Below, piece after piece: positions 1-64,000 of a DNA stretch of 64,000 bases. Positions within the stretch are counted from its first letter, which is position 1. Every line of letters begins with the position of its first letter. A program made the translations under genes and the position numbers. The DNA is taken from positions 189,055-253,054 of the forward strand of contig JACRNB010000002.1 of NCBI GenBank assembly GCA_016219425.1. Direction: 5' to 3'. The notes beneath the pieces are model-generated. The model was given only the letters and a program-made list of their open reading frames with translations, made no database searches and was not told the origin of the DNA. This DNA is from Betaproteobacteria bacterium. GTDB taxonomy: Bacteria; Pseudomonadota; Gammaproteobacteria; Burkholderiales; Thiobacillaceae.

Positions 1-2444
1 GGGGTGGAAAGCCAGAAAGAACGCAGGGTCTCCGGGTGCGTGAGCCACTCCGGCGCGAGTTCCATCACCACGCGGTACTGGTTGAGCGGGTGGTAGATCA
101 CCGACACCAGGCGCTGGCCGAAGGCGCTGTTGAGCGCGCCGTCCACCGCACGCATGGTCAGGCCCAGGCTCGCCATGCGCTCGCGGTCGAACACCAGACG
201 GGTTTGCAGCCCCCTGTCCTTCTGGTCGCTGGACACGTCCGCCAGTTCCGGCAGTTCCGACAGCGCCTTGCGGATGCGCGGCTCCCAGGTGCGCAGGTCG
301 GTCAGGCGGTCGGCCTGGAGGGTGTACTGGTACTGGGAATCGGAAGGGCGTCCGCCGATGCGCACGTCCTGCACCGGGGTGAGAAACAGTTTCGCCCCCG
401 GTTCGTGCGCCAGCTTGCCGCGCAGGCGGTTGACGATCTGGTCGGCGCTGGCGCGGCGTTCGGCCAGGGGTTTGAGGGTGGCGAACATGAAGCCGGAATT
501 GCGCGCCGCGCCGCCGGTGAAGCCCACCACCGTCTCCACATCGGGGTCGCGTTGCACGGCGGCCATCAGGTTCTTCATCTTCTGCTGCATGGCCTGGAAC
601 GAGATGCCCTGGTCCGCCTGCACGCTGCCCGCCAGACGGCCCGTGTCCTGCTGCGGGAAGAAGCCCTTGGCGACCACGCCGTAGAGATGGATGTTGAGGG
701 CGATGGTGGCGACCAGCACCCCCAGCACGATGGGGGCATGGCGCAAGGACCACGCCAGACTGGCGCGGTAGCCGGATTTGAGGCGCTTGAGGAGGCGGGC
801 GGGGAAGGGCGGGCGGTGGCGGTTTTGGATGCGTTGCTCCCTCATCCCCATCCCTTCCCCCGAGGGGGGAAGGGGGTTGGAACCCTCCCCCTCCGGGGGA
901 GGGCAGGGTGAGGGAGCAACGCATCCCCCCCGCCGCCGTCCTCCTTCCGGCCCGCGCCCCTTCAGCCAATGCGCCGCCAGCATCGGCGTCAGGGTCAGCG
1001 ACACCACCATGGACACCAGGATCGCCGCCGACAGCGTCACCGCAAATTCGCGGAACAAGCGCCCGAGGATGCCGCCCATGAACAGGATGGGAATGAACAC
1101 CGCCACCAGCGAAAGGCTGATGGTCACCACGGTGAAGCCGATCTCGCGCACGCCCGTCAGCGCCGCCTGGAACGGCTCCATGCCCGCCTCCAGGTGACGC
1201 ATGATGTTTTCGGTGACGACGATGGCGTCATCCACCACGAAGCCGGTCGCCACGGTCAGGGCCATGAGCGAGAGGTTGTCCAGGCTGTAGCCGCACAGAT
1301 ACATCACGCCGTAGGTCGAGATCAGCGACACCGGCACGGCGATGCTGGGGATCAGCGCCGCGCGCACCCGGCGCAGGAACAGGAACACCACCAGGATCAC
1401 CAGCCCGACCGCGATGGACAGGGTGCGCTCCACCTCGCGCAGGGAACCGCGGATGGTGGCGGTGCGGTCCATCACCGGCTCCAGCGTGATCGCCTGCGGG
1501 ATGGTTGCGCGCAACATGGGCAGCAGCGCGCGCACGCTGTCCACGGTCTCCAGGATGTTGGCGCCGGGCTGGCGGTAGAGGATCAGCAGCACCGCCGGAC
1601 GCCCCACGCCGCCGCGATAGACCGAGCCGAAATGGCGCACGTCCTGCACCGAATCGACCACCTCGCCCACATCAGTCAGGCGCACTGCCGCGCCGTTGCG
1701 ATAGCGCAGGATGAGCGAACCAAAGCCCGCCGCGTCCTTGAGTTGGTCGTTGGCCCCGATCTGCCAGCGTCGCGCCCCATCCTCCACCGCGCCCAGGGGG
1801 CGGTAGACGTTGGCGTTGACGAGGGTGGTGCGCACGTTCTCCAGAGAGAGGCCGGCGTGGTTCAACGCCGTCGGGTTCAGTTCCACCCGCACCGCCGGCA
1901 GCGCGCCGCCGCCGATGCGCACCTCGCCGATGCCCGTCACCTGCGCCAGACGTTGCGCCAGCACGGTGGAGGCGGCGTCGTACACCTGCGCGCGCGTCAT
2001 CGCCTCGGAGGTGAGCGACAGGATCATGATGGGCGAATCCGCCGGGTTCACCTTGCGCCAGGCCGGCATCGACGGCAGCCCGCTCGGCAGCAGCGGACGC
2101 GCCGCCTGGATCGCCGCCTGCACATCGCGCGCCGCGCCGTTGATGTCGCGGTCGAGGTCGAACTGGAGGTTGATGCGGGTATTGCCCAGGGTGCTGGACG
2201 AGGTCATCTCGGTGATGCCGGCGATGCGTCCCAGGGTGCGTTCCAGTGGCGTCGCCACGGTCGCCGCCATGGTTTCCGGGCTCGCCCCCGGCAGCGTCGC
2301 CTGCACCGAAATGGTGGGGAAATCCACCTGCGGCAAGGGCGAAACCGGGAGCTGGAAATAGGCGATGCCCCCCGCCAGGGTCACGCCCAGCGCCAACAGG
2401 CTGGTGGCCACGGGGCGCTGGATGAAGAGGGAGAAGAAACTCAT
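1..2444 (-). CDS. mdtC: RND efflux pump inner-membrane subunit, MdtC/MuxC-like (C-terminus off window)
   Basis: Proton-driven resistance-nodulation-division transporter, second RND subunit of an MdtABC-type heteromeric pump that exports drugs or other small molecules across the envelope with MdtA and an outer-membrane channel. The start at 2444 gives the typical RND N-terminus ([17 protein letters not shown]), followed by a periplasmic domain and the paired proton-relay Asp at about residues 405-406. The frame is open from 2444 to base 1, so about 814 of some 1,030 residues are present and the rest lies outside the window. At about residues 507-538, just after the LTLTPML...HWLK segment, a palindromic element is inserted in frame. 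A 9-bp hairpin (2452-2472) sits over the leader. It is the last visible gene of thiO-mdtA-mdtB-[toxin-antitoxin]-mdtC. Assignment to MdtC rather than another RND rests on order and similarity recognised by eye. Confidence 0.9.
829..924. repeat. GC-rich palindromic element inside mdtC
   Basis: The ends are complementary (atgcgttgctccctca ... tgagggagcaacgcat), with inner C-runs and G-runs that also pair. It is read in frame as a Pro/Gly/Glu-rich stretch (PPPEGEG, PSGEG) without a stop. It belongs to the family seen three times in hrpA. Confidence 0.85.
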
Positions 2445-2451
2445 CGGTCAT

Positions 2452-2472
2452 CCCCCCTTTGAAAAAGGGGGG
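2452..2472. repeat. Hairpin in the mdtC leader
   Basis: Perfect 9-bp stem (ccccccttt / aaagggggg) with a 3-base loop, starting 8 bases upstream of the mdtC ATG on the minus strand. The G-run nearest the start is the only Shine-Dalgarno-like sequence there, so folding could hide the ribosome site (inference). Confidence 0.6.
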
Positions 2473-2549
2473 CAGGGGGGATTTCTGAGCCGGTTCGCCC
2501 CCGGAGGGAGAGAACCGAGCGAAGCGAAGGTTTTCGGGGTGGGTTCATC

Positions 2550-2960
2550 TCACCCGAGCAGGAAGGCTGCCGGCGGCAGGATGGGGATGTCGCGCCAGGG
2601 GTGCATGTCGGTCAGGTGCGGGTCGCTGGCGACGATCAGTTCTGCGCCCGCCGTCTCCGCCAGGGCGAGAAATTTGTTGTCCGCCGGGTCCGGGCAGTCC
2701 GTCACGTTCAGCGTCACGTTGACCAGCGTCGCATGGGCGCGGAAGCCTTCGAGAAACTCCAGGCGCTCCGCACGCGAGGCGTAGCGGTCGAACTTGGCCC
2801 GCAGCAACACGGTTTCCAGTTCCGCCAGGGTCGCCGCCGAGGCCTGGATGTCGAACTGGCGCAAGGCCTTCTCGAACGCCAGCGCCGGTACCGATTCCGG
2901 GCGGATGGCCGCGCTGATCAGCACGCCCGTGTCGATCACGATGCGTCTAGCGAAGCTCAT
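2550..2960 (-). CDS. PIN-domain toxin, type II toxin-antitoxin system
   Basis: Predicted Mg-dependent ribonuclease toxin. The protein of about 136 residues begins MSFARRIVIDTGVLISA. The first acidic residue of the PIN site sits in VIDTGVLI, and later acidic positions lie in DPADNKFLALAE and ASDPHL, as in PIN_3-type (COG1569) toxins. I chose the ATG at 2960, which overlaps the end of the antitoxin gene by 14 bases (translational coupling); an upstream ATG at 2984 would add 8 poorly conserved residues. It pairs with the antitoxin at 2947-3219. The pair lies between mdtB and mdtC, which are usually adjacent. Confidence 0.82.
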   Translation of the reverse strand: MSFARRIVIDTGVLISAAIRPESVPALAFEKALRQFDIQASAATLAELETVLLRAKFDRYASRAERLEFLEGFRAHATLVNVTLNVTDCPDPADNKFLALAETAGAELIVASDPHLTDMHPWRDIPILPPAAFLLG

Positions 2961-3219
2961 GCAGCAACCGGTTGACGTCGCCATCGCTCAGGCCGGCGGC
3001 GGCCTCCGTGCCGGTTGCGGGGCGCTGGCGGAAGCGCGCATACCACTGCGCGGCCTCCTCCCGTCGTTGGCGCAGGTCCAGCAACTCCTTCATGTCATGT
3101 CCGGACACCACATAGGCCACAGTGCGTCCGCGCCGCGTGACCTCGACCGGCTCCCGTTGCGAGCGGTCGATCATCTCGCCAAACCGGTTTTGCGCCTCGA
3201 CGGAGGTGATGGTGATCAT
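2947..3219 (-). CDS. Phd/YefM-type antitoxin
   Basis: DNA-binding antitoxin of about 90 residues that would neutralise the neighbouring PIN toxin and autorepress the pair. The N-terminus MITITSVEAQNRFGEMIDRS and the segment PVEVTRRGRTVAYVVS are the Phd/YefM fold signature. The C-terminal third (LRQRREEAAQWY...) would be the toxin-binding tail. The ATG at 3219 is preceded by GGAG at good spacing, whereas the ATG at 3231 has no ribosome site, so 3219 was preferred. The antitoxin precedes the toxin, the usual order. Confidence 0.82.
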   Translation of the reverse strand: MITITSVEAQNRFGEMIDRSQREPVEVTRRGRTVAYVVSGHDMKELLDLRQRREEAAQWYARFRQRPATGTEAAAGLSDGDVNRLLHELR

Positions 3220-3256
3220 GTCTATCTCCATGAACTGGATGAAATAGCTAATACGT

Positions 3257-6200
3257 CTAGTTTAGAGCGGACTGCCTTCCCCGCGCCGCCAGCCGCTCGA
3301 ACGCCAGATAGATCACCGGCGTGGTGAACAGGGTGAGCGCCTGGCTCACCAGCAGGCCGCCCACCATGGCGATGCCGAGGGGCTGGCGCAGTTCCGCGCC
3401 CACGCCCGTACCCAGCATCAGCGGCAAGGCGCCCAGCAGGGCGGCCAGGGTGGTCATGAGGATGGGGCGGAAGCGCAGCAGGCAGGCCTGATGGATCGCC
3501 TCGCGCGGGGGCAGGCCGCCGCGCTGGGCCTCCAGCGCGAAGTCGATCATGAGGATGGCGTTTTTCTTGACGATGCCGATCAGCAGGATGATGCCGATGA
3601 TGCCGATCACGTCCAGGTCGCGCCCCGCCAGCAGCAGGGCGAGCAGCGCGCCGACCCCGGCGGAGGGCAGGGTGGAAAGGATGGTGACGGGGTGCAGGGC
3701 GCTCTCGTAGAGCACGCCCAGGACGATGTACATGGTCACCACCGCCGCCAGGATCAGGAGCAGGGTGTGGGAAAGCGAGGTGCGGAAAGCCTGCGCCGCG
3801 CCCTCGAAGCGGGTCTCGATGGCGATGGGCAGGCCCAGTTCCTGCTGCACCGTGCGGATCGCCTCCACCGCCTCGCCGAGAGAGACCCCGGCCCGCGGGT
3901 TGAAGGACACGGTGGCGGCGGGGAACTGGCCGACGTGGTTGATCGCCAGCGGCGTCTGCCGTTCTTCCACCCGCGCCAGGGCGGAAAGCGGGATCTGCCC
4001 GCCCGCGCCGGGGACGTGGATGGCATCGAGCGCGCGCGGGCCGACGCCGGCGTCCGGGTGCGCCTCCAGCACCACGCGGTACTGGTTCGACTGCGTGAAG
4101 ATGGTGGAGATCAGGCGCTGGCCGAAGGCGTTGTAGAGCGCGTTGTCGATGGCCGCCACGCTCACCCCCAGGCGCGCGGCGGCGTCGCGGTCGATCTGCA
4201 CCCAGGCTTGCAGGCCGTGGTTCTGGAGGTCGCTGGCGACATCCGCCAGTTTGGGCGACTGGTGCAGGCGCTCCACCAGCTTCGTGGTCCAGATGTCGAG
4301 CAGGGCGGCGTCGGGCGAACTCAGCATGAACTGGTACTGGGTGCGCGAGATGCGGTCTTCGATGGTGAGATCCTGCACCGGCTGCATGTACAGGCGGATG
4401 CCGTGCATCTGCGCCACGGCGGCGGCGATGCGACGCATCACCAGGGCGGCGGCGGGGCGTTCGCCGTGGGGCTTGAGGTGGATCTGCATGCGCCCGGTGT
4501 TGAGGGTGGCGTTGCCGCCGTCCACGCCGATGAACGAGGCCAGACTGGCCACCGCCGGGTCCGTCAGCACGACGGCGGCCAGCGCCTGCTGGCGTTCCGC
4601 CATGGCGGCGAAGGACACCGTGGGGTCGGCCTCGGTGATGCCCTGGATCACCCCCGTGTCCTGCACCGGAAAGAACCCCTTGGGAACCCAGACATAGAGC
4701 GCCACGGTGAGCCCCAGGGTGGCGGCGAACACCAGAAGGGTGGCGGTCTGGCGCGCCAGCACCCAGGTCAGCGCGCGCCCGTAGGCGGCGATGACGCCGT
4801 CGATGACGACCTTGCCGCGGCGCTGGAAGGCGCTTTGTTCCGCCTCCGGCGTCGCCCGCAGCAGGCGCGCGCAGAGCATGGGCGTGAGCGTGAGCGAGAC
4901 CGTGGCCGAGATCAGGATGGCCACCGCCAGGGTGATGGCGAACTCGTGAAACAGCCGCCCCACCACATCGCCCATGAACAGCAGCGGGATCAGCACGGCG
5001 ATGAGCGAGAAGGTGAGGGAGAGGATGGTGAAGCCGATCTGGCGCGAACCCTTGAGGGCGGCCTCCAGCGGCGACTCACCCCGCTCGACGTAACGCGAGA
5101 TGTTCTCGATCACCACAATCGCGTCATCCACCACGAAGCCGGTGGCGATGGTCAGCGCCATCAGGGTCAGGTTGTTGATGGAAAAACCGGCCAGGTACAT
5201 CACCCCGAACGCGCCGATCAGGGAGATGGGCGCAGACAGGCTGGGGATGAGGGTGGCGCGCAGGTTGCGCAGGAACAGGAAGATCACCATCACCACCAGG
5301 GCCAGGGCCAGCAGCAGCGAGAACTGCACGTCCTGCACCGAGGCGCGGATGGTGACGGTGCGATCCGAGAGCAGGGTGACGTCGATGGCCCCCGGCAGGG
5401 TCGCCTGCATCTGCGGCAGCAGGGCCTTGACCCGTTCCGCCACCTCGATCACGTTGGCGCCGGGCTGGCGCTGCACGTTGAGGAGGATCGCCGGTTGCAG
5501 GCCGGACCACGCCGCCAGATGCCGGTTTTCTGCATCGTCCACCACCTGGGCCACGTCCCTCAGGCGGATCGGCGCGCCGTTTTTCCAGGCCACCACCAGC
5601 GGGGGGTATTCGGCGGCGGTCTTCAACTGGTCGTTGGCATCGAGGGTGGAGGCGCGCAAGGCCCCGTCGAAACTGCCCTTGGGGATATTCACGTTGGCCG
5701 CGCCGATGGCCGTGCGCAGGTCTTCCAACGACAGCCCGTGCGCCGCCAGCGCCTGGGGGTTGGCCTGGATGCGCACCGCCGGACGGCGACCGCCCGCGAT
5801 GCTGACCAGACCCACGCCGGGGATCTGCGAGATTTTCTGCGCCACCCGCGTCTCCACCAGATCGTGGATGCGCGGGGTGGCGAGCGAGGGCGAGGTGACC
5901 GCCAGGGTCAGGATGGGCGCATCCGCCGGGTTCACCTTGCTGTACACCGGCGGCAGCGGCATGTCCGTGGGCAGCAGATTGCTGGCGGCGTTGATGGCGG
6001 CCTGCACCTCCTGTTCGGCGATATCCAGGCTCAGGTCCAGGTCGAAACGCAGGGTGATCGTCACCGCGCCGCCGGAACTGGTGGAAGACATCTGCTTCAG
6101 CCCCGGCATCTGCCCGAACTGGCGCTCCAGCGGCGCGGTGATGGTAGCGGTGGCCACCTCCGGGCTGGCGCCGGGGTAGAGCGCCATGACCTGGATGGTG

Positions 6201-6328
6201 GGGTAATCCACCTCCGGCAGGGCCGAGAGCGGCAGCAGCCGGTAAGCCGCCAACCCGGTCAGGACGATGGCCAGCATCAGGAGCGAGGTCGCCACCGGAC
6301 GCAGGATGAAGAGGCGCGAGGGGTTCAA
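3257..6328 (-). CDS. mdtB: RND efflux pump inner-membrane subunit MdtB/MuxB-like
   Basis: Full-length RND transporter of 1,023 residues, first RND subunit of an MdtABC-type pump. Visible features are the N-terminal [19 protein letters not shown] membrane segment, the PGASPE periplasmic motif, the proton-relay pair D401-D402 in [10 protein letters not shown], the lysine pair K921-K922 in [10 protein letters not shown], and [10 protein letters not shown] in the sixth membrane region. It lies downstream of mdtA, separated by 155 bases of palindromic repeat, and upstream of a toxin-antitoxin pair and mdtC. Two different RND subunits behind a single adaptor gene is the hallmark of the MdtABC/MuxABC group. 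Substrates cannot be told from sequence. Confidence 0.93.
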
Positions 6329-6342
6329 CCTGGAAACCTCAT

Positions 6343-6480
6343 TTGAGCCCCTCTCCCTGGAGGGGAGAGGGGTTGGGGAGAGGGTGGGGGCGGCGTAGCC
6401 GCCCGATGGAGGTCACGAAAAGATCCACGAAAAAGCCCACCCTCTCCCCGACCCTCCCCCCTCCAGGGGGAGGGGGAAAA
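6343..6480. repeat. Intergenic palindromic repeat between mdtA and mdtB
   Basis: C/T-rich and G/A-rich runs face each other (cctctccctggaggggagagg, and ccctccccc ... gggggaggg). The sequence resembles the palindromes inside mdtC and hrpA but lies between genes. It could act as an mRNA-stabilising or attenuating hairpin within the operon (inference). Confidence 0.7.
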
Positions 6481-6483
6481 GCG

Positions 6484-7695
6484 TCACTTCGGGCCATGCT
6501 TGCCGCCCTTTTCACCCTTGCCGCTCTTGCCCCCGCCGGGTGCGATCACCTCCACCTTGCCGCCGTCGCGCAGCTTGTCCACGCCGTCGATCACCACGCG
6601 CGCGCCGGGTTTCAGGTCCGCCTCCACCGCCACCCAGTCGCCGTCCACTGCGCCGGGGACGACCGGGACCGTAGCCACCACACCCGCCGCGTCCACGCTG
6701 TAGACGAAGATGCCCTTGGCCCCGCGCTGGATCGCAGCAGCGGGCACGGCGAGGACGTCGTTCCGGGTGTCCAGCAGCAGGCGCGTGTTGACGAACTGGT
6801 TGGGAAACAGGCGCTTGTCCGCGTTGGCGAACCCGGCCTTGAGGCGAATGCTGCCGGTGGCGGCGTCGATCTGGTTGTCGCTGGTGAGCAGGCGGCCTTT
6901 GCCGAGCAGGGTGCGGCGCTCGCGGTCCCAGGCCTCCACCGGAATGTCGCGGCGCGCGGCCAGACGCTTGCCGATGGCAGGCAGGTGCGCCTCGGGCACG
7001 GAGAAGAGGACGCTGAGGGGCGCGGTCTGGGCGATCACCGCCAGGCCGTTGGCGTCGGCGGCGCGCACCAGATTGCCCGCGTCCACCTGGCGCAGGCCGA
7101 TGCGACCCGGAATGGGGGCGGTGACGCGGGTCCATTCCAGTTGCAGGCGCGCGTTGTCCGTCTGCGCCTTGTCGCTGGCGACCACGCCCTGGTACTGGCG
7201 CACCAGCGCCTCCTGGGTCTCGACCTGCTGCCGTGCGATGGAGTCCTTCGCCAGCAGGTCGCGGTAGCGCGCCAGATCCAGCCGCGCGTTGTCCAGCAGG
7301 GCCTGATCCTTCGTCATCTGGCCTTCGGCCTGGGCGAGTTGCACCTGGAACGGGCGCGGGTCGATCTCGGCCAGGAGTTCGCCCGCCCTGACCTGCTGGC
7401 CTTCCTTGAAATGGGTGTGCAGCAGCAGGCCGTCCACGCGCGGGCGCACCGTGGCGAGCGTGCCGGGCGTGACCGTGCCCAGGGCGTCGATCCAGATGCG
7501 GATGTCCATGCGCCGCACCGTCTCCACCGCCACCGGCTGCGCGCCGTTCTTGCCGCCGGGCCGACCCGGGCCGCCTGCGCCGGCGGCCACCTTGCCTGCT
7601 GCATAGTGGTTGCTCCAGAGCCACACCCCGCCGATGAGGCCGGCGAGCAGGGCGGTGATGAGGACGGTGCGCAGGCGGGAGGCGGGCAGTTTCAT
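6484..7695 (-). CDS. mdtA: RND efflux periplasmic adaptor, MdtA-like
   Basis: Membrane fusion protein (403 residues) bridging the RND subunits to an outer-membrane channel. The start at 7695 gives MKLPASRLRTVLITALLAG, a membrane anchor or uncleaved signal, and its ATGA overlaps the thiO stop. Following features are the lipoyl-like strand PRVDGLLLHTHFKEGQQVRAGELLAEIDPRPF (about residues 80-115), an alpha-helical hairpin rich in Gln/Ala, a second lipoyl half with TAPIPGRIGLRQVDAGNLV, and the beta-barrel domain. The tail is rich in Gly/Lys. The open frame extends far upstream inside thiO but that part is a shadow. It is the first gene of the efflux part of the operon. Confidence 0.92.
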   Translation of the reverse strand: MKLPASRLRTVLITALLAGLIGGVWLWSNHYAAGKVAAGAGGPGRPGGKNGAQPVAVETVRRMDIRIWIDALGTVTPGTLATVRPRVDGLLLHTHFKEGQQVRAGELLAEIDPRPFQVQLAQAEGQMTKDQALLDNARLDLARYRDLLAKDSIARQQVETQEALVRQYQGVVASDKAQTDNARLQLEWTRVTAPIPGRIGLRQVDAGNLVRAADANGLAVIAQTAPLSVLFSVPEAHLPAIGKRLAARRDIPVEAWDRERRTLLGKGRLLTSDNQIDAATGSIRLKAGFANADKRLFPNQFVNTRLLLDTRNDVLAVPAAAIQRGAKGIFVYSVDAAGVVATVPVVPGAVDGDWVAVEADLKPGARVVIDGVDKLRDGGKVEVIAPGGGKSGKGEKGGKHGPK

Positions 7696-8780
7696 GCGGT
7701 GGGCGGCCAGAGATAGGGGGTCATGTCGAGAGGTTGCGGACGGTGGAGCAGCAGATTGACGGCGAGTTCCCCAACCAACGGGGCCATGGTGACGCCGTAG
7801 CGGAAGTGTCCGGCGTTGGCGTACAGGTTGGTGATGCGGGGATGCGCCGAAATGACCGGGATATTGTCTTCCGAGCCGGGGCGCAGGCCGGCCCAGTGCT
7901 TCACCACCGGGGCCGTGCGCAGCGCGGGCAGGATTTCCCAGGCCTGGGCGGTGATCTCGGCGCGCGCCGATTCCGTGGTGGATTTGTCGAAACCGACGTT
8001 CTCGCGCGTGGTTCCGGCCAGGATGAGTCCGCCCTGGCGCGGGATCAGGTAGTAGCTGTTGCGCAGGATCACCGTGCTCAGCAGGTCGGGTGCGGCCTGG
8101 AACAGGACGATCTGACCGCGCACCGGCCAGACCTTGAGGCCCAGGGCCAGATCGCCGGCCAGCATCTGGTTCCAGGCGCCGCCGCACACCATGTACTGCC
8201 CGGCGCTGAGTACGCCGACGTTGGTTTCCACCCCGGTGACGCGGTCGTTCTCCACGCGCCAGCCGATGACTTCGGTGTGCTCGCGCAGCGTGATGCCGGC
8301 CAGTTCCACTGCCCGGCGCAGGGTTTGCAGCAGGCGCGGGTTGCGCACCTGGGCCACCTCGGGCAGCAGCAGGGCGGGGGTGTCGTAGCCCAGGGCCGGC
8401 TCGCGGGTGCGCGCGCTGATCTGTTCCAGCGGCACCTTATGCGCCCGGCACCATGCCACCCCCTTGGCCTCGTCGTACTCGGGCAAAAGGAGCATGCCGC
8501 ACTTGCGGTATTGCGGGTCCAGGCCGGTTGCCGCCTTCAGGTTCGCGATGGTCTGCGGCCACATGGCCTCGCCCTGGATGGTGAGGCGGGTGACTTCTTC
8601 GCGGAAATTCCAGTGCGGCAACGGTGAAAGGATGCCGCCGCCGGCCCAGGAGGATTCGCGCCCGGTCTCGCCTCGTTCCAGGAGCGTGACCTTGGCCCCG
8701 GCGCGCGCCAGGGCCAGGGCGGAGACCATGCCGACCGCGCCGGCGCCGATGAGGAGGATGTCTGGGGTAGGGTGGGTCAT
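7692..8780 (-). CDS. thiO: Glycine oxidase ThiO, FAD-dependent
   Basis: FAD-dependent amino-acid oxidase (362 residues) converting glycine to the imine used for the thiazole ring of thiamine. The N-terminal dinucleotide-binding motif ILLIGAGAVGMVSALALARAGAKVTLLER is complete. Further family motifs are SSWAGGGILSP and, near the C-terminus, WAGLRPGSEDNIPVI and NAGHFRYGVTMAP. The stop codon overlaps the mdtA start (ATGA), so the efflux genes are probably cotranscribed with it. I saw no thiamine-pyrophosphate riboswitch upstream and no other thi gene in the window. A related D-amino-acid oxidase is possible but less likely. Confidence 0.9.
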   Translation of the reverse strand: MTHPTPDILLIGAGAVGMVSALALARAGAKVTLLERGETGRESSWAGGGILSPLPHWNFREEVTRLTIQGEAMWPQTIANLKAATGLDPQYRKCGMLLLPEYDEAKGVAWCRAHKVPLEQISARTREPALGYDTPALLLPEVAQVRNPRLLQTLRRAVELAGITLREHTEVIGWRVENDRVTGVETNVGVLSAGQYMVCGGAWNQMLAGDLALGLKVWPVRGQIVLFQAAPDLLSTVILRNSYYLIPRQGGLILAGTTRENVGFDKSTTESARAEITAQAWEILPALRTAPVVKHWAGLRPGSEDNIPVISAHPRITNLYANAGHFRYGVTMAPLVGELAVNLLLHRPQPLDMTPYLWPPTA

Positions 8781-8883
8781 GCTGTTATTTGAAGAGAAGG
8801 GAACGGTGGAGAGGCTAACTCATGGAGTACAGGGCGGGTATTTTCATCAAGAGTCACCCTGGCGGTCCAAGCAGGGGGCGGCA

Positions 8884-11800
8884 TCAGCGGGTCATCTCCG
8901 ACCACCGCTTTTCCAGCCGCTTTGCCGACACCGGTTCCGGCGTGCGCAGGGTCTGGGCGAACAGGCCCACGCGCAATTCCTCCAGCCGCCAGCGGAAATC
9001 CTCCATCGCCGCGTCTTCCCGTCCCTGGCTCGCCAGCTTGTCGGCGCGCTGGCGCCAGGCCGCGAGCAGCGGGGCCATTTCGTTCATGCTGCCCTGGTCC
9101 CGCGCCGTCTGCTCCGGCAGTTTGCTCAGGCGCAGTTCCATGGCCTTGAGATAGCGCGGCAGGTGGTTCAGGCGTTCCGGGGCATGGGCGGACAGGTAGC
9201 CGGGAAACACCAGGCCTGCCAGTTGTCGGCGCAGGTCGGCGACGGCGTTTCCGGCCTGGGCGGGGGCGCGTTCCAGCGCTTGGCCCAGGCGCTGGGTCGC
9301 AGCCAGGGTGTCGAGGACGATCTCGGCCAGGAGTGCGGCTTTTTGCGGCAGGAGGGGGCGGGCCTGGGTGCAGGCCTGGCTGAAGTCGGCTCGGGTGCGC
9401 GGGGTGCGGTCTTGCATGGCGGCGCGGGCGGCGGCGATGAGCAGGTCGTGGGTCAGGTCTTCGCACACGCGGCCCTTGAACAGCAGGGCGTATTGCAGGC
9501 AAGCGGTCTTGAGGCGGGCGGCGAGGTCGCGCGCGGTCTGTTTGTGCAGGTCGGGAAACTGGAGCCAGACCAGTTGCGCGACGCCCAGCTTGTGAGCGGC
9601 ATGGGCGGCGGCGGCGTGGTCGAACAGGCGCAGACGCAGGTTGCCGGGGGCGTCTTCCAGGGCGGGGAAGGCGGCCACCGTGCGCTGGCCGGCCAGGATC
9701 TCCACCTGTTCCGGCAGGTCTTCGCCGTCGTTGGGCAGATCGTTCCAGCGGGTGATGCGCTCTCGTTCATAAGACTGGGTGGAGCGAGCCAGTTCCGCTG
9801 TCGCGGCCTGGCCCAGTTGCGCGCGCAGGGCGGCCAGGTCGCGCCCGGCGGCCAGGGTCTTGCCGCGCTCGTCCACGACGCGGAAGTTCATGTGTAGATG
9901 CGGCGGCAGCGCTTCCGGTCGCCAGGCGTCGCGCGGGATGGTCTGGCCGGTGGCCTTGGTGAGGAAAGCAGCGAGGGCGTCGGCGAGGGGGGCTACGGGC
10001 GTTGCTCCCTCATCCCCGGCCCTTCCCCCGGCGGGGGAAGGGAGTTGGGCGACGGCGGCGCGGGCGTATTCCGGCACGGGTACGAAGGCGCGGCGGATGC
10101 CTTGCGGCAAGGTTTTGATCAGGGCGGCGATCTTTTCTTCCAGCAGGCCCGGCACCAGCCATTCGCAGGCCAGGGCGGGGATCTGGTTGAGGGCGGCCAG
10201 GGGGACCACCAGGGTGACGCCGTCTTCTTCTGCGCCGGGTTCGAAGCGGTAACTGAGTTCCAGGTCCAGGGAGGCGAAGCGGGGGGGAAACGCGTTCACT
10301 TCTGCGTTGGCGTGGCGGCCCAGCAGGATTTCGCGGGTGAGGAACAGGGCCTTGGGCTGGGTGCGCTCGATTTCGCGCCGCCATTTGTCGAAGGCCGCGC
10401 CGTTGTGGATGCCTGCGGGGACGCGCGCATCGAAGAACGCGTACAGGGTCTGTTCGTCCACATAGAGCCGCGCGTTGCGGGTGCGCTGGGCGAGGTCTTC
10501 CACCTCTTGCAGCAGGCGGCGGTTGTGCTGGAAGAAGGGCGCGCGGGTGTCCCAGTCCCCCGCCACCAGCGCGCCGCGCAGGAATAGTTCGCGCGACAGC
10601 ACGGGGTCGATGGGGCCGTAATGCACCTTGCGTCCGTTCACCACTGGCAGGCCGTAGAGCGTGGCGCGCATGGAGGCGGCCACATGGGCGGGTTTCTTGG
10701 CCCAGTGCGGGTCGGAGTAGCTGATCTTGAGCAGGGGGCGGGCGATGTGTTCGATCCACTCCGGTTCGACCTTGGCGAGGGTGCGGGCATAGACCCGGCG
10801 CGTCTCCACGATTTCCGCCGCCATCACCCATTTCGGCTTCTTCTTCACGCTGGAGCCGGGGAAGGGCAGGAACTTCATCTCGCGCGCCCCGAGGTAGACG
10901 CCGTCTTCGGTGAGCATGCCCAGGTTGCCGAGCAGGCCGGTCATCAGGGCCTGGTGCAGGGGGGCGTAAACGGTGGCTCCCTCCCCTAACGAAGCTCCCT
11001 CCCCCTCCGGGGGAGGGGTGGGGTGAGGGAGCGACGGTAAATTTTGCGGTGGCGGTGAATGAGGCGTTGCTCCCTCACCCGCCCTTCGGGCACCCTCCCC
11101 CGGGGGGGGAGGGGGATCTACCTTCCAGCCCAACTCCTTCACCTGCACCGACAACTGGCCGTAGATGTCGCGCCACTCCCGCACCCGCAGGGGGGAGAGG
11201 AAGTCGGCCTTGAGGGCGTCGCGGAACTTGCGCTGGGACTTGCGGTGGGTGTTGAGCTCGTCCTGGTAGTTCCACAGCTTGAGGATGGCGATGAAGTCGG
11301 AGTTGGCGTCGGCAAAGCGGCGGTGCTTCTCGTCCGCCGCCTGTTGCGCCTCCAGGGGGCGGTCGCGCGGGTCTTGCACGGAGAGGAAGGCGGCGATTAC
11401 CAGGGCTTCGTGCAGCACCGCCTTTTCCTTGGCGGCGATGAGCAGGCGTCCGATGCGCGGGTCCAGGGGCAGGTGGGCGAGCTGGCGGCCCACGGCGGTG
11501 AGGCCGCCGGCCTCGTCCAGCGCGCCCAGTTCGAGCAGGAGTTGCTGACCGTCGCGCACGCGCTTGGGTTCGGGCGCATCGAGAAAGGGGAAGACGTCGA
11601 TCTCGGGCAGGCGCAGGGCTTTCATGCGCAGGATCACGCCCGCCAGGGAGGAGCGCAGGAGTTCCGGCGTGGTGTATTGCGGGCGGGCGAGAAAGTCCTG
11701 TTCGTCGAACAGGCGGATGCAGACGCCCGCCGCCACCCGCCCGCAACGTCCGGCGCGCTGGTTGGCGGAGGCCTGGGACACCTTTTCGATCTTGAGTTGT

Positions 11801-12840
11801 TCGATCTTGTTGCGTAGCGAGTAGCGCTTTACCCGCGCCAGGCCGGCATCCACCACATAGCGGATGCCGGGCACGGTGAGCGAGGTCTCGGCCACGTTGG
11901 TGGCGAGCACGATGCGGCGTCCGGGATGGGAGGCGAATACCCGTTCCTGCTCGGCCACAGAGAGGCGCGCGAACAGGGGCAGGATCTCGGTGTGGGGCGG
12001 GTGGTGTTTGCGCAGGTCTTCCATGGCGTCGCGGATCTCGCGCTCGCCGGGCAGGAACACGAGGATGTCGCCTGGCCCCTCGGCGGCGAGTTCGTCCACG
12101 GCGTGGAGCAGGGCTGCCATGTCCCCCTCCCCCTCCGGGGGAGGGGCTAGGGGTGAGGGAGCAACCTGCGCGGACCGAGACGTTGCTCCCTCACCCGCCC
12201 TGCGGGCGCCCTCCCCCGGGGGGGGAGGGAGTGGGGCTCGGTAGCGCATCTCCACCGGGTAGGTGCGCCCGGAGACTTCGATCACCGGCGCGCCGCTGAA
12301 GTAGGCGGAGAAGCGCTCCGCTTCCAGGGTGGCGGACGAGATCACCAGCCTGAGCTCGGGACGGCGCGGCAGCAGGGTCTTGAGGTAGCCCAGCAGAAAG
12401 TCGATGTTGAGGCTGCGTTCGTGCGCCTCGTCCAGGATCAGGGTGTCGTAGGCGCGGAATTCGGGGTCCGACTGGGTTTCTGCCAGGAGGATGCCGTCGG
12501 TCATCACCTTGATGCGGGAATCCGGCCCCACCTGGTCGGTGAAGCGCACCTGCCAGCCCACCAGGCCGCCCAGTTCGGTCTGCGTTTCCTGGGCGATGCG
12601 GTGGGCCACGGTCTTGGCGGCGATGCGGCGCGGCTGCGTCATGCCCACCCGCCCGTTCACGCCACGGCCCGCTGCCAGGGCGATCTTGGGGAGTTGTGTG
12701 GTCTTGCCGGAGCCGGTCTCGCCGCAGACGATGAGAACCGGGTGGGCGGCCAGGGCGGCGGCGATGTCCGCGCGCCGGGCGGAGACCGGCAAATGCTCCG
12801 GAAAGGTCAGGTCGGGTAATCTTGGGCGGGTATTCGACAT
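8884..12840 (-). CDS. hrpA: ATP-dependent RNA helicase HrpA (DEAH box)
   Basis: Large DEAH-box RNA helicase implicated in mRNA processing and rescue of stalled ribosomes. At 1,318 residues it is close to the usual length. Walker A GETGSGKTTQ lies at about residue 35, DEAH at 137-140, SAT in VISSATLEAERF, and QRAGRCGR in the second RecA domain. Start 12840 (MSNTRPRLPDLTF) was chosen; the upstream in-frame extension overlaps the divergent gene. Three palindromic elements are inserted in frame at about residues 201-240, 573-622 and 931-947, each at a point where family members are contiguous. All are Pro/Gly/Glu-rich (PPPEGEG, AGEGAT) and probably form disordered loops. Only 15 bases separate its start from the divergent gene at 12856. 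Confidence 0.95.
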   Translation of the reverse strand: MSNTRPRLPDLTFPEHLPVSARRADIAAALAAHPVLIVCGETGSGKTTQLPKIALAAGRGVNGRVGMTQPRRIAAKTVAHRIAQETQTELGGLVGWQVRFTDQVGPDSRIKVMTDGILLAETQSDPEFRAYDTLILDEAHERSLNIDFLLGYLKTLLPRRPELRLVISSATLEAERFSAYFSGAPVIEVSGRTYPVEMRYRAPLPPPPGEGARRAGEGATSRSAQVAPSPLAPPPEGEGDMAALLHAVDELAAEGPGDILVFLPGEREIRDAMEDLRKHHPPHTEILPLFARLSVAEQERVFASHPGRRIVLATNVAETSLTVPGIRYVVDAGLARVKRYSLRNKIEQLKIEKVSQASANQRAGRCGRVAAGVCIRLFDEQDFLARPQYTTPELLRSSLAGVILRMKALRLPEIDVFPFLDAPEPKRVRDGQQLLLELGALDEAGGLTAVGRQLAHLPLDPRIGRLLIAAKEKAVLHEALVIAAFLSVQDPRDRPLEAQQAADEKHRRFADANSDFIAILKLWNYQDELNTHRKSQRKFRDALKADFLSPLRVREWRDIYGQLSVQVKELGWKVDPPPPPGEGARRAGEGATPHSPPPQNLPSLPHPTPPPEGEGASLGEGATVYAPLHQALMTGLLGNLGMLTEDGVYLGAREMKFLPFPGSSVKKKPKWVMAAEIVETRRVYARTLAKVEPEWIEHIARPLLKISYSDPHWAKKPAHVAASMRATLYGLPVVNGRKVHYGPIDPVLSRELFLRGALVAGDWDTRAPFFQHNRRLLQEVEDLAQRTRNARLYVDEQTLYAFFDARVPAGIHNGAAFDKWRREIERTQPKALFLTREILLGRHANAEVNAFPPRFASLDLELSYRFEPGAEEDGVTLVVPLAALNQIPALACEWLVPGLLEEKIAALIKTLPQGIRRAFVPVPEYARAAVAQLPSPAGGRAGDEGATPVAPLADALAAFLTKATGQTIPRDAWRPEALPPHLHMNFRVVDERGKTLAAGRDLAALRAQLGQAATAELARSTQSYERERITRWNDLPNDGEDLPEQVEILAGQRTVAAFPALEDAPGNLRLRLFDHAAAAHAAHKLGVAQLVWLQFPDLHKQTARDLAARLKTACLQYALLFKGRVCEDLTHDLLIAAARAAMQDRTPRTRADFSQACTQARPLLPQKAALLAEIVLDTLAATQRLGQALERAPAQAGNAVADLRRQLAGLVFPGYLSAHAPERLNHLPRYLKAMELRLSKLPEQTARDQGSMNEMAPLLAAWRQRADKLASQGREDAAMEDFRWRLEELRVGLFAQTLRTPEPVSAKRLEKRWSEMTR
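10000..10047. repeat. Palindromic element 3 inside hrpA
   Basis: Starts with the shared core cgttgctccctcatcccc, followed by cttcccccggcgggggaag, and is read through in the helicase as about 17 extra residues (AQLPSPAGGRAGDEGATPV). It is the shortest of the three copies in hrpA and carries only one outer arm. Confidence 0.75.
10972..11115. repeat. Palindromic element 2 inside hrpA (double copy)
   Basis: Two head-to-head units (ccccctccgggggagggg...tgagggagc and gttgctccctcacccgcc...ctcccccgggggggga). It adds about 50 Pro/Gly/Glu-rich residues to the helicase without a stop. Confidence 0.8.
12121..12236. repeat. Palindromic element 1 inside hrpA (double copy)
   Basis: Outer units read tccccctccgggggagggg...gtgagggagcaac and gttgctccctcacccgcc...cctcccccggggggggagg. 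It is translated as about 38 residues between the SGRTYPVEMRY segment and the HAVDEL segment, which are contiguous in typical HrpA. Confidence 0.82.
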
Positions 12841-12855
12841 CCGCCGGAAACTAGC

Positions 12856-14022
12856 ATGAAACAGTTCTGCATCTTCTTCCTCCTCGTGTTGTGCGCCATT
12901 GCCCCGGCAGGGGCCGCCGACCTGCGCGTGGAGGCGATGTCGGTGACTCTCACGGAACACTGGGAGCGGGTGAAGCCCGCAGAGGATGCGGACGCCTTCA
13001 CCCTGAACTGGAAGGGGCGCGGCGCCGTGCCGCTACAGGCGCTCGTGTTGCGTCAGGCGGCGGAGGTCAAGGTGACAGACCAGGCGTTCTACGACCAGAT
13101 GCGGGAGAAGTGGAACAGCAGTTTCGGCGGCGCTGCCGCCATCGGCTGGATGGAGATGGGAGAGATCCGCTGGTTGGCCTGTCGTCGTCCATCGCACGAT
13201 CAGGCCGCCACGGTATTTCACTTGGTTACGGTGTTCCAGGGCCGCGCCTACAGCCTTTTGTTCTTTTCCGCCCCGCGCCTGAACGCCTTGCCGGCCCAGG
13301 CCATGGAATTGGTGCGTCGCACCCACTTTGGCGACCATGTGCACCGTTGGGCCAAGCTGCGCAGCTTTGCCCTGCGCCCCCCGCCCAAGGAGATGGCGAA
13401 GCTGGTGAAGGAGGAAGAGGTGCGTCTGGGCAAGGCCGCGCTACTCATGGGCTATGTGGTGGAGGCCAACGACAAGGCCATTACCTGGACCTTTGACGGG
13501 TTCAACTGGTCCTCGGGGGATCGGGCGCGCCGGAAGAAGACGCCTTTCTCGGTCCAGGGAAAGCTGGAGTTGCAGGCGCCGGAGGTCATGGCCGCTGGGC
13601 TTTCGGCGCAATTGACCCTGGAGAAGGGGAGTGGGAAGGGAATGGATATGGCTCGGGCCGGGATGCGCCTGCGCGATTTTTGCGCCGATCAGGCCAGTTT
13701 CGACGCCGCCCTGGAGCAGTTGGGCAAAGGCGTGACCACGGCCATGAGCAAACTGCTAAGCCGGCCCGGCGGCGGCTGCGAGGTGGTGCAGACCGACCGG
13801 GCGCTGACCCTGGAGGCCAGGCCGGGAGAGACCCTGCGCAAGGCCCTGGATCAAGCGCCCACGCCGCACCTGATCGTGCCGGAGGGGCAGGTTCACGCCC
13901 TGGTGCTGGAACTGGCCATGCTGAAAAGCGACCGCGGCGATCAGTTGGGCGACAGTCTCCTGCCGGATGTCTGGATCGTTACGGTGTACCTGCCTTCGAT
14001 GGCGAAGCCGGCGCAACTCTGA
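12856..14022 (+). CDS. Unknown exported protein
   Basis: I do not recognise this 388-residue protein. The N-terminus MKQFCIFFLLVLCAIAPAGA is a convincing Sec signal peptide with likely cleavage after AGA, so the product is probably periplasmic. The mature part has no membrane segment, begins with a strand-rich region (DLRVEAMSVTLTEHWERV) and contains few cysteines. It is transcribed away from hrpA with a gap of only 15 bases, so the two promoters must overlap or lie inside the opposing gene. It ends 4 bases before the convergent HD-GYP-like gene. No function is proposed. Confidence 0.7.
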   Translation: MKQFCIFFLLVLCAIAPAGAADLRVEAMSVTLTEHWERVKPAEDADAFTLNWKGRGAVPLQALVLRQAAEVKVTDQAFYDQMREKWNSSFGGAAAIGWMEMGEIRWLACRRPSHDQAATVFHLVTVFQGRAYSLLFFSAPRLNALPAQAMELVRRTHFGDHVHRWAKLRSFALRPPPKEMAKLVKEEEVRLGKAALLMGYVVEANDKAITWTFDGFNWSSGDRARRKKTPFSVQGKLELQAPEVMAAGLSAQLTLEKGSGKGMDMARAGMRLRDFCADQASFDAALEQLGKGVTTAMSKLLSRPGGGCEVVQTDRALTLEARPGETLRKALDQAPTPHLIVPEGQVHALVLELAMLKSDRGDQLGDSLLPDVWIVTVYLPSMAKPAQL

Positions 14023-14026
14023 ACCG

Positions 14027-15139
14027 TCATCCCTGCGCCCAGATTCGCGTCCAGTCCAGGGGCGGATGGTTCATGGGCAGGTAGGTGTATTCCCGGATCG
14101 TGTGCAGGTGCGCGGCGGTGTTGCGCTTCTGCGGCTGGTGCAGGGGGTCGCCCGAGGGGCGCAGCAGACTCACCACGAACTTGGGTTGGGAAGCGCTGCG
14201 AAACCAGCGCGTGACGATGGCGGTTTCCCGATTGGTCAGGCGCACCAGGGTGCCGGGCGGGTAATGGCCGATCACCCGGCGCAGGGCCAGCATGGAGGCG
14301 TCGTCCAGACGGCCTCGCTCGCGGTCGAAGGCCACGCGCATGGCCTGGTGGGCGTAGTGGCCGGTGCGGGTATGGCGGTGGCTCATGAGGGCGCCGAATA
14401 CATCCACCACCCGCAGGATGCGCGCCTCCTGGGTGATGGCGTCGCCGTGTATGCCGAAGGGATAGCCGCTGCCATCCAGGTTTTCATGATGCTGGTTCAC
14501 GGCCTGCAACCAGGCGGAGTCCGTCACCCCCACCCGAGTCAGGGCCTCCGCCGCATGCCAGGGGTGCAGCCGCAACTGCTCCCGCTCGGTTTCCGTGGGC
14601 TGGCGGGCGTAACGCAGCAGGGTGTCCTGCAAGGCGTGCGAGGCCAGGTTCATGGCGAGGGCGGCGCGGGCGATGGTGCGTTGCGCCGCCTCGTCCAGCA
14701 TCATGGCCCGCGCCGTGAGCACCCCGACTGCGGCAACAAAGAGGGCGTGGCGCTTGGCCTGACTCAGTTCGACAAGATGGCAGGTCATGCCGATGCAGGC
14801 TTCCGGGTGCAGGGCCGCGAGTTGATGCAGCCGGTCTGCCGTATGCGCCAGTGCGCCGGCGTCGAGCAGCTCATCTTCCAGCAGCGCGTCGTAACGCCGC
14901 CCCAGTTCAAGCAGCGTATCCACCGGCGAGATGTGCTCCTCTTCCTGCCCGTTGCCCTGACGGAACAGCCGCATCTCGGCCAGACGCGCCCAGCGCGCCG
15001 GGTCGGCGATCAGGCTGCCGGCGCTGGCCACGAGGATGCCCTGCTGATTGAACAGGTCGTGGGGCAGGGCCTGGTCCCGCGGGTGCTGGGCGAGTTCGGT
15101 GGGGATGAGGACGGGCATGCCGTGGCGGAGAGGGTGCAT
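14027..15139 (-). CDS. HD-GYP-like domain protein with degenerate catalytic motif
   Basis: A 370-residue cytoplasmic protein related to HD-GYP cyclic-di-GMP phosphodiesterases. The second half contains the recognisable HHENLDGSGYP block, followed by ARILRVVDVFGALMSHR. The first part of the site, normally LHDIGK, is not seen: the matching helix reads ALAMNLASHALQD, so the HD metal pair appears lost. The C-terminal IGHYPPGTLVRLTNRETAIV segment is common in the family. No membrane or receiver domain is visible. It is therefore probably a c-di-GMP or protein-interaction module rather than an active esterase (inference). The start is uncertain; ATG 15118 is an alternative. Confidence 0.8.
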   Translation of the reverse strand: MHPLRHGMPVLIPTELAQHPRDQALPHDLFNQQGILVASAGSLIADPARWARLAEMRLFRQGNGQEEEHISPVDTLLELGRRYDALLEDELLDAGALAHTADRLHQLAALHPEACIGMTCHLVELSQAKRHALFVAAVGVLTARAMMLDEAAQRTIARAALAMNLASHALQDTLLRYARQPTETEREQLRLHPWHAAEALTRVGVTDSAWLQAVNQHHENLDGSGYPFGIHGDAITQEARILRVVDVFGALMSHRHTRTGHYAHQAMRVAFDRERGRLDDASMLALRRVIGHYPPGTLVRLTNRETAIVTRWFRSASQPKFVVSLLRPSGDPLHQPQKRNTAAHLHTIREYTYLPMNHPPLDWTRIWAQG

Positions 15140-15188
15140 GGGAATGCCGTGTTAATCGGCAGGCGGGGTGAAATCTGAAGGGCCGAAA

Positions 15189-15851
15189 CTACTTGTTCAA
15201 GAGGTAGCGGCGGTCATCGAAGGTGCTCACCCATTCCGGCTTCCAGACCACCATCAGGGTCACCAGCATGCCTGTGGCGAAGGCCTCGGCCCAGGCCAGC
15301 AGCAGGTAGAAGGGCAGGTAGTTTTCCAGCAGGTAATCCAGACGGTACAACCCGGCCAGGGCGGCGATGCCGGTGGCGCACAGGCCCACCGCCAGGGTGG
15401 CCAGGGCGGCGCCGAAGAAGGCGTTGAGAAAGATGTAGACGAAAAAATGGTTGGGCAAGCGGCGGTCCACCAGCCGATAGACGCCCCAGCTCACCCCCAC
15501 CGGCAGAGCGCCCATGAGCAGAAAGTTGCCGGCGATGGCGCTGTAATCCCCCTGCCAGAGCCCCAGCAGGGTGGTGATCAACGCCATGGCGAGAAGGGCG
15601 AAGAGGGGGCGGAACATCAGGGTCAGGCCGGTGGCCCCCAGCAGGTGCAGGGCCAGACCGGGTTTGATGCCGGTCTTGATCTGCCAGAGGGCCAGCACCA
15701 CTACGGTGGCGGCGAGGAATACGTTGAGATTGCGCGCATCCCGCAACATGGCCCAACTGGCGCGTCGCAGCATCACGCCCCCGAGGGCGAGTGCGGACAA
15801 CCAGAAGGTCCAGAGCCAGGGCAGGGGGAGGTGGGCGGAAACCAGGTTCAT
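15189..15851 (-). CDS. CbiM-like multi-pass membrane protein
   Basis: A 220-residue integral membrane protein with about six hydrophobic segments, beginning MNLVSAHLPLPWLWTFWL. It resembles the predicted membrane proteins of COG3235, distantly related to the CbiM substrate-binding component of cobalt/nickel energy-coupling-factor transporters, but without the N-terminal Met-His metal motif of true CbiM. No energy-coupling ATPase or T-component lies nearby. Start 15851 was preferred over the in-frame ATG 30 bases upstream because hydrophobicity begins there. It diverges from the HAD gene by 50 bases. The substrate is unknown. Confidence 0.65.
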   Translation of the reverse strand: MNLVSAHLPLPWLWTFWLSALALGGVMLRRASWAMLRDARNLNVFLAATVVVLALWQIKTGIKPGLALHLLGATGLTLMFRPLFALLAMALITTLLGLWQGDYSAIAGNFLLMGALPVGVSWGVYRLVDRRLPNHFFVYIFLNAFFGAALATLAVGLCATGIAALAGLYRLDYLLENYLPFYLLLAWAEAFATGMLVTLMVVWKPEWVSTFDDRRYLLNK

Positions 15852-15901
15852 GGGGCGGCTCGCATACAATTCGCGCCCCATTGTATTGCCCGAAACCCCC
15901 C

Positions 15902-16561
15902 ATGCGCCTTGCCCTCTTCGACCTCGACAACACCCTCCTTGCCGGCGATTCCGACTTCGAATGGGCGCAATTCCTGATCGAACGGAAGGTGCTCGACCGG
16001 GAGGTGTACGAGGCCCGCAACCAGACCTTTTATGACCAGTACAAGGCCGGGGTGCTGGACATCCACGAATTTCTCGATTTCCAGTTGAAGCCCCTGTCGC
16101 GCCACCCGCGCGAACAACTGGACGCCTGGCATCGGGACTATATGGCGACCAAGGTCATCCCCATGATCGCCCCCGGCGCGGCGGCCCTGCTGGCGGAACA
16201 CAGGCAGGACGTGTGCCTGATCGTCACCGCCACCAACAGCTTCGTTACCGCCCCCATCGCCGCATACCTCGGGGTGCCGCACCTGATCGCCACAGAACCG
16301 GAGCAGCGCGACGGCGTCTTCACCGGCGGCGTGGCGGGCACGCCCTCGTTCCGCGAGGGCAAGGTCGAGCGCCTGGAACAATGGCTGGCAGCGCAGGGCC
16401 AGACCTGGGCGAACGTGACGGAAAGCTGGTTCTACTCCGACTCTCTCAACGACCTGCCCCTGCTGGAGCGGGTGCATCACCCGGTGGCGGTGGACCCGGA
16501 CGCCACCCTAAAGGCCCACGCCGAGGCGCGCGGATGGCGGGTGATGAGTTTGCGTGGGTGA
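15902..16561 (+). CDS. HAD-superfamily subfamily IB phosphatase
   Basis: A 219-residue phosphohydrolase of the SerB-like IB group. The catalytic motif LALFDLDNTLL lies at the N-terminus, giving the nucleophile Asp and acid Asp. Motif II is in IVTATNSF, and motif III/IV is WFYSDSLNDLPLL near the C-terminus. Related proteins are annotated as histidinol- or phosphoserine-phosphatase-like; the substrate is unclear here. The start at 15902 (MRLALFDL) fits the family. It is divergent from the CbiM-like gene and precedes a toxin-antitoxin pair on the other strand. Confidence 0.85.
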   Translation: MRLALFDLDNTLLAGDSDFEWAQFLIERKVLDREVYEARNQTFYDQYKAGVLDIHEFLDFQLKPLSRHPREQLDAWHRDYMATKVIPMIAPGAAALLAEHRQDVCLIVTATNSFVTAPIAAYLGVPHLIATEPEQRDGVFTGGVAGTPSFREGKVERLEQWLAAQGQTWANVTESWFYSDSLNDLPLLERVHHPVAVDPDATLKAHAEARGWRVMSLRG

Positions 16562-16603
16562 GGGTGGAACAGCAGGGTGCGCGAATCGGCTCGGGGCGCC
16601 TCG

Positions 16604-16903
16604 TCAGCCATGACTGGCTTCCGCATGCAATTTCAGTCCAAGCGCCCTGATAACTTTAAGGATCGTGTCGAAGCCAGGGCTACGATCACCGGAAAGCGCC
16701 TTGTAAAGGCTTTCGCGGGACAGTCCGGCATCGCGCGCGACCTGCGACATTCCTTTCGCGCGAGCAATATCGCCAAGCGCTTTGGCAATGAATGCGGCAT
16801 CTCCGTTGGCTTCCTCCAGGCAGGCTTCAAAGTAGGCCGCCATTTCCTCAGGAGTTCTGAGGTGTTCGGCGACGTCATAGCGAGTGGTAACGGTCTTGCC
16901 CAT
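16604..16903 (-). CDS. HTH antitoxin (HI1420/HigA-like addiction module antidote)
   Basis: A 99-residue DNA-binding antitoxin. The N-terminal YDVAEHLRTPEEMAAYFEACLEE and the helix-turn-helix GMSQVARDAGLSRESLYKALSG followed by PGFDTILKVIRALGLKL are typical of the HI1420-type antidote that accompanies a RelE/Gp49-like toxin. It lies 5 bases after the toxin gene, in the toxin-first order of this group. Confidence 0.88.
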   Translation of the reverse strand: MGKTVTTRYDVAEHLRTPEEMAAYFEACLEEANGDAAFIAKALGDIARAKGMSQVARDAGLSRESLYKALSGDRSPGFDTILKVIRALGLKLHAEASHG

Positions 16904-16908
16904 GGTGG

Positions 16909-17205
16909 TTACTCCGAAAGAGTGCGTGCGAGGCGCAAAGCGGCCTTGATGTCTTTGGCTTGGGTGGTCTTGTCCCCGCCGGCCAGCAGAATAATCAGCT
17001 CTTGCTCCCGCTTCTTGAAATACACCCGGTAACCGGGGCCGTAGTTGATTCGCAACTCCGAGACGCCTTCGCCAACCGGCTCGACATCTCCTGGGTTACC
17101 AGCGGCGAGCCGTTCGATCCTCGTCTGAACGCGCGCTCTCGCCTGGATGTCGCGCAGGTCGTCGAGCCACTGTGCGAAGAGGACGGTTTTGCGAATTTCA
17201 ATCAT
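16909..17205 (-). CDS. RelE/HigB-type toxin (HI1419/Gp49-like)
   Basis: A 98-residue predicted mRNA interferase. The pattern FAQWLDDLRDIQARARVQTRIERL then GVSELRINYGPGYRVYF and LIILLAGGDKTTQAKDI matches the phage-derived Gp49-like/HigB-1 toxins. It is paired with the antitoxin immediately downstream. The G-GYRVYF strand and K-T-Q-DI tail carry the residues usually needed for RNA cleavage, so it looks intact. Confidence 0.88.
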   Translation of the reverse strand: MIEIRKTVLFAQWLDDLRDIQARARVQTRIERLAAGNPGDVEPVGEGVSELRINYGPGYRVYFKKREQELIILLAGGDKTTQAKDIKAALRLARTLSE

Positions 17206-17292
17206 GAGGCGACTGTAGCCCAGTGGCTACACGTTATCAATGCCATGCGCGCCGTCCCGAGGTGCCGTAGGGCTGAATGTGCATGGAGCGAG

Positions 17293-18768
17293 CTACAACC
17301 CCCGCTCAATCCTCTCGCACAGGCTTTTCAGCACCTTGAGGCGGGCGAAGTTCTTGTCGTTGGCCTCGATCAGCACCCAGGGGGCGGATTCGGTGCTGGT
17401 GCGGTCCACCATGTCGCACACCGCCTGTTCGTACTCGTTCCATTTCTCGCGGTTGCGCCAGTCTTCCTCGGTGATCTTGAAGCGCTTGAAGCCGGTCTTT
17501 TCGCGTTCCTTGAAGCGCTTCAACTGCTCTTCCTGGCCGATGGTGAGCCAGAACTTGATGACGATGACGCCGTGCTGGGCGAGCTGGGCTTCGAACTCGT
17601 TGATCTCGTTGTAGGCGCGCATCCAGTCGTATTCGCTGCAAAACCCTTCCACCCGTTCCACCAGCACGCGCCCGTACCAGGAGCGGTCGAACACAGACAG
17701 ATGACCCCGGCGCGGCAGGTGTCGCCAGAAGCGCCACAGATAGGGTTGTGCGCGTTCCTCTTCGGTGGGGGCGGCAATGGGGATGATCTGGTAGTTGCGC
17801 GCATCCAGGGCGCTGGAGATGCGGCGGATGGCGCCGCCCTTGCCGGCGGCGTCATGGCCCTCGAACACCGCCACCACGGACTTTTTCTGGAAGCGGTCAT
17901 CCCGCAGCAGGGTGGCCAGGCGGCCCTGGTATTCCTCCAGACGCCGGGCGTAGAGCTTTTTTTCCACCGTCTGATCCAGGTTCAGCGCGCGCAGGATGTT
18001 GGCGCCGTCCACCCGCGGCAGGCTGGGCAGGTTGGGGATGGAGTGGCTGGGGGGCGGCGCGCTCAGGCGGCGGCGTAGCGCCTCCAGGACGATCTTGCCC
18101 ATGCTCAGGGCGCGGTAGCGTTCGTCGCTGCCTTCGATGATGTACCAGGGCGCCTGCGCGGTGCTGGTCAGGCGCAGGGCCTTGTCGGCGGTCTTGAGAA
18201 ACTTGTCGTAGAGCTTGAAATGCCGCCAGTCCCGCTCCGTGGCGCGCCAGCGGGTGCTGGGGTCTTTCTCCCATAGTTTCAGGCGCTTTTCCTGGCGATC
18301 CTTGGAGAGGTGGAACCAGAACTTGAGGATCAGCGCGCCTTCATCCGTAAGCATCTTCTCGAAGCGCACGTTGCGCTCCATCGCCTCTTCCAGGGCGGCG
18401 TCCTTGATCTCGCCGTATACCCGCTGGATGAAGGGCATGCTGTACCAGGAGCCCTGGAAGATGCCCACCTTGCCCTTGGGCGGCAGGGTGCGCCAGAAGC
18501 GCCACATCACCGGGCGGTCTTTTTCCTCGTCGGAGGGTTCGCCCATGCCGTGGGTCTCGATGAAGCGGGGGTCCAGCCATTCGTTGAGCAGATGCACCGA
18601 TTCGCGCCGCCCGCCGCCGTTTACGCCGCTGACGATGATGATGACCGGGAAGGATTTGCCCTGGACCATTTCGTATTGGGCATCCAGCAGCGCCTCGCGC
18701 AGGGCGGGGAGTTCCTGGTCGTAGGTCTTCTTGTCGATCTTGTGACCGAGTTCGGCGGATTCGAACAT
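17293..18768 (-). CDS. pap: Polyphosphate:AMP phosphotransferase (two-domain PPK2)
   Basis: A 491-residue enzyme made of two PPK2 domains, using polyphosphate to phosphorylate AMP to ADP. The C-terminal domain has an intact Walker A (FEGHDAAGKGGAIRR), a lid with DRSWYGRVLVERVEGF and the FWLTI segment. The N-terminal domain has the altered loop GVNGGGRRESV, as expected for double-domain Pap. The ATG at 18768 has AGGAG upstream. It is monocistronic between a toxin-antitoxin pair and a repeat-filled gap. It would support energy or nucleotide balance under stress. Confidence 0.92.
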   Translation of the reverse strand: MFESAELGHKIDKKTYDQELPALREALLDAQYEMVQGKSFPVIIIVSGVNGGGRRESVHLLNEWLDPRFIETHGMGEPSDEEKDRPVMWRFWRTLPPKGKVGIFQGSWYSMPFIQRVYGEIKDAALEEAMERNVRFEKMLTDEGALILKFWFHLSKDRQEKRLKLWEKDPSTRWRATERDWRHFKLYDKFLKTADKALRLTSTAQAPWYIIEGSDERYRALSMGKIVLEALRRRLSAPPPSHSIPNLPSLPRVDGANILRALNLDQTVEKKLYARRLEEYQGRLATLLRDDRFQKKSVVAVFEGHDAAGKGGAIRRISSALDARNYQIIPIAAPTEEERAQPYLWRFWRHLPRRGHLSVFDRSWYGRVLVERVEGFCSEYDWMRAYNEINEFEAQLAQHGVIVIKFWLTIGQEEQLKRFKEREKTGFKRFKITEEDWRNREKWNEYEQAVCDMVDRTSTESAPWVLIEANDKNFARLKVLKSLCERIERGL

Positions 18769-18845
18769 GGCGCGCTCCTGGCGTGGGGATGGGGCCTTAT
18801 CGGCGCGATGGGGGTGGGGCTTTAGCCCTTCGGCGCGGGGCAGGG

Positions 18846-18961
18846 TTGATGCGGTTCGCGGCGCTCACCGCATCAACGTGGTCTGTAGGAGCCCGGCTGT
18901 GCCGGGCGATGCGGGGATCAAAGAGGCGAAGCGGGATCGCCCGCCACAGCCGGGCTCCTAC
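18846..18961. repeat. Two intergenic palindromes between pap and ald
   Basis: The first palindrome (18846-18876) reads ttgatgcggttcgcgg...ctcaccgcatcaa. The second (18895-18961) begins gtaggagcccggctgtg and ends cacagccgggctcctac. The second family recurs at 39449 and in part at 56195. They lie downstream of ald and upstream of pap, and may act as terminators of ald transcription (inference). Confidence 0.8.
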
Positions 18962-18987
18962 AGGGGGGCGGGGGGTAGCGAACTGCA

Positions 18988-20076
18988 TCAGAGGGAGGGA
19001 TGCGGTCCCAGGTCCGCCGCCAGCCCCGGATGCACGATGCGCCCCTCCGCCACGTTCACCCCCGCAGCAAAGCCGGGGTCGGCCTCCAGGGCGGCCTTCG
19101 GGTCCGCCGCCAGGCGCAGCAGCCAGGGCAGAGTGGCTTCCGCCAGGGCCAGGGTGGCGGTGCGCGCCACCGCGCCGGGCATGTTGGCGACGCAGTAATG
19201 CACCACGCCTTCTTCCACATAAGTGGGGCTGGAATGGGTGGTGGGGCGCGAGGTTTCCGCCACGCCGCCCTGGTCGATGGCCACGTCCACCAGCACCGCG
19301 CCGCGGGGCAGGGTGCGGAGGTGTTCGCGCGTGAGCAGGCGCGGCGCGCGGCGGCCATGCACATAGGCCGCGCCCACCACCAGGTCGGCCTCGCGCAGGC
19401 ACTCGGCGATGTTGGCGGGGTTGGAAAAGCGGGTCTTCAGGCGTCCGCCGTACTGGTCGTCGAACGCGCCCAGGCGCTCGGCATGGCGGTCGAGCAGGGT
19501 GACGTCCGCGCCCACGCCCACTGCGATGTGCGCGGCGTTCGCGCCCACCACGCCGCCGCCCAGAATCACCACCCGGCCCGGCGCCACGCCGGGCACGCCG
19601 GAGAGCAGCACGCCGCGTCCGCCGTGTTGCATCTCCAGCGATTGCATGCCGGCCTGGATCGCCAGCCGCCCGGCGATCTGCGACATGGGGGCCAGGAGCG
19701 GGGTGCGTCCGGCGGCGTCCAGCACGGTCTCGAAGGCGATGGCGGTGACGCCTGTTTCCATCAGCGCGCGGGCGAGATCCGGCGCGGCGGCGAGATGCAG
19801 GTAGCAGAACAGGCGCTGGCCGGGGCGCAGGCGGGCGACCTCGACCGGCTGCGGTTCCTTCACCTTGAACACCAGGTCGGCGGCGTACACCCCGGCGGCA
19901 TCGGTGAGTTCCGCGCCGGCCCGGGCGTAGGCGTCATCGGCCAGGCCAACCGCCGCGCCCGCGCCCGTTTCGACCCGCACCGCATGCCCGGCGGCGGTCA
20001 GCGCAGCCGCGCCCGCCGGGGTGAGGGCGACGCGGTATTCATGGTCCTTGATCTCTTTGGGGATGCCGATATGCAT
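18988..20076 (-). CDS. ald: Alanine dehydrogenase
   Basis: NAD-dependent enzyme interconverting L-alanine and pyruvate plus ammonia. At 362 residues it is the usual length. The N-terminus MHIGIPKEIKDHEYRVALTP and the segments VFKVKEPQ, YLHLAAAPDLARAL, LAPMSQIAGRLAIQ (substrate site) and VVILGGGVVGANAAHIAVG (Rossmann loop) are diagnostic. Start 20076 replaces a longer frame that runs back into pyrD. A palindromic repeat separates it from pyrD. Confidence 0.94.
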   Translation of the reverse strand: MHIGIPKEIKDHEYRVALTPAGAAALTAAGHAVRVETGAGAAVGLADDAYARAGAELTDAAGVYAADLVFKVKEPQPVEVARLRPGQRLFCYLHLAAAPDLARALMETGVTAIAFETVLDAAGRTPLLAPMSQIAGRLAIQAGMQSLEMQHGGRGVLLSGVPGVAPGRVVILGGGVVGANAAHIAVGVGADVTLLDRHAERLGAFDDQYGGRLKTRFSNPANIAECLREADLVVGAAYVHGRRAPRLLTREHLRTLPRGAVLVDVAIDQGGVAETSRPTTHSSPTYVEEGVVHYCVANMPGAVARTATLALAEATLPWLLRLAADPKAALEADPGFAAGVNVAEGRIVHPGLAADLGPHPSL

Positions 20077-20091
20077 GGCTGCTCCGTTTTC

Positions 20092-20147
20092 GTAGCGCCG
20101 GCATCCTTGCCGGCAAGTCCAAGGGCCGGCAGGGATGCCGGCGCTAC
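20092..20147. repeat. Palindrome overlapping the end of pyrD
   Basis: Reads gtagcgccggcatccttgcc...ggatgccggcgctac with an inner repeat ccggca/tgccgg. The outer GTAG of the minus strand supplies the TAG stop of pyrD (20144-20146). Confidence 0.8.
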
Positions 20148-21187
20148 ACCAGCGCTTCCACGCACTCCCGCACCAGCGCCGGCCCCCGGTAGATGAGGCC
20201 GGTGTAGACCTGTACCAGCGCCGCGCCCGCCGCAACCTTCTCGCGTGCGTGCGCCCCGCTCAGGATGCCGCCTGCGCCGATCAGCGGCACTTCGCCCGCG
20301 AGGGCGGCGTGGAACGCGGCCAGCACCTGCGTCGAGCGTGCGCGCACCGGTGCGCCCGAGAGGCCGCCGGCTTCACCGCCGTGCGGCAGGCGGGCGACGC
20401 CCTCGCGCGACAGGGTGGTGTTGGTGGCGACCACCGCGTCCACGCGATGCGTGCGAAACAGCGCCGCCATGCGCTCGATCTGCTCCGGCTCCAGGTCGGG
20501 CGCGATCTTCACCGCCACCGGCATGTACTTCCCGTGCCGCTCCGCCAGTGCGGTCTGCCGCGCCTTGACCGCGCCCAGCAGGGCGTCCAGCTCATCGCCG
20601 CCTTGCAGCGCGCGCAGGTTCTTGGTGTTGGGGGAGGAGATGTTGACGGTGACGAAGCTGACCTTGCCGTAGAGCTTGTCGAGCAGGATCAGGTAATCGT
20701 CGGCGGCGCGCTCGATGGGGGTGTCGAAGTTCTTGCCCAGGTTGACGCCGAGGATGCCGCGGTAGCGGGTGCGTTCCAGGTTGGCGAGCAGGGCGTCCAC
20801 GCCGTGGTTGTTGAAGCCCATGCGGTTGATGATGGCCTGCGCCTGGGGGAGACGGAACAGGCGCGGCCTGGGGTTGCCGGGCTGGGGCCGGGGCGTCACC
20901 GCGCCCACCTCGATGAAGCCGAAGCCGATGCGCGCCAGCGCGTCGATGGCCTCGCCGTTCTTGTCCAGCCCGGCGGCCAGACCCACCGGGTTGGGGAAAT
21001 CCAGGCCCATGACCCGGCGCGGGGCGGCGGGTACGGCGGGCAGGAAGGGCGCGAGCAGGCCCAGGGCGTCAAAGCGGTTCAAGGCCGAAAGGGTGAGGTT
21101 GTGGGCGGCCTCGGGGTCAAGCCTGAACAGCAGGGGGCGGAGCAGGGGGTAGGGGTTCACGATGCAGGCGGGGGTGGAAACGGACAC
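20144..21187 (-). CDS. pyrD: Dihydroorotate dehydrogenase, quinone-dependent class 2
   Basis: A membrane-associated flavoenzyme of 347 residues oxidising dihydroorotate to orotate with quinone, in pyrimidine synthesis. The N-terminal amphipathic part [23 protein letters not shown] marks class 2. FMN-binding and catalytic segments follow: [50 protein letters not shown] (with the class 2 serine), KIAPDL and GAGGILSG. The start is uncertain: a GTG nine residues in would also fit. The stop codon lies inside a palindromic repeat, so the C-terminus may have been defined by that element. Confidence 0.94.
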
Positions 21188-21279
21188 ATTCTATTTGCTT
21201 CGACCTACCCGACAGGGGGAGGCCCGGATGCATCCGGCTTCATTAGAATTCGGCCACTTTCTTGATTCAGGTCAAAAAC

Positions 21280-21882
21280 ATGAGCCAAACCTCCTTTGAT
21301 CGCGCCATCGCCCTGTTCGATGCCGCCAATGCCGAAGACCCCCGTTTTGACGAAGTGGACGGTGCGCGCATCCCGCGTGAACTGCTGTATTCGCAGCGCA
21401 TGGCGGAGATGATCCAGCGCTTTGCCCCGGAAGCGGGGGAGGCGGCCCAACTGGCCTGCCGCGCTCAGCACATCCAGCGCTGGAAGACCCCGCGCGACAG
21501 CTACCCCATGGACCGCACCGGCTACCTGCAATGGCGCACCGGCCTTTACAAGTTTCACGCCGAGACCGCCGGACGCCTGATGCGCGAAGCCGGTTACGAC
21601 GATGCCACCATCGAGCAGGTGCAGACCGCGGTGGGCAAGAAGGGCCTCAAGGTGAACCCGGATACCCAGATGATGGAAGACGTGGGCGATCTGGTGTTCA
21701 TCGAACACTACATGCAGGGTTTCGCCGGACAGAAGGCGGATTACAGCGAGGAAAAGTGGCTCGACATCCTCCGCAAGACCTGGAAAAAGATGTCCGAACG
21801 GGCGCGCGACTTCGCCTTGTCCGGCGGCATCAAACTGCCGGAACCGCTGGTTCCGTTGATCGTGAAGGCCATTCAGGGCTGA
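21280..21882 (+). CDS. DUF4202 family protein
   Basis: A 200-residue cytoplasmic protein of the DUF4202 family, of unknown biochemical function. Recognisable conserved blocks are FDRAIALFDAANAEDPRFDEVDG, ELLYSQRMAEMI, ARAQHIQRWKTPRD (here CRAQHIQRW), PMDRTGYLQWRTGLYKFHAE and the final RKTWKKMSERA. The conserved His/Arg/Asp pattern hints at an enzyme. I chose ATG 21280 over 21262 because the family starts at MSQTSF. It is divergent from pyrD. Confidence 0.88.
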   Translation: MSQTSFDRAIALFDAANAEDPRFDEVDGARIPRELLYSQRMAEMIQRFAPEAGEAAQLACRAQHIQRWKTPRDSYPMDRTGYLQWRTGLYKFHAETAGRLMREAGYDDATIEQVQTAVGKKGLKVNPDTQMMEDVGDLVFIEHYMQGFAGQKADYSEEKWLDILRKTWKKMSERARDFALSGGIKLPEPLVPLIVKAIQG

Positions 21883-21977
21883 GTTCCCTCGTTGGGTTTT
21901 CCCGGTGGGTTTTCTCGTTGTGATGGCCGCACTCTGAGCGGGACAATGGCGCTTGCCCGCGCCCTGTTCCCGCTTTC

Positions 21978-23054
21978 ATGCCTACCTACCTGTCCGCCCT
22001 GCGTCTTCCCGCCTTCAGCTCATTGCGTCGCGCCTTTCCCGCCCTGGCTTTTTTCGGCGGCTTTCTCTGGGACGCCCTGACCCTGGGCCGTTCCGTCGGG
22101 AACGTGGACCTGCTCATGCTCACCGGCTACCTTGCGGCGGCGGCGGGCCTGCTCTGGTGGCTGGGGCGCAGACAGACGCTGGAGGCGGCGGCGCCCGCGC
22201 TGGAGCGGCCCTGGTGGATTGAGTCCGGCCCCTACCTGCTGCTCCAGTTCTGTTTTGGCGGCCTGTTTTCCGCGCTGTTCATCTTCTACTTCAAGAGTTC
22301 CAGTCACTTTCTGGCCGGGCTGTGGGTGCTGGGCCTGGGCATCCTGCTGGTAGCCAACGAGTTTCTCGAAGACCGGTATCGCCGCTTCACCCTGACCTGG
22401 GCGCTGTTCGGGCTGTGCGCCATGCTCCTGCTCAACTTCGTCATCCCGCATCTGGTCGGCAGCATCGCCTCGTTCTGGTTTTTCCTCAGCACCCTGGCGG
22501 GGGCGGGGCTGGCGCACGGCCTGCGCTTGAAAACGCCGGGGCAGCCGGGGCGCATCAAGCCGGTCTGGCTGATCGCCGCGGGGCTGTTCGCGGCCTACGC
22601 CCTGGATGTGATCCCGCCCGTGCCCCTGGTTAAAAAGGACATCGCCGTGGGTCACGCCCTCACCCGCACCGGCGGCGCCTACCGCCTGCAACTGGAGAAG
22701 ACCCCCTGGTGGGTGTTCTGGCGCCGTACCACGGACGAGATGCATCTGAACAAGGGCGAACCGCTCTACTGCGTCTCCGCCGTGTTCGCCCCCTCCGGCC
22801 TGAGCGCCCGCCTGGTGCATCACTGGCAGCACTACGGCCAGGACGGCTGGGCGACCCGCTCACGCATCCCGTTCACCCTTTCCGGCGGACGTCAGGAGGG
22901 CTACCGCGGCTACACCTGGAAGCAGAACCTGTCACCGGGCGAGTGGAAGGTGGCAGTGGAGACGGAAGATGGCCGCACCGTGGCGATCCATCGTTTTGAG
23001 GTATCCACAGACCCCCCGGACGCGGACGGGGCCTTCCTCCCCCGCGACCTCTGA
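21978..23054 (+). CDS. Inner-membrane protein with C-terminal DUF2914-like domain
   Basis: A 358-residue protein. About six or seven membrane segments fill residues 15-215 (FGGFLWDALTLGR, LTGYLAAAAGLLWWLG, ALFGLCAMLLLNFVIP, LIAAGLFAAYAL). The soluble C-terminal part from about residue 225 contains PLYCVSAVFAPSGLSARLVHHWQHYGQDGW and YRGYTWKQNLSPGEWKVAVETEDGRTV, which matches DUF2914/DUF5924-type proteins. The domain is beta-rich and would face the periplasm. Function unknown. It ends just before the AT-rich restriction-modification island. Confidence 0.8.
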   Translation: MPTYLSALRLPAFSSLRRAFPALAFFGGFLWDALTLGRSVGNVDLLMLTGYLAAAAGLLWWLGRRQTLEAAAPALERPWWIESGPYLLLQFCFGGLFSALFIFYFKSSSHFLAGLWVLGLGILLVANEFLEDRYRRFTLTWALFGLCAMLLLNFVIPHLVGSIASFWFFLSTLAGAGLAHGLRLKTPGQPGRIKPVWLIAAGLFAAYALDVIPPVPLVKKDIAVGHALTRTGGAYRLQLEKTPWWVFWRRTTDEMHLNKGEPLYCVSAVFAPSGLSARLVHHWQHYGQDGWATRSRIPFTLSGGRQEGYRGYTWKQNLSPGEWKVAVETEDGRTVAIHRFEVSTDPPDADGAFLPRDL

Positions 23055-23147
23055 CGCGCCGGGGACGTCGTTAACCGGATTGTTATGCCTCTTAGCCACA
23101 CTAACAGACGCAACTTTTCCTCTTGCCAAACCCCATGTCTTAATGTA

Positions 23148-23158
23148 GACTATACGTC
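23148..23158. promoter_or_regulatory. Putative C-box upstream of the methyltransferase
   Basis: GACT-ATA-CGTC matches the controller-protein operator consensus GACT-N3-AGTC at all but one position and lies 27 bases upstream of the methyltransferase ATG. The flanking GTCT...AGAC (23137-23150) adds further symmetry. It resembles the paired boxes at 25562-25587, which suggests a common regulator. Confidence 0.55.
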
Positions 23159-23185
23159 ACATTTGTTATTTGCGGCAAAACGAAT

Positions 23186-24523
23186 ATGAAGGCAATCAGT
23201 CTCTTTGCGTGCGGTGGTATCGGTGATCTAGGGTTACGGCACTCTGGGTTTGATGTCATTGTTGCCAATGAATTACTCGAAGATCGTGCCGAAGTATTCA
23301 AACATAACTATCCAAAAGCTCAAATGGTTGTTGGGGATATATGGGAAAAAAGATCTGAAATATTAAAAGCAACTCAAAATCGCCTAGGTGGAAGTTCTTT
23401 AGATATTGTTTTTGCAACTCCTCCTTGCCAGGGCATGTCGAAAAATGGGAGAGGTAAACTTTTGAGCTTGTTTCGACAGGGCCTTAAAGGTGCGGTAGAT
23501 CCTAGAAACCTTTTGGTTGTACCTACAATCGAAATATTCATCAAAAGTGGGGCGCATACGCTAGTAATGGAGAATGTCCCGGAAATGGAGAATACTTTCA
23601 TTCCGGACCCGCACGGAAATGGGGAGCTAATTGGAATTATTGATTTAATAAAAAAATCACTTGGTCCCGAATTTGGTAGTTCCATTCGTGTTGTTGAATT
23701 TGCAAATTACGGCGTTCCTCAGAGCAGGCAAAGACTAATCTCAATCTTTACAAAAAATGAAATTCTGAGGCGACACATAAAAATGTATGGTTCACTTTTC
23801 CCGCAAGAGACCCATAGTAAAGATGGCTATTTCGCAGAGAAATGGGTAACTGTCCGGGACATCATCTCAGATGATCCTCCTTTGGATGCAGGCAAGCCTG
23901 AAACGGCTCAATACAAGAAAATTCAATACCATCGCGTCCCACTGCTCGATGATGAAAAATATCTTTGGGTGAGTAATACACCAGAAGAGAAAGGCGCTTT
24001 TGATAATCAGTGTATAAATCCAGCATGCGGATTTAAGGAAAATCCAACACATGGTTCGGGAAAGGATGAAAATGGAATAAACAAAGCAAGCACAGAAACT
24101 CCAATTTTCTGTATTAAGTGCAATTCAATTTTGCCCCGCCCATGGGTTAAGGAAAACGGCGAATATCGCTTGATGAAGGGTTATACAAGTGCGTATAAGC
24201 GCATGAGCTGGGATTCGCCGGCCAGTACCCTTACACGAAATCTTTCATATGCATGCAGCGATAACAAATTGCATCCATCGCAGAATCGAGTCCTATCTCT
24301 ATATGAAGCAATGAAACTTCACACCATTTCTAACTATGAATTTGAGTGGCGACGTGCCGACGGAAAAAAGGTAAGCGATAAATTAATTCGAGAGCTAATA
24401 GGCGAAAGCATTCCTCCCGCAGGCTTGGAAAAAATATTCCGCTTTCTCTCTGATCTATTAAATGAAATTGGTCAAAACAAAGTTTCCGTGTTACGCAGAG
24501 GGCAGCAAGAATTATGTTTATAG
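23186..24523 (+). CDS. Type II DNA cytosine-C5 methyltransferase
   Basis: A 445-residue modification enzyme transferring methyl from S-adenosylmethionine to cytosine C5. Motif I is SLFACGGIGDLGLRHSGFD. Motif IV with the catalytic Cys is ATPPCQGMSKNGRGK, motif VI is MENVPE, motif VIII is GVPQSRQRLISIF, and motif IX is MSWDSPASTLTRN. Between VIII and IX, in the target-recognition region, four cysteines (276, 281, 309, 312; CINPAC and CIKC) look like a zinc site. There is no clear Shine-Dalgarno before the ATG. The gene is far more AT-rich than its neighbours, a sign of transfer. It ends 6 bases inside the convergent endonuclease gene. Specificity cannot be read by eye. Confidence 0.93.
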   Translation: MKAISLFACGGIGDLGLRHSGFDVIVANELLEDRAEVFKHNYPKAQMVVGDIWEKRSEILKATQNRLGGSSLDIVFATPPCQGMSKNGRGKLLSLFRQGLKGAVDPRNLLVVPTIEIFIKSGAHTLVMENVPEMENTFIPDPHGNGELIGIIDLIKKSLGPEFGSSIRVVEFANYGVPQSRQRLISIFTKNEILRRHIKMYGSLFPQETHSKDGYFAEKWVTVRDIISDDPPLDAGKPETAQYKKIQYHRVPLLDDEKYLWVSNTPEEKGAFDNQCINPACGFKENPTHGSGKDENGINKASTETPIFCIKCNSILPRPWVKENGEYRLMKGYTSAYKRMSWDSPASTLTRNLSYACSDNKLHPSQNRVLSLYEAMKLHTISNYEFEWRRADGKKVSDKLIRELIGESIPPAGLEKIFRFLSDLLNEIGQNKVSVLRRGQQELCL

Positions 24524-25288
24524 TTTAATAAGAGCCCCGCCGTTATATTCGTTTATGAATTTCACATAGCGCGGATCTTCTTTGACTGCTATCCAATTTT
24601 TGTACATTTTATTTACTCCAGAGCGCGGCATAATTGAAACGCTTGTTGTTCTTCCACCGCCCTCCTTGGGTTGAACTATTTTCCCCCAATCATTTTCTGT
24701 CAGGGTATTCCCAAAAAAGATGGCCACGATATGTGGGGCGCCGTCAAGAAAGTCCCATAAAATACCGACTAAATTGTTGGTTTCACGATGATGCGCTTTC
24801 CAGTCATAACCGTGCATTACCGCTATTCGCGTCTCGCCCATATCTGGTTTTTCAATGCCGAGTTTTGCGCATTTAATTGGCGTTGGGACTGAACCGCATG
24901 TGGCTTTAATTTCGATCCCGCCATTTTTAAAAGGACTGAATGGCGACTTATCTCTTATTTTGCCCATGCCTCTGATTTCTTCATACAACTCGATTCCGTG
25001 CTCATCCATAAGCAATAAATCCGGATAGCCATCCTGATGGGGGTTTCCTATAAATCGACTCTTTGATTCCTTGGCAAGACTTTTGGCGAAGAGTTCGCCA
25101 ATGAATGCAGATAAATTCCTCATTCCCAAGATCGAAAAAATATCAACTGGAATGTCTTTTGTTATTGCGCTTACTACGTTATGAACGTCATGCAGGGCCT
25201 TTTCAAAAATCAATAAATCTATTGTTTCCTCATTGCCCAGCCCGGACACGAACTTTGTATTTGCTTTGCTATTTATTAGATATGTCAT
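24518..25288 (-). CDS. Type II restriction endonuclease (PD-(D/E)xK candidate)
   Basis: A 256-residue protein that I assign as the restriction partner because it lies between the controller gene and the methyltransferase. A plausible PD-(D/E)xK site is present: GYPDLLLMDEHG with D90, then GGIEIKAT with E126 and K128. The C-terminal part (NDWGKIVQPKEGGGRTTSVS) is unassigned. Its start overlaps the end of the controller gene by 20 bases and has AGGA upstream, so the two are coupled. The low GC matches the methyltransferase. No named enzyme was recognised. Confidence 0.8.
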   Translation of the reverse strand: MTYLINSKANTKFVSGLGNEETIDLLIFEKALHDVHNVVSAITKDIPVDIFSILGMRNLSAFIGELFAKSLAKESKSRFIGNPHQDGYPDLLLMDEHGIELYEEIRGMGKIRDKSPFSPFKNGGIEIKATCGSVPTPIKCAKLGIEKPDMGETRIAVMHGYDWKAHHRETNNLVGILWDFLDGAPHIVAIFFGNTLTENDWGKIVQPKEGGGRTTSVSIMPRSGVNKMYKNWIAVKEDPRYVKFINEYNGGALIKL

Positions 25289-25517
25289 TGTTATTTTCCT
25301 GTGTGGCTAAAGTAAAAAAATCTGCTGGAGAAATTCGGAGCGCTGTAATAATCTGCTCTAAAGATTCGAGTGTTATATTTCTTACGCCGCGCTCCACGCC
25401 AGAAATGTAAGTCCGGTCTAGGCCTGATCTATCAGCCAGCTCTTCTTGGCTCAAGTTTTGAGCCTTACGACAATGTCGGATAGCGAGTGCTATTGAGTTA
25501 ACAAGTGTTTTTTGCAT
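25269..25517 (-). CDS. Restriction-modification controller protein (C protein, Cro/CI-type HTH)
   Basis: An 82-residue repressor/activator. The helix-turn-helix LSQEELADRSGLDRTYISGVERGVRN is the classical Xre/C-protein form, and the following ITLESLEQIITALRISPADFF is the dimerisation helix pair. C proteins bind GACT-N3-AGTC boxes upstream of their own gene, first activating and then repressing it, which delays endonuclease production after entry into a new host. Two such boxes lie 45-70 bases upstream. The gene is cotranscribed with the endonuclease. Confidence 0.9.
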   Translation of the reverse strand: MQKTLVNSIALAIRHCRKAQNLSQEELADRSGLDRTYISGVERGVRNITLESLEQIITALRISPADFFTLATQENNNDISNK

Positions 25518-25561
25518 GACTGGCTACGCAGAGAAAGTTGTAGTGTATTTTGACTAATGAT

Positions 25562-25587
25562 GACTATTAGTCCACGGACTATGTGTC
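25562..25587. promoter_or_regulatory. Tandem C-boxes (controller operator)
   Basis: GACT-ATT-AGTC (25562-25572), four bases, then GACT-ATG-TGTC (25577-25587). This is the canonical two-dimer layout for C proteins, with one perfect and one near-perfect box. An extra GACTAAT half-site (25552-25558) lies on the promoter-proximal side. Confidence 0.75.
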
Positions 25588-25698
25588 ACAAAGGTATGGC
25601 ATTGCACTCAACTCGGACGCTACGCGATAAAGCCGCGCAGCGCCGGTTAGCTTTACGGTGTAAACATGAGGCGTTCACGTTCACCTCAGGAGTTCGCC

Positions 25699-26622
25699 AT
25701 GTCCCTGCAACGGTTGCTTGTCCCCGCTTTCGTGCTGCTCCTGTCCGGCTGCGCCGCCCCCCAGCCCGCCGGGGACGATGGCCTCAGCCGCCGTCTGGCC
25801 GAGATCGAAACCCGTCAGGCCCAGGGCCAGTCCGGCGCGGCCCTGCTGGGGGAGATTGGCAAGAAACTGGAGGCCCTGACCAGCGAGCAGCAGGCCTTGC
25901 GCGCCCGCATGCAGGAGATCTTCCCGCCCCAGCAGGCCCAGGAGGTGCGTCTGGGCAGGGCGGAACAGCAGATTCGGGATCTGGCGACGCGTCAGCTCGG
26001 CGCTCTGGCTTCCGGCGATGCGGCGAGCCGGGAGTCGCGCCAGCGCCAAGGTGAACTGGGCCAGCGGCTGGAGGCGATGACGGGGGAACTGCGCGCCGTG
26101 CAGGAGGCCCTGGCGACCCGCAGCAGCGGCAGCGATCTGGCCCGTGCGGAGCAGCGCCAGAGGGAGGCCGCAGACGCCCTGGCCGCCCGCATCGCTCGCC
26201 TGGAGCAGCGCCTCGACGAGGTGGCCCGAACCGCTCAGGACGCCCTCGACGCCACCGGTTTCGGCCAGCGCAAGATCTACGGCAAGGTGCTGTTCAGCGT
26301 GACCCTGACCGAGGACAAGACCCTGTTCCCCATCAACTCGCCGGACCTGGGGGCGGGGGACCAGAAACAACTGGATGCCCTGGCGCCCCGGCTCAAGGAG
26401 CTGGGCACCAGCTTCCACCTGCATATCGAAGGCCATACCGACGGCATCGGGCCGGATGACTACAACTACGAGCTGGGCAAGGCCCGCGCCGAGGTGGTGA
26501 AGCGTTACCTCAACGAGCGTTGGGACATCCCGCTGTTACGCATGTCGGTCACCTCGCACGGCGCCACCGCCGCCCTGCCCGGCAAGCCCAACCGCCGTAT
26601 CGTGGTGCAGGTGATGCAGTAG
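25699..26622 (+). CDS. OmpA-family lipoprotein with coiled coil
   Basis: A 307-residue outer-membrane lipoprotein. The signal MSLQRLLVPAFVLLLSGC ends at a lipobox (LLSG-C), giving Cys18 as the lipidation site. Residues 30-195 are Gln/Arg/Ala-rich heptad-like sequence (EIETRQAQ, LEAMTGELRAVQEAL, ARIARLEQRLDEVA), a likely trimeric or dimeric coiled coil. The C-terminal 100 residues form an OmpA-like peptidoglycan-binding domain: LHIEGHTDGIG, YNYELGKARAEVVKRYL, SHGATAALPGKPNRRIVV. Start 25699 has CAGGAG upstream; the longer frame start is not needed. It probably tethers the outer membrane to the wall. Confidence 0.88.
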   Translation: MSLQRLLVPAFVLLLSGCAAPQPAGDDGLSRRLAEIETRQAQGQSGAALLGEIGKKLEALTSEQQALRARMQEIFPPQQAQEVRLGRAEQQIRDLATRQLGALASGDAASRESRQRQGELGQRLEAMTGELRAVQEALATRSSGSDLARAEQRQREAADALAARIARLEQRLDEVARTAQDALDATGFGQRKIYGKVLFSVTLTEDKTLFPINSPDLGAGDQKQLDALAPRLKELGTSFHLHIEGHTDGIGPDDYNYELGKARAEVVKRYLNERWDIPLLRMSVTSHGATAALPGKPNRRIVVQVMQ

Positions 26623-26649
26623 GGCGCTGTCCGTGCGGGAGGGCGGCAG

Positions 26650-26735
26650 GTAGCCCGGATGCAGCGCAGCGAAATCCGGGGGTTCAGGTAGGCGCACAAC
26701 CCCGGATTCCGGCCTGCGGCCTGCATCCGGGCTAC
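26650..26735. repeat. Intergenic palindrome after the OmpA-type gene
   Basis: Begins gtagcccggatgcagcgcag and ends gcctgcatccgggctac, with an inner aatccggggg/ccccggatt pairing. The same family appears inside the truncated RTX gene at 58224-58304. Confidence 0.8.
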
Positions 26736-26778
26736 GGCTGGATTGACGGATTCCGTGACGCGGAATAGGCTGGAACGG

Positions 26779-27057
26779 ATGATCCACACCTTCTCCTGCG
26801 CTGACACCGAAGCGCTGTTTCAGAGTCAGGCCGTGCCCAGGTTCAGGAATATCGAACGGGTGGCGCGGCGCAAGCTTTTGCAACTGCATGCGGCAACGGA
26901 GCTCGCCAGCTTGCGCGTTCCTCCCGGCAATCAGTTGGAAGCGCTGAAAGGCGAGCGCAGGGGGCAATACAGCATTCGCATCAACAACCAATGGCGTGTC
27001 TGCTTTGTGTGGCGTGGAGAAGGCGCGGATCAAGTCGAAATTGTGGATTACCACTAG
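26779..27057 (+). CDS. higB: HigB toxin (plasmid maintenance killer type)
   Basis: A 92-residue RelE-fold mRNA interferase of the HigB group. MIHTFSCADTEALFQ, RKLLQLHAATELASLRVPPGNQLEALKG and the end QYSIRINNQWRVCFVWRGEGADQVEIVDYH are strongly conserved in the family. Start 26779 was chosen; upstream residues are not family-like. It is followed 9 bases later by the antitoxin gene, the normal higBA order. Confidence 0.93.
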   Translation: MIHTFSCADTEALFQSQAVPRFRNIERVARRKLLQLHAATELASLRVPPGNQLEALKGERRGQYSIRINNQWRVCFVWRGEGADQVEIVDYH

Positions 27058-27066
27058 GAGCTGAAC

Positions 27067-27372
27067 ATGGCTGAATTACTGGACGAGATCCACCCCGGCG
27101 AAATCCTTCTGGAGGAATTCATGAAGCCGATGGGCATTACGGCCCGTCAGCTTGCGGCGGATATTGATGTATCCCCGAGTCGCATCAGCGAACTGGTAAA
27201 CGGCCACCGTCCCATTACCGCAGATACGGCGCTACGCCTTGGGTTGTTTTTCAATATGGAACCGCGTTTCTGGCTGAACCTTCAGGCCGAATACGACATG
27301 CGCATTGCGACGCGCACTCTCAGGAAGACCATTGAGCCAAGGATTCGCGTTTTTCAACCGTTGGCAGCGTGA
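27067..27372 (+). CDS. higA: HigA antitoxin
   Basis: A 101-residue Xre-type antitoxin. IHPGEILLEEFMKPMGIT at the N-terminus, the helix-turn-helix QLAADIDVSPSRISELVNGHRPIT, and DTALRLGLFFNMEPRFWLNLQAEYD are the standard HigA signature. It neutralises HigB and represses the pair. GGAG precedes the ATG. Confidence 0.94.
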   Translation: MAELLDEIHPGEILLEEFMKPMGITARQLAADIDVSPSRISELVNGHRPITADTALRLGLFFNMEPRFWLNLQAEYDMRIATRTLRKTIEPRIRVFQPLAA

Positions 27373-27503
27373 CAGGCAAGGCGGTCAAGGAGACGACGAA
27401 TCCAGGGGCGAGGAGTTTGCGGCGGGCGGGGGGTGAGGGGAGCGACGGCAGGGCATGAGCGGCTATCATGCCGCCCCTCTCTTCGCGTACCCATTTGCCC
27501 GCC

Positions 27504-29111
27504 ATGACCGGCTTTCCCCCCGAACTCCTGCGCGATGTGCAGCGCCGCCGCACCTTCGCCATCATCTCCCACCCGGACGCGGGCAAGACCACGCTGACGG
27601 AAAAGCTCCTGCTGTTCGGAGGCGCGATCCAGATGGCCGGCACCGTGAAGGCGCGCAAGAGCGCGCGCCACGCCACTTCGGACTGGATGGAGGTGGAAAA
27701 ACAGCGCGGCATCTCGGTCACCAGCTCGGTGATGCAGTTCGACTATGTCGGCCACACCATCAACCTGCTCGACACCCCCGGCCACCAGGACTTTTCGGAA
27801 GATACCTACCGCGTGCTCACGGCGGTGGATGCGGCGGTGATGGTGATCGACGCGGCCAAGGGCGTGGAGACGCAGACCATCAAGCTGCTGGAGGTCTGCC
27901 GCCTGCGCAACACGCCCATCATCACCTTCGTCAACAAGATGGACCGCGAGGTGCGCGACCCGCTCGACCTGCTGGCGGAGATCGAAGAGGTGCTCAAGCT
28001 GGACTGCGCGCCGGTGTCCTGGCCCGTGGGCATGGGCAAGAGCTTCCGCGGCGTCTACCACCTGCTGCACGATCACATGCTGCGCTTCACCGCCGGCGAG
28101 GAGCGGGCGGGGGGTGAGGTGGAACGCATCGAGGGCTACGACAACCCCAAGCTGGATGAGCTGTTTCCGTTGGAGATGGGCCGTCTGCGCGAGGAGGTGG
28201 GCCTGCTGCGCGACGCCAGTCCGCCGTTCGACATCACCGCCTTTCTCGCCGGCAGGCAAAGTCCGGTGTTCTTCGGCTCCGGCATCAACAACTTCGGCGT
28301 GCGCGAGATCTTGCAGGCCCTGGTGGAATGGGCGCCGCCGCCGCAGCCCCGCGATGGCGGAGTCCGCATGGTGGAACCGGCGGAGCCTCCCTTCACCGGC
28401 TTCGTGTTCAAGATCCAGGCCAACATGGACCCCAAGCACCGCGACCGCATCGCCTTCTTCCGGGTCTGCTCGGGGCGCTACAGCCCCGGCATGAAGGTCA
28501 TGCACCAGCGCATGGGGCGCGACATGAAGATCGCCAACGCGCTCACCTTCATGGCCAACGAGCGGGTGCACATGGAAGACGCCGTGGCGGGGGACATCAT
28601 CGGCATCCACAACCACGGCCAGCTCCAGATCGGCGACACCCTGACCGAGGGCGAGACCCTGGGCTTCAAGGGCATCCCCTACTTTGCACCGGAGATGTTC
28701 CGCGCCGCTCGCAGCCGCGATCCTATTAAATCCAAGCAGTTGCAAAAAGGACTTAAGGAATTAGGTGAAGAAGGGGCGATCCAGGTATTCGAGAACATGG
28801 CCAGCGGCGCGCTGCTGCTGGGGGCGGTGGGACAGCTTCAGTTCGAGGTCGTGGCGAGCCGCTTGCAGGCGGAATACAAGGTGGATGCGATCTACGAGAG
28901 CGCGGACATCCACACCGCGCGCTGGCTCACCTTCCCGGACGACGCCGTGCGCCGCCTGTTCGAGCGCGACCAGTTGGCGCGCATGGCGCTGGACGTGGAC
29001 GGCAACCCGGTCTACCTGGCCACCAACCGCTACAACCTGGAACTGCTCATGGAGAAGTGGCCCAAGGTGCGGTTCCACGCCAGCCGGGAGCACGGTCAGC
29101 GCTTTGGGTGA
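27504..29111 (+). CDS. prfC: Peptide chain release factor 3
   Basis: A translational GTPase of 535 residues that recycles RF1 and RF2 from the ribosome. The N-terminal [30 protein letters not shown] (G1), switch region [20 protein letters not shown] (G3) and NKMD (G4) are present. The C-terminal domain III ends [18 protein letters not shown]. Start 27504 gives [16 protein letters not shown]; upstream in-frame codons are not conserved. It stands alone between higA and the convergent response-regulator gene. Confidence 0.96.
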
Positions 29112-29132
29112 GGATGGTTCAACCATCCGGGT

Positions 29133-29735
29133 TCAGCGCTCGTCCAGCAACCCCAACATCTGAGCCAGTTCCACCGCCGATCTCACCTGCATCTTTTCGA
29201 AGATATGCGCCCGGTGGACTTCCACCGTGCGCATGGAGATGTTCAGTTCCCCGGCGATCACCTTGTTGAGCTTGCCGACGACGATGCCCTGCATGACCTC
29301 CCTTTCCCGCGCCGTGAGGTTGTCCACGCGACGTTGCACCTGACTGGCGGATGCGCCCCGCAGGCGGCGTTGTTCATCCAGGGCGAGGGCTTCGATGATG
29401 CGGTCTGCCAGTTCGTTGTCGTCGAAGGGCTTTTCCAGGAAGTCGAACGCGCCTTTTTTCAGGGTCTTGACCGCCATGGGCACGTCGCCGTGGCCGGTCA
29501 GGAAGATCACGGGCATGCGGCAATCCCGCGCCAGCAGGTGATCGAACAATTCCAGGCCGGTCATGGCCTGCATGCGGATGTCGAGCACCAGGCAGCCGCT
29601 CATGTCGGCCCGGTAGTCGGTGAGAAAGGCCTCGGCGCTGTCCCAGACGCGGGATTCGATGCCGCGCGAACGCAGCAGCCAGGAGAGGGCGTCGCGCATG
29701 GCGGCGTCGTCATCGACCAGATAGGCAATGCTCAT
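29133..29735 (-). CDS. FixJ/DctR-type response regulator
   Basis: A 200-residue regulator with an N-terminal receiver domain (acidic DDD at 8-10, phospho-acceptor D52 in LVLDIRM, switch residue in FLTGHG, K in LEKPFDD) and a C-terminal LuxR-type helix-turn-helix (LTAREREVMQGIVVGKLNKVIAGELNISMRTVEVHRAHIFEKM). Its start overlaps the kinase stop (ATGA), and the divergent TRAP transporter downstream makes it the likely DctR of a C4-dicarboxylate-type uptake system (inference from context). It should bind as a dimer upstream of dctP. Confidence 0.9.
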   Translation of the reverse strand: MSIAYLVDDDAAMRDALSWLLRSRGIESRVWDSAEAFLTDYRADMSGCLVLDIRMQAMTGLELFDHLLARDCRMPVIFLTGHGDVPMAVKTLKKGAFDFLEKPFDDNELADRIIEALALDEQRRLRGASASQVQRRVDNLTAREREVMQGIVVGKLNKVIAGELNISMRTVEVHRAHIFEKMQVRSAVELAQMLGLLDER

Positions 29736-31669
29736 GGTGCAGGGGCTCCAAGCGGGAGGGTGATGGTGAAGAGGCTGCCGCCGCCGGGGTTGGGTTCCAC
29801 CCCCAGGCGGCCTTGATGCGCTTCGACGATGGAGCGGCAGATGTTGAGGCCCATGCCCATGCCCTCGGCCTTGGTGGTGTAGAAGGGCTCGAACAGTTGC
29901 ACCGCCTGGGTGGCAGGGATGCCGGGCCCGCGGTCGGCAATGCTGATGAGGAGCTGGCCTTCGTCCACCCAGGCGGAGACGGTGAGCAGGCGTAACGCTT
30001 GCGGCGTCTCCTGCATGGCTTCGACGGCATTGCGCATGAGGTTGAGCAGGGCCTGTCCCAGGAGCACCCGGTCGCCCCGAATCTGGGGCAGGCCGGCGGC
30101 GATGCTGCGGGTCAATTCCACCTTGTTATGTCGAGCATCCACTTCAACAAGGTCGGCTATCTCATTGATTAATTTTGATATGTTGCATGGCTCCGATTTG
30201 GGTTCCGCACGCCGGACGAATTCGTAGATGCGCCGGATGATGCGTCCCGCCCGTTGCGCCTGTTCCCGAATCTTGTCCAGTACGCCGCGTATTTCGTGCA
30301 GGTCGGTGCGGCCCGAATCGATCAGGTTGAGGGTGCCGGTGGTGTAGCTGGAGATGGCGGCCAGGGGTTGGTTGAGTTCGTGCGCCAGGCTGGAGGCCAT
30401 CTCGCCCATGGTGACGAGTCGGGCGGTGGCTTGCAGGCGTTCTTGTTGCTGGTGCGCCAGTTCTTCCGCCTGTTTCTGGGCGGTGGCGTCAATGATGGAA
30501 CTCATCCAGCCGGTATGTCGGCCCTGGGCGTCCACCAGGGGGGCCTCGTGGATCAGCGCCCAGAAGACTTCGCCGTCGCGTCGTTTGAAGCGGAACTCAA
30601 AGCCCTGCTTGGGTCCGTCGCCCGCCAGGATGCGGTCGTGCAGGGCGCGGGTGGCGTCCATTTCCGCCTCCACCCAGTAGGGCATGGGGGGCGGGCGACC
30701 CACCAGTTCTTCGGCGCTCCAGCCCACCATGCGGCAGAAGGCGGGGTTGACGTAGGTGATGACGCCATCCAGATCGCGTGCGCGCAGGCCGGTTTGCAGG
30801 GAGTCTTCCATGGCCTGGCGGAAGGCGTAGTGCTCGCGCAGGGCCTGTTCCGCTTCCTGCCGATGCTGCATGTGGCGGCGCAACGCCCAGAAGCTCCACA
30901 GCACCAGAAGGGAGAGCAGGACGAGCGAAATGGAGAGGAATTTGCCGAGTATCTGGGCGGGCTGGCGGATGGGGGCGGTCCACAGGCTGAGGCCATGGCC
31001 GGGCGGGTCGAAGTCGATGCGGTGGCCGGGGCCGGTCTCGCCTTCCGCCACCTTGGAGTAGCGCGCCAGGGACTGGCCGGAGAGGTCGGTGATGCCGATA
31101 TGGTTGCGCTGCGCCAGCCACCAGGGCACGGACTGTTCCAGCACCTGGCGCAGGGAATAGATGCCCACTACCGTGCCGACCTGCCGCCCCGCCTCGGTGA
31201 TGGGGACGTGGACCGAGACCTGCCAGTCATCGGAGGCGTCGCGATAGTGCTGGCTGTACACGGGACGCCCCAGGGCGGCGGCAAGCATGGAGGCGTCCGG
31301 GGCGGGTTCCAGGGGGTAGGCGGGATGGCTCACCACCAGCCGGTAGCGGTAGTCCAGCCAGAGCACCCGGTGCAGGCCGTTGCCCAGCAGGGTGCGGGCA
31401 TGAGCCTCGAAGCGGCGCGGGTCCGCCGCCTGGGCGGGGCCGATGTCCGCCAGGCGCTCCTCGTTGTGCTTGAAGTTGAAACGCAGGCTTTGCTCCAGCC
31501 AGAGGGCGTCGCTGATGAGGGTGGCGCGGCTTTCGTCGCTGTCGGCCTTTTCCGTGAGCCAGAGCTGGGTGGCGACGGAGGCGATGAACAGGCCGAAGGC
31601 GAGGCGGGGCAATAACCAGATCCAGCGGTTGGCCTGAGCAGAATCGACGCTGGAGGGCAGGGGGCGCAT
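29732..31669 (-). CDS. Membrane sensor histidine kinase, DctS-like
   Basis: A 645-residue kinase. A membrane helix lies near residues 15-36 (WIWLLPRLAFGLFIASVATQ), then a periplasmic sensor domain of about 200 residues, then a second helix around 240-260 (ISLVLLSLLVLWSFWAL). A PAS domain follows (residues 285-400; ITYVNPAFCRMVGWSAEELVG). The phospho-acceptor is H430 in SSLAHELNQPLAAISSYTTG, and the ATPase boxes are NLMRNAVEAM, ADRGPGIP and GMGMGLNICRSIVEAHQG. This layout is that of DctS-like kinases sensing organic acids outside the membrane. It is coupled to the regulator by ATGA and preceded by the GGDEF-EAL gene after 9 bases. Confidence 0.9.
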   Translation of the reverse strand: MRPLPSSVDSAQANRWIWLLPRLAFGLFIASVATQLWLTEKADSDESRATLISDALWLEQSLRFNFKHNEERLADIGPAQAADPRRFEAHARTLLGNGLHRVLWLDYRYRLVVSHPAYPLEPAPDASMLAAALGRPVYSQHYRDASDDWQVSVHVPITEAGRQVGTVVGIYSLRQVLEQSVPWWLAQRNHIGITDLSGQSLARYSKVAEGETGPGHRIDFDPPGHGLSLWTAPIRQPAQILGKFLSISLVLLSLLVLWSFWALRRHMQHRQEAEQALREHYAFRQAMEDSLQTGLRARDLDGVITYVNPAFCRMVGWSAEELVGRPPPMPYWVEAEMDATRALHDRILAGDGPKQGFEFRFKRRDGEVFWALIHEAPLVDAQGRHTGWMSSIIDATAQKQAEELAHQQQERLQATARLVTMGEMASSLAHELNQPLAAISSYTTGTLNLIDSGRTDLHEIRGVLDKIREQAQRAGRIIRRIYEFVRRAEPKSEPCNISKLINEIADLVEVDARHNKVELTRSIAAGLPQIRGDRVLLGQALLNLMRNAVEAMQETPQALRLLTVSAWVDEGQLLISIADRGPGIPATQAVQLFEPFYTTKAEGMGMGLNICRSIVEAHQGRLGVEPNPGGGSLFTITLPLGAPAP

Positions 31670-31678
31670 GGCGATGGG

Positions 31679-34225
31679 TCAACCCGCGCTTGGGATCGGG
31701 CCGGGGGCGGCAAGCGGTGCGCCGCCCTCGCGCAGCCATTGCTCGAACGTCTCCGCAGGCATGGGGTGGCCAAACAGCCAGCCCTGGCCTTCCTGGCAGC
31801 CCGTGCGGCGCAGGTATTCCAACTGCTGCCGGGTCTCCACCCCCTCGGCAGTGGTGGACAGCCCCAGCGTCGCGGCCAGGGTGACGATGGCCCGGATGAT
31901 GGCGGCGTCATCCGCATCGTCGGCCAGATCGCGTACAAACGACTGGTCGATCTTGAGCACATCCACCTCAAACCGCTTCAGATACGCGAGGCTGGAATAG
32001 CCGGCGCCAAAGTCGTCGATGGCCAGGCGTACGCCCAGGCGCTTCAGTTTGCTCAGCGTCTGTGTCGCCTTCTCCACGTCCATGGCCAGCATGGATTCCG
32101 TCAGTTCCAGTTCCAGGCGCTCGGAGGGGAGACCGCTTTGTTTCAGCGCCTCTTCCACGGTTCGCGGCAGGTCGGAACGGGCGAACTGGAGGGCGGAAAG
32201 GTTGACGGAGATCACCCCTGTGAACAGCCCCTGTTTCCGCCAGCTTTCCACATGGTGGCAGGCCTCCAGCAGCGCCCAGTGCCCCAGTTGGGTGATGAAG
32301 CCGCTGGACTCCGCCACGGGGATGAAACGATCCGGCGGCACGCTGCCAAGTTTCCGGCTGTTCCACCGCATCAGCGCCTCGGCGCCCAGCAGGACGCCGC
32401 TGGCGAGGTCCACGCGGGGCTGGTAGTGCAGGCTGATTTCGCCCTCGCCCAGGGCCTGGTGCAGGAGAGAGTGCAGTTCCAGGTGTTCCTGCGCCGCAAG
32501 GTTCATGGAGGATTCAAAAAACCTCCAGGCGTTTCTTCCCGCTTCCTTGGCCTGATACATCGCGGTGTCCGCGCGTTGCATCAGGCCATCGTAGGTGCTT
32601 CCGTCATCCGGATAGACGGCGATGCCGATGCTGCACGTCATGCTCAGACTCTGACTTTCCATCTGGAAGGGGGCGTAGAAGCAGTCCAGTATCTTTTCCG
32701 CCGCGCCCTCCAGGGCGTCCAGGCCATCCAGGTCATGGGGGATGAGCACAAACTCGTCCCCCCCATAGCGCGCCAGGGTATCGCTCGCGCGCAGACACCC
32801 CCGCAGACGTTCGGTGACCTCGCATAACAGGCGATCCCCCACGGCATGCCCCAGGGAGTCGTTGACGGCCTTGAAGTTGTCCAGATCAATGAACATCACG
32901 GCGGTCTTGCCGCCGTGGCGCGCGGCCTCCGCGATGGCCTGTTCGGCGCGATCCCGCAGCAAGGCGCGGTTGGGAAGGCCGGTCAGGGCGTCGTGATAGG
33001 CCATGCGTTCGATCTTCTCCTGGGCGTCGCGTAATTCAGAGAGATCGGTAAACACGCCGATGTAATGGCTGAGCTGACCGGAAGGGTCATGCACGGAGCG
33101 GATGGACAGCCATTCCGGATACAGCTCGCCGTTCTTGCGTCGGTTGAGCAGTTCCCCCTGCCAGAGGCCCTGCTCCAGCAGGGCGGCCCACATCGCCTGA
33201 TAAAACTCGGGGGACTGTCTGCCGGATCGAAGGATGGCCGGGGTCTGCCCCAGCACTTCCGCTTCGCTGTAGCCGGAGATGGCGCAGAAGGCCGGGTTGG
33301 CGCGCACGATGCGGGTGCGGGCATCGGTGATCAGCACCCCGGCGGGCGAGGTTTCAAACACCATGCCGGACAAGCGCGTTTCACGCAGATAGCGTGTGAG
33401 CAGATAGGAGAGAAAGGCCAGCAGGAGCAGGATGCCTGCGCCCAGCAGGGCCTGGCGCAGGGAGACCTGATTGAGCCGCAGCGCCTCCTGCTCCGTTCTG
33501 CGCGCGTCCAGGGCGTGCAGGGCGGTCAGGGAAGGCGGGATGGCCAGGCTTTTGACGTGCAGATCCCATTCCGGCAGAACCTGGATCAGTTTGTCCGCAT
33601 GCCGCACGGTCTGGCTCAGCGCGGTGCGGAGGCGTGGATTCAGCGTTTGCGTTTCGCTGCTCCGCAGCGCCTCCACCAGCAAGCCGCTCGCGTCGGGCAG
33701 GGTCGCACCCAGGCGGTACAGCATGTGTTCTCTCAGTTGCTGCGCCGCGTCGCGCGCCGGACGGGGCAGGGGGGCATCCTCCAGTTCATTCAGCGCGGCA
33801 GCCAGGGCGTTCAGGGAGTTGCGCGCCACGGAGGTCTGCCGCCGAAACAGGTCGATGTGCGTATCCGCTTCCTTCAGAGTCTGCGCATAGGCCTCCAGGG
33901 CTTTCAGGAAAGAAGGGGCGTCCTGGGGGCGGGATAGCTCCTGCACCTGCTCCAGCCGTGCAAGCCGGTCTTGATGCAATGCGTTGATCAGGTCGAAGTG
34001 GGGGTGCAGGCCCTGGCGGATGGCCAGGGTTTCATGCGCCAGGGCGTATTCCAGACCGACCAGGTGCTGAATCTGACGCTGTATTTCCGCACTGAGGTTT
34101 CCCCGGCGGTCGTCCTGCCACAGCAGCCAGACGCTGATGCCCAGCAACAGGGTGGCGCACATGACCAGCGTGCCGCGCAGGGCGTGGAGCGCCTGATCCG
34201 TGCGCTGCATGGAGCGCTTCGTCAT
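31679..34225 (-). CDS. Membrane diguanylate cyclase/phosphodiesterase (sensor-PAS-GGDEF-EAL)
   Basis: An 848-residue cyclic-di-GMP enzyme. Membrane helices near residues 18-37 and 265-285 flank a helical periplasmic region resembling DAHL-type sensors (EYALAHETLAIRQG, LDARRTEQEALRL). A PAS domain follows (VRANPAFCAISGYSEAEVLGQTP). The GGDEF domain has DALTGLPNRALL and an intact GGDEF at 488-492. The EAL domain has EAL at 616 in GAEALMRW, plus DDFGAGYSSLAYL, so both activities look possible. Start 34225 (MTKRSM) makes an ATGA overlap with the peroxidase gene upstream; 34243 is an alternative. It shares an operon with the kinase and regulator genes. Confidence 0.9.
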   Translation of the reverse strand: MTKRSMQRTDQALHALRGTLVMCATLLLGISVWLLWQDDRRGNLSAEIQRQIQHLVGLEYALAHETLAIRQGLHPHFDLINALHQDRLARLEQVQELSRPQDAPSFLKALEAYAQTLKEADTHIDLFRRQTSVARNSLNALAAALNELEDAPLPRPARDAAQQLREHMLYRLGATLPDASGLLVEALRSSETQTLNPRLRTALSQTVRHADKLIQVLPEWDLHVKSLAIPPSLTALHALDARRTEQEALRLNQVSLRQALLGAGILLLLAFLSYLLTRYLRETRLSGMVFETSPAGVLITDARTRIVRANPAFCAISGYSEAEVLGQTPAILRSGRQSPEFYQAMWAALLEQGLWQGELLNRRKNGELYPEWLSIRSVHDPSGQLSHYIGVFTDLSELRDAQEKIERMAYHDALTGLPNRALLRDRAEQAIAEAARHGGKTAVMFIDLDNFKAVNDSLGHAVGDRLLCEVTERLRGCLRASDTLARYGGDEFVLIPHDLDGLDALEGAAEKILDCFYAPFQMESQSLSMTCSIGIAVYPDDGSTYDGLMQRADTAMYQAKEAGRNAWRFFESSMNLAAQEHLELHSLLHQALGEGEISLHYQPRVDLASGVLLGAEALMRWNSRKLGSVPPDRFIPVAESSGFITQLGHWALLEACHHVESWRKQGLFTGVISVNLSALQFARSDLPRTVEEALKQSGLPSERLELELTESMLAMDVEKATQTLSKLKRLGVRLAIDDFGAGYSSLAYLKRFEVDVLKIDQSFVRDLADDADDAAIIRAIVTLAATLGLSTTAEGVETRQQLEYLRRTGCQEGQGWLFGHPMPAETFEQWLREGGAPLAAPGPIPSAG

Positions 34226-35259
34226 AGCGGCTTCCCGCGCCATTGCCCGGTGAGGCTGTGCATGAAGGCCGTCAACGCCCGCACTTCTTCGGGAGAAAGC
34301 TCAATGCCAAGCTGGGCGCGGCCCATGAACTGCACGGCGTCCTCCAGGGTGCGCGCCGAGCCGTCATGGAACCAGGGGCCGGTGCGCGCCACATTCCGCA
34401 GGCCGGGCACCTTGAAGACGTGGCGATCCGCCTCGGCGCCCGTGACGGCGAAGCGTCCAGGGTCTGCACCCAGACCGTTCAGCGGCTCCTGCATCACGCC
34501 GATGCGCTGGAGCAGGTTGCCGCCGATGTTGATGCCCTGATGACAGGCGATGCAGCCGCGATCCTGGAACAGTTTCCATCCCCGTTCGGCCTGCGGCGTC
34601 AGGGCGCCGGTTTCCCCGCGCAGATAACGATCAAAGGGGGCGTCCGGGGTGATCAGGGTGCGCTCGAATTCCACCAGGGCGTCCAGCACGTTCTCTCGCG
34701 TCAGGCCATCGGGGTACAGCTTCAGGAAGTCGTCGCGGTAGCGTTCGTCCGCCTTGAGCTTGTCCAGCACCTGGGGCCAGGTGCTGCCCATTTCGTTCTT
34801 GTCCAATATGGGCATTTCCGCCTGTTGCCTCAGGTCGCGAGCCCTGCCGTCCCAGAATTGCAGGACATTCAGGGCGGCGTTGAAGACGCTGGGGGTGTTG
34901 CGCTTTTCCATCGCCCCGCCCACCCCGACGCTCATGGTCAGGCCATCCGTCCCGGCGTGGGTGAGCCGGTGGCAATCGTCGCAGGCGATGGAGTTGTCAC
35001 GCGAAAGACGCTTGTCCAGAAACAGCCGTTCGCCCAGGGCAGCGCGTTCAGGGTGGTGGGGCAGGGTGGCGGGAAGCGGACGAATGGCGGATTCGTACAG
35101 GGCGGGCGAGGGCGTCTTGACCTCCGTTCCGGCGGGCGGTTTTGCCTGCTCGGGCCAGAGGATGCTGAACAGCAGCGCGGTCAGCCCCAGTATGGGCAGG
35201 CCGTAGCGCATCGCTGAACACCATCCGCCAGGAATCCGTCGGCAAATCCACTGCGTCAT
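34222..35259 (-). CDS. Di-haem cytochrome c peroxidase/MauG family protein
   Basis: A 345-residue periplasmic protein with a single N-terminal membrane/signal segment (YGLPILGLTALLFSILW) and two haem-c sites, CDDCH and CIACH. Family blocks are LGERLFLDKRLSRDNSIACDDCH, RNTPSVFNAALN, FWDGRARDLRQQA, GWKLFQDRGCIACH and VPGLRNVARTGPWFHDGSARTLEDAV. It would reduce hydrogen peroxide or perform a MauG-like oxidation. The start at 35259 has AAGGA upstream; 35211 would remove 16 residues before the signal. It is the first gene of the operon leading to the c-di-GMP protein and the two-component pair. Confidence 0.88.
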   Translation of the reverse strand: MTQWICRRIPGGWCSAMRYGLPILGLTALLFSILWPEQAKPPAGTEVKTPSPALYESAIRPLPATLPHHPERAALGERLFLDKRLSRDNSIACDDCHRLTHAGTDGLTMSVGVGGAMEKRNTPSVFNAALNVLQFWDGRARDLRQQAEMPILDKNEMGSTWPQVLDKLKADERYRDDFLKLYPDGLTRENVLDALVEFERTLITPDAPFDRYLRGETGALTPQAERGWKLFQDRGCIACHQGINIGGNLLQRIGVMQEPLNGLGADPGRFAVTGAEADRHVFKVPGLRNVARTGPWFHDGSARTLEDAVQFMGRAQLGIELSPEEVRALTAFMHSLTGQWRGKPL

Positions 35260-35525
35260 CGCTTTCCTTCATCCTGGTATGCCGCAGGCTTGCCATCGTC
35301 CGCGGACAGAGAGATCCGGCCTCAGGCCACCGACGCCCGTGTGGCCGACCAGGCTGTGAGGATGTCAACAAATGACAGTGCGTGCAAATGACCGGCCAGC
35401 CCATCCCCCTCCGCCCCCGGCGAACCGCTTGATAGTGGTTATCCACAATGTTTCGTGCGCGGCGATCCATTAACATGACCTCGCCGCTTTGGCGCACGTC
35501 GGTCACAACCAAGAAGGAGCACTTC

Positions 35526-36527
35526 ATGAAACTGCATACCCTGATGGCCGGCCTGGTAGCCGCCTTTGTCTCGTTCGGCGCTTTGGCCGACCCCATCGTG
35601 ATCAAGTTCAGCCATGTGGTGGCGGTGGATACGCCCAAGGGCAACGCTGCGGAATATTTCAAGAAGCGCGCCGAGGCTCTGACGCGCGGCAAGGTGAAGG
35701 TGGAGGTGTACGCCAACAGCACCCTGTACAAGGACAAGGAGGAGATGGAAGCCCTCCAGATTGGCGCGGTGCAGATGCTGGCGCCGTCCCTGGCCAAGTT
35801 CGGGCCGCTGGGCATCAAGGAATTCGAGGTGTTCGATCTGCCCTATATCTTTGATGACTACGCCGATCTACATAAGGTCACACAAGGCCCCACCGGTCGC
35901 ATGTTGCTGGACAAACTGGAGGCCAAGGGCATACGCGGCCTGTCCTACTGGGATAACGGGTTCAAGTCCTTCTCCGCCAACAAGCCTTTGCGCACGCCGG
36001 AGGACTTCCGCGGCCTGAAGATGCGCATCCAGTCTTCCAAGGTGCTGGACGCGCAAATGCGCGCCCTGGGCGCGTTGCCCCAGGTGATGGCCTTCTCCGA
36101 GGTGTATCAGGCACTGCAAACCGGCGTGGTGGACGGCACCGAGAACCCCATCTCCAACCTCTACACCCAGAAGATGCATGAGGTGCAGAAGCACCTGTCC
36201 CTCACCAACCACGGCTATCTGGGCTATGCGGTGATCACCAACAAGAAGTTCTGGGATGGCCTGCCGGCGGATATTCGCGGCCAACTGGAAGTGGCCATGA
36301 AGGAATCCACCAACTACGCCAACTTCATCGCCAAGCAGGAGAACGACGAGGCCCTGGAAAAGGTGAAGAAGGCCGGCAAAACCACGGTCTACACACCCAA
36401 TGCCGCCGAGAAGCTGGCCATGAAGAAGGCGCTGGTGAAGGTGCATGAAAAGATGGATGACCGCGTGGGCATGCCCTTGGTGCAGTCCATCTACAAGGAA
36501 ACCGGGTTCGATCCTTCGAAGTTGTAA
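35526..36527 (+). CDS. dctP: TRAP transporter substrate-binding protein DctP
   Basis: A 333-residue periplasmic solute receptor. The signal peptide MKLHTLMAGLVAAFVSFGALA is likely cleaved before DPIVIKFSHV. Family blocks are FKKRAEALTRGKVKVEVYANSTLYKDKEEMEALQ, KGIRGLSYWDNGFKSFSANKPLRTPEDFRGLKMRIQSSKV (carrying the carboxylate-binding Arg) and GVVDGTENPISNL. AAGGAG sits at good spacing before the ATG. It starts a dctPQM operon divergent from the peroxidase-signalling operon. The DctP type suggests a C4-dicarboxylate such as succinate, fumarate or malate, which fits the adjacent sdh genes. Confidence 0.94.
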   Translation: MKLHTLMAGLVAAFVSFGALADPIVIKFSHVVAVDTPKGNAAEYFKKRAEALTRGKVKVEVYANSTLYKDKEEMEALQIGAVQMLAPSLAKFGPLGIKEFEVFDLPYIFDDYADLHKVTQGPTGRMLLDKLEAKGIRGLSYWDNGFKSFSANKPLRTPEDFRGLKMRIQSSKVLDAQMRALGALPQVMAFSEVYQALQTGVVDGTENPISNLYTQKMHEVQKHLSLTNHGYLGYAVITNKKFWDGLPADIRGQLEVAMKESTNYANFIAKQENDEALEKVKKAGKTTVYTPNAAEKLAMKKALVKVHEKMDDRVGMPLVQSIYKETGFDPSKL

Positions 36528-36538
36528 GGCGCGGCATT

Positions 36539-36566
36539 CGTCATTCCCGCACTGGCGGGAATGACG
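36539..36566. repeat. Hairpin between dctP and dctQ
   Basis: Reads cgtcattcccgc-actg-gcgggaatgacg, a perfect 12-bp stem, followed by gtttcgttt. It may protect dctP mRNA or damp transcription into dctQM, giving more binding protein than permease (inference). Same family as 41319 and 53808. Confidence 0.8.
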
Positions 36567-36603
36567 GTTTCGTTTCTCCATCGAACGCCCACGGGAGCCG
36601 CAC

Positions 36604-37320
36604 ATGTTCATGAGAGCCCTTGACCGCCTGGAGGAGATCTTCATCTCCTTCCTCATGGGCGGCGCCACCCTCATCATCTTTGTGGCGGTCCTCCACCGCT
36701 ACCTGGCGAGCGCCAACCTGCCCATCCCCGAGTTGCAGGACTGGCTGCTGCAACTGGATCTGTCCTGGGCTCAGGAACTCACCATCATCATGTTCGTGTG
36801 GATGGCCAAGTTCGGCGCCGCGTATGGCGTGCGCACCGGCATCCATGTCGGCGTGGACGTGCTCATCAATCGCCTGAACGACCGCAATCGCGGGCGATTC
36901 ATCCTGTTCGGGCTGTCTGCGGGGGCCTTTTTTACCGGCATCGTCGCCATCATGGGCGGCTACTTCGTGTGGGAGAACGGCGCTCACTACGCCTTCTACA
37001 CCTGGCTGCACCTGGACATGACAGACCTGACCGAAGGCCCCACCACGCCGGACCTGGAAATGCCCACCTGGATGGTCTACTCCGCCATTCCTCTGGGCTC
37101 CGGCCTGATGTGCTTTCGTTTTTTGCAGGTGGCCGTGAACTTCTGGCGCACCGGCGAACTGCCCCACCACGACCACGGCCACGTCGCGGGCCTGGAGGAC
37201 GATGAAGAGGAAGGGCCGCCCAAACCGGGCGAGGAGGACCGCATCTACCGCATGAATGACGGCCTGCATCCCCATAGCGTCACCCCTCCCCCTGCGGATG
37301 ATCAGGGAGAGCGCAAATGA
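36604..37320 (+). CDS. dctQ: TRAP transporter small permease DctQ
   Basis: A 238-residue four-helix membrane subunit. Helices are visible in FLMGGATLIIFVAVLHRY, ELTIIMFVWMAKFGAAYGVRTG, ILFGLSAGAFFTGIVAIMGG and MVYSAIPLGSGLMCFRFLQVAVNF. The family motif WAQELTIIMFVWMAKFGAA-G is present. A hydrophilic acidic tail of about 60 residues follows the last helix, longer than usual, rich in Glu/Asp/Pro/His. Its stop overlaps the dctM start by ATGA. Confidence 0.92.
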   Translation: MFMRALDRLEEIFISFLMGGATLIIFVAVLHRYLASANLPIPELQDWLLQLDLSWAQELTIIMFVWMAKFGAAYGVRTGIHVGVDVLINRLNDRNRGRFILFGLSAGAFFTGIVAIMGGYFVWENGAHYAFYTWLHLDMTDLTEGPTTPDLEMPTWMVYSAIPLGSGLMCFRFLQVAVNFWRTGELPHHDHGHVAGLEDDEEEGPPKPGEEDRIYRMNDGLHPHSVTPPPADDQGERK

Positions 37321-38603
37321 GCACCCTCATCATCTTCACCCTGCTGGTGGCGCTCATGCTCACCGGCATGCCCATCTCCATCTCCCTGGGCCTGACCGTG
37401 CTGGCCTTTCTCTACACCCTGACTCAGGTGCCCATCGAATCGGTGGCCTTGAAGCTGTTCACCGGCATCGAGAAGTTCGAGATCATGGCCATTCCGTTCT
37501 TCATCCTGGCCGGCAACTTCCTGACTCACGGCGGGGTGGCGCGACGCATGATCCGTTTCGCCACCTCCATGGTGGGGCACTGGCATGGCGGCCTGGGCCT
37601 GGGCGGCGTGCTGGCCTGCGCCTTGTTCGCGGCGGTGTCCGGCTCCAGCCCGGCGACGGTGGTGGCCATTGGCTCCATCCTGTTGCCGGCCATGGTCAAG
37701 GCGGGTTTTCCCAAGCGTTTCGGCGCGGGGGTGATCACCACTTCGGGCGCGCTGGGCATCCTCATCCCGCCATCCATCGTCATGGTCATGTACTCGGTCT
37801 CCACCAACACCTCGGTGGGGGCGCTGTTCATGGCCGGGGTGCTGCCGGGCTTGGTGCTGGCCACCATGCTGGGCCTGACCACCTGGTACCGGGCGCGCCA
37901 CAACAACTATCCGCGCCAGCCCAAGGCCAGCTTCGCCGAGCGCCTCAAGGCTTTTCGCGAGAGCGTGTGGGGACTGTTGCTGATCCTGGTGGTGATGGGC
38001 GGCATCTACACCGGCATGTTCACCCCCACCGAGGCGGCGGCCATGAGTGCGGTGTACGCCTTCCTGGTGGCCGTGTTCGTGTATCGGGATCTGGGTCTGA
38101 AGGATGTGCCCACGGTGCTGCTCAAGTCCGCCAACATGAGCGCGATGCTGCTTTACATCATCACCAACGCGGTGCTGTTCTCCTTCCTCATGACGCACGA
38201 GAACATCCCGCAGGAGATGGCGGACTGGATGCTGGGGCAGGGCCTGGGGATGATCGGCTTCCTGGTCATCGCCAACATCCTGCTGCTGCTGGCGGGCAAC
38301 TTCATGGAACCCTCGTCCATCGTGCTGATTCTGGCGCCCATCCTGTTCCCCATCGCCATCAAGCTGGGCATCGACCCGGTGCACTTCGGCATCATCATGG
38401 TGGTGAACATGGAGGTGGGCATGTGCCATCCGCCCGTGGGCCTCAACCTCTATGTGGCGAGCGGCATCACCAAAATGGGCATCACCGAACTGACCATCGC
38501 CGTGTGGCCATGGCTGCTCACCATGCTCACCTTCCTGATCCTGGTGACGTATTGGCCGACGCTGAGCCTGTGGCTGCCGCGCTATCTCGGGATGGTGTCG
38601 TGA
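37317..38603 (+). CDS. dctM: TRAP transporter large permease DctM
   Basis: A 428-residue ion-driven permease with about 12 membrane segments. Diagnostic stretches are TGMPISISLGLTVLAFLY, FEIMAIPFFILAGNFLTHGGVARRM, ALFAAVSGSSPATVVAIGSI, FGAGVITTSGALGILIPPSIVMVMY and MEVGMCHPPVGLNLYVASG. It is translationally coupled to dctQ and completes the uptake system. After its stop the intergenic gap holds a short C/T-G/A hairpin and then the sdh operon. Confidence 0.94.
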   Translation: MSTLIIFTLLVALMLTGMPISISLGLTVLAFLYTLTQVPIESVALKLFTGIEKFEIMAIPFFILAGNFLTHGGVARRMIRFATSMVGHWHGGLGLGGVLACALFAAVSGSSPATVVAIGSILLPAMVKAGFPKRFGAGVITTSGALGILIPPSIVMVMYSVSTNTSVGALFMAGVLPGLVLATMLGLTTWYRARHNNYPRQPKASFAERLKAFRESVWGLLLILVVMGGIYTGMFTPTEAAAMSAVYAFLVAVFVYRDLGLKDVPTVLLKSANMSAMLLYIITNAVLFSFLMTHENIPQEMADWMLGQGLGMIGFLVIANILLLLAGNFMEPSSIVLILAPILFPIAIKLGIDPVHFGIIMVVNMEVGMCHPPVGLNLYVASGITKMGITELTIAVWPWLLTMLTFLILVTYWPTLSLWLPRYLGMVS

Positions 38604-38605
38604 GC

Positions 38606-38634
38606 GTTCTCCCTTCCCCTTGAGGGGGAGGGGC
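38606..38634. repeat. Short hairpin after dctM
   Basis: The sequence ctcccttccccttgaggggg pairs partly with itself (ccccttgagggg) and resembles fragments of the GC-rich element family. It lies between dctM and sdhC and could end dct transcription; no T-run is present. Confidence 0.45.
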
Positions 38635-38721
38635 TCAAAGTGAGGTTGATTGTGCAGTGCAAGAGGGGTTTAATGCGCTGCACAACAAATCGGCGCCCTG
38701 ACCCGATTGAGAGGATGGAGA

Positions 38722-39099
38722 ATGAAGCCTGAGCGTCCATATTTCCTGGATCTTGCGGTCCTCCGCCTGCCCATAGGCGGCATGGTTTCCATATTGCACC
38801 GCATCAGCGGCGCGTTCCTTGCCCTGTCCGTTCCCTGTCTGCTCTATGCATTTTCCCTCTCGCTGAGTTCCGAGGCGGGTTACGCGCGGGTCAGCGGCTG
38901 GCTGGGTGGATTCTTCGGCTGGGTGCTGTCCATGGGCGCGATCTGGGCCCTGCTGCATCACCTGCTGGCGGGTCTGCGCCACCTGGGTTTGGACCTGGGC
39001 CTGGGCGAAGAAAAGGCGGTTGCCCGCCAGACGGCCTGGATTGCCCTGCTGGCAGCGGCGGGCATCACCGCCCTGATCGCCCTGGGGAGGCTGTCATGA
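38722..39099 (+). CDS. sdhC: Succinate dehydrogenase cytochrome b subunit
   Basis: A 125-residue haem-b membrane anchor of complex II. The N-terminal MKPERPYFLDLAVLRLPIGGMVSILHRISGAFLAL contains the quinone-site Ser and Arg (SILHRISG), and HHLLAGLRHLGLDLGLG provides the haem ligand His. Three membrane segments are visible. Start 38722 follows GGAG. It overlaps sdhD by ATGA. Confidence 0.95.
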   Translation: MKPERPYFLDLAVLRLPIGGMVSILHRISGAFLALSVPCLLYAFSLSLSSEAGYARVSGWLGGFFGWVLSMGAIWALLHHLLAGLRHLGLDLGLGEEKAVARQTAWIALLAAAGITALIALGRLS

Positions 39100-39452
39100 G
39101 CGCATCAAGAGTCGTGGGCGGCGCCCATCGCGGCCTGGATATGTGGCTGCTGCAACGCGCCAGCGCGGTCTATATGGCCTTGTTCCTGGTGTATTTCCTG
39201 GTGGTGATGCTGGCGGCCCCGGCTCTGGATTACGCCGGCTGGCGCGGCCTGTTTCTGCCTGTGGGCATGAAGGTGGCGAGCCTGCTGTTTGTGGTCTCCC
39301 TGCTGACGCATGCCTGGATCGGCCTGCGTGAAATCTTTATGGATTACCTCCACTGTGAGCGCTGCCTGTTGGCGCGTCTGGGCCTGTATTTCGCCTGCGC
39401 CGCCCTCTATCTGGGCTGTCTGGTGTGGACTGTGGACATCCTGTGGCGGTAG
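39096..39452 (+). CDS. sdhD: Succinate dehydrogenase membrane anchor subunit
   Basis: A 118-residue second anchor with three membrane segments. HRGLDMWLLQRASAVYMALFLVYFLV at the N-terminus, then SLLTHAWIGLREIFMDYL with the haem/quinone-site His and Asp, are family hallmarks. It overlaps sdhC. The TAG stop (39450-39452) lies inside a palindromic repeat, so the C-terminus may be set by that element. Confidence 0.93.
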   Translation: MSASRVVGGAHRGLDMWLLQRASAVYMALFLVYFLVVMLAAPALDYAGWRGLFLPVGMKVASLLFVVSLLTHAWIGLREIFMDYLHCERCLLARLGLYFACAALYLGCLVWTVDILWR

Positions 39453-39519
39453 GAGCCCGGCTTGGCCGGGCGGTAGCCGGCTCGCGTTCCCTGATCGCCC
39501 GGCGCAGCCGGGCTCCTAC
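39449..39519. repeat. Palindrome between sdhD and sdhA
   Basis: Begins gtaggagcccggcttggccg and ends gcagccgggctcctac, with inner ccgggcg/cgcccgg pairing. Same family as 18895-18961 and 56195. It includes the sdhD stop. Confidence 0.85.
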
Positions 39520-39548
39520 AGGGCCGTCGCAACAACTGGAGCGTTACC

Positions 39549-41309
39549 GTGATTCCCAAGCGAACCTTTGATGCCGTCATCATCGGCGGCGGCGGCGCCG
39601 GCCTGCGGGCGGCCCTGCAACTGGCCGAGGCCAATCTCAAGGTGGCCTTGATCTCCAAGGTGTTTCCCACCCGCTCCCATACCGTTTCCGCCCAGGGCGG
39701 CATCACGGCGGCCCTGGCCAACGTGTCGGACGACAACTGGCACTGGCACATGTACGACACGGTGAAGGGCTCTGACTACCTGGGCGACCAGGACGCCATC
39801 GAGTTCATGTGCCGCAACGCCGCCAGCGCCGTGTACGAGCTGGAGCACATGGGCCTGCCGTTCTCGCGTCTGGATAACGGAAAAATTTATCAGCGCCCGT
39901 TCGGCGGCCAGTCGCAGAACTACGGCGGCGAGCAGGCCATTCGCACCTGCGCTGCCGCCGACCGCACCGGGCACGCCCTGCTGCACACCCTGTACCAGCG
40001 CAACATCGCCGCGCGCACCCAGTTTTTCGATGAGTTTTTCGCCCTGGACCTGATGCGGGACGAGGAGGGCGTCATCACCGGCGTCACCGCTCTGGAGATC
40101 GAGACCGGACAGCCCTGGCTGTTCGAGGCGCGCGCCACCTTGCTGGCCACCGGCGGCGCCTGCCGCATCTTTCGCCACTCCACCAACGCCCACATCAACA
40201 CGGGCGACGGTCTGGGCATGGTGTTGCGCGCGGGGCTGCCGCTGGAAGACATGGAGTTCTGGCAGTTCCACCCCACCGGCATCCCCGAGGTGGGCAGCCT
40301 GATCTCGGAAGGGGTGCGCGGGGAGGGCGGTTTTCTGGTGAACAAGGAGGGCGAGAAGTTCATGTCCCGCTACGCCCCCAACGCCAAGGATCTGGCTTCG
40401 CGTGATGTGGTGGCCCGTTCCATCGCCCAGGAGATTCGCGCCGGACGCGGCTGCGGCCCGCATGGCGATTACGTCCACCTCAAGATCGAGCACCTGGGGG
40501 CGGAGATGATCAAGGCGCGCCTGCCGGGCATCCGCGAGCTGTCCATGCAGTTCGCCGGGGCCGACCCCATCACCGATCCCATTCCGGTAACCCCCACCGC
40601 CCACTACATGATGGGCGGCATCCCCAGCAACATGCACGGTCAGGTGGTGGCCCCGGTGCGCACCGGCCCGGAGGAGGCGACCCCCGGCCTCTACGCCGTG
40701 GGCGAGTGCGCCTGCGTGTCGGTGCACGGGGCCAACCGCCTGGGCGGCAATTCGCTGCTGGATCTGGTGGTGTTCGGGCGCGCCGCCGGCATGCACATGA
40801 TCGAGTACCTGCGCGAGAACCCCATCCCGCGCCCCATGCCCCAGGAGCAGGTGGACAAGTCTCTGGCCCGGCTGGCGCGCTGGGACAAGAAGGCGGGTTC
40901 TGAAACCGTGGCCGGCCTGCGCGCGGCGATGCAGAAGATCATGCAGGACCACTGCGGGGTGTACCGCACCGAGGCCTTGCTCAAGGAAGGCCTGGAGTTG
41001 CTGGATCAGGTGGAGGCGCGTCTGCCGGATGCGGCCTTGTCCGACCATAGCCGCATGTTCAACACGGCGCGCCTGGAGGCCCTGGAGCTGGAAAACCTGA
41101 TGCCCATCGCGCGCGCCACGCTGGTTTCCGCCCTGGCGCGCAGCGAGAGCCGGGGGGCGCATACCCGGGAAGACCACCCGAAGCGGGATGACGACCACTG
41201 GTTGCGCCACACCCTGTATTTCCGTGCAGGGGACCAACTGGACTACAAGCCGGTGCGTCTCAAGCCCCTGACCGTGGAGACCTTCCAGCCGAAGGAAAGG
41301 ACGTATTGA
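39549..41309 (+). CDS. sdhA: Succinate dehydrogenase flavoprotein subunit
   Basis: A 586-residue FAD subunit oxidising succinate to fumarate. The FAD-binding loop [18 protein letters not shown] is followed by the covalent-FAD His (H44 in [11 protein letters not shown]). Catalytic segments include [29 protein letters not shown] and HYMMGGIP, and [26 protein letters not shown] closes the FAD domain. It begins with GTG at 39549, after GGAG; no better ATG fits the family N-terminus. Palindromes precede and follow the gene. Confidence 0.96.
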
Positions 41310-41318
41310 TGGGGGCCC

Positions 41319-41390
41319 GTCATTCCCGCGCAAGCGGGAATCCACTCTGTCCATCTGATTTCTCTGGATTCCCGCTTGCGCGGGAGTGAC
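41319..41390. repeat. Palindrome between sdhA and sdhB
   Basis: Reads gtcattcccgcgcaagcggg ... cccgcttgcgcgggagtgac, with aatcca/tggatt pairing inward. Same family as 36539 and 53808. It fills most of the 96-base gap in the operon. Confidence 0.85.
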
Positions 41391-41405
41391 GAAAGAGGGA
41401 AACGC

Positions 41406-42104
41406 ATGAAATTCCGTATCTATCGCTACGACCCCGAATCCGGCAAAGCGCCGTTCATGCAGGACTTCGAACTGGATTTCGACCCGCAGGGCAAGAAGGT
41501 GCTGGACGCCCTCATCGCGATCAAGGACACCCTGGACGACAGCCTCGCCTTCCGCCGCTCCTGCCGCGAGGGGGTGTGCGGCTCCGACGGTTTCAACGTC
41601 AATGGCAAGAACGTGTTGGCCTGCGTCACCGCCCTGGAGGGGCTGAAAGAACCCATCGAGATCCGCCCCCTACCGCGCCTGGGCGTGATCCGCGACCTGA
41701 TTGTGGACATGGCCCAGTTCTATCAGCACTACCGGGCGGTGAAGCCCTACCTCATCAACCTGGACCCGGAGCCGGAGAACGAGCGCCTGCAATCCCCCGA
41801 GCAACGGGCGGAACTGGATGGCCTGTGGGAATGCATCCTGTGCGGTTGCTGCACCACCGCCTGTCCTTCGTTCTGGTGGAATCCGGAACGTTTTCTTGGC
41901 CCCGCCGCCCTCATGCAGGGCTACCGTTTCATCGCCGACAGCCGCGATCAGGCTACCGACGAACGCCTGGATTTCCTGGAAGACCCGTACCGCCTGTTCC
42001 GCTGCCACGGCATCATGAACTGCGTGGAGGTCTGCCCCAAAGGGTTGAACCCCACCGCCGCCATCGGCAAAATCAAGTCACTCCTCGTGAAACGGGCGCT
42101 GTGA
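41406..42104 (+). CDS. sdhB: Succinate dehydrogenase iron-sulfur subunit
   Basis: A 232-residue electron-transfer subunit with three clusters. The N-terminal ferredoxin domain contains CREGVCGSDGFNVNGKNVLAC for [2Fe-2S]. The C-terminal domain has CILCGCCTTACPSFWW and CHGIMNCVEVCPKGLNP for [4Fe-4S] and [3Fe-4S]. Start 41406 (MKFRIYRYDPE) follows GAGGGA. All ligands appear intact. Confidence 0.96.
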   Translation: MKFRIYRYDPESGKAPFMQDFELDFDPQGKKVLDALIAIKDTLDDSLAFRRSCREGVCGSDGFNVNGKNVLACVTALEGLKEPIEIRPLPRLGVIRDLIVDMAQFYQHYRAVKPYLINLDPEPENERLQSPEQRAELDGLWECILCGCCTTACPSFWWNPERFLGPAALMQGYRFIADSRDQATDERLDFLEDPYRLFRCHGIMNCVEVCPKGLNPTAAIGKIKSLLVKRAL

Positions 42105-42124
42105 CTGGGGTTTCAGGGCATGAG

Positions 42125-42364
42125 ATGACCCCGGGCCGGCTCCGCTGGCTATGTCGGCGCGGCATGTTGGAATTGGATGCCTGGTTGTCCGGCTACCTCG
42201 ATACCCGCTACCCCGCCGCCTCGCCCCGGTTGCAAGCCGATTTTGCCGCCCTGCTGGCGCAGGACGACATGTCGCTGTACGACTGGCTCACGGGGGAAGG
42301 CGTCCCGCCGGAATCCTTCCGTGCGGTGGTTGCAGCCATCCGAACCTACAGGATCCCGTCATGA
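42125..42364 (+). CDS. sdhE: SDH flavinylation/assembly factor SdhE
   Basis: A 79-residue helper that promotes covalent FAD attachment to Sdh[23 protein letters not shown] carries the RGM-E motif that contacts the flavoprotein, and [15 protein letters not shown] completes the helical fold. The stop overlaps the gltA ATG (ATGA). Its place right after sdhB is typical. Confidence 0.93.
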
Positions 42365-43650
42365 CCCCGCCCAAAGCCGTCCTCACCGTCGCCGATAAAT
42401 CCATTGAACTGCCCGTGCTGGAGGGCGCACTGGGCCCCAATGTGGTGGACACCCGCACCCTGGGCGCCGGCGGCCTGTTCACCTACGACCCCGGCTTTCT
42501 TTCCACCGCGAGTTGCACCTCCAGCATCACCTTCATCGACGGCGATGCCGGGCTGCTCTACTACCGGGGCTATCCCATCGAGCAACTGGCGGAGCGTTCC
42601 GATTTTCTGGAGACCGCCTATCTGCTCTGGTACGGCGAACTGCCCAACTCGGATCAGCGCAAGCAGTTCGAGGCCGGGGTGATGCGCCACACCATGCTGC
42701 ACGATCAGATGCTGTCGCTCTACAAGGGCTTCCGGCGCGACGCCCACCCGATGGCGGTGATGGTGTCCATCATCGGCGCCATGGCGGCGTTCTATCCGGA
42801 AAGCAGCGATGTGGGCGACGCCCATGAGCGGGAGATCTCGATGTTCCGCCTGCTGGCCAAGGTGCCCACGGTGGCGGCCTGGTCCTACAAGTACAACCGG
42901 GGCGAACCCTTCATCTACCCGCAGAACGGCATGGGCTACGCGGAGAACTTCCTGCACATGCTGCACGCGACCCCGTGCGAGCCGTATGAACCCAGCCCGG
43001 TGCTGGCGCGGGCGCTGGATCGCATCTTCATCCTGCATGCCGACCACGAGCAGAACGCCTCCACCTCCACGGTGCGCATGGCCGGTTCCAGCTATGCCAA
43101 CCCGTTCGCCTGCATCGCCGCCGGCACCGCCTGCCTGTGGGGGCCGCTGCATGGCGGCGCCAATGAGGCGGTGCTGAAGATGCTGGCGCAGATTGGCGAT
43201 GTCTCCCGCATCGGCGAATTTGTCGCCAAGGCCAAGGACAAATCTTCCGGATTCAAGCTCATGGGCTTCGGCCATCGCGTCTACAAAAACATGGACCCGC
43301 GCGCGGCGATCATGCGTCAGACCTGCCATGAGGTGCTGGATGAACTGGGCCTGCACGATGACCCCATGTTCAAGATCGCCCTCAAGCTGGAACAGATCGC
43401 GCTGGAAGACGAGTACTTCATCCAGAAGCGCCTGTACCCGAACGTGGATTTTTATTCCGGCATCGTCCTGCGCGCCCTGGGCATCCCCACCTCGATGTTC
43501 ACCGCCATCTTCGCCCTGGCGCGCACGGCGGGCTGGATCGCGCAATGGGGCGAGATGGTGGCCAACCCGGCGCACAAGATCGCTCGCCCGCGCCAGCTTT
43601 ACACCGGACTGCAACGCCGGGAGTTCGTGCCCGTGGCGTTGCGGGAATGA
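42361..43650 (+). CDS. gltA: Type II citrate synthase
   Basis: A 429-residue hexameric-type citrate synthase. Markers are the N-terminal beta domain, [22 protein letters not shown], the catalytic His in [44 protein letters not shown], and the Asp in [13 protein letters not shown]. The start at 42361 overlaps sdhE, so the gene is expressed with complex II. It feeds citrate into the TCA cycle. Confidence 0.96.
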
Positions 43651-43669
43651 CGGGTCGTCTGGAGGAGCC

Positions 43670-46393
43670 ATGAAACGCGATGCACTACCGGGCACAGCCC
43701 TGTATTCCGGCAGCCTTGCCTATCTGGCGGCGCTGGAAGAGCAACATCCCGAACTGATCCCTGCACCGCCGCCGGTGCGCTTCGCCAAAAAGGAGGCGGT
43801 GGAGGTCTCCGACCTGCCCCTGCTGAAGTGCGAGGCGAGTCAGGTGGGGGTGCTGCAACTCATCAACGCCCATCGCTTCCACGGCTTCCGCGCCGCTGAC
43901 CTGGACCCGCTCAAGCGCCAGACCCATACCCATGTGGTCGAACTGGACCCCAGCAACCACGGCCTGACGCCGGCGGAACTGGATCAAGAGTTTGAATGCG
44001 GCTCCCTGGCCGGGCCGCCCCGCGACACCCTGCGCAACATCATCCAGCGCGCGCGCACCGCCTACTGCGGCACGTTGTCGGCGGAATACATGTACCTGAC
44101 CAACACCCAGCGCAAACGCTGGCTCCAGCGCCGTCTGGAGGGAGGGGAGGGGGCGCCGGCGTTCGACCGCGATCTGCAACGCTGGCTGCTGGGACAACTG
44201 ACCGCCGCCGAAACCCTGGAACGCACCCTGCACACCCGCTATGTGGGGCAGAAGCGCTTTTCCCTGGAAGGCGGCGAATCCCTCATCCCCCTGCTCAACG
44301 ACCTGATCGCCGAATCGGCCAGGGCGGGGGTGCAGGAGATTGGCCTGGGCATGGCTCACCGGGGGCGTCTCAACGTGCTGCACAACGTGCTGGGGCGCTC
44401 TGCCGTGGAGCTGTTCGAACATGCCCATCACGATGAGGCGGAGGAGGGCAAGGGCAGCGGTGATGTGAAATATCACCAGGGTTTTGCCGCCCAACTGGCC
44501 ACTCCGGGCGGTCCCATCCGCGTGGTGCTGGCGTTCAACCCCTCGCACCTGGAGATCGTCAACCCGGTGGTGGAAGGCTGGGTGCGTGCGCAGCAGCAAC
44601 GTCGCGGCGACATGGACGGCAGTCTGGTCATGCCCATCCTGATCCACGGCGATGCCGCCCTGGCGGGGCAGGGCGTGGTGATGGAAACCCTGAACATGGC
44701 CCACACCCGCGGCTTCAGCAGTGGCGGCACCATCCACATCGTCATCAACAACCAGATCGGTTTCACCACCTCGGACCCGCGCGATACCCGTTCCAGTCTG
44801 TACAGCACGGACGTGATGAAGATGGTGGAGGCGCCGGTGCTGCATGTGAACGGCGACGACCCGGAGGCGGTGATTCGCGCTGCGCGCATCGCCATCGCCT
44901 ACCGCATGGCCTGGAAGCGCGACATCACCATCGACCTGATCTGTTATCGCCGCCTCGGCCATAACGAGCAGGACGAGCCGATGGCGACGCAGCCGCTGAT
45001 GTATCGCCGCATCAACGCCCTGCCCAGCACGCGCGCCCTGTATGCCGAGCGGTTGACCCAGGCCGGCGTGATCGGCGCCCAGGAGGGGGAGGGCATGGTG
45101 GACGCCTATCGCGCCTCCCTGGATGCGCCGGCGGATCATCCCGCGCGCACAAAGAACGAGTTTGCCGCCAGTTGGACGCCCTACAAGGGCCAGGATTGGC
45201 GCACCCCGGCGCGCACCGCGATCCCGGAAAATCGGCTCCAGGCCCTGTCACGGCGGCTGGTGGACGTTCCCGCCGGCTTCACCCTGCATCCGCGTGTGCG
45301 CAAGATCGTGGACGACCGCGCGCGCATGGGGGAGGGCGCACAGGCCCTGGACTGGGGCATGGCGGAGTGTCTGGCCTACGCCAGCCTGCTCAGCGATGGC
45401 GTACCCGTGCGGCTGTCGGGCCAGGATGCGGGGCGCGGCACCTTCTTCCATCGCCATGCAGTGCTGCACGACCAGAACCGGGAACGATGGGATTCCGGCA
45501 GCTACATCCCCTTGCAGCATCTGATTCCGGGGCAGGCCAATTTTCTGGTGATTGATTCCCTGCTTTCGGAAGAGGCGGTGTTGGGTTTTGAGTACGGTTA
45601 CGCCGGCGCCGCGCCCGACCAATTGGTGATCTGGGAGGCCCAATTCGGAGATTTCGCGAATGGCGCCCAGGTTCTTATCGACCAGTTCATTGCCGCAGCA
45701 GAAACCAAATGGGGATTGCTCAACGGTCTGGTCATGCTGTTGCCGCACGGGTATGAGGGGCAGGGACCGGAACACTCCTCGGGCCGGATCGAGCGCTATC
45801 TGCAACTGGCCGCCGAAAACAATATTCAGGTGACCCAGCCCACGACGCCATCGCAAATCTTCCATTTATTGCGTCGCCAGATTGTCCGTCCTTATCGCAA
45901 GCCATTGATTGTATTTACCCCCAAGAGCCTGCTGCGGCATCCGGAGGCCATTTCGGACAGAAGCGAACTGACGGCGGGGGAATTTCATGTGGTGCTGGAT
46001 GATCCACGGGAACTGAATGCCAATCCGGTAACGCGCCTGGTTTTCTGTAGCGGTCGGATTTATTACGACCTGGCCGCGGCCTGCCGCGCGGGTGATCTGA
46101 CGCGGATAGCGTTGATTCGGGTGGAACAGATCTATCCGTTTCCCGACCAGGAAATCAGCGCGCTGCTCAAGAAATATCCCCATGTGCAGGAAATCGTGTG
46201 GGCTCAGGACGAGCCGATGAATCAGGGGGTATGGCGCTTCATCGCGTACCAACTGCGTCAGTTGTCGGGATTCTGGCTGATCTACGCCGGGCGACCGGAA
46301 TCCGCCTCGCCGGCGACCGGCATCGCCAGCCTGCACAAAAAGCAGTTGGCAGAAATATTGGCGACGGCGCTGGAAAACGCGCCAGAAAAATAA
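43670..46393 (+). CDS. sucA: 2-oxoglutarate dehydrogenase E1 component
   Basis: A 907-residue thiamine-diphosphate enzyme decarboxylating 2-oxoglutarate. Family blocks are GCGTLSAEYMYLTN-like (YCGTLSAEYMYL), GGESLIPLLNDLI, GLGMAHRGRLNVLHNVLG, SGDVKYHQGF, HLEIVNPVVEG, GDAALAGQGVVMETLNMA, NNQIGFTTS, and near the end QDEPMNQGVWRFI. GGAGGAG precedes the ATG at 43670; the long upstream frame inside gltA is a shadow. Unusually, sucB and lpd do not follow: a strong terminator comes straight after the stop, so E2 and E3 must lie elsewhere. Confidence 0.96.
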   Translation: MKRDALPGTALYSGSLAYLAALEEQHPELIPAPPPVRFAKKEAVEVSDLPLLKCEASQVGVLQLINAHRFHGFRAADLDPLKRQTHTHVVELDPSNHGLTPAELDQEFECGSLAGPPRDTLRNIIQRARTAYCGTLSAEYMYLTNTQRKRWLQRRLEGGEGAPAFDRDLQRWLLGQLTAAETLERTLHTRYVGQKRFSLEGGESLIPLLNDLIAESARAGVQEIGLGMAHRGRLNVLHNVLGRSAVELFEHAHHDEAEEGKGSGDVKYHQGFAAQLATPGGPIRVVLAFNPSHLEIVNPVVEGWVRAQQQRRGDMDGSLVMPILIHGDAALAGQGVVMETLNMAHTRGFSSGGTIHIVINNQIGFTTSDPRDTRSSLYSTDVMKMVEAPVLHVNGDDPEAVIRAARIAIAYRMAWKRDITIDLICYRRLGHNEQDEPMATQPLMYRRINALPSTRALYAERLTQAGVIGAQEGEGMVDAYRASLDAPADHPARTKNEFAASWTPYKGQDWRTPARTAIPENRLQALSRRLVDVPAGFTLHPRVRKIVDDRARMGEGAQALDWGMAECLAYASLLSDGVPVRLSGQDAGRGTFFHRHAVLHDQNRERWDSGSYIPLQHLIPGQANFLVIDSLLSEEAVLGFEYGYAGAAPDQLVIWEAQFGDFANGAQVLIDQFIAAAETKWGLLNGLVMLLPHGYEGQGPEHSSGRIERYLQLAAENNIQVTQPTTPSQIFHLLRRQIVRPYRKPLIVFTPKSLLRHPEAISDRSELTAGEFHVVLDDPRELNANPVTRLVFCSGRIYYDLAAACRAGDLTRIALIRVEQIYPFPDQEISALLKKYPHVQEIVWAQDEPMNQGVWRFIAYQLRQLSGFWLIYAGRPESASPATGIASLHKKQLAEILATALENAPEK

Positions 46394-46419
46394 AAACGGC
46401 CCCGAGAGGGGCCGTTTTT
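46392..46419. terminator. Bidirectional rho-independent terminator
   Basis: aaaaacggcccc-gaga-ggggccgttttt forms a perfect 12-bp stem with A- and T-runs at both ends. It sits immediately after the sucA stop and 16 bases from the end of the convergent hns-like gene, so it probably serves both. Confidence 0.93.
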
Positions 46420-46435
46420 ACGAAAGAGAGACCGC

Positions 46436-46726
46436 TCAGGCGCGGAAATCTTCCAGGCTCTTGCCTTGCTGCTCCAGTTCCACAGCCCAGGCGGGACGGC
46501 GACCGCGTCCGGTCCAGGTCTTGCCGCTCACGGGGTCACGGTACTTGGCAGCGACGCTGCCGCGCTTGGCTTTGCCCTTGCCGCCGAGGTCATCGACAGT
46601 GATGCCGAACTTGGCCATGATGGCGCGAATCTCGCCAATGGCGCCGGCGATTTCCTGCTTGCGCGCATCTTCCGCCTGAATTTCGAGGGATTTGATCTGG
46701 GACAGCAGTTCTTCATAACTAGCCAT
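46436..46726 (-). CDS. H-NS family nucleoid protein
   Basis: A 96-residue DNA-binding protein. An N-terminal coiled-coil oligomerisation part (MASYEELLSQIKSLEIQAEDARKQE) is followed by a basic linker (GGKGKAKRG) and the C-terminal core KYRDPVSGKTWTGRGRRPAWAVEL, the AT-rich-DNA-binding motif of betaproteobacterial H-NS relatives. It would silence AT-rich acquired DNA such as the restriction-modification island in this window (inference). Divergent from tadA by 108 bases. Confidence 0.92.
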   Translation of the reverse strand: MASYEELLSQIKSLEIQAEDARKQEIAGAIGEIRAIMAKFGITVDDLGGKGKAKRGSVAAKYRDPVSGKTWTGRGRRPAWAVELEQQGKSLEDFRA

Positions 46727-46813
46727 GTTTTTCTCCGCTTCGGTAATGCCGGTACACCCGGCGCGGACGCATCATAATGGAAGCCAAACCAATGAATCAA
46801 TTATTTCTTTTGA

Positions 46814-47758
<945 letters not shown>

Positions 47759-47775
<17 letters not shown>

Positions 47776-48298
47776 GCAGGACCACCACCGCGCCGCCGCC
47801 GCCATCCACGGGGCGCGCCTGCACAAAGGCCAGCACCTCATCCCGGCGCATCAGCCAGTGCCGCACATGATGTTTAAGCACCGGCTCCCGGTTGGGTGAG
47901 CGCAACCCCTTGCCGTGGATGATGCGGATGCAGCGGATGGCGCGATGGCGGCACTCCAGCAGAAAGGCCGCCAGTTCCAGGCGCGCTTCCTCGCGGCGCA
48001 GGCCATGCAGATCAAGTTCCGCCTGTGTGACCCACTCGCCCCGGCGCAGACGCCGCAACACCTGGCGGTTGATGCCCGGACGGACGTAACTCAATTCCTC
48101 TCCGGTCTCGGTTTCGGGATCGAAGGGCAGGGGATCGCTCAGACTGTCCAGAAGGGCCTGGTGTTCGTCGTGCAGAAAGGAGAGGGGGTGCGGCGGCGGT
48201 GCGGCCAGCTCGGGGTGCAGATAACGGCCATGCGGGGTGAGGGGAACGGCGTCCGCCACCGCGGATTGGAACAGGGCCGCCTCCTCCCCCGGCGTCAT
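47759..48298 (-). CDS. Smr/MutS2-type domain protein
   Basis: A 179-residue protein with a C-terminal Smr domain: LDLHGLRREEARLELAAFL, then IRIIHGKGLRS and VLKHHVRHWLMRRDEVLAF, ending in GGGGAVVVLLK. Smr domains nick or cleave nucleic acids; small stand-alone forms in proteobacteria include SmrA/SmrB, the latter cleaving mRNA at collided ribosomes. The N-terminal half is Pro-rich and without a recognised domain. It starts 4 bases after the trxB stop, so the two form an operon. Confidence 0.88.
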
Positions 48299-48302
48299 GG
48301 CT

Positions 48303-49443
<1,141 letters not shown>

Positions 49444-49503
49444 AAGCCACCCCCCGCACTTGTCCGGAATCAAGTTCCATCGTCTCGGTTTATAGTGCGC
49501 GGC

Positions 49504-51798
49504 ATGTTCGGAAAGCCTAATCGACGCAGAGCCGTCGCCAAACCAGAATCCTCCAGGCCGTTGGCTCCCCGTGTTGCCGCCTTGTTGCGGGAGGCATGGT
49601 GGATGACGTCGATGGCGGCGGCATTGTTTCTTGGCATGATCCTTCTGACCTACAGCCCCGAAGACCCCGGCTGGTCCCGTACGGGCATGAACGAAGAACT
49701 CTCCAATGCAGGCGGCTCGTTCGGCGCTTGGCTGTCTGACTTGCTGCTTTATCTATTTGGAATTTCCGCCTGGGCCTGGGTGATGCTTGGGCTTTACCTG
49801 GTCTGGTGGGGATACCGGCACATTGGCCAGTCTGACCAGGAACATCGCCATGGCCTGGGCATCACCCTGGCGGGTTTCTTCGCATTTCTGCTCGCCAGCA
49901 GCGCCCTGGAGGCCATGCGTTTCCACAGTCATGGTGCAAAGCTGCCTCACACCACCGGCGGCGTGGTGGGCGACGGACTGGCCCGCGTCCTGCAAAGCGG
50001 ACTGGGGTTTGATGGCGGCACCCTCGTATTGCTGCTGGCCTGGGGCGTCGGACTTTCCCTGTTCACCGGGCTGTCCTGGGTACGCACCTCGGAGCGGGCG
50101 GGCGCGGGACTGGAATTCCTCACCCTCTGGCTATTGGGCAAATGGCAGACCTCGCGCGACCGCCGCGCCGGCGCAGAGGCGCGCATCGAACGCGAGGAGA
50201 TCGTGCTGGAGGAACGCCAGCGCATGGTCAAGGAAGCGCCCGTAAAGATCGAGGCGCCGGTGGTCATGCCCGAAAAATCCCGCCGGGTGGACGAGGAACG
50301 CCAGGAAGTGCTGTTCCATGACCTGCCCGAATCCAGCTATCCGCCCCTGCGTCTGCTGGACGAGGCTCCCGCCGCCACGGCCCAGGTTGATGAAGCCAGC
50401 CTGGAAGCCACCTCCCGCCTGATCGAGCGCAAGTTGCGCGAGTTCGGCGTGGAGGTGAAGGTGCTGGCGGCCTACCCCGGCCCCGTCATCACCCGCTTCG
50501 AGATCGAACCCGCCTCCGGCGTCAAGGGCAGCCAGATCACCAACCTGGCCAAGGATCTGGCCCGCGCGCTCTCCCTGGTCAGCATCCGCGTGGTGGAGAC
50601 CATCCCCGGCAAGAATTGCATGGGCCTGGAACTGCCCAACGCCCAGCGCCAGGTGGTGCGGCTGTCCGAGATCCTCTCCACCAAGCTCTACAACGACAGC
50701 CATTCCGTCATGACCCTGGCCATGGGCAAGGACATCAGCGGCAATCCCATCATTGCCGATCTGGCCAAGATGCCCCATGTGTTGGTGGCGGGCGCTACCG
50801 GCTCGGGCAAGTCGGTAGCCATCAACGCCATGATCCTGTCCTTGATCTACAAGGCCTCGCCGGACGAGGTGCGACTGATCATGGTGGACCCGAAGATGCT
50901 GGAACTCTCGTCCTACGAGGGCATCCCCCACCTCATGGCTCCGGTGGTCACCGACATGAAGCTGGCCGCCACGGCGCTCAACTGGTGCGTGGGCGAGATG
51001 GAAAAACGCTACCGCCTGATGTCCGCCGTCGGGGTGCGCAACCTGGCCGGCTTCAACCAAAAGGTGAAGGACGCGGAAAAGGCGGGCGAGCCCTTGGGCA
51101 ACCCCTTCTCCCTCACCCCGGAAAACCCGGAACGGCTCACCACCCTGCCCCACATCGTCGTCCTCATCGACGAGCTGGCGGACCTGATGATGGTGACCGG
51201 CAAGAAGGTGGAAGAACTCATTGCCCGCCTGGCGCAGAAGGCCCGCGCCGCCGGCATCCATCTGGTGCTGGCCACCCAGCGCCCCTCGGTGGACGTCATC
51301 ACCGGCCTGATCAAGGCCAACATCCCCACCCGCGTCGCCTTCCAGGTCACCAGCCGCATCGACTCCCGCACCATCCTCGACCAGCAAGGGGCCGAATCCC
51401 TCCTGGGCCAGGGCGACATGCTCTATCTGCCGCCCGGCCACGGCGTACCCACCCGCATCCACGGCGCTTTTGTCTCGGATGACGAGGTGCACCGCGTCAC
51501 CGCCTGGCTCAAGGAACTGGGCCCGCCGCAGTACGACGAATCGGTACTCGCCAGCCCCGAAGAGGAAGGCGGCGAAGAGGGCGAAGACGCCAGCGCCGAG
51601 GCCGACCCTCTCTACGACGAGGCCGTGGCCTATGTGGTCAAGTCGCGCCGGGCCTCCATCTCCTCGGTCCAGCGCCAATTGCGCATTGGCTACAATCGCG
51701 CCGCCCGGCTCATCGAGGCCATGGAACACGCCGGCCTCGTCTCTCCCATGCAATCCAACGGCAACCGCGAAGTCATCGCGCCGCGTAGTGAGAACTGA
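49504..51798 (+). CDS. ftsK: DNA translocase FtsK
   Basis: A 764-residue septal DNA pump that resolves and segregates chromosomes. The N-terminal membrane domain has about four helices ([72 protein letters not shown]). The short linker is followed by the motor: Walker [12 protein letters not shown], Walker [14 protein letters not shown], and [17 protein letters not shown]. The C-terminal gamma winged helix ([28 protein letters not shown]) would read polar DNA motifs. An in-frame GTG at 49495 could be used instead. It leads an operon with lolA and rarA. Confidence 0.96.
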
Positions 51799-51799
51799 T

Positions 51800-52417
51800 G
51801 TGAAATCCCCCCTGTTGATCGGCCTGTTGTTGGCCGCCCTCGCCTCCCCTGCCCTGGCCGACGCCCAGAAACGCCTGGAAAGCTTCGTCAGCCACACCAA
51901 GACCCTCAAGGCCCGCTTTCACCAGACCGTCACCGACCGCAACAAGCGCAAGACCCAGGAATCCTCCGGCACCCTGTTCTTCCAGCGTCCCGGCAAGTTC
52001 CGCTGGGTGTACGAAAAACCGTACTCCCAAGTGTTGGTCGGAGACGGCAAGAAGCTCTGGATCCACGACGAAGACCTGGACCAGGTCACCGTGCGCAAGC
52101 TGGATCAGGCCATCGGCGAAAGCCCCGCCGCCCTGCTGGCGGGCGACAACGACATCGACAAGCGCTTCCACCTCAAGGACATCCCGGACAAGGACGGCCT
52201 GGAATGGATCGAAGCCACCCCCAAGGGCAAGGAAGGCAGCTTCGAGCGCGTGCGTCTGGGCTTCAAGGGCGACGACCTGCACGCCATGGAACTGGTAGAC
52301 AACTTCGGCCAGACCACGGTGCTGCGGTTCTCCGGCTTTGAGCGCAACCCCTCCCTGGGCGCCAGCCTGTTCCGATTCACCCCCCCCAAGGGCGCCGACA
52401 TCATTGGCGACCGCTGA
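51800..52417 (+). CDS. lolA: Outer-membrane lipoprotein carrier LolA
   Basis: A 205-residue periplasmic chaperone moving lipoproteins from LolCDE to LolB. The signal MKSPLLIGLLLAALASPALA is cleaved before DAQKRLESF. Conserved stretches are LKARFHQTV, SSGTLFFQRPGKFRWVYEKPY, GDGKKLWIHDEDLDQVTV and [28 protein letters not shown]. The start is GTG at 51800, one base after the ftsK stop; the nearby ATG runs straight into TGA. Its end overlaps the presumed rarA start. Confidence 0.94.
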   Translation: MKSPLLIGLLLAALASPALADAQKRLESFVSHTKTLKARFHQTVTDRNKRKTQESSGTLFFQRPGKFRWVYEKPYSQVLVGDGKKLWIHDEDLDQVTVRKLDQAIGESPAALLAGDNDIDKRFHLKDIPDKDGLEWIEATPKGKEGSFERVRLGFKGDDLHAMELVDNFGQTTVLRFSGFERNPSLGASLFRFTPPKGADIIGDR

Positions 52418-53756
52418 CGGTTTCATCCCCGACCTGTTCGCCCCGGCGGCCCCCGCCGCCCTGGACCCCCACGCCATCCCCTTGGCCGAACGCCTGCGTC
52501 CCGCCAGTCTCGATCAGGTCATCGGCCAGCCCCACCTGCTGGGCCCCGGCAAACCCCTGCGCCTCGCCTTCGCCTCGGGTCAGCCCCATTCCATGATCCT
52601 GTGGGGACCGCCGGGGGTGGGCAAGACCACCCTCGCCCGCCTCATGGCCGGGCATTTCCAAACCGACTTCATCCAGATCTCCGCCGTGTTGGCCGGGGTG
52701 AAGGAAATCCGCGAAGCGGTGGAACGCGCCCGCGCCAACAAACAGGCGGGCCGCCGCACCATCCTGTTCGTGGATGAAGTCCACCGCTTCAACAAGGCGC
52801 AGCAGGACGCCTTCCTGCCCCACGTCGAATCCGGCCTCGTCACCTTCATTGGCGCCACCACGGAAAACCCCTCCTTCGAGGTCGTCGGCGCCCTCCTCTC
52901 CCGCGCCCAGGTCTATGTACTGCGCTCCCTCGAACCCGCCGAGCTGGCGGACCTGCTGCAACGCGCCCTGGAGCAAGGCGGCCTGGCCCTGCAACCGGAT
53001 CAAGGCTGCCGCGACCTGCTGTTGGAATACGCCGACGGCGACGCCCGCCGCCTGCTCAACCTGATCGAACAACTCGACACCGCCGCCCGCGCCTCTGACC
53101 GCACCGAAGCGGACGCCGCCTTCGCCGCCGAAGCCCTGGCCCCCACCCGGCGGCGCTTCGACAAGGGCGGCGACACCTTCTATGACCAGATCTCCGCCCT
53201 GCACAAATCCGTGCGCGGCTCCAACCCGGACGCCTCCCTATATTGGTTTATGCGCATGCTCGACGGCGGCGCAGACCCCCTCTACCTGGCGCGCCGCCTC
53301 ATCCGCATGGCCAGCGAAGACATCGGCCTCGCCGACCCCCGCGCCCTCACCATCGCACTGGACGCCACCGCCGCCTATGAGCGCCTGGGCAGCCCGGAAG
53401 GCGAACTGGCCCTGGCCGAAGCGGTGCTCTATCTGGCCTGCGCCCCCAAGAGCAACGCCGCCTACATGGCGGTGAAGGCCGCGCAGCGCTTCATCAGCGA
53501 AAACGGCAGTTGCACCGTGCCGGTCCACCTGCGCAACGCCCCCACGCGGCTGATGAAGGAACTGGGTTTTGGCCGGGAATACCGCTACGCCCACGACGAA
53601 CCCGAAGCCTACGCCGCCGGCGAGACCTATTTCCCGGACGAAATTGCGCGCCCTCCCCGCTTCTACGCCCCCACCGAGCGAGGGCTGGAAGGCAAGATCG
53701 GGGAAAAGCTGGCGCACCTGGCGGAACTGGACCGGCGCGCAGGCAAACGTCGCTAG
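52404..53756 (+). CDS. rarA: Replication-associated recombination protein A (RarA/MgsA)
   Basis: A 450-residue AAA+ ATPase acting at stalled forks with single-stranded-binding protein. [24 protein letters not shown] opens the family core. Walker A is [14 protein letters not shown], Walker B is [22 protein letters not shown], and the sensor is [13 protein letters not shown]. The C-terminal half has [26 protein letters not shown] and the [16 protein letters not shown] tail. No ATG fits: the best start is TTG at 52404, overlapping lolA by 14 bases, which gives [12 protein letters not shown]. Confidence 0.94.
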
Positions 53757-53807
53757 CGATAGGCGTCTCGAAAAAGCCCCTATGGGGGCCTCGAACAACC
53801 CGGATTC

Positions 53808-53838
53808 GTCATTCCCGCGAAAGCGGGAATGACGGGTT
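53808..53838 (+). terminator. Hairpin terminator after rarA
   Basis: gtcattcccgc-gaaa-gcgggaatgac followed by gggttttt. The stem belongs to the attcccgc repeat family, and outer pieces (tcgaaaaagccc and gggtttttcga) can extend the pairing. Confidence 0.65.
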
Positions 53839-53856
53839 TTTCGAGGCCCCCCCTAT

Positions 53857-53928
53857 GTAGGATGTGGTGAGCGTAGCGAACCGCATCAACCAAGAATGAT
53901 GCGGTTCGCTACGCTCACCACATCCTAC
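53857..53928. repeat. Long perfect inverted repeat between rarA and the T1SS gene
   Basis: Two 32-base arms, starting gtaggatgtggtgagcgtag and ending cgctcaccacatcctac, around an 8-base loop. Perfect pairing over 32 bp suggests a recent copy. The cores ggttcgc and tgatgcgg recur in the palindrome at 18846. Confidence 0.9.
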
Positions 53929-53970
53929 GCAGGACTCGCTACCCGCCCTGAAAGCATCCCGAATACACTC

Positions 53971-53993
53971 CACCCAACAAAAAAAGTTGGGTG
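53971..53993 (+). promoter_or_regulatory. Leader hairpin covering the ribosome site of the ABC transporter gene
   Basis: cacccaac-aaaaaaa-gttgggtg, an 8-bp stem with a seven-A loop, ends 4 bases before the ATG at 53998. The only Shine-Dalgarno-like sequence (ggtga) lies partly in the 3-prime arm, so folding would restrict translation (inference). Confidence 0.55.
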
Positions 53994-53997
53994 AGAC

Positions 53998-56160
53998 ATG
54001 AACTCGAACGCCGCCGCCGTGCAGTCCCTACCGGCCCTTCCGGACGCAGAACCGGAGAACCGCAACGGGCCGAGTCCCCTCCTGGTCTCGTTAACCATGC
54101 TGGCCCGTTTTCACGGCGTTGCGGTGGACCCGGCCCAACTCGCCCATGAATTCGGCGAGCCTTTTGGCATCAACGAAACCCTGCTCGCCGCCCGCAAATT
54201 AGGCCTCAAGGCGCGGCGCATCCGCTCCAAGCCGGGACGCCTCAACCGCACCCCCCTCCCCGCCATCGGCCTGGATCACGACGGCGGCGCCTTCATCCTC
54301 ACCGAAGCAGGGGCGGACGACTTTCTCCTCCATGTCCCCGGCGAACCGCGCGCCCGCCCCATTCGCAGGGAGGACTTGACGGAACTGTGGAGCGGCGAAC
54401 TCATCCTGATCGCCTCGCGCGCCTCCCTCGCCGCCGAGATGGCCAAGTTCGACTTCACCTGGTTCGTTCCCGCCGTCGTCAAATACCGTCGCCTGCTGGG
54501 CGAGGTGCTGCTGATCTCCTTTGTGCTGCAACTCCTGGCCCTGGTCACCCCCCTGTTCTTCCAGGTAGTCATGGACAAAGTGCTGGTGCATCGCGGGCTT
54601 TCCACCCTGGACGTCATCGCCATCGGCCTCACCGTCGCCTCCCTGTTCGAGGTGGGGCTGTCCGGCCTGCGCTCCTACGTCTTCTCCCACACCACCAGCC
54701 GCATCGACGTGGAACTGGGCGCGCGCCTCTACCGCCACCTGCTCACCCTGCCGCTGGGCTACTTCCGCGCTCGCCGTACCGGCGATTCCGTCGCGCGCGT
54801 GCGCGAACTGGAGAACATCCGCCAGTTCCTCACCGGCAACGCGCTGACCGTGGTGCTGGACCTGTTCTTCTCCGTCGTGTTCATCGCCGTGATGCTCTAT
54901 TACAGCGTCTGGCTCACCCTGGTGGTGCTGGTCTCGCTGCCGGTCTACCTGCTCATCTCCATCGCCATCACCCCGGTGCTGCGCGTGCGTCTGAACGAAA
55001 AATTCAACCGCGGCGCGGAAAACACCGCCTTCCTCACCGAGACCATCGCCGGCATCGACACCATCAAGAGCATGGCGGTGGAACCGCAGATGACCCGGCG
55101 CTGGGACAACCAGCTCGCCGCCTACGTCGCCGCCGGTTTCCGCGCCAACACCCTGGGCGTGCTGGCGCATGAGGGCGTCAACCTCACCGGCAAACTGGTC
55201 ACCGTGGGCACGCTCTGGCTGGGGGCCAAACTGGTGATCGACGGCCAGTTGAGCGTGGGCCAGCTCATCGCCTTCAACATGCTGGCCGGGCGCGTGGCGC
55301 AGCCCATCATGCGGCTGGCCCAGTTATGGACCGACTTCCAGCAGACCGGCATCTCGGTGCAACGCCTGGGCGACATCCTCAACACCCGCACCGAAGTGGC
55401 CGGCGACAAAAGCGCCCTGCCCGCCCTGCAAGGCCGCATCGAATTCGACCAGGTGCATTTCCGCTACCGCCAGGACGGCCCCGAGATCCTGCGCGGCGTC
55501 AGCCTCGTCATCCAGCCCGGCGAGGTGCTGGGCATCGTCGGGCGTTCCGGTTCCGGCAAAAGCACCCTCACGCGCCTGGTGCAACGTCTGTTCGTCCCGG
55601 AAAAAGGCCGTGTGCTGATCGACGGCATGGATCTGGCCCTGGCGGACGTGGCCTCGCTACGGCGGCAGATTGGCGTGGTGCAGCAAGAGAACCTGCTGTT
55701 CAACCGCAGCATCCGCGAAAACATCGCCCTCACCGACCCCGGCGCGCCGCTGGAAAAGGTCATGGCCGCCGCACGCCAATCCGGCGCGCACGAATTCATC
55801 CTGGAACTGCCGGAGGCCTACGACACCCCGGTGGGCGAACACGGCTCCACCCTCTCCGGCGGCCAACGCCAACGCATCGCCATCGCCCGCGCCCTGCTCA
55901 CGCAACCGCGCATCCTCATCCTGGACGAAGCCACCAGCGCGCTGGACTACGAATCGGAACGCATCATCCAGGACAACATGGCGGAAATCTGCCAGGGCCG
56001 CACCGTACTCATCATCGCCCACCGCCTTTCCGCCGTACGCCATGCCAACCGGATCATCGTCATGGACCACGGCCAGATCGTGGAAATGGGACCGCATGAG
56101 GCGCTGCTGACAAACCCCGAAGGGGCATATAGCCGGTTGTGGCGGATGCAGCAGGGGTAA
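53998..56160 (+). CDS. Type I secretion system ABC transporter (HlyB/RtxB type)
   Basis: A 720-residue exporter. Residues 1-150 form a C39-peptidase-like domain without the catalytic Cys (LLVSLTMLARFHGVAVDPAQLAHEFG), as in HlyB, which uses it to hold RTX substrates. Residues 160-440 are the membrane domain. The ATPase has Walker A at 515-523 (GRSGSGKST), signature LSGGQRQRIAIARALL from 619, Walker B ILDEATSALD near 642, and a switch His in IIAHRLSAVRHA. It exports unfolded Ca-binding RTX proteins in one step. The downstream RTX genes are the evident cargo. Its partner adaptor (HlyD) is not in the window, though another may lie to the right. Confidence 0.93.
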   Translation: MNSNAAAVQSLPALPDAEPENRNGPSPLLVSLTMLARFHGVAVDPAQLAHEFGEPFGINETLLAARKLGLKARRIRSKPGRLNRTPLPAIGLDHDGGAFILTEAGADDFLLHVPGEPRARPIRREDLTELWSGELILIASRASLAAEMAKFDFTWFVPAVVKYRRLLGEVLLISFVLQLLALVTPLFFQVVMDKVLVHRGLSTLDVIAIGLTVASLFEVGLSGLRSYVFSHTTSRIDVELGARLYRHLLTLPLGYFRARRTGDSVARVRELENIRQFLTGNALTVVLDLFFSVVFIAVMLYYSVWLTLVVLVSLPVYLLISIAITPVLRVRLNEKFNRGAENTAFLTETIAGIDTIKSMAVEPQMTRRWDNQLAAYVAAGFRANTLGVLAHEGVNLTGKLVTVGTLWLGAKLVIDGQLSVGQLIAFNMLAGRVAQPIMRLAQLWTDFQQTGISVQRLGDILNTRTEVAGDKSALPALQGRIEFDQVHFRYRQDGPEILRGVSLVIQPGEVLGIVGRSGSGKSTLTRLVQRLFVPEKGRVLIDGMDLALADVASLRRQIGVVQQENLLFNRSIRENIALTDPGAPLEKVMAAARQSGAHEFILELPEAYDTPVGEHGSTLSGGQRQRIAIARALLTQPRILILDEATSALDYESERIIQDNMAEICQGRTVLIIAHRLSAVRHANRIIVMDHGQIVEMGPHEALLTNPEGAYSRLWRMQQG

Positions 56161-56194
56161 CACGACGCTATGCGGCGGATGACGATGCCACTTT

Positions 56195-56220
56195 GTAGGA
56201 GCCCGGCTGCGCCGGGCGAT
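56195..56220. repeat. Partial palindrome after the ABC transporter gene
   Basis: gtaggagcccggct-gcgccgggcgat carries the left arm and inner hairpin of the 18895/39449 family; the right arm is missing. It suggests an eroded or rearranged copy. The rest of 56161-56444 holds no recognised feature. Confidence 0.65.
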
Positions 56221-56444
56221 GCCAGCCGGATTCAGCCACACCGACTACGCCTCACCACCATCAGCGACGTGGTGGGCGGCACGGACCAGCAAGTAGAAAT
56301 GCGCCATGGGAAGTTGGTTGCCAATGAGGAATGGAGAGAACGGAGGGCGTAAATGTCGATTTAGTCGAAAGCTCGACACACACAGAAAGACGGAAGTACA
56401 GTGCGGACACAGAGGTAGTCAGAACAGAAACTTGGAGATGCAGG

Positions 56445-58382
56445 ATGGACCACGATCCGTTGAGTAGGACGCCTAGGCCCGAGGTGGGGAGTGGACCTCA
56501 GGGTGAGCAGGCGAGCCAATCGCAAGGGGGGGATTCAGCAGAAACCCAATGCAAACCAACTCGACTTTGGTATGGCCAAAAAAATTGGGGCCTGTCCCTG
56601 GATGTCCGTGAAAACATCCAAACCATCACCATCACCGACGCCAACGGCAACCAACACCAACAACTCGGCAGCTACACCACCACCACCGGCCAAACCCGCG
56701 CCGCCACCGACGTCTGGTTCCAGGCCGACCCCACCTACAGCATCGCCACTGAATGGATCGACGTCCCCGACGACATCGCCGCCCTGCCGGACGCCACCGG
56801 CTACGGCCATGTCCGCGACCTGCACCAAGCCATGGCCCGCGACCCCGGCGGCAGGCTGCAACAACTGGTCACCCAATACACCCAGACCAGCGACGCCGCC
56901 CAACGCGACACGATCCTCATTGACCTCATCTACCACTGGACCGGCGTCCAGAACGTGGCCCCCAAGAGCCGGGCTAACTTCTCCTACAACGCGATAGATG
57001 CCCGCAAACTCGAAGCCCTCGAAGAATTCATGGGCCAAGAGTGGTATGGCACTTGGTGCTGGGGCACGCGTGACCACAACCCCCACGGACGCGCCGCCCC
57101 CGTCCTCCTCAACGCTTGGGATCAGCTCAAGGAACTCATCGGCGGCCAACTCATGGCGCAAAGCCACCTCAAACCGCTGTTCGACCGCATCACCTACACC
57201 TGGGACGACACCCGCCAAACCCTGCAAGGCGATCTCACCGGCGTGGCCGCCTATCTGGGAGAGCAGGTCGGCCTGAACCCCAGCGTCACCGCCGACCAGA
57301 CCAGAGACTTCGCCCGCGCCCTCAAGGGCATGGGGGCGCTGGGCAGCGTGGACACGGTCGGCTTCCAGCAAGCCGTGGCCGCCCTGGGCGGCGAGATGGC
57401 CGGCATCCTCAACACCGCCTGGACCGGCCTCGTCGCCACCCAAGGCCACGACACCCTCACCAGCACCGGCAGCGCCAACCAATACCTGCGCGGCCTCGGC
57501 GGCAACGACACCCTCACCACCGGCACGGGCCACGACATCCTCGACGGCGGCACAGGCAACGACACCCTCACCGGCGGCCTGGGCGACGACACCTACCTGA
57601 TGCGCCGGGGAGAGGGGCAGGACATCCTCAATGACGCCGGCGGCAACGACACCCTCAAATTCCTGGAGGTCCAGCCCCACGAGATCACCGTCACCCGCGA
57701 CGCCCAGCATCTCTATCTCACCCTGGCGGATGGCACCCGCACCCGCCTCAGCGGCTGGTTCACCCATACCGCCAACCGCATCGAACGCATCGAATTCGCG
57801 GATGGGAGCCTCCTCACCCCCGCCGAGCTCGAAGCCCGGCTCACCGTAGCCCCCGCCACGCCGGGCAACGACGTGCTCTACGGCACGGCCAACGCCGACC
57901 TCATCCAAGGGCAAGCCGGCAATGACGTCCTCAGCGGTCAATTGGGTGACGACACCCTGCAAGGCGGTGCGGGCAACGACACCCTGGAAGGCGGCCAAGG
58001 CAACGACCTCTACCTCTATGCCCGAGGCGACGGCCAGGACACGATCAGCGACAGCAACGGCATAGATGCCCTACGGATCAGCGCAGGCATCGCCCCGGTG
58101 GAAATTCGCGTCACCCGTGACCACCACCACCTCACCCTCAGCCTCACCGGCGCGATTGACAAGATCACCCTCAGCAACTGGTATGACGCCCCGACCAACC
58201 GGGTAGGACTTGAGGGCAGACAGGTAGCCTGGATGAAGCGAAGCGGAATCCGGGGTGCCTACCTGCATGTGGACCTGGATTCCGCTTTGCTTCATCCAGG
58301 CTACAGCTCGCTGTTTGACCGCATCCGCTACACCTGGGACGACATATGTGCGAATGAGGAAATGTGGAGGAAGGTGGCATGA
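56445..58382 (+). CDS. Truncated RTX calcium-binding protein (short paralogue)
   Basis: A 645-residue predicted T1SS substrate. After about 55 unique polar residues it enters a region nearly identical to the giant RTX protein downstream (NQHQQ-GSYTTTTGQTR, DVWFQADPTYSIATEWIDV, WYGTWCWGTRD). Next come nonapeptide repeats (GGNDTLTTGTG, GGTGNDTLTGG) and HCBP-related modules (VTRDAQHLYLTLADG, RIERIEFADGS). After DAPTNRV, where the paralogue continues ERIEFADG, a palindromic repeat is inserted and read in frame, and then a stray LFDRIRYTWDD copy and a stop. The usual RTX secretion tail is therefore missing. Start 56445 has GGAG upstream. It may be a decaying cassette or a displaced module. Confidence 0.75.
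   Translation: MDHDPLSRTPRPEVGSGPQGEQASQSQGGDSAETQCKPTRLWYGQKNWGLSLDVRENIQTITITDANGNQHQQLGSYTTTTGQTRAATDVWFQADPTYSIATEWIDVPDDIAALPDATGYGHVRDLHQAMARDPGGRLQQLVTQYTQTSDAAQRDTILIDLIYHWTGVQNVAPKSRANFSYNAIDARKLEALEEFMGQEWYGTWCWGTRDHNPHGRAAPVLLNAWDQLKELIGGQLMAQSHLKPLFDRITYTWDDTRQTLQGDLTGVAAYLGEQVGLNPSVTADQTRDFARALKGMGALGSVDTVGFQQAVAALGGEMAGILNTAWTGLVATQGHDTLTSTGSANQYLRGLGGNDTLTTGTGHDILDGGTGNDTLTGGLGDDTYLMRRGEGQDILNDAGGNDTLKFLEVQPHEITVTRDAQHLYLTLADGTRTRLSGWFTHTANRIERIEFADGSLLTPAELEARLTVAPATPGNDVLYGTANADLIQGQAGNDVLSGQLGDDTLQGGAGNDTLEGGQGNDLYLYARGDGQDTISDSNGIDALRISAGIAPVEIRVTRDHHHLTLSLTGAIDKITLSNWYDAPTNRVGLEGRQVAWMKRSGIRGAYLHVDLDSALLHPGYSSLFDRIRYTWDDICANEEMWRKVA
56645..57239 (+). repeat. Duplicated block, copy A (in the truncated RTX gene)
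   Basis: About 595 bp highly similar at nucleotide level to 59626-60229. Synonymous differences are few over long stretches, implying recent duplication or gene conversion. Confidence 0.9.
58224..58304. repeat. Palindromic repeat inserted in the truncated RTX gene
   Basis: Begins gtagcctggatgaagcgaag and ends gctttgcttcatccaggctac, the same family as 26650-26735. It is translated as AWMKRSGIR...LLHPGYS, unrelated to RTX sequence. Confidence 0.88.
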
Positions 58383-58600
58383 GAAATAAACGTGCTCTGC
58401 CCCCATTTTTTTCTGAAAATCGAAAGGGGTAAGCCAATATGAGGATAACAGCGTGAAACGTGAAACTAAGAAATGCGGTAGCGGGGATGAGGCGGAACTG
58501 AACTCGATGGAATTTTCACGAACTGCGAATTGCGGCCTTCAGTTTTTATCCAGGTTGCGCTTGCTCGTCATTCCCATTTTCTAATCAAAAGGCCATCATC

Positions 58601-58780
58601 ATGGAGTTCATTCTTGCAAAATATATGATTGGTGTTGTTATTCTAATTGCCATTGTGGTTGGCGGCACATCAGTAGATGGATTTACAACCAATAAAACAA
58701 AGATAAAAAAATCAAGAACAATCCTCTCGGTAACAGGGGCTGTTTTGTTGCTGCTACTAATCGCCTTTATCTTCATTTAA
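58601..58780 (+). CDS. Small two-helix membrane protein
   Basis: A 59-residue ORF in the gap between the two RTX genes. MEFILAKYMIGVVILIAIVVGG is a first hydrophobic segment, then a polar basic loop (TTNKTKIKKSR), then a second segment, AVLLLLLIAFIFI, at the C-terminus. The ATG is in the context ggccatcatcATGG, very like the context of the giant RTX gene (ggacatcatcATGG). The next gene starts 25 bases after its stop, so they are probably cotranscribed. AT content is higher than in the flanks. No family was recognised; an immunity-like role is only a hypothesis. The rest of 58383-58600 holds no convincing gene. Confidence 0.6.
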   Translation: MEFILAKYMIGVVILIAIVVGGTSVDGFTTNKTKIKKSRTILSVTGAVLLLLLIAFIFI

Positions 58781-58804
58781 TCAATTATTTACAAGGACAT
58801 CATC

Positions 58805-61800
58805 ATGGGAACAACTCGGGCAGTCGTTTTGGGTGGCATCAAAGGTGCAGCGGATTTTTTGCTCAGACCAAGCTGGTGGTGGGACTTCCCTCAACTAGCA
58901 TTGCAGCCGAGTGATGCTGGCAGCTATTCAGATTGGTTCGGAGGAAACCCAAATTACCTAGACGAATATTATTACAACCCACTGGACGGCAAATGGTACA
59001 AAGACATTGAATTGAAGCCAGGCTCTTCAGGACATGCGACACCAGACAAATACATCTGGGAAAACCCAGCCCCCCAGGGAATCCAAGAAAAATTGACCAA
59101 GCACCGCAACGCAATAAAACAACATTTAGATGCACACTCACCAATGGAGCCAATTGAAAGGAGCGCCACCACCGCCACCACCATCCGCTCCCCAATAATC
59201 CTAGACCTAGACAACGACGGCATAGAAACCACCCCTGTCACCGCCGGCACCTATTTCGACCACGCAAACGACGGTTTCGCCGAACGCACCGGCTGGGTCG
59301 GCGCAGACGACGGCCTCTTAGTCCGCGACCTCAACAACAACGGCACCATCGACAGCGGCCAGGAACTCTTCGGCTCTGAAACCCTGCTCGCGAGTGGGCC
59401 AAATGCGGGCACCAAAGCCCCCAACGGCTTCGAAGCCCTCAAAGAACTCGATCAGAACAAAGACGGCAAGCTCGACAGTGCCGACGCCGCCTTCGCCACC
59501 CTGCGCATCTGGCAAGACACCGACGGCGACGGGTTCACCTCCGCAGGCGAACTCCACACCCTCACCGACAAAAACATCCAATCCATCCAAACCGCCTACA
59601 CCACCGGCACCACCACCGACGCCCACGGCAACCAACACCAACAACAGGGCAGCTACACCACCACCACCGGCCAAACCCGCACCGCCACCGACGTCTGGTT
59701 CCAAGCCGACCCCACCTACAGCATCGCCACCGAGTGGATCGACGTCTCCGACGACATCGCCGCCTTGCCGGACGCCACCGGCTACGGCCATGTCCGCGAC
59801 CTCCACCAAGCCATGGCCCGCGACCCCGGCGGCAGGCTGCAACAACTCGTCACCCAATACACCCAGACCAGCGACGCCGCCCAACGCGACACGATCCTCA
59901 CCGACCTCATCTACCACTGGACCGGCGTACAAAACATCGACCCCAAAAGCCGCGCCGCCCGCCTCATCTACGGCAACGTCATCGGCGACGCCCGCAAGTT
60001 GGAAGCCCTCGAAGAATTCCTGGGCCAGGAATGGGTCGGCACCTGGTGCTGGGGCACCCGCGACCCCAACCCCCACGGACGCGCCGCCCCCGTCCTCCTC
60101 CAAGCCTGGGACCAACTCAAAGAACTCATCGGCGCCCAGCTCATGGCGCAAAGCCACCTCAAACCGATGTTCGACCGCATCACCTACACCTGGGACGACA
60201 CCCGCCAGACCCTGCAAGGCGACCTCACCCAAGTCGCCGCCTGGATCGGCGCACAACTCACCGGCGACCACACTGCAGGCCTGCAGCAAACTGCCGATTT
60301 CTCCCGCGCTCTGCGGGGGATGAGCGCGCTCGGTAGCGTGGACATCCAACACTTCCAGCAAGCACTCCTACCTCTGGGTGAAGATGTCCTGGGTGTATTC
60401 AACAGCGCCTCGGCAGGACTCTTGCCCACAGAAAACAACGACATCCTCAGCACCAAGGGCAGTAGCAACCAGTATCTGCGCGGGCTAGGTGGAAACGACC
60501 TACTTACCACCGGCGATGGCAACGACACTCTGGACGGAGGATTGGGTGACGACACCCTCAAAGGCGGCCAGGGGGATGACCTCTACCTCTACACCCAAGG
60601 ACGCGATAGCGTTCAAGACGCTGGCGGCACTGACATCCTCGAACTGCGTGAGATTCAACCCGACCAGATCACCATCACCCGAGACGCCCAACACCTCTAT
60701 CTCACCCTGCCCAACGGAGACAGGGCCAAGATCGCCGACTGGTTCCTCTCCCCCGCCTACCGTATTGAACGTATCCGGTTCGGTGACGGTACAGAGCGCA
60801 CGGCGGATGAGATCGAAGCCCTGGTCAGTCTCACGCAAGCCTGGAGCACGGATGACCAACTCTATGGAAGCAGTGTGGCCGATTCCATGAACGGCTACGC
60901 CGGAGATGACTTTCTGGCAGGTTACCAGGGCGACGACACCCTGGATGGGGGCGCGGGCAACGACGCACTGCAAGGTGGGGATGGCAACGACCTCTATCTG
61001 TTTGGCAGCGGAGATGGTCAAGACACCCTCACCGATGGCAACGGCGTTGACACCTTGCGGTTCAAGGATGACGTTACCCCTGCGGATATCCTGGTGCGGC
61101 GCAATTCGCACCATGTCTTCCTCACCCACACCGGAACCGGGGCTCGACTCACCCTACAGAACTGGTACGACGCCAATAACAACCGGGTGGAACGCATTGA
61201 ATTCGCCGATGGCACAACCTGGGATGTAGCGCACGTGGAAATCCTGGCCAACCAGCCCACCGCAAAAGCGGATTACCTGGGCGGTAGCCCCAATGCCGAT
61301 ACCTTGGAAGGGCAGGGCGGTAACGATGAGATCGACGGCGGTGCAGGGGATGACCAGTTGGATGGCGGATCGGGCGCGGATGTCCTATTAGGCGGGGCAG
61401 GAAACGACACGCTGGAGGGCGGCACGGGAGACGACACCCTGGAAGGCGGCCAGGGCGACGATATCTATCTCTTCGGTCGCGGATCAGGTCAAGACAGCAT
61501 TACCGAGAACGACTCCACGTTGGGCAATGTGGACACTATCCGTCTGACGGAAGGGCTCACTCCCACAGATATCCAAATCACTCGCGACCCATGGGATTTG
61601 TATCTCCGCATACGCGGCACGAATGACCAGATCACGATGAAAAACTGGTTCACATTCGACTCGGCAAGAGTGGAGCGACTGGAATTTGCGGATGGCGTGG
61701 TTTGGGATGCAGCTAGGCTCGTCCAGGAGACGTTGATTCCTACCGAGGACTCTGATGTTCTGCTGGGCTTTACCGGTGACGATGTCATACATGGCGCGGG

Positions 61801-64000
61801 CGGTGATGACCATATTGAAGCCGGAGCCGGATCGGATCACATTGAGGGAGGGGTGGGGGCGGACGCGATCAATGGTGGAGAGGGCAATGACACTTACACT
61901 TTTAATCTTGGCGACGGAGCCGACACACTTATTGATACGGGGGGATATGACGTCCTTCGTTTTGGTTCTGGCATCTCCGCAACGGATGTCGCTTGGTCAC
62001 GCAGCGGATTGAATTTGGAGCTTGCTCATACCAATGGCACGGACAAGATAACAATTGCCAACTGGTTTTCTCAGGATTGGTGGAATACCCGATTTGAGCG
62101 CATTGACTTCGCAGATGGTACAGCTTGGCATCGTGGTTCCTTTGATGGGCAGGTTCAAACCATTACGGGAACGAATGGCGCCGACACATTGGCTGCGTCT
62201 ACTGGCTACGATTATATAGTCACTGGTCTTGAAGGAAGCGATCAGATCACAGGCGGATACGGACTGGACTTTTTTGTCGGGGGTGCGGGTAATGACAGAA
62301 TCTCTGGCCGGGGTGGTTCTGATACCTATTTTTTTAATCTTGGAGATGGCACGGATACGATAATTGAGGAGAGTGGAATTGGTTATCAAAGCCCATTCGA
62401 CGTACTCAAATTCGGCCCAGGAATTCATCCAGAAGACATTACCGCCAAACGCATTGGCTTGGACTTGGAACTTAGGCATCGCAATGGTTCAGACAAGGTT
62501 ATTCTCTCGGGCTGGTATCAAACCATTGACGGCCAATACAAGCTGGAGCGAGTGGATTTCACGGACGGCACGCAATGGAGCCAGGCCTATTTGACCGACC
62601 TTGGGTTGCATATTGATGGAACCGACGGAAACGATCTTCTGGAAGGAACCAAATTTAACGACACCATTCAAGGAATGGCTGGCGACGACACCCTCAAGGG
62701 CGGCAGAGGCGACGATTTCTTCCACGGAGGCGCTGGCAATGACCTGCTGGACGACTACGGACAAGAATATGGGAACTATGGCGGCGCCAACACCTATCTT
62801 TTCAATCTGGGAGATGGGGTCGATACGATTGTCGAATACGGCGGCGCATCGGAAGTAGGCGACGACACGCTCCGTTTTGGTCCAGGCATTCTGGCTTCGG
62901 ATATTCAGGTTGTGCGTGAAGGCGTCAATCTGGCTTTCCGACATGGCAATGGTCAGGACAAAGTCATCGTATTGAACGTCTATTCATCGGATCAAGCCTT
63001 CACCCCCTTGGAACGAGTGGAATTCGCGGATGGAACGATATGGGGCCGTGAAGAACTGGCCCGGCTCAAGGAACAGGGACTGATAGCGGAGGGTGGCGCG
63101 GGGGATGACCTGCTCCGGGGTGTCAATAACTACCGCAACACCCTTCTTGGGCAGGCAGGAAATGACACGCTGGACGGCGGAAACAGTGCGGACACCTTGA
63201 TGGGCGGAGAAGGTGACGACCGCATAACCGGTTTCGAGGGCAACGACACCTTGATGGGCGGGCGGGGCAACGATGTGTTGTCCGGTAGAGAAGGCACTGA
63301 CACCTATCTCTTCAACCTTGGAGACGGCCAGGATCGTGTGATTGGTGCGGCATGGAGTTCCGTTGCCTCTGCGGACGTGTTGCGCTTTGGCCCTGGCATT
63401 TCCATGACGGATATCCAACTGGGGCGCGATGGGGATGACCTGCTCCTGCATCACGTCAACGGACAGGATGGCGTTGTGGTGGCGGAGTGGTTTCGCTTTA
63501 CCGAAAGACCTCTTGCAGCGGTGGAATTTGCGGATGGCCAAATCTGGACGGCGGCAGACCTGAGTGCTCAAACCCGATATTTGGGATACGACGGCGCTGC
63601 GGGCAACGACCTTCTCAAAGGCACGTCCACCAGCAACGACACCCTGCGCGGCTTCGGCGGAGACGATGAACTGCATGGCCTGTATGGCAAGGACACGCTG
63701 TACGGCGGTGACGGCGCGGATGCCCTGATGGGCGAAGAAGGCGCCGACACCCTATACGGGGAAGCGGGTGACGACACCTTGCAAGGAGGCATCGAGGCAG
63801 ACCAGCTTTATGGGGGCGATGGCGCGGACATCCTGCAAGGCGGATCGGGGCAGGACGTCTATCACGGCGGAGCAGGAAACGACCTATTCCAGGAAGGCAA
63901 TGACGGTTACGGCCCCCTTGAGAATTCCGACACCTACCTGTTTGGTTTGGGTGATGGCACGGACACCATCCAGGAATCAGCATGGGCCTACCGAGGAAGC
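58805..64000 (+). CDS. Giant RTX calcium-binding protein (C-terminus off window)
   Basis: A continuous frame of 1,732 residues to the window edge, likely exported by the adjacent T1SS. Residues 1-130 are a distinct, less GC-rich N-terminus with aromatic residues (PSWWWDFPQ, YLDEYYYNPLDGKWY). A calcium-binding loop region follows (about 132-200; DLDNDGIETTP, DLNNNGTIDSGQELFG, DQNKDGKLDSADAAF), then the block shared with the short paralogue (275-475). From about residue 550, clusters of nonapeptides (GGAGNDTLEGG, GGDGADALMG) alternate with HCBP-related modules ending in ERIEFADGT or similar, at least nine times. AAGGA precedes the ATG. The secretion signal would lie beyond the edge. Possible adhesin, bacteriocin or surface layer; the role is undetermined. 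Confidence 0.88.
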   Translation, partial: MGTTRAVVLGGIKGAADFLLRPSWWWDFPQLALQPSDAGSYSDWFGGNPNYLDEYYYNPLDGKWYKDIELKPGSSGHATPDKYIWENPAPQGIQEKLTKHRNAIKQHLDAHSPMEPIERSATTATTIRSPIILDLDNDGIETTPVTAGTYFDHANDGFAERTGWVGADDGLLVRDLNNNGTIDSGQELFGSETLLASGPNAGTKAPNGFEALKELDQNKDGKLDSADAAFATLRIWQDTDGDGFTSAGELHTLTDKNIQSIQTAYTTGTTTDAHGNQHQQQGSYTTTTGQTRTATDVWFQADPTYSIATEWIDVSDDIAALPDATGYGHVRDLHQAMARDPGGRLQQLVTQYTQTSDAAQRDTILTDLIYHWTGVQNIDPKSRAARLIYGNVIGDARKLEALEEFLGQEWVGTWCWGTRDPNPHGRAAPVLLQAWDQLKELIGAQLMAQSHLKPMFDRITYTWDDTRQTLQGDLTQVAAWIGAQLTGDHTAGLQQTADFSRALRGMSALGSVDIQHFQQALLPLGEDVLGVFNSASAGLLPTENNDILSTKGSSNQYLRGLGGNDLLTTGDGNDTLDGGLGDDTLKGGQGDDLYLYTQGRDSVQDAGGTDILELREIQPDQITITRDAQHLYLTLPNGDRAKIADWFLSPAYRIERIRFGDGTERTADEIEALVSLTQAWSTDDQLYGSSVADSMNGYAGDDFLAGYQGDDTLDGGAGNDALQGGDGNDLYLFGSGDGQDTLTDGNGVDTLRFKDDVTPADILVRRNSHHVFLTHTGTGARLTLQNWYDANNNRVERIEFADGTTWDVAHVEILANQPTAKADYLGGSPNADTLEGQGGNDEIDGGAGDDQLDGGSGADVLLGGAGNDTLEGGTGDDTLEGGQGDDIYLFGRGSGQDSITENDSTLGNVDTIRLTEGLTPTDIQITRDPWDLYLRIRGTNDQITMKNWFTFDSARVERLEFADGVVWDAARLVQETLIPTEDSDVLLGFTGDDVIHGAGGDDHIEAGAGSDHIEGGVGADAINGGEGNDTYTFNLGDGADTLIDTGGYDVLRFGSGISATDVAWSRSGLNLELAHTNGTDKITIANWFSQDWWNTRFERIDFADGTAWHRGSFDGQVQTITGTNGADTLAASTGYDYIVTGLEGSDQITGGYGLDFFVGGAGNDRISGRGGSDTYFFNLGDGTDTIIEESGIGYQSPFDVLKFGPGIHPEDITAKRIGLDLELRHRNGSDKVILSGWYQTIDGQYKLERVDFTDGTQWSQAYLTDLGLHIDGTDGNDLLEGTKFNDTIQGMAGDDTLKGGRGDDFFHGGAGNDLLDDYGQEYGNYGGANTYLFNLGDGVDTIVEYGGASEVGDDTLRFGPGILASDIQVVREGVNLAFRHGNGQDKVIVLNVYSSDQAFTPLERVEFADGTIWGREELARLKEQGLIAEGGAGDDLLRGVNNYRNTLLGQAGNDTLDGGNSADTLMGGEGDDRITGFEGNDTLMGGRGNDVLSGREGTDTYLFNLGDGQDRVIGAAWSSVASADVLRFGPGISMTDIQLGRDGDDLLLHHVNGQDGVVVAEWFRFTERPLAAVEFADGQIWTAADLSAQTRYLGYDGAAGNDLLKGTSTSNDTLRGFGGDDELHGLYGKDTLYGGDGADALMGEEGADTLYGEAGDDTLQGGIEADQLYGGDGADILQGGSGQDVYHGGAGNDLFQEGNDGYGPLENSDTYLFGLGDGTDTIQESAWAYRGS
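59626..60229 (+). repeat. Duplicated block, copy B (in the giant RTX gene)
   Basis: Partner of 56645-57239, about 604 bp, with one 9-base length difference near the AARLIYGNVIG segment. The reading frame is preserved in both. Confidence 0.9.

Follow-up and report, generated by a model that had tools for sequence, protein, structure and literature searches.

Rickettsia palindromic elements (RPEs), according to the account available in PMC2229807, are palindromic sequences of 105–146 bp that conserved genes carry as in-frame insertions; the Rickettsia gmk product has been assayed with and without its insert. Outside Rickettsia, REPs in frame were already published in 2013: PMC3733652, in its accessible portions, places GTAG and CGTC REPs inside genes for PolI, tRNA synthetase, RNA helicase and repair proteins from several bacteria, notes that two Xanthomonas carry distinct REPs at nearly one position of recB, and reports no dedicated enzyme for the CGTC class. 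In the REPIN/RAYT system, as outlined in PMC3116915, the element is a non-autonomous inverted doublet, and one enzyme gene adjoins the same units. With respect to nucleases, the available text of PMC3943268 describes an EDxHD family of homing endonucleases, and that of PMC1189080 a YcjD profile that detects Vsr; VsrA, a DUF559 protein of Caulobacter, is linked in the accessible part of PMC12907096 to cytosine-methylation repair, and sets off a DNA-damage response when cells lack the methylase ScmA.

Here we analyze a palindromic family that occurs three times in frame within hrpA, in a 64,000-nt stretch of bacterial DNA (the window). The reading that we favor, with a probability of roughly 0.6, is that hrpA has received copies of a miniature mobile palindrome, for which DUF559 would be the candidate mobilizing partner.

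hrpA and its tagged hairpins

The domains that Pfam recognizes in HrpA are DEAD, Helicase_C, HA2_C, OB_NTP_bind and DUF3418; it matches E. coli HrpA (PDB 9ggr, E = 0), and its closest named relatives are beta- and gammaproteobacterial. The initial annotation had reported three in-frame palindromic inserts in this gene, and these proved to be real: a tagged hairpin unit occurs as a doublet in two of them and singly in the third (Table 1), such that the count of three is right for places while the units number five clear ones plus one weak. The doublets of insert B (10985–11120) and insert C folded better than shuffled sequences (z −7.9 and −5.7, respectively), and the lone unit of insert A (9999–10050) folded no better than shuffles (z −1.0). 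Three loci within one pre-named gene have a probability of 5e-5 to 1.4e-4, a value to be read with hrpA itself having been chosen post hoc.

Table 1. Features of the window, with R1 model scores
Feature	Position	Strand	Basis and details
hrpA, DEAH-box RNA helicase, 1318 aa	8884..12840	-	ATG at 12840; ORF; Pfam and PDB matches; hosts three in-frame inserts
Insert A, single palindromic unit, TTCCCC variant, translated LPSPAGGRAGDEGAT	10001..10045	+	R1 68.5 bits; relatives' alignment
Insert B, doublet and weak third unit, translated PPPPPGEGARRAGEGAT...SLPHPTPPPEGEGASLGEGAT	10973..11117	.	R1 matches; fold
Insert B units	10994-11035; 11066-11117; 10973-11021 (weak)	-; +; +	R1 55.1, 43.8, 24 bits
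Insert C, doublet, translated PLPPPPGEGARRAGEGAT...VAPSPLAPPPEGEG	12121..12233	.	units 12121-12165 (-) and 12182-12233 (+); R1 71.1, 39.5 bits
Fourth in-frame copy in the window	833..920	.	units 833-877 (+) and 879-920 (-); R1 65.1, 51.6 bits; classed in frame
Weak doublet between two minus-strand ORFs	6346..6477	.	units 6346-6384 (-) and 6440-6477 (+); R1 21.7, 23.9 bits

The annotation had also held that the helicase family is contiguous at the insert sites, which our comparison contradicted. In an alignment of relatives, the sites were loops varying in length and sequence. In a comparison of loops that set limits for 64 of 72, loop A, which contains an R1 unit here, contained an unrelated CCCCCCTTT-type palindrome in G006, G016 and G019. 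Positions on the HrpA structure, taken from sequence alignment to 9ggr, put sites C and A at short loops of the E. coli protein, with almost nothing at B; given this placement, the insert peptides are plausibly disordered.

The tag GTTGCTCCCTCA was found in 59 exact copies in the 3.1-Mb genome (compared with 0 for the reversed-pattern control), including six in the window, where the number of copies with up to two mismatches was no higher than in shuffles (9 versus 6.3). The pattern CTCCCCC(N0-8)GGGGGAG had six matches in the window, compared with 0.04 expected. The R1 model had at least 152 matches in the genome, and the 75 loci that we classified are the part of these represented by copies around listed matches. 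Doublets made up 50 of the 75, with tags pointing inward in 45, and the commonest locus lengths were 117 nt (11 loci) and 104–105 nt (11 loci). The typical element is a ~105–117-nt doublet, in which two hairpin units have their 12-nt tags facing across a short spacer. Covariation in the stem was modest (seven cells changed on both sides versus 1.0 in shuffles, with six of the seven at one pair).

Placement in genes and in relatives

Many housekeeping genes contain in-frame copies of the family, which mostly use one frame and occupy the same loops in related species. When the core was searched genome-wide and coding and non-coding copies and frames were tallied, as the initial annotation had proposed, 42 of the 75 loci were in frame inside genes (32 strong and 10 by a one-sided test, in 34 ORFs). 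This coding test used a hexamer model, for which 29 long window ORFs of this genome served as training set and which was applied also to G019 and G014, with 240-bp flanks and fixed cut-offs; the classification left out, by hand, half-matches of low score on the opposite strand, which cover the hairpin (about 20–42 of the model), as well as clusters ≤120 bp from the end of the retrieved sequence. The hosts include PolA, RecG, Mfd, SMC and four tRNA synthetases, and 26 of the 30 host ORFs submitted matched an NCBIfam family at 1e-10. The fourth in-frame copy in the window is hosted by an AcrB/AcrD/AcrF-family permease ORF (window 3–2447, minus strand; Pfam ACR_tran). Among the 18 same-strand loci that were not in frame, 16 started 3–28 bp past the upstream stop codon and two had the stop inside the element; the weak doublet in the window lies 10 bp past the end of its upstream ORF.

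One frame was used in 47 of 55 five-prime arms from three genomes, a count that excluded units with more than four tag mismatches or shorter than 38 nt. The frame bias, whose absence the annotation had said would count against it, is thus present. Its statement that many registers would bring a stop was mistaken: five of the six registers were open in 170–171 of 173 units, and stops generally interrupted only the sixth, which was open in 38 of 173. Retaining the frame nonetheless needs an insert of fitting length.

Comparing insertion sites across species for 10 genes (with five relatives for MetG and PolA and six for each of the other eight) revealed both filled and empty alleles, among species too far diverged to display a target-site duplication. 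Empty alleles were found for IleS, HemF, KdsB and LeuS, the PolA insert was present in all five relatives examined, and in several genes the insert was at the identical place in two or more species. The segments of relatives are not merely shared non-palindromic linkers, an outcome the annotation had allowed for, as empty sites or other palindromes occupy the same loops. Its core reading, of a palindromic family entering genes in frame as RPEs do, is supported, and with the in-frame share reported above the resemblance to RPEs, in another lineage and sequence family, stands as an analogy.

DUF559 beside palindromes

RecG of this genome contains an in-frame DUF559 domain (131 bits against PF04480, cut-off 20.6), which is enclosed by two facing units and missing from six relatives. 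In YgiQ, the residue that carries only short units in this genome is the site of a DUF559 composite in G014. Residues E14, D43, E54, H60 and D67 of DUF559 were invariant in 32 of 32 sequences, and D56 in 31 of 32. When its profile was compared with PDB, treating matches at E 0.03 and above as chance, it matched 3hrl ('Endonuclease-Like Protein', 2.5e-39) and, weakly, 3r3p ('Mobile intron protein', E 0.0011), which we take to be I-Bth0305I.

DUF559 genes adjoin such palindromes far more often than do two control kinds of gene. Among the best-scoring DUF559 loci of other genomes in the phylum (L303–L330), 19 of 28 had a CCYTCYCCC-type palindrome within 100 bp, compared with 0 of 30 HNH loci and 0 of 26 RAYT loci; the other nine of the 28 were without the exact pattern nearby. 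At the HNH loci, which came from the same genomes, the pattern appeared at one of 30 within 200 bp and two of 30 within 600 bp, and at the 26 RAYT loci (a count that leaves out four of 30 with short flanks) it was absent within 1480 bp. Within the genus and family, where the search covered 17 of the 25 genomes G000–G024, two of 18 DUF559 loci (L296 and L298) had no such palindrome. The plain facing arrangement was seen in some composites only (L294, L288, L285 and L283), and model matches were confined to one side in L284 and L286; the L294, L288 and L285 composites have arms and orientation in common with doublets, whereas other composites differ (one tabulation excludes L289). A nuclease gene landing in pre-existing palindromes would yield similar flanks.

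One DUF559 clade has a palindrome type of its own: all eight DUF559 sequences flanked by a second type, CCCCTTT..AAAGGGG, fell in a single nine-member clade (support 0.99) of a tree of 46, and this match of type to clade held even though G000, G019 and G020 contain both types. Among named records, the pattern flanks the DUF559 gene AZOLI_RS31515 on both sides in A. lipoferum 4B, a related hairpin (score 8) lies upstream of DUF559 on four A. brasilense plasmids, and a decayed copy, judged by eye, lies downstream of E. coli ycjD; the pattern itself was unmatched in five of the six. Phage records, searched with one DUF559 domain, gave no match.

Across a broad range of sampled Proteobacteria, with genome sets drawn from score-ranked lists, the palindrome carriers were those with DUF559: at least three palindromes were found in 38 of 40 genomes with strong DUF559 versus five of 40 without (p 6e-15), counts that are inflated by kinship (this order/family supplied four of the former and 16 of the latter). 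The 40 with DUF559 were hand-picked from a ranked list (omitting G000, G256, G095, G150, G260 and G313), and the 40 without comprised 12 of 20 listed without a match and 28 with a weak match only (E 2.5e-6 to 8.8e-4); shortening the list from 97 to 80 genomes had removed five with and 12 without DUF559 ahead of any count. The five palindrome-bearing genomes without strong DUF559 were G283 (133 palindromes), G387 (92), G391 (22), G066 (8) and G360 (5), three of them from genera in which other sampled genomes hold DUF559, and G398 and G051 had DUF559 but no palindromes. RAYT presence did not predict palindromes in the same 80 genomes (25 of 48 with RAYT and 18 of 32 without, p 0.72).

Origin of the inserts and comparison with known systems

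If the palindromes are mobile, the full element would be palindrome–DUF559–palindrome, and the short doublets would be derivatives from which the gene has been lost, standing to the full element as MITEs do to transposons. As a Vsr-like endonuclease, DUF559 would nick or cleave the palindromes or the target sites, allowing copies to spread. Selection would purge insertions that break genes, leaving those that tolerant loops accommodate in frame and those just past stop codons. We consider the chances about even that this extends to a phylum-wide mobile class unlike REP/RAYT, in which every palindrome family has a dedicated DUF559 that spreads it and one DUF559 clade has specialized in in-frame insertion, its nuclease being incorporated as a domain into host proteins (RecG, for example) and its derivatives without the gene being the coding palindromes of hrpA.

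The DUF559 gene might instead be the mobile part and the palindromes its existing landing sites, in the way that some insertion sequences use REPs. REPs act as IS insertion targets by the account available in PMC3733652, and the RecG composite does resemble a doublet with a gene in its spacer. However, this explanation predicts that palindromes should be common without DUF559, and only five of 40 such sampled genomes had three or more, three in DUF559-holding genera; the clade-specific palindrome type also suits a partnership better, and we consider landing sites an unlikely explanation. We have less confidence still in the idea that a cellular role (in mRNA stability, supercoiling or termination) maintains the palindromes, which spread by chance recombination, with DUF559 a repair nuclease that tends to lie near hairpins: although the 16 loci just past stop codons recall REPs with RNA roles, such roles are less likely for the 42 of 75 loci inside genes, and HNH genes of the same genomes lack the proximity.

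The remaining two explanations seem to us highly improbable. Were these ordinary REPs moved by RAYT tyrosine transposases (Y1_Tnp), the two PF01797 matches in this genome and the resemblance of inverted doublets to REPINs would be accounted for, but both PF01797 genes are flanked (by eye) by other palindromes with GTAG ends, the CCYTCYCCC palindrome (rather than the R1 unit) was at none of the 26 RAYT loci of other genomes, and RAYT had no predictive value across the 80 genomes (p 0.72); we therefore rejected RAYT as the mobilizer. Inherited low-complexity linkers in orthologous loops, rather than mobile DNA, would explain why several genes have the insert at a shared position in more than one species, and why PolA has one in all five relatives. 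This is largely contradicted by the empty IleS, HemF, KdsB and LeuS alleles, by the unrelated palindromes in HrpA loop A of relatives, and by the DNA being palindromic and multicopy, and we rejected conserved linkers on the empty alleles and on the unrelated palindromes filling the same loop.

The new part of the mobile-palindrome reading is DUF559 as candidate partner, a small nuclease that, tied to another large repeat class, can be tested directly. Through such elements, mobile DNA could also extend essential proteins by peptides or even by an entire nuclease domain, and the inserts mark insertion-tolerant loops in helicases and tRNA synthetases.

With respect to described systems, the family differs from the intragenic REPs of 2013 in that its unit consensus, with the tag, has neither a GTAG nor a CGTC end. 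It resembles REPINs as a high-copy palindrome in inverted doublets, 45 of 50 of them tags-inward, but its candidate enzyme is a Vsr-like endonuclease rather than a tyrosine transposase, and 42 of 75 copies are in genes. The weak 3r3p match, the invariant acidic and His residues, and a nuclease gene within host genes recall EDxHD homing endonucleases such as I-Bth0305I, although no intron or intein was seen here and the host protein retains the insert. E. coli YcjD and Caulobacter VsrA belong to the same family as the DUF559 proteins described here; the available text on them gives roles in repair or as unknown and reports no link to palindromes. As in Rickettsia, a palindromic repeat is inserted in frame within protein genes. 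The accessible part of PMC3733652 assigns RPE-4 and RPE-6 to the CGTC class, unlike the unit here, a comparison made at the level of unit ends. What sets the present elements apart from RPEs is another lineage, a tagged-hairpin doublet, the use of the same loops across species and a linked nuclease family.

Palindromic units in hrpA and across the genome

The initial annotation proposed that hrpA carries three insertions of one palindromic family, and the analysis bore this out: inserts A, B and C belong to a single family and occupy three sites within the gene. Each unit of the family consists of a 12-nt tag (GTTGCTCCCTCA), followed by C-rich DNA and then a hairpin of ~8–10 bp, which had the form CCCCTCCCCC-GGN-GGGGGAGGGG in an alignment of 44 of the 59 units with an exact tag. 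Genome-wide there are 59 exact matches to the tag and none to a reversed-pattern control. Stem covariation was modest, with both sides changed in 7 cells vs 1.0 in shuffles and 6 of the 7 at a single pair. Inserts B and C are doublets (two units with tags facing each other) whose folds were much stronger than those of shuffles; insert A, a single unit, showed no such advantage.

A covariance model of the tagged hairpin unit (R1) found at least 152 matches in the source genome and, among the matches listed, 1–149 per genome in 24 relatives; about 150 candidates were scored per genome, so the high counts are lower bounds. We classified 75 loci of the source genome using a hexamer coding model, which placed 32 in frame by a strict test and 10 more by a one-sided test; of the rest, 18 lie between same-strand frames and 15 have a non-coding side. 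At 16 of the between-frame loci the stop codon of the upstream gene lay 3–28 bp ahead of the element, and at the other two it fell within the element. The 42 in-frame loci are contained in 34 ORFs, of which 30 were searched against NCBIfam and two, in the window, against Pfam (L003 and L027 were left out). NCBIfam matched 26 of the 30, with hosts including PolA, MetG, ValS, LeuS, IleS, RecG, Mfd, SMC, AcnA, MetH, PurL, HemF, HemW, MurD, Mpl, KdsB, HypF, Lpd and AceF. In-frame copies were also found in two relatives, G019 (10 strict and 4 one-sided among 32 loci) and G014 (5 and 2 among 10). At one source-genome locus, L170 (G000:C10:231834-236652), two adjacent ORFs, neither with an NCBIfam match, contain four R1 loci together with a PPFSKGGPGGI peptide.

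The window holds other repeats. The D13 palindrome has GTAG near one end, and two RAYT-like (Y1_Tnp tyrosine transposase) genes of the source genome appeared by eye to be flanked by other GTAG palindromes. As judged from sequence, the D1, D2 and D3 repeats suggest a candidate large RTX-like protein.

Host gene and other repeats in the window
Feature	Position	Strand	Description
hrpA	8884-12840	minus	host of three inserts from one palindromic family
D13	18884-18912, 39448-39476, 56194-56222		second palindrome family, TGTAGGAGCCCGGCTG.GCCGGGCGATGC; window repeat search
D1, D2	about 56600-63900		27-nt GGxAACGACACC-type repeats; window repeat search
D3	about 56600-63900		pair of 300-nt blocks, 95% alike; window repeat search

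Insertion sites and reading frame

The helicase had been expected to be contiguous at the insert sites elsewhere in its family, which did not hold: in 23 relatives (three partial) these sites carry loops varying in both length and sequence. Hairpin scores reached at least 8 in 24 of 64 HrpA loops vs 42 of 483 segments taken from the same genes as controls (p 1e-8). By eye, the loop palindromes included the R1, CCCCCCTTT..AAAGGGGGG, GTAG-like and ATTCC..GGAAT types, with loop A of G006, G016 and G019 carrying the CCCCCCTTT..AAAGGGGGG type. The presence of different palindrome families in one loop argues for the insert loops being permissive sites.

In ten further genes, each compared in five or six relatives, occupancy varied between species: some had a filled site, others an empty or differing one. 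The PolA site was filled in all five relatives examined, the HemF site was empty in G020, G015 and G004, and ValS of G014 and G020 had a different repeat-like segment; a clear IleS insert was present only in the source genome and G019, and IleS of G004 exceeds the empty form by about ten residues. For any single gene, the pattern may stem either from common descent followed by loss or from insertion more than once. In G022 the peptide IPKxRGFIRG lies within the LPSP insert of both HemF (L253) and PolA (L274), and is perhaps a nested repeat.

One reading frame dominated among the in-frame copies. Among 55 five-prime arms of in-frame loci, pooled from the source genome, G019 and G014, 47 used the EGAT frame (LPSPxGGGAGGEGAT), 6 the REQ frame and 2 the usually TGA-bearing frame; the 38 three-prime arms divided into 18 VAPS, 19 LLP and 1 CSL. 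Among the 54 five-prime arms with both frames open, the split was 46 vs 6 (p 1e-8). Stop codons alone are insufficient to explain the bias, which could arise if insertion favours one phase or if the peptide is under selection.

DUF559 nucleases beside the palindromes

RecG of the source genome contains, in frame between two facing units, a domain of DUF559 (PF04480, a Vsr-like endonuclease) that was absent from all six relatives compared. A PF04480 search of 17 genus and family genomes gave 18 strong and 2 weak matches. Within 250 bp of the strong loci we found a CCYTCYCCC pattern at 6 and a CCCCTTT pattern at 8; of the remaining four, L287 had an R1 match, L293 had a related hairpin, and no flanking palindrome was found at L296 or L298. 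The latter two, from G008 and G009, are closely related copies whose surroundings are alike; they may represent a settled form.

In a phylum sample, which the named relatives identify as Pseudomonadota, 161 of 397 genomes had a DUF559 match at E 0.001, weak matches counted. A CCYTCYCCC-type palindrome lay within 100 bp of 19 of 28 high-scoring loci from other genomes, and the same type flanked both sides within 200 bp at 8; HNH endonuclease controls from DUF559-containing genomes had 0/30, 1/30 and 2/30 within 100, 200 and 600 bp, respectively, and RAYT loci 0/26. Segments adjacent to DUF559 scored higher for hairpins than distal segments of the same 28 loci (p 6e-12). The pattern flanks a DUF559 gene on both sides on Azospirillum lipoferum 4B plasmid AZO_p3, and a related hairpin lies upstream of the gene on four A. 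brasilense plasmids. E. coli ycjD, also a DUF559 gene, adjoins at L391 what appears by eye to be a decayed palindrome copy, downstream; a search with the ycjD stretch hit 3365 of 5426 E. coli genomes. According to PMC12817139, ycjD occupies the sapF–fabI interval, which in other E. coli contains the eef efflux operon.

At the genome level, 38 of 40 genomes carrying a strong DUF559 match had three or more palindromes vs 5 of 40 without one (p 6e-15), lineages being unbalanced between the two sets. In all five families with both kinds of genome, the median palindrome count was higher with DUF559; families f27 and f30 each include palindrome-rich genomes without it. RAYT had no effect across the same 80 genomes (25/48 with, 18/32 without, p 0.72).

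In a FastTree tree of 46 DUF559 domains, all eight CCCCTTT-flanked nucleases fell in one nine-member clade (support 0.99), and despite this pairing both palindrome types were present in three genomes. Another clade (support 0.87) was formed by six copies within large ORFs: RecG, HsdR, PglX, YgiQ, an amidotransferase and a methyltransferase-like ORF (weak match only). Outside it, L320 has DUF559 fused ahead of MurB. The host-family search, which left out the other long DUF559 ORFs L284, L286, L289, L314 and L317, found no match for the ORF of L325. In YgiQ, the G014 composite (DUF559 within palindrome units) sits at HPDPYAA|, and the source genome has short units at the identical residue, which is what one would predict had composites given rise to the doublets.

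Proposed mechanism and known systems

The palindromes are multicopy and lie in frame within genes, they associate with DUF559, and their type pairs with nuclease clade. We propose that DUF559 would cut DNA, enabling copies of its palindrome to insert; doublets would be derivatives without the gene, and purifying selection would spare copies in loops or past stop codons. Searches of the open-licence literature turned up no published link between DUF559 and palindromes.

The DUF559 profile matched PDB entry 3hrl (2.5e-39) and, weakly, the mobile intron protein 3r3p (0.0011), and E14, D43, E54, H60 and D67 were invariant in 32 of 32. PMC3943268 gives a description of the EDxHD homing enzymes, and the YcjD profile picks up Vsr (PMC1189080); Caulobacter VsrA elicits a DNA-damage response when the methylase ScmA is missing (PMC12907096). 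In-frame palindromes themselves are known from Rickettsia (PMC2229807) and, since 2013, from beyond Rickettsia (PMC3733652).
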